Shown here one piece after another: positions 1 to 22,412 of a stretch of 22,412 nucleotides of DNA; position 1 is the stretch's first letter, and each line of letters begins with the position of its first letter. Both the position numbers and the translations under genes were made by a program. Under the pieces are notes generated by a model that saw nothing but the letters and a program-made list of their open reading frames with translations, did no database searches and was not told the DNA's origin. Source of the stretch: a virus; IMG/VR virus record IMGVR_UViG_3300033886_000028, positions 1 through 22,412 of that record; one strand, written 5' to 3'.

Positions 1-2050
1 GTTGTCCACCTCCGCCGAACGGAAGGCGAATGCTGCCGAGAGCATTGCTGACCGCTTGCGCCACGTTTAAGCCAAGGTTGCGCACGCTGAGAAGCGCGTT
101 GTTCACCCTCTCGATGAACGACAACACACCGGTCAGGTTGACCCCAATCAGGTTGCCGACCGTCTCCACAGCGCCCCGTATAGCAGTCGTTACCAGTTCG
201 CGTAGGTTCTTCACGCTGTCGCCGAGATAGCGCATGAATCCGTCCATGTCACCGCGCAACAGTGCAGCAATGGCGCGGATGAACGACGTGAGCGTTTGCA
301 GCGCTTCGCGGATCACAGCGCCGAAGGTGCGAGCAAAGGTGAGAAGCGCATTGCCAATCTGAGATACCAGCGGCGCAAGCGCGCGCAGGATGTTCTGCAC
401 GTGCGGCGCGAGCGCAGCGAACAACTCGCCGATAGCATGCAATGCGTCCTGTGCTACCGGTTTCAAATCAGCAAGGATGTTGCCAAGCTGCTGGAATCCC
501 TGCTGAGCGAGTATTTGTATCTGCCCGCCGATGCCCTGCAAGATCGGCGCTATGGCCGTACCAAGCACAGCCAATCCAGCCAGAATCGGTTGGAACATCC
601 GGCCTAGCTCTTCGCCTGCTATGCGCGCTGAATCACCAAGGACCGAAAAGTCAATCCGGCCAATCGCTTTCATCACATCTTCTATCGCGTCGCTTATCGC
701 CTCAAAGTTGATGCTCCGCATAATGACGTTCACCAAGCTGGCCAACCCTTCAAAGAACAGTTTGAGCGCAGAAGCCAGTGCAGCGATGACAGGCTCAAAG
801 TAAAGCTCTTCCTTCACGGCTTCTATAAAGCGACCAATTCTTTGAAGAAAACTGTTGATGCCTTCTCCTATCTTCTCAAAAAAACCGACTACGTCATCTT
901 GGCCTAAGAGAGATACAAGCGCTTCCATGACTCTTGTTAGGCCCGGAAGCAGTTTCTCGCCCAATGCTAAAGCGAGTGAATCAACGGTGTTGTTCAAGGC
1001 TTCCTGCGCGCCTTTCAGCCCGCGCATGCGCGCTGCGGCAAGGTCTGCTGCCGCATTCGATTTGGTAACAGCCTTGTACATCTCGTCGTAGGCGTCCACG
1101 CCCGCCATGAGGATGATGTTTGCCGCGCGGATTGCGTCTGTGCCGAAAATCGTAGAAAGCGTGAAGTTGCGCTGGTCCTCGTTGAGTTTCGATAGAGCGC
1201 GAGAGAACTGATCGACAATATCCCGCATTGGCAGCATCCTGCCTTTAGCGTCGGTCAGCTTGATGCCAAGCTCTTCCATCATCCCTGCCGCTTTATCTGT
1301 TGGCGCCATCAAGCGTAGCAACATCGTCTTTAATGACGTGCCGGCATCGCTTCCCTGGATGCCAGCATTTGCCATCATTGAGAGGGCAGTGATGGTCTCT
1401 TCGATGGTCCTGTTGCTCATTGCCGCAACCGAACTTGACATCTTGAGTGAATCTGCCATGCTAGTCACGTTTGCCGCGCTTGCGTTTGCTGAAGCTGCCA
1501 GCAGGTCAGCCACTCGAACAGCCTGATCGCCTTGGAGATTGAAAGCGTTGAGAGCACCGGCCACAATCTCAGCCGCACGCGCAGCGTCAAGCTGTCCAGC
1601 AGCTGCCAACTGTAGAGTGCCCTTTGCCGCGGCCATACTTTGTTCTACGCTTAAGCCAGCTTTCGCTAGCTCGGTCATCGCCTTTGCGGCATCGAGCGCA
1701 GATGCGGCGGGAATGGTTGCGTCTGCTCCCAGTTGTTTCGCAAGCTCAGAGACCTTGCGCATCTGCTCGCCGGTCGCGCCGCTTACCGCTTGCAAGAAGT
1801 TGAGTTCGCTTTCAAGCTCGGCAGCTTTGCTAACCGCTCCGCCAATCGCGCCGGAGAGTGCTTGTAGACCGTTCTGAATCGCACCCGCAGCAAGGAAGCC
1901 CGCGGCTGAAGCAAACGCGGTCTTGAGCGCATCGCCAAGCCCGAAGCTCTGCTTTTGCAGCCTGCCGATGTCGTCAGATACACCGGCCAGTGCACGCCGA
2001 AAGTCTCGCGCGTCGCCGGTAATCTCGATGCGAATCTCACCGTCCGCCAT
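1..2050 (-). CDS. Phage tail tape measure protein, TP901 type (partial, C-terminus beyond window)
   Basis: This is an open minus-strand frame from the ATG at 2050-2048 to the window edge, at least 683 residues. A stop lies just upstream in frame, so this start is well placed, and GAGGA precedes it. The protein should set tail length, act as scaffold for tube assembly and pass through the membrane at injection. The N-terminal ~60 residues are charged (MADGEIRIEITGD). Residues ~70-330 form the Ala-rich conserved core of TP901 tape measure proteins (FLQAVSGATGEQMRKVSELA, then AKAMTELAKAGLSVEQSMAA, then a segment ending in TLSTIFGTDAIRA). After ~400 come long amphipathic and hydrophobic helices with repeated IGRI/LAPLVSQIGNALL-like patterns, as expected for a coiled tape. 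It overlaps the frameshifted chaperone by 14 nt. The family call is very safe; full length is unknown. Confidence 0.95.
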   Translation of the reverse strand, partial: MADGEIRIEITGDARDFRRALAGVSDDIGRLQKQSFGLGDALKTAFASAAGFLAAGAIQNGLQALSGAIGGAVSKAAELESELNFLQAVSGATGEQMRKVSELAKQLGADATIPAASALDAAKAMTELAKAGLSVEQSMAAAKGTLQLAAAGQLDAARAAEIVAGALNAFNLQGDQAVRVADLLAASANASAANVTSMADSLKMSSSVAAMSNRTIEETITALSMMANAGIQGSDAGTSLKTMLLRLMAPTDKAAGMMEELGIKLTDAKGRMLPMRDIVDQFSRALSKLNEDQRNFTLSTIFGTDAIRAANIILMAGVDAYDEMYKAVTKSNAAADLAAARMRGLKGAQEALNNTVDSLALALGEKLLPGLTRVMEALVSLLGQDDVVGFFEKIGEGINSFLQRIGRFIEAVKEELYFEPVIAALASALKLFFEGLASLVNVIMRSINFEAISDAIEDVMKAIGRIDFSVLGDSARIAGEELGRMFQPILAGLAVLGTAIAPILQGIGGQIQILAQQGFQQLGNILADLKPVAQDALHAIGELFAALAPHVQNILRALAPLVSQIGNALLTFARTFGAVIREALQTLTSFIRAIAALLRGDMDGFMRYLGDSVKNLRELVTTAIRGAVETVGNLIGVNLTGVLSFIERVNNALLSVRNLGLNVAQAVSNALGSIRLPFGGGGQ

Positions 2051-2419
2051 GCTTCCTCATCGCGCGCTTCACCTGGCGCGCCTTCTCGCGCTCGTATTCG
2101 CAGGCAGCTTCAGCCCAGAAGAGCGATAACTCTCGCTCAAGCACCCACGGCGGCACGCCCCAGGTCTCGGCAAGGTGGAGCAGCAAAGTCACTCGGTCAC
2201 GTTCGTAATTGCTAAAGGGGTTGGCTCTCCTGCGATGTGCTTCACCACGTCCACCAGCTCGTTGAACGAGAGCGTCTGCACGTCAACGCCGTAAGCTTCC
2301 AGAGCGCGCGCGATGGCCATCAGGTCGCCTTCAGCAACAGTGGCCTGTAGCCGCGCGTACTCCATGAAGCTCCCTGGCGCATTGCGGTCAATCCGGCGCA
2401 CCTTGCTCAAGTCAATCAT
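2037..2419 (-). CDS. Tail assembly chaperone, long frameshifted product (G-T type)
   Basis: Ribosomes that slip -1 on CCCTTTA at codons 68-69 leave the zero frame at Leu69. They continue as SNYERDRVTLLLHLAETWGV and on for 58 residues to a TGA at 2039-2037, giving a 127-residue fusion. The added segment is compact and protein-like: it has NPF/SNYE at the entry, LLLHLAETWGVPPWV in the middle and a basic helix ending KRAMRKHGGR. It has no start codon of its own in a sensible place, so it is best explained as a frameshift extension. In the family the T domain recruits tail tube protein to the chaperone-bound tape measure. The end overlaps the tape measure start by 14 nt. Coordinates span both frames, so simple translation of the interval fails after residue 69. 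Confidence 0.85.
2189..2419 (-). CDS. Tail assembly chaperone, short (zero-frame) product
   Basis: This 76-residue protein starts MIDLSKVRRID, with its ATG sharing ATGA with the stop of the tail tube gene. It lies between tail tube and tape measure genes, the invariant place of the siphophage tail assembly chaperone pair (gpG/gpGT in lambda). It is acidic and helical (YARLQATVAEGDLMAIARAL), and it ends with TGA 21 nt after a slippery heptamer. In the family the short product coats the tape measure protein during tail assembly and is absent from the mature virion. Assignment rests on position, size and the frameshift site; sequence similarity alone would be weak. Confidence 0.85.
   Translation of the reverse strand: MIDLSKVRRIDRNAPGSFMEYARLQATVAEGDLMAIARALEAYGVDVQTLSFNELVDVVKHIAGEPTPLAITNVTE
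2213..2219 (-). promoter_or_regulatory. Programmed -1 frameshift site CCCTTTA
   Basis: On the minus strand the heptamer is C CCT TTA, with CCT and TTA as zero-frame codons 68-69 of the chaperone. This is an exact X XXY YYZ slippery sequence. A purine-rich AGGAG (2231-2227) lies 7 nt upstream in the mRNA. It could pair with 16S rRNA and push the ribosome back, as the internal SD does in E. coli dnaX. The -1 frame is open on both sides of the site and continues to the tape measure start. Confidence 0.85.
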
Positions 2420-3366
2420 GGCAGCGTCCCAACACCGTTAATGACGCGGATTTGCATCCAGTTGTTCAAAGGGGGAGCCACAAGCGCTTTGAACGTCAGC
2501 TCAGCAGTCATGTTTCCGTCTCGGTCGCCGAAGAGTTCGACCGGCTCGGAGAGCAGGCCGACGAAGTCAATCCGCAACTCGCGCGTGTTTGCCGTTTCGA
2601 CAAAGTTGGCGCGAATGTTGAACGTTACTGGGCCTGTAGTCACAAAGTCAACCCAAGCTTTGCCATGCACGTTAAGCTCAACCGTCATGCTCAGTTGCGC
2701 TTCCCAACGCCCTTCGCCCCAGTCGAGCGGCTGCGAGCCTTCAAACATTTTGAGATGTCTGTTGGTATTGATGCTCCACTCGGCCTCAATCACCGTTCCG
2801 GGTACTTGCGTCGTTCCGTGGGCTGTTCCTGTAAAGTCAACGAACCACGACGCATGACGCGAGAGAACAGGCGTCACAACGCGCGTTGGCAGTGAGCCAG
2901 TCAGTGCGTTCGCTTGCACGCTTCGCCCGATAAACGACCAGCGCTCTGTTACGCCGGCGTTTGCCTCGTAACGAAGCATCCACTCTTTCAAGATGCCGCC
3001 GACTACTCGATATTCTGCACCTGGCGCGCCATACTCTATGGTGTAAATCCGGGGTGCGGCATATGCCGTAATCGGCGCATTGAAGGTGCGCGAGCCGCCG
3101 CTTGGTGCGACCGGCCCGAACAAACCGAACAGACCGTAGAGAATGTCCTCGTACGTGGTCTGAAGCTCGATCTCGCCTTCGGCATGGCGTTGCGAGACGA
3201 CGACAAGATCGCTCACCGAGCGACCTAGCTCCTCAACCACCGCGTCGTTGTGGTTGATGGTGACGCTCCCGTCCTTCACGCCTCTCAAGATGGACGTGGC
3301 AGCGACCGGCGTCGCAAACGCTGTCTGCTGACCTAGTTGAACTCTACGAAGATGGGTTGCTGGCAT
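2416..3366 (-). CDS. Major tail (tail tube) protein
   Basis: This 316-residue protein sits directly upstream of the chaperone pair, the standard position of the siphophage tail tube gene. It opens MPATHLRRVQLGQQTAFATP, a pattern common in tail tube proteins, which begin with a short N-terminal arm followed by a 'TPVAAT' strand. It is rich in alternating beta strands (RHAEGEIELQTTYEDILYGL; MTVELNVHGKAWVDFVTTG) and ends with a TAELTFKALV strand, matching the beta-barrel tube fold that stacks as hexamers. It has no membrane segments. The ATG at 3366 overlaps the preceding small gene by 23 nt and is preceded by GAGGAG about 10 nt upstream. The role is inferred from gene order plus fold-like composition; the family assignment is fairly safe. 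Confidence 0.8.
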   Translation of the reverse strand: MPATHLRRVQLGQQTAFATPVAATSILRGVKDGSVTINHNDAVVEELGRSVSDLVVVSQRHAEGEIELQTTYEDILYGLFGLFGPVAPSGGSRTFNAPITAYAAPRIYTIEYGAPGAEYRVVGGILKEWMLRYEANAGVTERWSFIGRSVQANALTGSLPTRVVTPVLSRHASWFVDFTGTAHGTTQVPGTVIEAEWSINTNRHLKMFEGSQPLDWGEGRWEAQLSMTVELNVHGKAWVDFVTTGPVTFNIRANFVETANTRELRIDFVGLLSEPVELFGDRDGNMTAELTFKALVAPPLNNWMQIRVINGVGTLP

Positions 3367-3541
3367 CTTCTATCTTCTCCTCTTCTCTTCTACTGTATAA
3401 GCCGAGCAGAAACCTGATTTTGTAGCCATGAGCACGTGCGAGTTGTATAAGCTCTTCTTTAGTTAACGAGCCATAGGGCAGGCCAGGGTAATACACCCCC
3501 CGCCACTTCTCCGGCTTCGGTTCGTAGATCACTGTGCTCAT
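3344..3541 (-). CDS. Small protein with HeH/Rho-N-like helical motif, tail region
   Basis: This is a 65-residue basic protein. The start shares ATGA with the stop of the upstream gene, so it is translationally coupled. Residues ~24-42 (GSLTKEELIQLARAHGYKI) look like the helix-extension-helix or Rho N-terminal motif ('LTKEELIELAKEHGI') found in many small phage structural and DNA-binding proteins. The C-terminus is highly charged (SRREEEKIEDASNPSS). Because it lies between the tail terminator-like gene and the tail tube gene, it is likely a minor head-tail joining or tail accessory protein. No function can be assigned from sequence alone. Confidence 0.65.
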   Translation of the reverse strand: MSTVIYEPKPEKWRGVYYPGLPYGSLTKEELIQLARAHGYKIRFLLGLYSRREEEKIEDASNPSS

Positions 3542-3948
3542 ATCTTCTCGATTACTCTTACCGCGATGCTGATGCTCAGGTAATCTGTGCCCGCCAGCGT
3601 ATAGATGGCTGGCTCGTCGGCGTCCACGCTTGCCACGTGATCCACCTGACCGCCTAGCGTGATGTCGTCCGTGATCTTTACCATCACGTCGTCGGCCAGC
3701 GTGTAAAGTGCTGACTGCTGAGACGTTGTAACGCCCTGCGAGACTGGCGAATGCACAATGCGCACGCGAACCAGCGTCTCGATGCGCACCAGCTCATGCG
3801 CGTGCTGGCGGCGGTTCTCACTGATCGGCGTCACCAGCGCCATAGGCAGCGCAGGCGTGTTCGCGCTCATCGGCACGGTCGTGTAGGCCGCAACGATTCC
3901 CGGCACAGCAGCGACCACGGCATGCACGGCATTAACGGCGCTCAACAC
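3538..3948 (-). CDS. Putative tail terminator / neck protein
   Basis: This 136-residue protein is encoded between the gp6-like connector and the tail tube gene, where siphophages carry the tail terminator (lambda gpU-like). The start is GTG (3948-3946), with GAGGTGG at a good SD distance, and it overlaps the upstream stop by 7 nt. It begins with a helix (MLSAVNAVHAVVAAVPGIVA). Beta-rich segments follow, including ETLVRVRIVHSP and a final strand DYLSISIAVRVIEKI; this helix-then-sheet order with a C-terminal edge strand is typical of terminator proteins. The function would be to cap the growing tube and join it to the head. The call rests mainly on gene order and architecture. Confidence 0.6.
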   Translation of the reverse strand: MLSAVNAVHAVVAAVPGIVAAYTTVPMSANTPALPMALVTPISENRRQHAHELVRIETLVRVRIVHSPVSQGVTTSQQSALYTLADDVMVKITDDITLGGQVDHVASVDADEPAIYTLAGTDYLSISIAVRVIEKI

Positions 3949-4490
3949 GGCACCACCTCAAGCACAACGTATGGGTCAAGCATCTGCGCAATGTCGCGCG
4001 GCAAGCGCGTGCTCAGTGTGTTCAACCCTTCCTGGCCCGTCACGTCGAATATCTGCGCATCCTTTGCACGGTACATCCAGCTCGCCAATCGAATGCAGAT
4101 TTGCACGATGTCGTCTGGCGGGGCTGCGGTGAAACCCCATTGCCCTGTTACATCTGCGGTGTATTCGATGCTCCACAACGGCGCATCGGTCTTGATGCGC
4201 AGCAACCTGGTCGGCGGGTCAAACGGCACGAAGTCTGATGGCAACAGGGTGTCGCCTTCGTCGGTCACGACCTGCGTCAGCGCTCGCAAGTCGTCCGGCA
4301 GGAAGAACACGTCCCGGAAGATATGTTCCCGGCGAATCTTCTTCGTCGCAATTGACGCAGTGAAGCGCCTGCCGGTGTAGCGGTCAATCGCTGCTGACGC
4401 GGCGTCTCTTAGCCGCGTCAGCAGCGCATCTTCGCTCGTCGCAGTGATGCCCAGATACTGTTTGATTTGAGCGAGCGTCGCGTAGCTCAT
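3942..4490 (-). CDS. Head-tail connector protein, gp6-like
   Basis: This 182-residue protein opens MSYATLAQIKQYLGITATSE and continues ALLTRLRDAASAAIDRYTGR, the recognisable start of the phage gp6-like / YqbG-type connector family. In that family a short helix pair precedes the AID.YTGR.F segment. A beta section (REHIFRDVFFLPDDLRALTQ) and a helical bundle with DIVQICIRLASWMYRAKDA follow. The family forms the dodecameric ring under the portal that extends the DNA channel. The ATG overlaps the upstream TGA by one base (TGATG), typical of coupled phage genes. Confidence 0.85.
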   Translation of the reverse strand: MSYATLAQIKQYLGITATSEDALLTRLRDAASAAIDRYTGRRFTASIATKKIRREHIFRDVFFLPDDLRALTQVVTDEGDTLLPSDFVPFDPPTRLLRIKTDAPLWSIEYTADVTGQWGFTAAPPDDIVQICIRLASWMYRAKDAQIFDVTGQEGLNTLSTRLPRDIAQMLDPYVVLEVVPC

Positions 4491-4876
4491 CAGTCAACGA
4501 TGGTCGTGCTAGCCAGCTTTGCGGGCGGGTTGTCGCGCGCAAGCGTGCCGATAAACACGACTGAGACCGTAGCAGTCCCGTTCACCACCGCGCGAATCCA
4601 GCGATGGCCGTCCGGCAAGTCCTCGTCGCGTACGTTGATTACGCACTCGCTGTTCGCAGGGATGCTGGAGACGGCCTTGCCGGCCAGGTTGGTGAACGTG
4701 GTGTTGTCTGCGCTGCTCTGAATCGTGAATGACGGCGGCGTAGACGCATTACCAACAACGCACACGGCAGCCACGCCACGCAACAACTGCATGTCAATGC
4801 TGGTTGTGTTCGTCGCGCCGGTGATCGCCTGCGCCGGCAGGCGACCAGCGATGTTCAGAAAGTCAGTCGGCTTCAT
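4490..4876 (-). CDS. Putative capsid decoration / head-associated protein
   Basis: This 128-residue protein is encoded immediately after the major capsid gene. It has a strong SD (AGGAGG, 5 nt before the ATG), suggesting high expression. It is beta-rich and Thr/Ser/Ala/Val-rich: an N-terminal helix-like stretch (MKPTDFLNIAG) is followed by segments such as SFTIQSSADNTTFTNLAGKA and HRWIRAVVNGTATVSVVFIG. This 'small deviation plus noise' beta-sandwich pattern is common in small proteins placed next to HK97-type capsid genes and often annotated as decoration proteins. Cementing the capsid lattice is an inference from position and expression signal; no catalytic motif is visible. Confidence 0.6.
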   Translation of the reverse strand: MKPTDFLNIAGRLPAQAITGATNTTSIDMQLLRGVAAVCVVGNASTPPSFTIQSSADNTTFTNLAGKAVSSIPANSECVINVRDEDLPDGHRWIRAVVNGTATVSVVFIGTLARDNPPAKLASTTIVD

Positions 4877-4888
4877 GTTAACCTCCTG

Positions 4889-6865
4889 CTACTGTAGTCT
4901 TACAAACGGACTCACTTCCACGTTTGTGTTGATGTACTTCGCCTTGTCGGTCACCCGCGGCGTTCCGTCGGCATAGACCGTCAGCCGGTAGGCCGTCTGG
5001 TCAAACTCGAAGTAGGCATCTGCGCTCGCGGCGATCTCGATGTCGCGCACCAACTGGACGGCGTACATCGAGAAGTCGGCCAGTAGCACGTCGCCGGCAG
5101 TGCCGAGCGTATTCACCTTCTCGGTCAGGATGACCGGAATACCCATGAGCGTTCCCGCGATGCCTTCCTGCCAGTTCGGTTGCCAAACCGGGGTATTGCC
5201 GATGGAGAACTGGACGAGCTGTGGCAGCACGGTCGGATGGATCAGCCACACCGCGCGACCGAGCGAACCCGGCATCAAGCGCTCAAGCATTCGCGCTGCG
5301 TCAACCGGTTTGAACTGGTTCGCAGTGTCGCGCGTCACGCTCACCAGCGCCTGGGCGTTCAACACACCGAGTGGTTCGCCTGCGCCATTGCCACGGATGA
5401 AGTAGTAATCAAGGTAGTCCGAAGCGCTTTCAGCCAAGATGCGCCTGATTTGCGCATCAAACGTGGTGCTGGCCAACATGCGATTGCTGACGCGAACGAT
5501 TCCGGCCATCGTCAGCGCGCGCAAGGTGTACTGCTTGAAGGCTGGCTCGGTCTCGGCAATCGCACTGTTCTCGTTCGCCCAGGTGAACTTCACGCCGCCA
5601 TACCAGGCGAACACACCGGATGCGCCCTTGCCTAAGTCAACGACCGGCTGGCGGACAGTTCCGGGTGCATCGGTCACGAACGCACGAGGCAGTACGATGG
5701 ACTGTTCGCTCACAGCGGTCAGCAAATCGGGAAGCAACGTCTCCGGCACAAGGTAGCCCCCCGACGGGCCAGAACCCGTGCCCAGCGCCTTGATAGCTTC
5801 TACGTCCTTGCGCGCGACGGCGCTCATGAAGTCGCGCAAGGTTGCGGTCTTGGTCTCAGTTACGTACATGTGAATCTCCTCTGCTACGCTCTTTCGTGCA
5901 TCCGCCTTGCCTTCCTCGGCGGTGACAACCGCCGAAAGCTCAGCCTCTGGACGCGCGATTGAGCGAATAGCTTCCACAATCTCTACGCCGAGCGTGCGAG
6001 GCTCAGCCGGCGTCGGCGTCAAGGACACCTCAATGATTGGCCAGCGCTCAATCTCACCTGTGCTCTTGCGAGCGACAAGATGACCAGGCGCGCCGGTGCT
6101 CATGCCAAGCGCGCCTTGCTCAGCTAACTGGCGCACGAGCTCGATGTACTTGCTGTGCCGGTCGAGCTCCGCCTTGACCAGCACGCCGATGTTGTCGGCA
6201 TCCATCTGCTCTACGCGCCCTATCACCCGTAGCCCAATCTCAGGATGGATGCCGTGTTCGTACAGGAGCGGTGGGTTGCTCAACCCGAGAAGCTCCGACC
6301 CGAAGTCGGTCTTGCACGTGAAATGCTCGCCGTGCAAGTCGCGCCCGCCGAACACGACCGCGTAGCCTTCAGCGTAGAGCTTGCCCTCGCGCTCATACAC
6401 CTTCACTGCAAACGAGCGAGTCTCTGCCTCTAGGCTGGAGTTTTGAGGATCCGGATCCGGGCCCGGACTCCGCTTTGTATCGAACGAGCGCGTCTCTGTC
6501 TCCTGTTCCTGCTCGCCAAGCAGCTTTTCGAGCGCGTTGCGCGCCTGCGCGAGTAACTCTTCTGGCGCGTCAATTCCCCCGCGCGCGCCGTTCACGGCGG
6601 CCAGCGCAAAGCTCATACCGGATGTGATAAGGCGCGGATTGCCATTCACAATGTCGCCACAGGGGGCGACCAGGTCGCCTTTGGTCGCAGACTCGTCACG
6701 GCGGAAGAGAAACAAGCGCGCAGCGCGCTCGAGCGCTTCGTTGCGCATGTCCTCATCTGCCTCTGTCTCGTATCCGGCCCACGATAGGATGCGTTCGCGC
6801 GCGGCATCTCCGTCCCACTCGCCGCGCTCGATTACAGGAAGATCGGTATCCAGCGTGAATCTCAT
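4889..6865 (-). CDS. Prohead protease - major capsid protein fusion (HK97 type)
   Basis: This is a single 658-residue frame with three parts. Residues 1-115 are a helical domain often found ahead of phage proteases (GEWDGDAARERILSWAG, then LFLFRRDESATKGDLVAPCG). Residues ~150-300 are an S78/U9-type prohead protease (AEGYAVVFGGRDLHGEHFTC), with candidate catalytic His204 in LLYEHG and Ser256 in ALGMSTGA. Residues ~333-658 carry a short delta-like region and then the HK97-fold capsid protein (GGYLVPETLLPDLLTAVSEQ). Normally these are two genes. The linker contains a Pro/Asp-rich stretch and a duplicated ETRSF (residues 124-128 and 148-152), the usual protease start motif, as if a join was made here. 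The ATG shares ATGA with the preceding stop. A strong internal SD and ATG at 5869 should also yield the capsid protein alone. Confidence 0.93.
   Translation of the reverse strand: MRFTLDTDLPVIERGEWDGDAARERILSWAGYETEADEDMRNEALERAARLFLFRRDESATKGDLVAPCGDIVNGNPRLITSGMSFALAAVNGARGGIDAPEELLAQARNALEKLLGEQEQETETRSFDTKRSPGPDPDPQNSSLEAETRSFAVKVYEREGKLYAEGYAVVFGGRDLHGEHFTCKTDFGSELLGLSNPPLLYEHGIHPEIGLRVIGRVEQMDADNIGVLVKAELDRHSKYIELVRQLAEQGALGMSTGAPGHLVARKSTGEIERWPIIEVSLTPTPAEPRTLGVEIVEAIRSIARPEAELSAVVTAEEGKADARKSVAEEIHMYVTETKTATLRDFMSAVARKDVEAIKALGTGSGPSGGYLVPETLLPDLLTAVSEQSIVLPRAFVTDAPGTVRQPVVDLGKGASGVFAWYGGVKFTWANENSAIAETEPAFKQYTLRALTMAGIVRVSNRMLASTTFDAQIRRILAESASDYLDYYFIRGNGAGEPLGVLNAQALVSVTRDTANQFKPVDAARMLERLMPGSLGRAVWLIHPTVLPQLVQFSIGNTPVWQPNWQEGIAGTLMGIPVILTEKVNTLGTAGDVLLADFSMYAVQLVRDIEIAASADAYFEFDQTAYRLTVYADGTPRVTDKAKYINTNVEVSPFVRLQ
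5867..5881 (-). promoter_or_regulatory. Internal SD and in-frame start for free major capsid protein
   Basis: Inside the protease-capsid frame, GAGGAG (5881-5876) stands 6 nt before an in-frame ATG (5869-5867, Met333). It lies exactly where a separate capsid gene would start (MYVTETKTATLRDFMSAV). Initiation here would give a 326-residue capsid protein spanning 4889-5869, beside the 658-residue fusion. The SD is better than the one for the full frame (GGGAG before 6865). That would allow many capsid subunits per protease subunit. Confidence 0.75.
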
Positions 6866-7290
6866 TGCTTCAGCTCCCGTTCGATGATGCGCGAGAACTC
6901 GCGCATCACGGCGCGATTGTAAACCAGTTTACTTGCTTCTTCGTCGGCGCGTTTCCAGCCGCGATCTTGATGGAAAGGCTGTTGTGCTCGCCCGAACACG
7001 AACGCGGCATAGCGCGCCTTATTTCGCACGACCACCTGCGCACTGCTGGTCGGCGTGACGAACCATTGCTTTGCAAGCCAACCGGTTCTGCGGTAGGGCA
7101 GCCTGACGTTGGCCAGCACGTATCTGCGCTGACGCTCGCTTTTCCATCGAATGCGCATCCCTTGCTTGCGCGGCGGATATACGTTCGTGGCGTCGCGCAG
7201 CTTGTAGCCGAGAAACAGCAGCGCAGGCGTCAGGTCAACTTGGCCGCGAAACACACGCGGCAGCTTTAAGCGAACGATGGTGTTACTCAT
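6862..7290 (-). CDS. HK97 gp10-like head-tail / tail completion protein
   Basis: The frame is open further upstream, but the ATG at 7290 shares ATGA with the portal-MuF stop and gives MSNTIVRLKLPRVFRGQVDL, a 142-residue protein. It has the usual layout of gp10-like neck proteins: a helix, then a 'YPPRKQGMRIRWKSERQRRY' segment. Next come YRRTGWLAKQWFV and RNKARYAAFVFGRAQQPFHQ (the family's 'YA.YV.G..Q..FH' signature), followed by GWKRADEEASKLV. The family helps complete the head-tail interface. The position before the capsid gene is less usual; most gp10-like genes lie after it. The family call is good; the exact role is less sure. Confidence 0.7.
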   Translation of the reverse strand: MSNTIVRLKLPRVFRGQVDLTPALLFLGYKLRDATNVYPPRKQGMRIRWKSERQRRYVLANVRLPYRRTGWLAKQWFVTPTSSAQVVVRNKARYAAFVFGRAQQPFHQDRGWKRADEEASKLVYNRAVMREFSRIIERELKQ

Positions 7291-9092
7291 CTGCGGCGTC
7301 TCCTCGGTTGTTCTAGTGTCGTCCAGCATCTGCACCTGACATGCGCAGGTGGCAGATCATCCCAGCCATCGCCTTGCTCGCGCCCATCGCGCGGCGCACA
7401 GATTGGGCACACGCGCTCGTCAGCAGCAGTGCGCCACACGTGGACGAGCGATAGGCCGGACTCGTCAAGTATCTGCCGCGCGATGTCAGTTCCTTGCGAG
7501 TAAGCGCGCGTGACCTCAGTTGTGGCAATCATCTCCGCGCGCTGCGGGCCGAACATGCGTGCAATTCGGTCAACAAGCATATTGCGCGTCCAGCCCTCGG
7601 CGCGAGAGCGAGTGAATAGCTCGCTGAGCCGCTTTCTCGTGGTCTCGTTGATTCCGCGAACAAGCTCGTAGCTGTAGTCCTTTGCCCAGCGCGAGGCAAA
7701 GTCGTACGCACGCTCCACATCAGCAAAGGCCGCAGAAGACAGCATCGCAGCAGTAGCTTGGTCAATGGCAACAGCGAGCAACAAGGACTCAGCATAAGCG
7801 CGCGCTTGCTTCTCGAAGCCCTGCTCATCGTAGCTTAAATCGTCAAGCGAGATTGAGTCATCAAGGACTTGCAGCATCTGCGCAGCGAGTTGCTCGCGTT
7901 CGCGGTCGAGTGGCGGATCAACGCGACGCGCCTTCGCTTCGACAAATCGCGCGAAGGCAAACGGCGAATGGCCAAGGTCAGCGAGTGACCTAATCGCGCG
8001 AACCCACGAATCCGGCAGATCGCGCGGAGAGAAATCGGCAAGAGTCGTCTTGCGCGCCTCGCTCTTGCGTCGCCACTGGTCGAGTTCGCGAAGCGCAGAT
8101 TGCGTCGCAATGTCAACCGGCTGCTCCGTCTCGAACCCCAGCATCTGGCGCGCTTCTTCGCGCGTCACAAGGCCGGCCTGATATAGGTCAATCACGCTCT
8201 TGCGCTGTGCACCTACGTCCTCGGCCAGCGCCTCAATATCGTCGTAGTTGATTGCCAGACCTAAGGCTTCTGCGATCAACTCCGCGTCTGGCAGCACCGT
8301 GTCGCGCCAGAAAGAGATGCGGTGCTCAGCAGCGGTGGCGTAGTTTGCGGCATCGGTCAACATGGTCACGGGGACACCGAATGCCGCGCTGATGCGCCTT
8401 AACGCCATCTCGTCAACCTGTGACATGGCGAGCTTATCCAGCGCCGGGATATCCAGTGGCTTGATTTGCATGTTGCGCCTGAGCACCAGCGCTCGCCATG
8501 CATTGCGCACGCCAGACGTGAGACGCTGCCACGTCGTGCGCAAGGCTTCGGCATCTGCGTCGGTCATCGCGCCTTCCTCTGGCGTGATGATGAGTGGTGG
8601 AAGCGCGCCCTGCTCGAAGAAGGCGCGCGTGAACTGCTCAGCAGCCAGCGCGGTAGCTGCGCTGGTCTCGGCTATCTTCAGTGGCGCAAGACCAGGCCCG
8701 ATGTCACTCGATGGAGACCAGGTGTGAGCGTATATGACCTGGTCGGGCGAGTAGCGGCGCGAGAACTGGCCGTTCTGCCAGATGTGCGCAGTGATTCCCC
8801 TTATCGCGTCCCCTTCCACGCGCATCGCGGTCGGGTTGAGCACGCGCATGGTCGCGCGCTCAACCCAAAACGCGCCAGCCACGCACAGGGAAGTCTCGCA
8901 GAGATAGAACAAGCGCGACGGAAGTGGCGCTAGCTCTCCGTCGCGCAGGAAGGTAAGCGAGGCCACGGCGTTTGCCCGTAGGGTGATGCATCGCATGACG
9001 TAGGCGTGCAAAGAGTGCGCCTGTGAGCGCGTCACGTAGCCCACAGCGTCAATCGCTTTGGTCGCCCCGTACGCCGTCTTGATGGTCACCAT
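7287..9092 (-). CDS. Portal protein fused to MuF-type minor head protein
   Basis: I chose the ATG at 9092, which gives 601 residues and a 7-nt overlap with terL; a GTG at 9143 is also in frame. Residues 1-~330 are an HK97-type portal: AYVMRCITLRANAVASLTFL, a Pro/Tyr-rich crown region (RRYSPDQVIYAHTWSP), GPGLAPLKIAE, and a clip/stem section ending in RRISAAFGVPVTMLTDAANY. Residues ~460-601 are a MuF/SPP1 gp7-like domain. It includes GPQRAEMIATTEVTRAYSQG and ends with a Cys cluster, CPIC (562-565) and CRC (587-589), around PPAHVRCRCW, which probably binds zinc. The portal forms the dodecameric DNA gate; MuF proteins are minor internal head proteins, some ejected with DNA. Most phages encode them separately. 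Confidence 0.92.
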   Translation of the reverse strand: MVTIKTAYGATKAIDAVGYVTRSQAHSLHAYVMRCITLRANAVASLTFLRDGELAPLPSRLFYLCETSLCVAGAFWVERATMRVLNPTAMRVEGDAIRGITAHIWQNGQFSRRYSPDQVIYAHTWSPSSDIGPGLAPLKIAETSAATALAAEQFTRAFFEQGALPPLIITPEEGAMTDADAEALRTTWQRLTSGVRNAWRALVLRRNMQIKPLDIPALDKLAMSQVDEMALRRISAAFGVPVTMLTDAANYATAAEHRISFWRDTVLPDAELIAEALGLAINYDDIEALAEDVGAQRKSVIDLYQAGLVTREEARQMLGFETEQPVDIATQSALRELDQWRRKSEARKTTLADFSPRDLPDSWVRAIRSLADLGHSPFAFARFVEAKARRVDPPLDREREQLAAQMLQVLDDSISLDDLSYDEQGFEKQARAYAESLLLAVAIDQATAAMLSSAAFADVERAYDFASRWAKDYSYELVRGINETTRKRLSELFTRSRAEGWTRNMLVDRIARMFGPQRAEMIATTEVTRAYSQGTDIARQILDESGLSLVHVWRTAADERVCPICAPRDGREQGDGWDDLPPAHVRCRCWTTLEQPRRRRR

Positions 9093-10270
9093 ATCGCTTC
9101 GGCAATCGCTCCACTCCTGCCGGCGGCGCGCGAGTAAACCCACGCGATGGATATCACGCAGTCATCGTGCATTCCGGCTGGCGCGGAGTACTCGTACGTG
9201 CCATCCTTGCGCCGTCGCTGTGAGAACTGCTCAAGCTCCGTCAGCACGTAGTCATCGTCCGGCAAAACAATATCACCGCGCTCAATCGCCCACGCCAGCC
9301 GCTCAATGATCGCGCGCTTTGTGCTGGCCGTAGTCGTCGCGCCCAGCACCGGCACACCTTGAGCTGCAAGATAATCCATGACCGGCGCGCCCGCAGCGTT
9401 CTGCTCAACGACGACCTCTGCGGCCTGGTATTCGCGAGTGATCTGCGCGATGCGCTGAACGGTGCGCGTGTAATCCTCGTGTCGCCAGCGTTCCACCTTC
9501 AGCACGGCTGATTGACCAATGTCGAACACAGCCACGGCGGTGTAGTCCTCATCGCGTCCTATATCCACGCCGAGTGCGAACGGGCCGCGCGCCTCAACGG
9601 CGCGCACACACGCGCGAACGCCGCGGAACACCCCGCCGGCTTCATCCACAAACTCAGCAAGCCACTCTTGCCGGTAGGTGCGCTCGCTCACGAGCTGGCG
9701 CGCACGCTCAGCGGCCTCGTGAATGGTCGGCAATGGGTTATCAGTGCTCGGCGCGCGCCATGCTGCGCCTTCCTGCCGGCATCGCTCGAACTCGCGCCAG
9801 AACCAGTTGCGACCGCGCGGTGTACTGATGAGCATCGCGCACCCTCGGCGATCAGCAAGTGTCGGCATGAGCACGTCATACCAGACGCGCTCGTCCATCA
9901 GCGCAGCCTCATCCACAATTACTAGATCAAACGCTTCGCCGCGGATGGAATCTGGCGAGTCGGCAGAGTACACGCTGAGAGAACCACCGCTCGGAAACTC
10001 GATGGTTCGCTCAGCGCGTCGGATGCGCAAGCGGTCTGCTACCGGCGCGGTCATGCGTTCTGCAAGTCGCCACAACGGGCGCGAGTTGCGGTACGTTGGT
10101 GCAACCCACGCGACTGCGCCGCCATGCGCTGCGCAAGACAGCGCAAGGCTGCCAGCCATGACGGTTTTACCCCATCGTCTGCCAGCGCAAACGACCTTAG
10201 TCAGCGCTGGACTCAGAGCTATCGCCGTCTGGTCTCGCCGCAATCGCGGCAGCAGCAGCGTAGTAGTCAT
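9086..10270 (-). CDS. Terminase large subunit (TerL)
   Basis: This is the packaging ATPase-nuclease, 394 residues from the ATG at 10270 (an ATG at 10297 is possible). The ATPase domain has Walker A AGRRWGKT (29-36), Walker B LVIVDEAAL (Asp120-Glu121) and the coupling motif ISTPRG (~148). The RNase H-like nuclease domain has its three acidic positions: Asp236 in GVDIGRDEDYTAV, Glu289 in VVVEQNAAG and Asp369/Asp370 in MHDDCVISIAW. All motifs needed for activity are present. It cuts the concatemer, docks on the portal and pumps DNA into the prohead. It overlaps the terS frame by at least 74 nt, far more than the 4-nt overlaps elsewhere in this operon. Confidence 0.96.
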   Translation of the reverse strand: MTTTLLLPRLRRDQTAIALSPALTKVVCAGRRWGKTVMAGSLALSCAAHGGAVAWVAPTYRNSRPLWRLAERMTAPVADRLRIRRAERTIEFPSGGSLSVYSADSPDSIRGEAFDLVIVDEAALMDERVWYDVLMPTLADRRGCAMLISTPRGRNWFWREFERCRQEGAAWRAPSTDNPLPTIHEAAERARQLVSERTYRQEWLAEFVDEAGGVFRGVRACVRAVEARGPFALGVDIGRDEDYTAVAVFDIGQSAVLKVERWRHEDYTRTVQRIAQITREYQAAEVVVEQNAAGAPVMDYLAAQGVPVLGATTTASTKRAIIERLAWAIERGDIVLPDDDYVLTELEQFSQRRRKDGTYEYSAPAGMHDDCVISIAWVYSRAAGRSGAIAEAIW

Positions 10271-10625
10271 ACGCGCGAACCTGAATCGGGGCACCATCGC
10301 GCCCACTCACTTCCACCCTGTCAGGCACTTTGCCGTAAGCGACCTCAAGCAACAACTGAGCGAAGCGCGGGCTGCGCATCGCAGTGCGTAAGATGATCTC
10401 GACGTTCGTCGCTATGTGGCCGTCAATGACGATGGGCTGCCCGTCCGCACCCTTCGCCGGCTCGCTGAGAATCGAGATGGCAAGCCGGCGAAGCTGGTCA
10501 AAGTTGCGGGGGCGGCCCTTGCGATTTATGCGAGGGTCGCCTTTGACGAATCCCTTGCCCGTAATTCCGCCGGGCTTTTTTCCTGCGTTGTTCTCGGTTG
10601 TATTACTACGTGTCCCGTCGCTCAT
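10197..10625 (-). CDS. Probable terminase small subunit (DUF5681-like)
   Basis: This 142-residue protein lies immediately upstream of terL. Residues ~24-40 (GFVKGDPRINRKGRPRNFDQ) carry the 'F..G....N.KGRPR' signature of DUF5681-type proteins found beside phage terminases. A helical middle (RRLAISILSEPAKG) and the segment RSPRFAQLLLEVAYGKVPDR follow, typical of these small subunits. The C-terminus is Ala- and Ser-rich (YYAAAAAIAARPDGDSSESS). The family recognises the packaging site and stimulates TerL. The ATG at 10625 follows the upstream stop by 5 nt, and no strong SD is visible, so translation may be coupled to the gene before it. Confidence 0.75.
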   Translation of the reverse strand: MSDGTRSNTTENNAGKKPGGITGKGFVKGDPRINRKGRPRNFDQLRRLAISILSEPAKGADGQPIVIDGHIATNVEIILRTAMRSPRFAQLLLEVAYGKVPDRVEVSGRDGAPIQVRAYDYYAAAAAIAARPDGDSSESSAD

Positions 10626-10630
10626 TTGAG

Positions 10631-10819
10631 CTACTTCGCCCTGAACGACTCCATCGCCTGCTCCAGCAACTCAAACGCGCGCTGGTGACGCTCCAGGTCA
10701 CGCTTGAGTGCCTGAATCTCGTTGCGCAGCGCGCGAATCTCCGCGGCCTGCTTGGCCGTCACCGCGGCCAACAGCACAGCAGAGACGGCAAACAGCGCAG
10801 AGAAGGCGTCCATGCGCAT
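10631..10819 (-). CDS. Small membrane protein with coiled-coil tail
   Basis: This 62-residue protein has one N-terminal hydrophobic helix (residues ~4-22, AFSALFAVSAVLLAAVTAKQ). A strongly heptad-like charged helix follows to the end (EIRALRNEIQALKRDLERHQ, then RAFELLEQAMESFRAK). It follows the holin-like gene with its ATG directly after the stop (TGAATG), so the two are probably translated together. The second Met at 10813 is an alternative start. A single-pass, coiled-coil topology beside a holin suggests a lysis accessory role, for example an antiholin or an i-spanin-like protein, but there is no direct evidence and no partner o-spanin is visible. Confidence 0.7.
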   Translation of the reverse strand: MRMDAFSALFAVSAVLLAAVTAKQAAEIRALRNEIQALKRDLERHQRAFELLEQAMESFRAK

Positions 10820-11173
10820 TCAGTGGTCTTTCTTCAGGAACTTAGCTAAGTTCTCCGGCAGCGGTATGCCTAGCTCATGAAGGCTGGAGACGATGCGACC
10901 AATCAGCGACGCTTCGATGATGATCCAGGTCGCGGTGGCCACGGCCTGCAGCCCAAGCTCATCCGCGGCGATACGAATGCTGGTGTATGCGACGACGTAA
11001 GGCAGCAGATGACGCCACAGGAAGTTCGCCAGCGCAGGCAAGTGGAAGTCGTCGTTGCGGATGCTGGCAGCGACAGCGAGTGCGGTGTTGACCAAGATTG
11101 ACGCGGCGATGAACTGCACCTCAGGCAGTTCGGCGATGTATCTGAGAAAGGTCTGCACCTGTACGATGTCCAT
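10820..11173 (-). CDS. Putative holin (three-helix phage membrane protein)
   Basis: This 117-residue protein has three hydrophobic segments: residues ~19-38 (QFIAASILVNTALAVAASI), ~51-70 (FLWRHLLPYVVAYTSIRIAA) and ~76-97 (AVATATWIIIEASLIGRIVS). A short basic tail (LAKFLKKDH) ends it. The pattern 'ALAVAA.IR...F.LPALA.FLW...LPYVVAY' is shared with many phage-encoded holin-type proteins of 100-130 residues. Holins permeabilise the host inner membrane at the end of infection. No endolysin is in this window, so lysis assignment rests on topology. The ATG has no SD; a -10-like TACAAT lies 6 nt upstream, suggesting a leaderless mRNA. Confidence 0.7.
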   Translation of the reverse strand: MDIVQVQTFLRYIAELPEVQFIAASILVNTALAVAASIRNDDFHLPALANFLWRHLLPYVVAYTSIRIAADELGLQAVATATWIIIEASLIGRIVSSLHELGIPLPENLAKFLKKDH

Positions 11174-11179
11174 GCCCTG

Positions 11180-11199
11180 ATTGTACCTGTATTACAGGT
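11180..11199 (-). promoter_or_regulatory. Leaderless promoter with overlapping 15-nt palindrome (holin operon)
   Basis: On the minus strand TACAAT (11185-11180) is followed by exactly 6 nt and the ATG of the holin-like gene, so transcription should begin at the start codon. The palindrome ACCTGTAATACAGGT (11199-11185; 7-nt arms around one base) abuts the -10 and covers most of the usual -35/-10 spacer. No convincing -35 is visible. The palindrome is a good operator candidate for a dimeric activator or repressor controlling late genes. Confidence 0.6.
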
Positions 11200-11202
11200 G
11201 GA

Positions 11203-12057
11203 CTATGGCTCAACGTCAAGCGAGAACTCGGCTACGAGCCTACGTGGGGTACGCGTGACGGTCAAGCGCCCCCATACGCAACCGTAGACGCGCGGCGGCT
11301 TGCCAGTGCGCGCGGAGTAACCACGGTCGGCGTAGTCGTCGAGATACGAAGGGCAGCGGATATGCCAGGTGTGCGAGCGGCGCGGTATGCCGCTTCCAGA
11401 TAGTTCTTCGCGCGCGACCGGCAGGACGTAGCAGTCGTGCGTGTGTCCCTGCACGATTACATCAGCCGAGATGTAGCTCTGCATGCGCCGGGTGTCCAGC
11501 GTGCCGAAGCTCATCATCGCGCCTGAACCGCTCCCGTGAGAGTAACGCAGCGTGAGCGTGCCAACGCGCGGGGTGCTGGTATGCACCGTCAAGCGAACCC
11601 AGCCGGCGTACGGCATCGCAACGCACTGCGAACCGCGCTCGCGTAACGCAGCAGCCATGCGGTCAGTGAGCGACGTGCCGTAGTGACGCAGCACGCTTTG
11701 CTCGTGGTTGCCCGTCGCCAGCATCGCAAAGTGGCCAGCGTAGGGCGCGTAGCGCTCAACGGCGCGGTTAACGAGCGCATCGAAGTACTCATCGCGCTTG
11801 TATTGGTCAGCGAGGCCGGAGTAAGACGCGCGCGGGTCACCTTTGCCCTGCATCGCATCGAACAAGTCGCCGAAGTCCAGGATGATGGCGTTTCGCTCAC
11901 GCGCAAGCTCAAGGTGGCGCGTCTCAAGCGGGGTTCGCTGGGCAGGGTGGTCGTGGTGGCGGTCAGAAGAGAGCAGCAGATAAATCTCTTCGTCCCGGCG
12001 CAGGGTAACGTCAATCAGAAGTACGTCTGGTGCACGCCGGCGTAAGGACCAGTGCAC
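11203..12057 (-). CDS. Calcineurin-like metallophosphoesterase
   Basis: This 284-residue protein starts at a GTG. It shows the metallophosphoesterase metal ligands in order: D-x-H in LLSSDRHHDHP (Asp32, His34), GDLFDAM (Asp64, Asp67), GNHE (116-119), His in RYSHGSGSG (~173) and GHTHD (204-208). The family uses two metal ions to hydrolyse phosphoesters; substrates range from nucleic acids to nucleotides and proteins. Phage members are usually of unknown substrate, with roles proposed in DNA metabolism or RNA end repair. The gene stands alone between hairpins and lies just upstream of the holin-like gene on the same strand. No SD is present; TATAAT 6 nt before the GTG points to a leaderless transcript. 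Confidence 0.88.
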   Translation of the reverse strand: MHWSLRRRAPDVLLIDVTLRRDEEIYLLLSSDRHHDHPAQRTPLETRHLELARERNAIILDFGDLFDAMQGKGDPRASYSGLADQYKRDEYFDALVNRAVERYAPYAGHFAMLATGNHEQSVLRHYGTSLTDRMAAALRERGSQCVAMPYAGWVRLTVHTSTPRVGTLTLRYSHGSGSGAMMSFGTLDTRRMQSYISADVIVQGHTHDCYVLPVAREELSGSGIPRRSHTWHIRCPSYLDDYADRGYSARTGKPPRVYGCVWGRLTVTRTPRRLVAEFSLDVEP

Positions 12058-12063
12058 GCGGGG

Positions 12064-12069
12064 ATTATA
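12064..12069 (-). promoter_or_regulatory. Leaderless promoter -10 (metallophosphoesterase)
   Basis: A perfect TATAAT on the minus strand is followed by CCCCGC and then the GTG start at 12057. A start site at the usual distance would coincide with the start codon. No matching -35 is seen, because its position falls inside the hairpin at 12083-12112. Confidence 0.6.
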
Positions 12070-12082
12070 TCTGCCAGAAACA

Positions 12083-12112
12083 GCGAACCGCCCGGTAGCA
12101 CGGGCGGTTCGC
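12083..12112. terminator. 12-bp perfect hairpin, likely terminator of the nuclease gene
   Basis: The arms GCGAACCGCCCG and CGGGCGGTTCGC are fully complementary, with a 6-nt loop. It stands 33 nt after the stop of the DUF559-like gene. On the minus strand it is followed by TGTTTCT, a weak U-tract, so it could stop that transcript. On the plus strand it is followed by GAAGGAGGAACAG and an ATG (12129), the same arrangement as the hairpin-SD cassettes in the plus operon. Confidence 0.55.
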
Positions 12113-12144
12113 CGCGAAGGAGGAACAGATGAGCCGACGCAATG

Positions 12145-12459
12145 TTAATCGAGACGCTCTCCAGCGTCAAGTAGAGCGCATAAATCGCGCTCCAGCTGAC
12201 CAAGCTGATGCGGCGCGTAGCGCAGCACGCGCCAACCGAGCACGACCGCGCGGTTGTATTTCTCCAGGTCTGCGAGATAGCCGACCGGTCGCACGTGCCG
12301 GCCACGAATCCACACGCCACCTTCGATCTCGACGGCGATCTTCAGGCTCGGCCATGCAAAGTCGAATCGCCATCGACGTTCGGGGTCGAAGCGGTACTCG
12401 CATTCAGGCGCGGGCAGGCCGAGCTTGTGGGCGATGGATGAGAGTTTGGCGAAGGACAC
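12145..12459 (-). CDS. DUF559/Vsr-like PD-(D/E)XK endonuclease
   Basis: This 104-residue protein has the compact restriction-like core RRWRFDFAWPSLKIAVEIEG, with Asp (in RFDFA) and the E-x-E pair (VEIEGG) in the correct spacing for a PD-(D/E)XK site. GYLADLEKYNRAVVLGWRVL follows, the conserved helix-strand of DUF559/Vsr-type nucleases. In phages such single-domain enzymes are often thought to act as nicking endonucleases or junction resolvases before packaging; that role is inferred. The only in-frame start downstream of a stop is GTG at 12459. It has no SD, but TATACT lies 6 nt upstream. The gene is isolated between two hairpins, so it is probably its own transcription unit. Confidence 0.85.
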   Translation of the reverse strand: MSFAKLSSIAHKLGLPAPECEYRFDPERRWRFDFAWPSLKIAVEIEGGVWIRGRHVRPVGYLADLEKYNRAVVLGWRVLRYAPHQLGQLERDLCALLDAGERLD

Positions 12460-12465
12460 GGGGGC

Positions 12466-12471
12466 AGTATA
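12466..12471 (-). promoter_or_regulatory. Leaderless promoter -10 (DUF559-like nuclease)
   Basis: TATACT on the minus strand is followed by GCCCCC and the GTG start of the nuclease gene. It shares the -10, 6-nt spacer and start codon geometry with the units starting at 11173, 12057 and 13071. The expected -35 position overlaps the terminator arm at 12486-12516. Confidence 0.55.
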
Positions 12472-12485
12472 TCAGCGGGGAAAAA

Positions 12486-12516
12486 CAAAAGAGGCCGCTG
12501 ACCGCGGCCTATTTTG
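12486..12516. terminator. Bidirectional intrinsic terminator
   Basis: The stem AGGCCGC / GCGGCCT (12492-12498 and 12504-12510, loop of 5) is extended by CAAAA / TTTTG after one mismatch. On the minus strand it is followed by CTTTTGTTTTT, a good U-tract; on the plus strand by ATTTTG. It should stop minus transcripts arriving from the replication side before the nuclease promoter. Confidence 0.8.
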
Positions 12517-12710
12517 CACAAGGCAGGCAGGAGACTTCCTGGACACTCCCGGCGGCCGGCAGGGCAGACGGCGGAGCAGCCGGCCGGATGTCCCCGGCTG
12601 GATGCCACCAGCTGGAGACACCGGCTTCAAAAACCGGACCTTATAAACCCGTTTGGGGATAACCGGTGTTATCGAGATAACCCTTCCCAAAAAGCGAGAG
12701 GTGGTGCAAG
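12517..12710. other. Non-coding GC-rich inverted-repeat region with GATAAC operator candidate
   Basis: I see no convincing gene here. It contains an 8-bp inverted repeat (CGGCCGGC 12553-12560 / GCCGGCCG 12579-12586) and a TTATAA at 12641. Three half-sites follow: GATAAC (12658), GTTATC (12668) and GATAAC (12676), so two overlapping palindromes cover 12658-12681. These stand 30 nt before the plus-strand RHH-like gene and are probably its operator. An SD-like GAGAGGTGG follows. Confidence 0.55.
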
Positions 12711-12917
12711 ATGAAGGGCATGAGACAGATGACAATCAACCTTGAACCTGCCGAGAAGCTGGCACTCGCCCACCTTGCCCGGCGCGAGCGGCGCAACCCC
12801 CGCGACCAGGCCGCATTACTGATTCGCATGAAGCTTATCGAGTTAGGCGTGCTGCAAGATGAACCTATGGATTGCATCCGTTCGAGCTCACAAAAGCAGG
12901 AAGCTGGGCATGGTTAG
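12711..12917 (+). CDS. Small ribbon-helix-helix-like protein A
   Basis: This 68-residue protein has its core at residues ~7-50: a strand (MTINLEP), a helix AEKLALAHLARRERRNPRDQ, and a second helix AALLIRMKLIELGVL. That is the order of a minimal ribbon-helix-helix DNA-binding domain. The tail (DEPMDCIRSSSQKQEAGHG) is polar. The core aligns with the protein at 13071 without gaps (LARRERRNPRDQAALLIR against LAKANRRHPKHEGALIIT), so the two are paralogues. An AGGTGG SD stands 6 nt before the ATG. The likely role is a phage transcriptional regulator, perhaps acting on the GATAAC repeats upstream; this is inference. Confidence 0.6.
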   Translation: MKGMRQMTINLEPAEKLALAHLARRERRNPRDQAALLIRMKLIELGVLQDEPMDCIRSSSQKQEAGHG

Positions 12918-12937
12918 TCGCTCCGTGTAAAGCACCC

Positions 12938-12979
12938 CCCCGGCTGCCGTGACTTTTGGGACAGGCGCGGCAGCCGGGG
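12938..12979. repeat. 12-bp perfect inverted repeat (hairpin) after RHH-like gene A
   Basis: The arms CCCCGGCTGCCG (12938-12949) and CGGCAGCCGGGG (12968-12979) pair perfectly around an 18-nt loop. There is no U-tract on either side. It follows the stop of the gene ending at 12917 by 20 nt, so it may end or protect that mRNA. Confidence 0.6.
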
Positions 12980-13035
12980 CAGCAAATTCCCAGCAGAGAG
13001 AGCGTAAAAGTATCAAAAGTCTAAACTTTCTGGTC

Positions 13036-13064
13036 TTGATTCAGCGCCGGCGGTGGTGTAATCT
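13036..13064 (+). promoter_or_regulatory. Leaderless promoter of RHH-like gene B
   Basis: TTGATT (13036-13041) and TAATCT (13059-13064) are 17 bp apart, an ideal sigma-70 spacing. The ATG starts only 6 nt after the -10 and no SD is present. An inverted repeat AAAGT-ctaa-ACTTT starts at 13017, just before the -35, and may be an operator. Confidence 0.65.
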
Positions 13065-13070
13065 TTAGGC

Positions 13071-13265
13071 ATGCGACTAGTGTATGTTGCTCTTGACCCA
13101 GAAGCCATTGAGGCATTGGTTCGGTTGGCAAAGGCCAACCGCCGACATCCGAAGCACGAAGGCGCTTTAATCATCACGCGCTATCTGCAGGAACAGGGAT
13201 TGCTCAAGGGTGATAACCAGCCCCAGCCCATACAACATAACTTAGAACGCACAGAAGACTCGTAG
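13071..13265 (+). CDS. Small ribbon-helix-helix-like protein B
   Basis: This 64-residue protein starts MRLVYVALDPEAIEALVRLA and continues KANRRHPKHEGALIITRYLQ: a strand followed by two helices, as in Arc/MetJ-type folds. It is the clear paralogue of the protein encoded at 12711, with about one third of core residues identical. The tail (GDNQPQPIQHNLERTEDS) is polar and unrelated to that of the first. The two genes lie in the same direction 150 nt apart, with different upstream palindromes, so each may bind a different operator. The start is fixed by the leaderless promoter geometry. Probably a repressor; the target is unknown. Confidence 0.6.
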   Translation: MRLVYVALDPEAIEALVRLAKANRRHPKHEGALIITRYLQEQGLLKGDNQPQPIQHNLERTEDS

Positions 13266-13286
13266 AGCCGCGTTTTGGTGGTTAGG

Positions 13287-13300
13287 GGTATCTGGATACC
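13287..13300. repeat. Palindrome in the convergent intergenic gap
   Basis: GGTATC-TG-GATACC lies between the stop of RHH-like gene B (plus strand) and the stop of the zinc-ribbon gene (minus strand). There is no U-tract, so termination is uncertain. The rest of 13266-13341 shows only GGCC-rich sequence. Confidence 0.35.
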
Positions 13301-13341
13301 TGTGGCGGCCAAACGAGGCCGGGAAACACGCTCTGGATGCG

Positions 13342-13590
13342 TTATAGGCCACGTCTTCCCGGGAGTCGGCGTGCCTTGCTGACGCACGAATAGCACACGC
13401 CCTCGACCGTCGCGCCCAGCTGCGGCGCATGATATGGCCAACGCTCCGGAAGCTGCCAACCACGCACAGTCGCTGAGTTAGGTGAGCGCGCGACGGTCGT
13501 GTAGCCGCACTGCCGGCATCGCACTAAGAGAAGCGGACGGCCAGGGACAACAGGGATGTCGTCGCGGTAACCGGGGGAACTAACTGGCAT
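13342..13590 (-). CDS. Small zinc-ribbon protein downstream of dnaB
   Basis: This 82-residue protein has its start defined by a strong SD, GGAGGTGTTTG-ATG, located inside the end of the helicase gene; the overlap is 11 nt. Two Cys pairs form a zinc ribbon: CRQC in LLLVRCRQCGYTTVAR (residues ~21-35) and CYSC in TVEGVCYSCVSKARR (~62-76). The middle is Trp/Tyr/Pro-rich (GWQLPERWPYHAPQ). It is the last gene of the replication operon. Zinc-ribbon proteins of this size can bind DNA or polymerase partners, and coupling to the helicase gene suggests a replication role, but no family is recognised. Confidence 0.75.
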   Translation of the reverse strand: MPVSSPGYRDDIPVVPGRPLLLVRCRQCGYTTVARSPNSATVRGWQLPERWPYHAPQLGATVEGVCYSCVSKARRLPGRRGL

Positions 13591-14890
13591 CAAACACCTC
13601 CGCAAACGAAGCCTTGGCAGGACAGAAGCCAAGCTGTAACTTCCCGACCGCTCCGTGGCGATTCTTGCGGATTTGGACTTCGATTGTGCGCACGGGCGGC
13701 GGGTTGAGCACGTCGCCAACGTCAGCGCGTTCGAGCACGATAAGCGCATCAGCGTGCTGCTCGATCGCGCGAGACTCGCGCACTTCTCCAGCGTCGTTGA
13801 CCTGTGAGCCGGCTACGATGGACATGCCGAGCTGACCGGCCAGCGTCTTCAGCGCGAGCGCGACTTCTGCGACTTCCTGCTCGCGATTCTGGTCTCGGCG
13901 CGTACGACCATCCACAAGCTGGATGTAGTCCACGATTGCGAGCTTCGCGCCACGAAGCGCATGATGGCGCAGAAGGTGGCGCAGCTGGCTGACCGAGATA
14001 CCAGGTCTGTACTCGATGGCAATCGGCATCCTGGAAACCTGGTCAGCAGCGTCCATCAGCCGGCGACGCTGTTCAGCGCGCGTGCGCTCGTCCAGCGCTA
14101 GCACGTCTGCTGGAGATAGGCTGATGCCGGCGTGACGACTAAGCATCACGCGGCAAACTTCCGGCTCGGTCATCTCGCACGAGACGATGACGACAGGATG
14201 GCCGGCTCGTGCGGCAGACAGAGCCATCTGCAACATCAGCGTGGTCTTTCCAGCACCCGGCTTGCCGGCGACCACGGTCAGCCTACCAGGACATAGGCTA
14301 CCCAGGATGCGGTCAAGCGCACTCAGACCGGTGGGCATTCCAGGCAGCCGCTCGCCTGCGCTGTCGTAGTCAGCGATGCAGTGCAGGAGCGCGTCAGAGA
14401 GCGACACGACCTGCCGCGCGCCGGTCGTGAGCGCAGACAGCCGGTCGGCGGCGTACATGGGCAGATCGTCACGCCCTTGATGGGCGGCTTCTGCGATCTC
14501 CTGTGCAATGCGCATCGCCGTTCGGCGCTGCCAGTCGCGGTACACAATCTCCGCGTAATGGCGAACGTGTAACGCAGTAGGCACGACGCAGCACAATTCA
14601 GCGATGTAAGGCTCGCCGCCTATGTCGTCTAAGTGACCTTGCGTGCGCAGCTCATCGGAGAGCGAGAGCAGGTCAACTGGAGCGCCGCGCGCAAACAACG
14701 AGAGTAGCGCTTCAAAGATGCGCTGGTGGCGAAATTCGTAGAAGTGTTCGGGCCTGAGCAAGTCGGCCAGAACTGCTAGAGCTTCAGGGTCAATGATGGC
14801 TGAGCCTAGCGCTGATTGTTCGGCTTCCTCGCTGTATATGGGGGTGATGTCGATAGGATGTGGCTTAGTTCCGTTTCGGCTTGCGTACAT
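13580..14890 (-). CDS. dnaB: Replicative DNA helicase, DnaB family
   Basis: I chose the ATG at 14890, preceded by GAGAGGAGG; ATG 14908 and TTG 14917 are alternatives. The 436-residue product has the DnaB N-terminal domain (SEEAEQSALGSAIIDPEALA, then FYEFRHQRIFEALLSL). The RecA-like domain has Walker A GKPGAGKT (209-216), the VSCEM motif, Walker B LAIVDYIQLV (Asp321) and a late RKNRHGAVG motif that contacts DNA. It is a little shorter than bacterial DnaB (about 450-470). Having its own helicase next to a lambda-O-like initiator means the phage may not need the host DnaB or a P-like loader. It overlaps the initiator gene by 26 nt. Confidence 0.95.
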   Translation of the reverse strand: MYASRNGTKPHPIDITPIYSEEAEQSALGSAIIDPEALAVLADLLRPEHFYEFRHQRIFEALLSLFARGAPVDLLSLSDELRTQGHLDDIGGEPYIAELCCVVPTALHVRHYAEIVYRDWQRRTAMRIAQEIAEAAHQGRDDLPMYAADRLSALTTGARQVVSLSDALLHCIADYDSAGERLPGMPTGLSALDRILGSLCPGRLTVVAGKPGAGKTTLMLQMALSAARAGHPVVIVSCEMTEPEVCRVMLSRHAGISLSPADVLALDERTRAEQRRRLMDAADQVSRMPIAIEYRPGISVSQLRHLLRHHALRGAKLAIVDYIQLVDGRTRRDQNREQEVAEVALALKTLAGQLGMSIVAGSQVNDAGEVRESRAIEQHADALIVLERADVGDVLNPPPVRTIEVQIRKNRHGAVGKLQLGFCPAKASFAEVFDAS

Positions 14891-15734
14891 ATCCTCCTCT
14901 CTCCTCATCGTAAACAAGTTCGTATTCGTTCTGTACCGAGCGGATTGCGCTCAGGTTGACTATCGCGCCCGGCCAGGTGCAGATTAGGCCAGCCTTACGC
15001 GCTTCTTCGCGCGCAGCCTTGAGCCGCGCTTCGTCGCAGCGCAACTCGTGCAGCGTCTCTGCGGCCTTCGCCCAGCGTTTCTTGTCACCCCTGGTCGGCG
15101 CGACCTCAAAGACGCGGGCGAAGGCGAGGCACTGCGCTTCCAGGTGCGAAGGAAGTGACCACGCGCGGATGGTTCGCTCGGCTGGGTCGTGGCCGTCCAG
15201 TCGATCTAGCACGTGGTCAAGATAGTCGCGGGTCTTTTCGTTCGCGCTTTCGCGCGAGTGCGAGAGCGCGCGCTCATCGCGCGCGCTCTCTTGTTTGTTG
15301 TCTGTATATGTATGTTGTGGGTGGAATTTTTCCACCAGTAGCGGTGGAATTTTTCCACCAGTAGCGGTGGAATTTTTCCACCACCCCCCTTCTTCTGCCT
15401 CCTCTACTGGTGGAATTTTTCCACTAGCTAGTGGTGGAATTTTTCCACCAGTAGATGGCGGGATAACACATGCGTAAGACGCCGCCTTACTGCCTGCCGC
15501 GGCTTGTGTTTGCGCAACCAGCCCACGTTCGAGCAGTCCTCGCAGCCCTTTGATCACGCTCTTCCTGTCAAGGCCAGTCATCTGCTCAAGCTGAGACAAA
15601 CTTATCTCGTCGCTCTCCTTTCGCCATCCCACAGTTCTGCGCAGAATGGCAAGCAGAACCTTAAGCTCTACGCCCGACAGGTCAGCAAGATGCTCAAAGT
15701 AAGCGTTAGGCACTGGCACGAATCCTTCTGTCAT
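14865..15734 (-). CDS. Replication initiator, phage O-like N-terminal domain, with iterons inside the gene
   Basis: The start ATG at 15734 shares ATGA with the clamp-like gene, giving 289 residues. Residues ~4-75 match the phage replication protein O winged-helix domain (FVPVPNAYFEHLADLSGVEL, ILRRTVGWRKESDEISLSQL, GLDRKSVIKGLRGLLERGLV). Residues ~93-140 are a low-complexity linker encoded by five copies of a 17-bp palindrome, read as GGKIPP, SGKIPP, WWKNST, GGKIPP and VEKFHP. Residues ~165-289 are a charged helical region (KKRWAKAAETLHELRCDEAR, then LKAAREEARKAGLICTWPG), likely the helicase-contacting part. As in lambda, the initiator probably binds the iterons in its own gene through the winged helix and loads the helicase encoded next. 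Confidence 0.88.
   Translation of the reverse strand: MTEGFVPVPNAYFEHLADLSGVELKVLLAILRRTVGWRKESDEISLSQLEQMTGLDRKSVIKGLRGLLERGLVAQTQAAAGSKAASYACVIPPSTGGKIPPLASGKIPPVEEAEEGGWWKNSTATGGKIPPLLVEKFHPQHTYTDNKQESARDERALSHSRESANEKTRDYLDHVLDRLDGHDPAERTIRAWSLPSHLEAQCLAFARVFEVAPTRGDKKRWAKAAETLHELRCDEARLKAAREEARKAGLICTWPGAIVNLSAIRSVQNEYELVYDEERGGYVRKPKRN
15262..15290. repeat. 12-bp perfect hairpin beside the iterons
   Basis: GAGAGCGCGCGC and GCGCGCGCTCTC pair perfectly around TCATC. It is followed by an AT-richer stretch (15291-15319, TTGTTTGTTGTCTGTATATG...) and then the first iteron. The order iterons, AT-rich segment, inverted repeat resembles the lambda origin. It lies within the initiator gene. Confidence 0.6.
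15320..15449. repeat. Five palindromic iterons: candidate replication origin
   Basis: GGTGGAATTTTTCCACC occurs at 15320, 15343, 15366 and 15433 exactly, and at 15409 with one terminal change (ends CACT). Each is a perfect inverted repeat (7-bp arms, TTT centre). Spacings are 23, 23, 43 and 24 bp, so the repeats fall in all three reading frames of the initiator gene. The perfect palindrome CCACTAGCTAGTGG (15421-15434) joins copies 4 and 5. Conservation at the DNA level regardless of frame marks them as protein-binding sites. Confidence 0.9.
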
Positions 15735-16363
15735 CGTTTCTTCCTCATCTCCGCGATGTAATGGCGTTCGTGCTCGGATGCCAGCATGAGAATGTGCGTG
15801 CCCTTGAATCGCACCATCGCTATGCCGACCTTGTCTCTCGCTATCAGGTTCTTGACGGCCTCGGCAAGATACCGAGTATTCAGGCCGATGCGTCCAGGTA
15901 GCGTTAGCTCGGCAGGGATGACGACCTTCCCCAGCTCTCCTGTGCATTCGATGCTCTCTTCGCCGATAACGAGCTCACAGTACAGCTCATAGATAGCCAT
16001 TGACCTTGCATACAGCTTTGTGAGTGACCTAAGATCACTAACTCGCGCGATAGCCAAAGCAACCTTTTCTGCTTCTTCAAGCGAGCGCAGTGTTTCCACA
16101 CGCCAATCACCCAATGGAAGCGCGCTTATTTTGTTCCTCTCTAGAGCTTCGCCAAGTGACTTTGCGTTTCGCAGCACGCATGCAGGAACAGCCCATGCCA
16201 TCTTTTCAAATTCATGCTTCCCTCGCGCAATCACGCGCGAGGCGCGGAATTGACTGATTGACCACGCCTGAATTGAGTCGTCATCCGCGACTTGCACGAC
16301 CACGTCACCATCAGGATGTAGTTCGTCAACCGTGTAGAGCACCTTCTTCAGTTTTGCGATCAT
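15731..16363 (-). CDS. Divergent sliding-clamp-like protein B (DnaN C-terminal-like)
   Basis: This 210-residue protein has an SD GAGGAG 7 nt before the ATG and a 4-nt ATGA overlap with the preceding gene. The C-terminal ~60 residues resemble domain III of bacterial beta clamps: KVVIPAELTLPGRIGLNTRY, LAEAVKNLIARDKVGIAMV, and a terminal strand HERHYIAEMRKK that matches the clamp ending 'Y.IMPMR'. The N-terminal half (MIAKLKKVLYTVDELHPDGD) is less clear. At 210 residues it is about two clamp domains, not three. If real, it would hold a polymerase on DNA, possibly host polymerase III. Assignment is by my reading of the pattern and remains tentative. Confidence 0.55.
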   Translation of the reverse strand: MIAKLKKVLYTVDELHPDGDVVVQVADDDSIQAWSISQFRASRVIARGKHEFEKMAWAVPACVLRNAKSLGEALERNKISALPLGDWRVETLRSLEEAEKVALAIARVSDLRSLTKLYARSMAIYELYCELVIGEESIECTGELGKVVIPAELTLPGRIGLNTRYLAEAVKNLIARDKVGIAMVRFKGTHILMLASEHERHYIAEMRKKR

Positions 16364-16974
16364 CGCTCTTCTCCTCTAGGAATGAAAGCCGTGAACCCGT
16401 TGCGATAATCAAACACATAGTGAGCCTCTGTGCCCAGCGAGATTTTGAGCGCGCGTGCGTTTCGATGCCCTAAGATGTCCACGTGTGCCGTCTCGTCGCG
16501 CGGCATCTGCTCGAAGGCGAGACGCAGCGGCCTACTCCTCACGAGCATTTCTGCGCTGTACAGGGCGATTCCGCCCAGCGGCACACCGTGGATGCTTAGT
16601 CCTTTGTCGTCAATGTTCACCGTCTTCGTTCCATCATCCGGGAGAAAGCTCAACGCCCATCGCAGCGCGTTCGTCTCGACGATGACACTTGCGAGGTTCT
16701 TGTGGTCTTCCATCACGTCGCAGATGTGGGGATAGCTGTCAACGAAGCCGTAGTTAGCAGCGGCTGCCTCGATCTCCTCTGGTGACCGCAAGCCATACAG
16801 GCGCTCGCACGGCACGACGTATCGCGTCTTTCTTCGCGTTTTAGTCGGCCACGTGTACTTCGCGGCCTGCTCGGCGTTGGACGCGAACAAATACAGCCGG
16901 CATCGCTCGGTACCGACAATCACGTTAGACGTAGCGCAGTAGAACAGGTTTTGGGGATACTGATTCTGATTCAT
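16360..16974 (-). CDS. Sliding-clamp-like or replication accessory protein A
   Basis: This 204-residue protein has a strong SD (AAAGGAG, 6 nt before the ATG). The N-terminal half (VIVGTERCRLYLFASNAEQA, then ETRRKTRYVV-like basic stretch) is unassigned. The C-terminal half has a beta-clamp-like order: a helix after a strand (SVIVETNALRWALSFLPDDG), TKTVNIDDKGLSIHGVPLGG, RPLRLAFEQMP, and the final strand pair KISLGTEAHYVFDYRNGFTA ending FIPRG. This echoes the end of the next protein. Both may be parts of one clamp that has been split, or tandem divergent copies. Position between regulator and initiator supports a replication role. The clamp link is uncertain. Confidence 0.45.
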   Translation of the reverse strand: MNQNQYPQNLFYCATSNVIVGTERCRLYLFASNAEQAAKYTWPTKTRRKTRYVVPCERLYGLRSPEEIEAAAANYGFVDSYPHICDVMEDHKNLASVIVETNALRWALSFLPDDGTKTVNIDDKGLSIHGVPLGGIALYSAEMLVRSRPLRLAFEQMPRDETAHVDILGHRNARALKISLGTEAHYVFDYRNGFTAFIPRGEER

Positions 16975-17282
16975 CTGTTTCTCCTTTCTCTGAGTGGCAG
17001 GTGATCTGCCACGGATTCACGTTGTAGCGGCCATCGCGCGAGATACCAGGTGACGCCGTTCGACTCGACGACCTCGCGTTGTGGTTCACACGCAATGATG
17101 ATGAATGCTTCGCGCGCGAGCGTGATGACCAGCGCGATGTCATCATCGTCCGGCCGGCGGTTCGCCCGACCGATGGCCAGATGCTCACGCGGCTGATAGC
17201 TGAGCGCTAAGCCAGGGGCAATAAAGCCCTTGAGCGGACGCTCCTCGCGGAACGCCCGCTCAAGGTCGCTCATCGAGATCAT
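16971..17282 (-). CDS. Hypothetical protein of the replication operon
   Basis: This 103-residue protein starts at ATG 17282 (ATG 17273, MSDLERAF, is an alternative). I do not recognise a family. It has an acidic-basic N-terminus (SDLERAFREERPLKGFIAP), a central hydrophobic beta/helix part (DDIALVITLAREAFIIIACE) and an aromatic strand (SNGVTWYLARWPLQ). It overlaps the CopG-like gene by 23 nt and shares ATGA with the next gene, so it belongs to the operon and is translated with it. No catalytic motif or membrane segment is visible. Confidence 0.7.
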   Translation of the reverse strand: MISMSDLERAFREERPLKGFIAPGLALSYQPREHLAIGRANRRPDDDDIALVITLAREAFIIIACEPQREVVESNGVTWYLARWPLQRESVADHLPLRERRNR

Positions 17283-17472
17283 GTTGCGCTTGCGCTTCGA
17301 GTCGCGTCAACGCGAACTCGACTAGCTCGCGCGTGAGCTGGCTGATGCTCATGCGCCGCGCGCGCGCGAGCGCTTTGATGCGCTCCTTGTGACCCGGGCT
17401 GACGTAGCACGTCAGCATGTGCTTCTTCTCGATATGTTCTTGTTCCCAGTTCCTCATAGCGCGCTGCATCAT
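17260..17472 (-). CDS. CopG-type ribbon-helix-helix regulator, first gene of replication operon
   Basis: This 70-residue protein has the RHH domain in residues ~18-60: a strand HMLTCYVSPGHKERIKALAR and then helices ARRMSISQLTRELVEFALTR, with the 'S.S.L.RE.VE.AL' spacing typical of CopG/NikR/ParG-like proteins. Start is ATG 17472; a second ATG at 17457 is possible because TATGAT (17473-17468) could be a -10 for a nearly leaderless mRNA. It is encoded beside the divergent control region with three DnaA boxes, so it may repress the replication operon, the plus operon, or both. That role is inferred. Confidence 0.75.
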   Translation of the reverse strand: MMQRAMRNWEQEHIEKKHMLTCYVSPGHKERIKALARARRMSISQLTRELVEFALTRLEAQAQHDLDERP

Positions 17473-17499
17473 ACAGTGCCGTATGCGCTTCAGATTGAG

Positions 17500-17532
17500 T
17501 TATCCACAGACTTATCCACAGGTTTATCCACA
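17500..17532 (+). repeat. Three perfect DnaA boxes in tandem, 12-bp spacing
   Basis: TTATCCACA, the consensus high-affinity DnaA box, occurs at 17500-17508, 17512-17520 and 17524-17532. All are in the same orientation and each starts 12 bp after the last, about one helical turn, so DnaA would bind on one face of the DNA. They lie in the only divergent promoter region of the window, 28 nt upstream of the CopG-like start and 46 nt before the plus-strand -35. They may be an origin, a DnaA-controlled switch, or both. Confidence 0.9.
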
Positions 17533-17577
17533 ATTTGAGACCAAAACTTAGAGTTTCATGAGAATGCCGTGCGCCCC

Positions 17578-17605
17578 TTGACAAGCAGATGCGGACGAAT
17601 ACAAT
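17578..17605 (+). promoter_or_regulatory. Sigma-70 promoter of the plus-strand operon
   Basis: A consensus -35 TTGACA (17578-17583) and a -10 TACAAT (17600-17605), 16 bp apart, are the best promoter match in the window. The start site should be near 17612. An AAGGAGG SD (17626-17632) and the ATG at 17639 follow. This looks like a strong early promoter. Confidence 0.8.
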
Positions 17606-17638
17606 GCTGCGCAGTATCCTAGAGAAAGGAGGAGACAG

Positions 17639-17971
17639 ATGAAGACGCGAGAAATCCTATCAGCATTCGGTTTGCAGTTGTGGCGCTCCTATGGCCGGTG
17701 GTTTGCCTGCCGGCCCGGAGAAGGGCCGGCCTTCGCTGAGTGCTCGGCGAAGAGTGTTCGCAAGCTTGTAGAGATGATCGTCCCGCCTTCGCCGGCTACT
17801 TTCTCCCCCAAGGCAATCCAAGCCTGGGCGGAGGAGTGTCTTGCCGCAGCATACGGCGAGGTGAATCCTCAGTCTCTGGCTAATGCCGCATTCGCGGCCT
17901 ATGGGCTGTCCCCCAGCCAAGAGGAGCTTAGCGTGTTCGCTGATGCAGTGCGCGCCTGGAAGCGTGAGTAG
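17639..17971 (+). CDS. Hypothetical protein, first gene of plus operon
   Basis: This 110-residue protein has an ideal SD (AAGGAGG). I do not recognise a family. The N-terminus reads MKTREILSAFGLQLWRSYGR, followed by a Cys-containing stretch (WFACRPGEGPAFAECSAKSV). The second half has helices SPKAIQAWAEECLAAAYGE and SPSQEELSVFADAVRAWKRE. No membrane helix or catalytic motif is seen. As the first gene behind a strong promoter it is probably made early in infection. Phage first-early genes often encode host-takeover or anti-defence proteins, but nothing in the sequence proves this here. Confidence 0.7.
   Translation: MKTREILSAFGLQLWRSYGRWFACRPGEGPAFAECSAKSVRKLVEMIVPPSPATFSPKAIQAWAEECLAAAYGEVNPQSLANAAFAAYGLSPSQEELSVFADAVRAWKRE
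17709..17752 (+). repeat. Two abutting hairpins inside the first gene
   Basis: GCCGGCCC / GGGCCGGC (8 bp, 6-nt loop, 17709-17730) is followed directly by CTTCGCTGAG / CTCGGCGAAG (17731-17752, a near-perfect stem with a tight loop). Both lie in coding sequence about 100 nt after the expected transcript start. Their pairing could affect early elongation, but there is no U-tract. Confidence 0.4.
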
Positions 17972-17987
17972 CAGTGTTTGAGTTATC

Positions 17988-18016
17988 GTCCCGGCGCTCG
18001 TGATGAGCACCGGGAC
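17988..18016 (+). repeat. Intercistronic hairpin directly before an SD
   Basis: GTCCCGG-c-GCTC / GAGC-a-CCGGGAC forms 7 + 4 bp with one mismatch and a 5-nt loop. It is followed at once by AAAAGGAGG and the ATG at 18031. This may protect or process the mRNA, or set translation of the next gene. Confidence 0.6.
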
Positions 18017-18030
18017 AAAAGGAGGATGAG

Positions 18031-18423
18031 ATGAACGAGAAGATGAACGAAACCATGACCCTAGACGACCTGATTCGACGTGGCGTTGAAATCCGCGAGA
18101 AGCGGATCGCCGAGGAGCGCGCGCGAATAGCCGCATTCCATGAGCAGCTCGCTCGTGAGAGTGCAGAACGCGAACGCGAGATTCGCGCGATTCTTCCCGC
18201 ACCGCTCGACGACCTCGCGGAAGTGGATGCCGGCGTCACCCACGCATACATCTACGTCCGAAAACCCTTCCCTGGGGAGGGCAAGGTAAGGATTTATGCG
18301 TCGAAGAAGGACGACCAGTGGCATCTGCTTGAGTTCGCCGCTTACAACCCGGACGGCTATTATCTCAAGTTCCAGACGCTCGAAGAAGCCTTAGCGTTTG
18401 CAGCAGGAGCGCTGGAAATATAG
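18031..18423 (+). CDS. Hypothetical protein with N-terminal coiled coil
   Basis: This 130-residue protein has a perfect AAAGGAGG SD 5 nt before the ATG. Residues ~10-55 are a long, highly charged helix (EIREKRIAEERARIAAFHEQ, then LARESAEREREIRA), likely a coiled coil. Residues ~65-130 look like a small alpha/beta domain: strands THAYIYVRKP, GKVRIYASKK and WHLLEFAAY, then a helix QTLEEALAFAAGALEI. I know no named family for it. It is encoded just before the annealing protein gene, so it may be a partner in recombination, but this is only an inference from order. Confidence 0.7.
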   Translation: MNEKMNETMTLDDLIRRGVEIREKRIAEERARIAAFHEQLARESAEREREIRAILPAPLDDLAEVDAGVTHAYIYVRKPFPGEGKVRIYASKKDDQWHLLEFAAYNPDGYYLKFQTLEEALAFAAGALEI

Positions 18424-18434
18424 TGAGAAGTGCC

Positions 18435-19106
18435 ATGAACGAGATAACCCCTACCAATCCCGTGAACGCTAGCGCACTAGAGCGCGTCTTGGTCGCCGGC
18501 GACCTGGCCGGCCTAAACGAGGCGCAGCGCATCGAGTACTACAAAGCAGTCTGCGAGTCGCTCGGCTTGAACCCGCTGACCCGTCCGTTCGAGTATCTCA
18601 GGTTGAACGGTCGCCTGGTTTTGTATGCCACCCGCGCGGCAGCCGACCAACTTAGAGCAATCCACGGTATAAGCATCCTGGATGTGCGGATCGAGCAGAA
18701 AGACGATCTGGTCATCGTTACCGTTCGCGGCCGCACTCGTGATGGGCGCGAAGACGTGGAAGTTGGTGCGGTGTCTGTTGCTGGCCTGCGCGGTGATGCG
18801 CTGGCCAATGCGCAAATGAAAGCGCTGACCAAGGCCAAGCGTCGGCTCACGCTTAGTTTGGCCGGTCTCGGCTGGCTGGACGAGACCGAGACGGATTCCG
18901 TGCCCGGCGCTCAGCGCGTGAGCGAGCAGCAGCTTGCGCTAGCGCCAGAAGTCCAGGAGCTACGCCAGCAGCTAGCAGAGCGCGCAAAGGAACTGCCTGC
19001 GGATTCCCCGCTGCGCGAGAGAGCACGCGAGGCGTGGCGGTCAGGCGATGCTGATGTGATAAGAGAAGTTCTTAGTTCCATAGAAGGAGGGAAGAAAGAT
19101 GAATAG
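18435..19106 (+). CDS. RecT-like single-strand annealing protein (probable)
   Basis: I chose the ATG at 18435 (MNEITPTNPVNASALERVLV); a GTG at 18423 is in frame but overlaps the previous stop. The product has 223 residues. The middle matches phage single-strand annealing proteins of the RecT/Red-beta type: EYYKAVCESLGLNPLTRPFE, RLNGRLVLYATRAAADQLRA, DLVIVTVRGRTRDGREDVEV, and ANAQMKALTKAKRRLTLSLA followed by GLGWLDETE. The last of these is common in phage members. Such proteins anneal complementary strands during replication-linked recombination. The C-terminal ~70 residues are charged helices. No exonuclease partner is recognised nearby. The neighbouring 19099 gene, overlapping by 8 nt, could fill that place but shows no nuclease motif. 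Confidence 0.7.
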   Translation: MNEITPTNPVNASALERVLVAGDLAGLNEAQRIEYYKAVCESLGLNPLTRPFEYLRLNGRLVLYATRAAADQLRAIHGISILDVRIEQKDDLVIVTVRGRTRDGREDVEVGAVSVAGLRGDALANAQMKALTKAKRRLTLSLAGLGWLDETETDSVPGAQRVSEQQLALAPEVQELRQQLAERAKELPADSPLRERAREAWRSGDADVIREVLSSIEGGKKDE

Positions 19107-19674
19107 CCAGAAAGTTGAGATGCTCCGTTCGTTCAACCAGATCGAGTCCACGATTCGCCCGCCAGTGAATAGCCTCTCGATGTTTATAGCTGCCCTTACA
19201 GCGATGGGCAGCGGCGAGACTGTTCAACGCGCTCTGTACCGCGCGGAGAGATGCGCCCCAAATGACGTGATCAAGGATGCCGAAGAACTGATCGACGTTC
19301 TCCACGAGATCGGCGAAGGTGTGACCGCGCTCAAGCTTGAGCGCCGCTTAGCCGAACTTCGAGAGGGTCAATCGTCAGACGCAATCGCCGGTTTGTGGGA
19401 ACTTGTCGATATGCTGCCCCATGACGCTTACATGGCGTTTGGGTTCGCTGTGGAGTCTGCGCAGATACGGTGCGGCGAACACCCGAATCCGCAGGAACTC
19501 CTTGCTGATATTGACTTCGACCGCGAGGGGTTCAGGTTTGGCTCGGCGTGGCAATTCTGGGGCAATCGCTCGCCCGAAGCAATCAGGACGGCACGTGAAG
19601 CGTTTATCGCGGCGCTGCTCCATGCCGCCGGGCTAAGCGACGAACCTGATTATCCCGAACCGCTTGCTGATTAG
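19099..19674 (+). CDS. Hypothetical protein coupled to the annealing protein gene
   Basis: This 191-residue protein has a strong SD (AAGGAGG, ending 8 nt before the ATG) inside the end of the upstream gene. I do not recognise a family. It is mostly helical and acidic: TVQRALYRAERCAPNDVIKD, AEELIDVLHEIGEGVTALKL, then a more aromatic part GFRFGSAWQFWGNRSPEAIR and a C-terminal helix TAREAFIAALLHAAGL. The 8-nt overlap suggests its product works with the RecT-like protein. No catalytic cluster typical of exonucleases is visible. Confidence 0.7.
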   Translation: MNSQKVEMLRSFNQIESTIRPPVNSLSMFIAALTAMGSGETVQRALYRAERCAPNDVIKDAEELIDVLHEIGEGVTALKLERRLAELREGQSSDAIAGLWELVDMLPHDAYMAFGFAVESAQIRCGEHPNPQELLADIDFDREGFRFGSAWQFWGNRSPEAIRTAREAFIAALLHAAGLSDEPDYPEPLAD

Positions 19675-19684
19675 TGCAATCGCT

Positions 19685-19711
19685 GCCGGTGGCGCGTTCA
19701 GCGCCACCGGC
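19685..19711 (+). repeat. Intercistronic 11-bp hairpin directly before an SD
   Basis: GCCGGTGGCGC / GCGCCACCGGC pairs perfectly around GTTCA. It is followed by AAAAAGAAGGAACAG and the ATG at 19727. The layout matches the hairpin at 17988: stem, A-run, SD, start. In the plus direction there is no U-tract, so it is not an ordinary terminator. Confidence 0.65.
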
Positions 19712-19726
19712 AAAAAGAAGGAACAG

Positions 19727-20176
19727 ATGAACCAAGAGCACGATGAGATTCTTCGCATGATGCTGCGAGCTATCGCAGCAAAGATTGTCGGGGATATAGA
19801 CAGATTCGCTTCTAAGCACATCAGCCGATCTCTAGTACTCGCGATGCCGAATTACAAGGCACTGAGTGTTCTCGGCAAAGAAGCCGAGCACTTCAGCGAT
19901 AACGGGACTATTCCCGACGGCACAATGCCGATACAGGCTGCTCACTGGTTCAGTAGAGATCAGATTATCTCTGCTATGAATGCCGGCGGGGATTTGGTAA
20001 GCGGATACAAGTTCGAGTACCCTGCGCGTGTTACCAGAGAGCACACCAATCTGCCAGGCTGGTGTGGTTATCACAGTACCGGATTTGGTTTCGCTACTTC
20101 GTTTGAGACAGCTCTTATCGTTTGCGCTATTTCCCTTAGGGAGAAGGAGCAATTGAATGACAACCATACTTCTTAA
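19727..20176 (+). CDS. Hypothetical protein upstream of the DUF1874 gene
   Basis: This 149-residue protein starts at the ATG after AAGGAACAG; the frame upstream passes through the hairpin and is not coding. I do not recognise a family. The N-terminal helix (NQEHDEILRMMLRAIAAKIV) is followed by an alpha/beta part with FASKHISRSLVLAMPNYKAL. A Gly/His/Trp-rich stretch, LPGWCGYHSTGFGFATSFET, could hold an active site or metal centre. The 20-nt overlap with the DUF1874 gene and the shared operon make a counter-defence or regulatory role possible, but unproven. Confidence 0.7.
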   Translation: MNQEHDEILRMMLRAIAAKIVGDIDRFASKHISRSLVLAMPNYKALSVLGKEAEHFSDNGTIPDGTMPIQAAHWFSRDQIISAMNAGGDLVSGYKFEYPARVTREHTNLPGWCGYHSTGFGFATSFETALIVCAISLREKEQLNDNHTS

Positions 20177-20543
20177 TTCCGCGATGATGCCCGACGAGGG
20201 CCTCTACATCCTTAGGCGCGTAAGCCGGGAGTTCTTCGGCGAGCTGGTCGCCGACGCCCACCGGCGCGGCAACCTGCGCAGCTACATTGGCTATCCTGAG
20301 ACCGCTCAACACATTGAGCGTATCTCCGGCGTGCCGATACCCGTCAACCGGGCGGCCACACAGTTGCCGGACCAGTGCCTGATCGCTATCTGCAAGCTGA
20401 AGTACCGAGTCGGCGACCCGGCCACGAAGGGCCGGCTACAGCCCGGCGATGAAGACTATGAGTACTTCGTCGCCACTTACGACCGCAATCACCTGCGCTG
20501 GAGGATTGTGAATGATGAATCGCAGCCTTCGCAAGCTGCGTGA
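20157..20543 (+). CDS. DUF1874 (STIV B116 / AcrIII-1 ring nuclease-like) protein, catalytic His replaced
   Basis: This 128-residue protein has the DUF1874 layout: N-terminal strand TTILLNSAMMPDEGLYILR, the signature LRSYIGYPETAQHIERISGV (39-58), PIPVNRAATQ with Arg65, the strand CLIAICKLKYRVGD with Arg84, and the ending EDYEYFVATYD. In archaeal viruses and some phages this family (AcrIII-1) is an anti-CRISPR ring nuclease that cleaves cyclic tetra-adenylate, the type III CRISPR messenger. Its essential His lies in the 'IGH' motif. Here the motif is IGY (Tyr46), as in a phage branch also called STIV orfB116. It could therefore bind without cutting, act on another nucleotide, or use a different residue. 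SD GAAGGAGC is present. Family is confident; activity is not. Confidence 0.8.
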   Translation: MTTILLNSAMMPDEGLYILRRVSREFFGELVADAHRRGNLRSYIGYPETAQHIERISGVPIPVNRAATQLPDQCLIAICKLKYRVGDPATKGRLQPGDEDYEYFVATYDRNHLRWRIVNDESQPSQAA

Positions 20544-20817
20544 GGCGGTGAAGGTCGCTCGGCTGGCAGACCTGCCGGTAGCCAAAGCGCTGAAGGCTCT
20601 TGCCGATATGCCTGAGGCAAGAGCCTTCCAGATCGAGCCTGAGGTGCTCCGCCGGATACTGCTCGAAAGCCTGCCGGAGCAGTATGCCACCTTTCTGTTC
20701 GATCAGGCCGGTTACCGCGTCGAAATGTCGCTCGCTGATCTCGCTTACTTCGCCAGATACGATGAGATATTAGCAGAGCTGGCAATCTCGGTAATCCTGT
20801 ATCTGGATAAGGAATGA
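20512..20817 (+). CDS. Hypothetical helical protein
   Basis: This 101-residue protein starts at ATG 20512 (a second ATG follows at once), with GGAGG 8 nt upstream, inside the end of the DUF1874 gene. It is all-helical in appearance: basic N-terminus MMNRSLRKLREAVKVARLAD, then LPVAKALKALADMPEARAFQ, ILLESLPEQYATFLFDQAGY and a C-terminal DEILAELAISVILYLDKE. No family is recognised. It overlaps the AAA+ gene by 4 nt (ATGA), which suggests a link to the ATPase module that follows. Confidence 0.7.
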   Translation: MMNRSLRKLREAVKVARLADLPVAKALKALADMPEARAFQIEPEVLRRILLESLPEQYATFLFDQAGYRVEMSLADLAYFARYDEILAELAISVILYLDKE

Positions 20818-21650
20818 TCATGTTTGCGTCCTGGTACACCCCCCGACCATCCGACCGCTTAGCTGCTCGCCTGCTAACAGAGCGAGCCGACGACGGCGTG
20901 CGCGCGTGCATCATCACAGGCGCGCCTGGAGTGGGCAAGACATCGTTCGCACGCGCCCTCGCCGAGAGCATGGGTGGGAGGTTGGTCGAGTACTATGCCC
21001 ACCACTGGACTTCAGACGAAGACTTATTCGTTGCTATTGACCCAGCGCGCGTTGCGGCCATTGCCGGAGGCCACGACATGCCGCTCAGCAAGACATACCG
21101 GCGCGGCGCGCTTCTACGCGCTACGCTGTTGTCGCGGCGAATGCCGGTCGTCCTGCTCCTGGATGAGTGGGATAAAGCTCCAGAGCATTGCGATGCTTTG
21201 CTTCTGGAGTTTCTCCAGAGCGGCACAGTACATGGCAGGCACGGCGAGCGCTGGCGCGCAAACACGCGCCAACTTGCCGTGGTCATCACCAGCAATGGCT
21301 TGCGCGAATTGATTGAGCCGCTTCAGCGGCGGTGCTTTCGGTATGAGATGCCTTATTTGCCGCCGCAGGTTGAGTCAGATGTGCTTCGCAAGGCCACTGG
21401 CGCGCCCGTCGGCGCGATCAGGTTGGTCGTGAAGGCGATGAACCTGATTCGTGCGAATGGTCGCTCGTCCCCGTCTTTGCAGGAAGGCATGATGTTGCTA
21501 CGCGGGATGGTGCTGGCGAACGGAGTGGATGAAGTGCGCCTGCTTGTCCGTGGGTATCTGTTGAAGGATGCCCAGGATGAAGGTGCGTTGAAGTCCTTGG
21601 GTGATCTTCCAGTGCTGCTATGGGGAGAGTGGCGGCGTGGCAATAAATAG
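20814..21650 (+). CDS. MoxR/CobS-type AAA+ ATPase
   Basis: This 278-residue AAA+ protein shares ATGA with the gene before it; AAGGA precedes the start. Motifs: Walker A GAPGVGKT (36-43), Walker B VVLLLDEWDKA (Asp117-Glu118), sensor 1 VVITSNG (157-162), and a candidate arginine finger in PLQRRCFRYEMP (~172). The long insert before Walker B (HHWTSDEDLFVAIDPARVAA, then SKTYRRGALLRATLLSRR) fits the MoxR/CobS group. In cells these work with a VWA-domain partner, as in CobS/CobT cobalt chelatase or MoxR complexes, remodelling metal-enzyme or membrane targets. Phages often carry such pairs with unknown targets. The partner gene here overlaps the end by 14 nt. Confidence 0.88.
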   Translation: MIMFASWYTPRPSDRLAARLLTERADDGVRACIITGAPGVGKTSFARALAESMGGRLVEYYAHHWTSDEDLFVAIDPARVAAIAGGHDMPLSKTYRRGALLRATLLSRRMPVVLLLDEWDKAPEHCDALLLEFLQSGTVHGRHGERWRANTRQLAVVITSNGLRELIEPLQRRCFRYEMPYLPPQVESDVLRKATGAPVGAIRLVVKAMNLIRANGRSSPSLQEGMMLLRGMVLANGVDEVRLLVRGYLLKDAQDEGALKSLGDLPVLLWGEWRRGNK

Positions 21651-22412
21651 AAAGGCCATAATACTTAACCCGTTACGCCAGGCTTACGTCCTGCAAATGA
21701 TGGCAGGGCGTCAGCGAATGACCGTTATCATTGAAGGGCAAGCGCTGAATCTATTTGTGGATGTTGCTGGGGACGTTTGGGCTTACGCCGAAGTCGTAAC
21801 GCCCGCAATACAGCGCTTCCTATCGCGTATTCCTCTCGCTCCTGCTGATGACAAATCGTCGTCAGCAGAGGCGAGCGAGAATGCGCTCGCGCGGGATGAG
21901 CAATCGTCTCGTGAGCCTAAGGGGTTGCGTTCTCTAGCAGATGCTAGTGAGGACGCTAACTCCTTGGCTGGGGATGGCGAACCCCAAGCAGAATCACCCT
22001 GTGATTCTGCTGGCGATCTCAGTGAGTCAATCCCTGACGATCAGGGCGAGGATTCGTCCTCGAACGGCTCAAGCCGGGACTCAGAGAACGCCGAACAACA
22101 TCCGGGTAGCGCCTCATCGTCGGGCGACGACGGCGACCAGGAAAGCATACCGGATGGCCAAGCGGAGCGCAATGCTTCTTCCGCGGCGTCGCACGCGGCA
22201 GAGGAAGCCACCAGCGGGGCGCTGGACAGCGATGCTGTTCAGCAACGGTGCGAATCCGTTCCGTCCGCTGGCGACGGTTGTGCGTCGGCGTCGGAAAACA
22301 TCCGGCGCACTTTCATATCGAAAGCCAACCTGTCACGCACCCCCCATTCGTCGTTCGGGGGCGTGTTTGCGTGGGTTGCTGACGTCCAGATTGACCGCGC
22401 GATGATTGCGCG
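21637..22412 (+). CDS. Partner of the AAA+ ATPase with long acidic linker (partial, possibly CobT/VWA type)
   Basis: An open frame runs from GTG 21637, with GGGGAG upstream and a 14-nt overlap with the AAA+ gene, to the window edge; at least 258 residues. Residues 1-~65 form a compact domain (NPLRQAYVLQMMAGRQRMTV, ALNLFVDVAGDVWAYAEVVT). Residues ~70-220 are a low-complexity Ser/Asp/Glu/Ala/Gly linker, with an imperfect internal repeat (ESIPDDQGEDSSS and ESIPDGQAERNASS). After ~225 ordered sequence returns (RRTFISKANLSRTPHSSFGG, VFAWVADVQIDRAMIA). CobT- and BchD-type partners of CobS/MoxR ATPases have just such an acidic linker before a C-terminal VWA domain, which would lie past the edge. No MIDAS motif is visible yet. 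Confidence 0.65.
   Translation, partial: MAINRKAIILNPLRQAYVLQMMAGRQRMTVIIEGQALNLFVDVAGDVWAYAEVVTPAIQRFLSRIPLAPADDKSSSAEASENALARDEQSSREPKGLRSLADASEDANSLAGDGEPQAESPCDSAGDLSESIPDDQGEDSSSNGSSRDSENAEQHPGSASSSGDDGDQESIPDGQAERNASSAASHAAEEATSGALDSDAVQQRCESVPSAGDGCASASENIRRTFISKANLSRTPHSSFGGVFAWVADVQIDRAMIA

Follow-up and report, generated by a model that had tools for sequence, protein, structure and literature searches.

The best-described counterpart of the locus analyzed here is the replication origin of phage λ, which lies inside gene O and in which O dimers on four iterons open an AT-rich tract (PMC7466680, PMC3349717, PMC6022878). The λ ori spans positions 39034-39160 within O, and each of its iterons is bound by an O dimer (PMC3349717, PMC6022878). 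A flexible linker connects the two domains of λ O, and O proteins that carry in-frame deletions of ori can still complement (PMC6022878). The λ record J02459 annotates four 18-bp iterons within the O gene at 39034-39118; beyond them come an A-rich tract and then the inverted repeat GTCAGAGAATTC / GAATCCTCTGAC. In P22 (genes 18 and 12) and D3 (orf73 and orf74), an O-type initiator directly precedes a phage DnaB-type helicase, and P22 has iterons within the initiator gene (half-site TTAGC in the P22-like L162). The initiator of Salmonella phage L, gene 18, is predicted to bind distinct in-gene repeats, an 11-bp imprecise motif (PMC8022706). According to the same paper, λ, P22, and L appear to use different iterons each, and this diversity of in-gene iterons among the O proteins of the three phages is already published.

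We analyzed a phage DNA stretch of 22,412 bp (IMGVR_UViG_3300033886_000028), here called the window, and consider it highly probable that it carries the λ-like replication origin of a tailed phage inside an O-type initiator gene. The features of the locus, in window coordinates, are as follows.

14865..15734, minus strand: O-type replication initiator gene, 289 aa (PF04492, TIGR01610, PHROG O-like)
15459..15734, minus strand: predicted N-terminal winged-helix DNA-binding domain, residues 1-92 (family matches span residues 2-78)
15531..15569, minus strand: predicted recognition-helix codons, residues 56-68, DRKSVIKGLRGLL (segment that best tracks the iterons across 73 O genes; model helix 57-69)
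15433..15449, minus strand: iteron 1 in gene order, GGTGGAAAAATTCCACC, frame 0, encoding GGKIPP
15409..15425, minus strand: iteron 2, AGTGGAAAAATTCCACC, outermost base different, frame 0, encoding SGKIPP
15366..15382, minus strand: iteron 3, GGTGGAAAAATTCCACC, frame 1, encoding WWKNST
15343..15359, minus strand: iteron 4, GGTGGAAAAATTCCACC, frame 0, encoding GGKIPP
15320..15336, minus strand: iteron 5, GGTGGAAAAATTCCACC, frame 2, encoding VEKFHP
15291..15319, minus strand: AT-rich, A-rich tract, candidate unwinding element (20 of 29 bases A/T; position as in λ ori)
15262..15290, no strand assigned: inverted repeat with 12-bp stem and 5-nt loop (z -4.9; position as that of the λ inverted repeat)
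14865..15245, minus strand: C-terminal helical region of O, presumed to contact the helicase (model helices 164-247; mostly identical among relatives)
13580..14917, minus strand: DnaB-type replicative helicase gene (PF03796, 1.5e-47; PF00772, 1e-29), overlapping the O stop

Five 17-bp repeats of the form GGTGGAATTTTTCCAC(C/T) occupy the middle of the O gene, about 300-400 nt into it, and are spread over all three reading frames. Four of the five are identical, and the copy at 15409 has a terminal T for C. Searching the whole window with up to 3 mismatches returned exactly these five sites (0.44 expected from shuffles), and the 15-bp core GTGGAATTTTTCCAC occurs exactly five times as well (0.04 expected with 2 mismatches allowed). 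When the O gene was redrawn 20,000 times with synonymous codons, the maximum was two iteron copies per gene; because the redraws never exceeded that number, the repeats need an explanation other than the protein sequence. The initial annotation had argued from the three frames that selection on the protein could not explain them, which the redraws confirm, and the peptides that it listed (GGKIPP, WWKNST, and VEKFHP) are indeed encoded, with SGKIPP as an additional one from iteron 2. It had also described five palindromes kept base for base; the five sites in three frames stand, but the 15409 copy departs from this at its outermost base. Its description of the iteron as fully symmetric was wrong: symmetry is confined to the arms, GGTGGAA/TTCCACC, and the central TTT (plus strand) is asymmetric and has the same orientation in every copy.

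The surroundings of the iterons follow the plan of λ, with mid-gene iterons in an O-family gene, an AT-rich tract on the same side of them, and an inverted repeat beyond, in the same order and on the same gene strand. The AT-rich tract adjoins the iterons and is 69% A/T over 29 bp, in a window of about 59% G+C, and the arms of the inverted repeat (15262-15273 and 15279-15290) form a perfect 12-bp stem; both elements had been noted beside the iterons from the sequence alone, and both were found there. The two origins differ in half-site (TCCCT in λ, GTGGA in the window), in iteron number (four in λ, five with perfect arms in the window), and in the hairpin, which is longer and GC-rich in the window. 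They also differ in the gene that follows O, which encodes the loader P in λ and a DnaB-type helicase in the window. In this last respect, and in having iterons within the initiator gene, the window resembles P22, and it shares the initiator-helicase order with D3; its iteron sequence is unrelated to theirs, and the N-terminal domains are about 37-40% identical. Because the order of iterons, AT-rich tract, and inverted repeat matches λ ori and the next gene encodes a DnaB helicase, the site is, judged from its sequence, very probably an origin of the λ/P22 type. Some points count against an origin, as the AT-rich tract is short (29 bp versus 38 bp in λ), the hairpin of one relative (L011) is imperfect, and GC skew, proposed earlier as a check, gave no support: near 15.2 kb it passes from plus to minus, the reverse of the sign change conventionally seen at origins, in a test that is poor for a 22-kb fragment with mixed transcription.

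The same repeats might instead be operator or handcuffing sites used by O to repress the expression of itself or of the helicase, with the true origin located elsewhere. The winged-helix fold is common in transcription regulators, MarR-type folds are among the weak matches to the modeled domain, and the palindromic sites of a dimer would look identical. However, the sites lie about 300-400 nt inside the gene and not at a promoter, the AT-rich tract and hairpin come next in the order of λ ori, and the motif has no further copies in the window. The arrangement also recurs in many O genes, including that of λ with its established ori function, and we regard the operator explanation as unlikely.

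Matches to PF04492 (44.7 bits against a cutoff of 28.7; 2e-11), TIGR01610 (48.0 bits against a cutoff of 45.5; 1.3e-12), and the PHROG O-like family (2.5e-17) place the encoded protein in the phage O family. An AlphaFold2 model of its N-terminal part contains helices at residues 10-16, 21-34, 46-53, and 57-69 and strands at 73-77 and 86-89, with pLDDT of about 66-82 over residues 11-90. The order of these elements over residues 10-89 is that of a winged helix, in keeping with the O-like winged-helix initiator that had been proposed for this gene. A fold search with the model gave winged-helix matches that are weak by E-value (best 5.7e-3), and searching by sequence turned up no convincing solved structure for any O relative. 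Residues 94-182, in whose coding region the iterons, the AT-rich tract, and the hairpin lie, have no confident structure in the model; in λ O, likewise, a flexible linker joins the DNA-binding and C-terminal domains. The iterons would fit inside the O gene because they encode such a linker between two protein domains.

A centromere-like partition site of a plasmid-like prophage, bound by the O-type protein, would be another way to read the repeats, and TubR and another centromere-binding protein do appear among the weak fold matches. We consider this very improbable, since the protein exceeds the curated cutoffs of the phage O family, its neighbor is a DnaB helicase and neither ParA nor TubZ, and the window also carries genes for phage packaging and head formation (terminase, portal, and major head protein). 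The λ-like origin is the reading that we retain; it had been put forward in the initial annotation, and O-family membership, the adjacent DnaB helicase gene, and the covariation among relatives described below all argue for it. By analogy with λ, dimers of the N-terminal winged-helix domain would use the recognition helix to bind the five palindromic iterons, and the resulting nucleoprotein complex would strain and open the adjoining AT-rich tract. The covariation of iterons and recognition helix lends the proposed dimer binding indirect support. The C-terminal part of O, presumed from the same analogy to be the helicase-contacting part, would then bring the phage-encoded DnaB helicase to the opened strand, with no loader P encoded directly after O.

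Four related phage contigs (L005, L006, L007, and L011) were found. Their O proteins are 65-90% identical to that of the window and keep the same architecture with half-site GTGGA, GGGTCAA, or GTGCA, and in all four an ORF with the same N-terminal sequence as the window helicase follows O. The repeats remain palindromic in the relatives, and the half-site switches jointly with the predicted recognition helix: the iterons of L006 and L011 are GGGTCAA-N3-TTGACCC, those of L007 are GTGCA-N5-TGCAC in six copies, and the recognition helices of the window and its relatives are DRKSVIKG, ARNSVR(T/A)G, and ARHSVIAG. The hairpin and the C terminus are largely preserved despite these switches; the hairpin is strong in L005, L006, and L007, with a paired change that preserves the stem in L005, and the DNA of the AT-rich tract is identical or nearly so in L005 and L006. 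The window and L006 differ mainly at nt 180-420 of the gene, from the recognition helix to the last iteron, where identity is 47-68%, and just past nt 420 it is 97% in the AT-rich tract and hairpin. Compared with L005, which has the same iteron type, no part of the O gene is better conserved than nt 120-420 (93-100%). A palindrome altered in step with the recognition helix, which had been suggested as a check, was seen among these relatives, and the covariation extends to the 73 O genes considered below. The pattern that would have spoken against an origin, drift of the DNA with the peptide conserved, is absent, as L005 (90% identical) keeps its GTGGA/TCCAC arms in five of five copies and several of the encoded peptides are altered. 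That the repeats mirror a repeated peptide, their DNA having no role, we reject on the frame test and the synonymous redraws and give almost no credence: three of the five copies do share a frame and nearly the same peptide, but the remaining two lie in the two other frames, and L005 keeps the arms while changing the peptides.

In L007, directly upstream of the O gene and separated from it by one stop codon, a copy of the DNA-binding domain of O stands on its own (5998-6285). The helix of this copy, DRKSVIAG, is near the window type, and the O gene beside it encodes ARHSVIAG and contains GTGCA iterons; a search of the L007 locus for the window-type palindrome found none. From its sequence, the stand-alone domain could have been left over from a switch in specificity or be a small regulator in its own right.

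We collected further O genes via PF04492 from genome, phage, and plasmid records and obtained 134 unique genes after reduction; a search of the genome collection with a mixed N-terminal alignment had yielded one locus only. Spaced-palindrome families (log10 E < -4) were present in 56 of the 134 O genes; the 71 other ORFs examined at these loci contained none. At a looser threshold, 231 of 238 palindrome sites lay 240-540 nt from the domain start, and most sites were 15-17 bp in length with a spacing of 21-24 bp. Among pairs of proteins with similar backbones, iteron distance is small if the recognition helix is alike and larger if it is not (0.10 versus 0.33-0.36 at a backbone similarity of 0.6-0.8). 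In a blind sliding-window scan of the N-terminal domain (73 genes, 282 pairs, neutral clustering, 200 permutations), the recognition helix ranked first, with a partial Spearman rho of 0.67, compared with 0.25 for the permuted maximum and 0.39 for the best off-helix window; with strict iterons (47 genes), these values were 0.76, 0.42, and 0.58. Helix positions +6, +1, +3, and +4 had been among the highest ranked in an earlier scan whose clustering was biased in that it kept near-identical proteins with different iterons, and the covariation itself held when the scan was repeated with neutral clustering. The window and its relatives also differ at positions +1, +3, and +6, among others. Phylogeny dominated the mutual information of individual residues and bases, from which no residue-base code could be resolved. 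One O gene of the collection (L083) has five palindromes in a single frame, 316-412 nt from the domain start and with an exact 24-bp spacing; there, unlike in the window, the DNA repeat is also a peptide repeat.

We lean toward a model in which a short recognition-helix stretch, chiefly at the residues equivalent to D56, K58, S59, and I61 of the window protein, sets the half-site, and in which helix and iterons switch as one small module while the remaining replication machinery stays the same; L007 may have caught such a switch midway. With binding sites present in every O gene, the O family would then amount to a ready-made collection of matched protein-DNA pairs. The probable origin of the window is in itself ordinary for phages of its type, and the comparative result is the weightier one. 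The covariation offers independent evidence, drawn from comparison of genes, that the N-terminal helix probably reads the in-gene repeats. It suggests that the origin specificity of O-type phages is readable, and eventually predictable, from the gene alone. With helix codons and iterons within about 300 bp of one gene, initiator and origin can change specificity without a mismatch. This family-wide, helix-localized covariation may be new; no report of it was found in the literature searched, a search with most subscription journals outside its reach.

Two overlapping genes of the window, upstream of O on the minus strand (15731-16363 and 16360-16974) have no Pfam or NCBIfam match and at most a marginal PHROG match; by eye, some of their segments may resemble sliding-clamp fragments. 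One of the pair, a 210-aa gene, is apparently absent from L007 and L011. On the plus strand, a 227-aa gene at 18423-19106 lacks a confident family match and by eye may resemble phage single-strand annealing-type proteins, and a gene at 20814-21650 encodes an AAA ATPase that weakly matches models of the clamp-loader and MoxR/MadB types.
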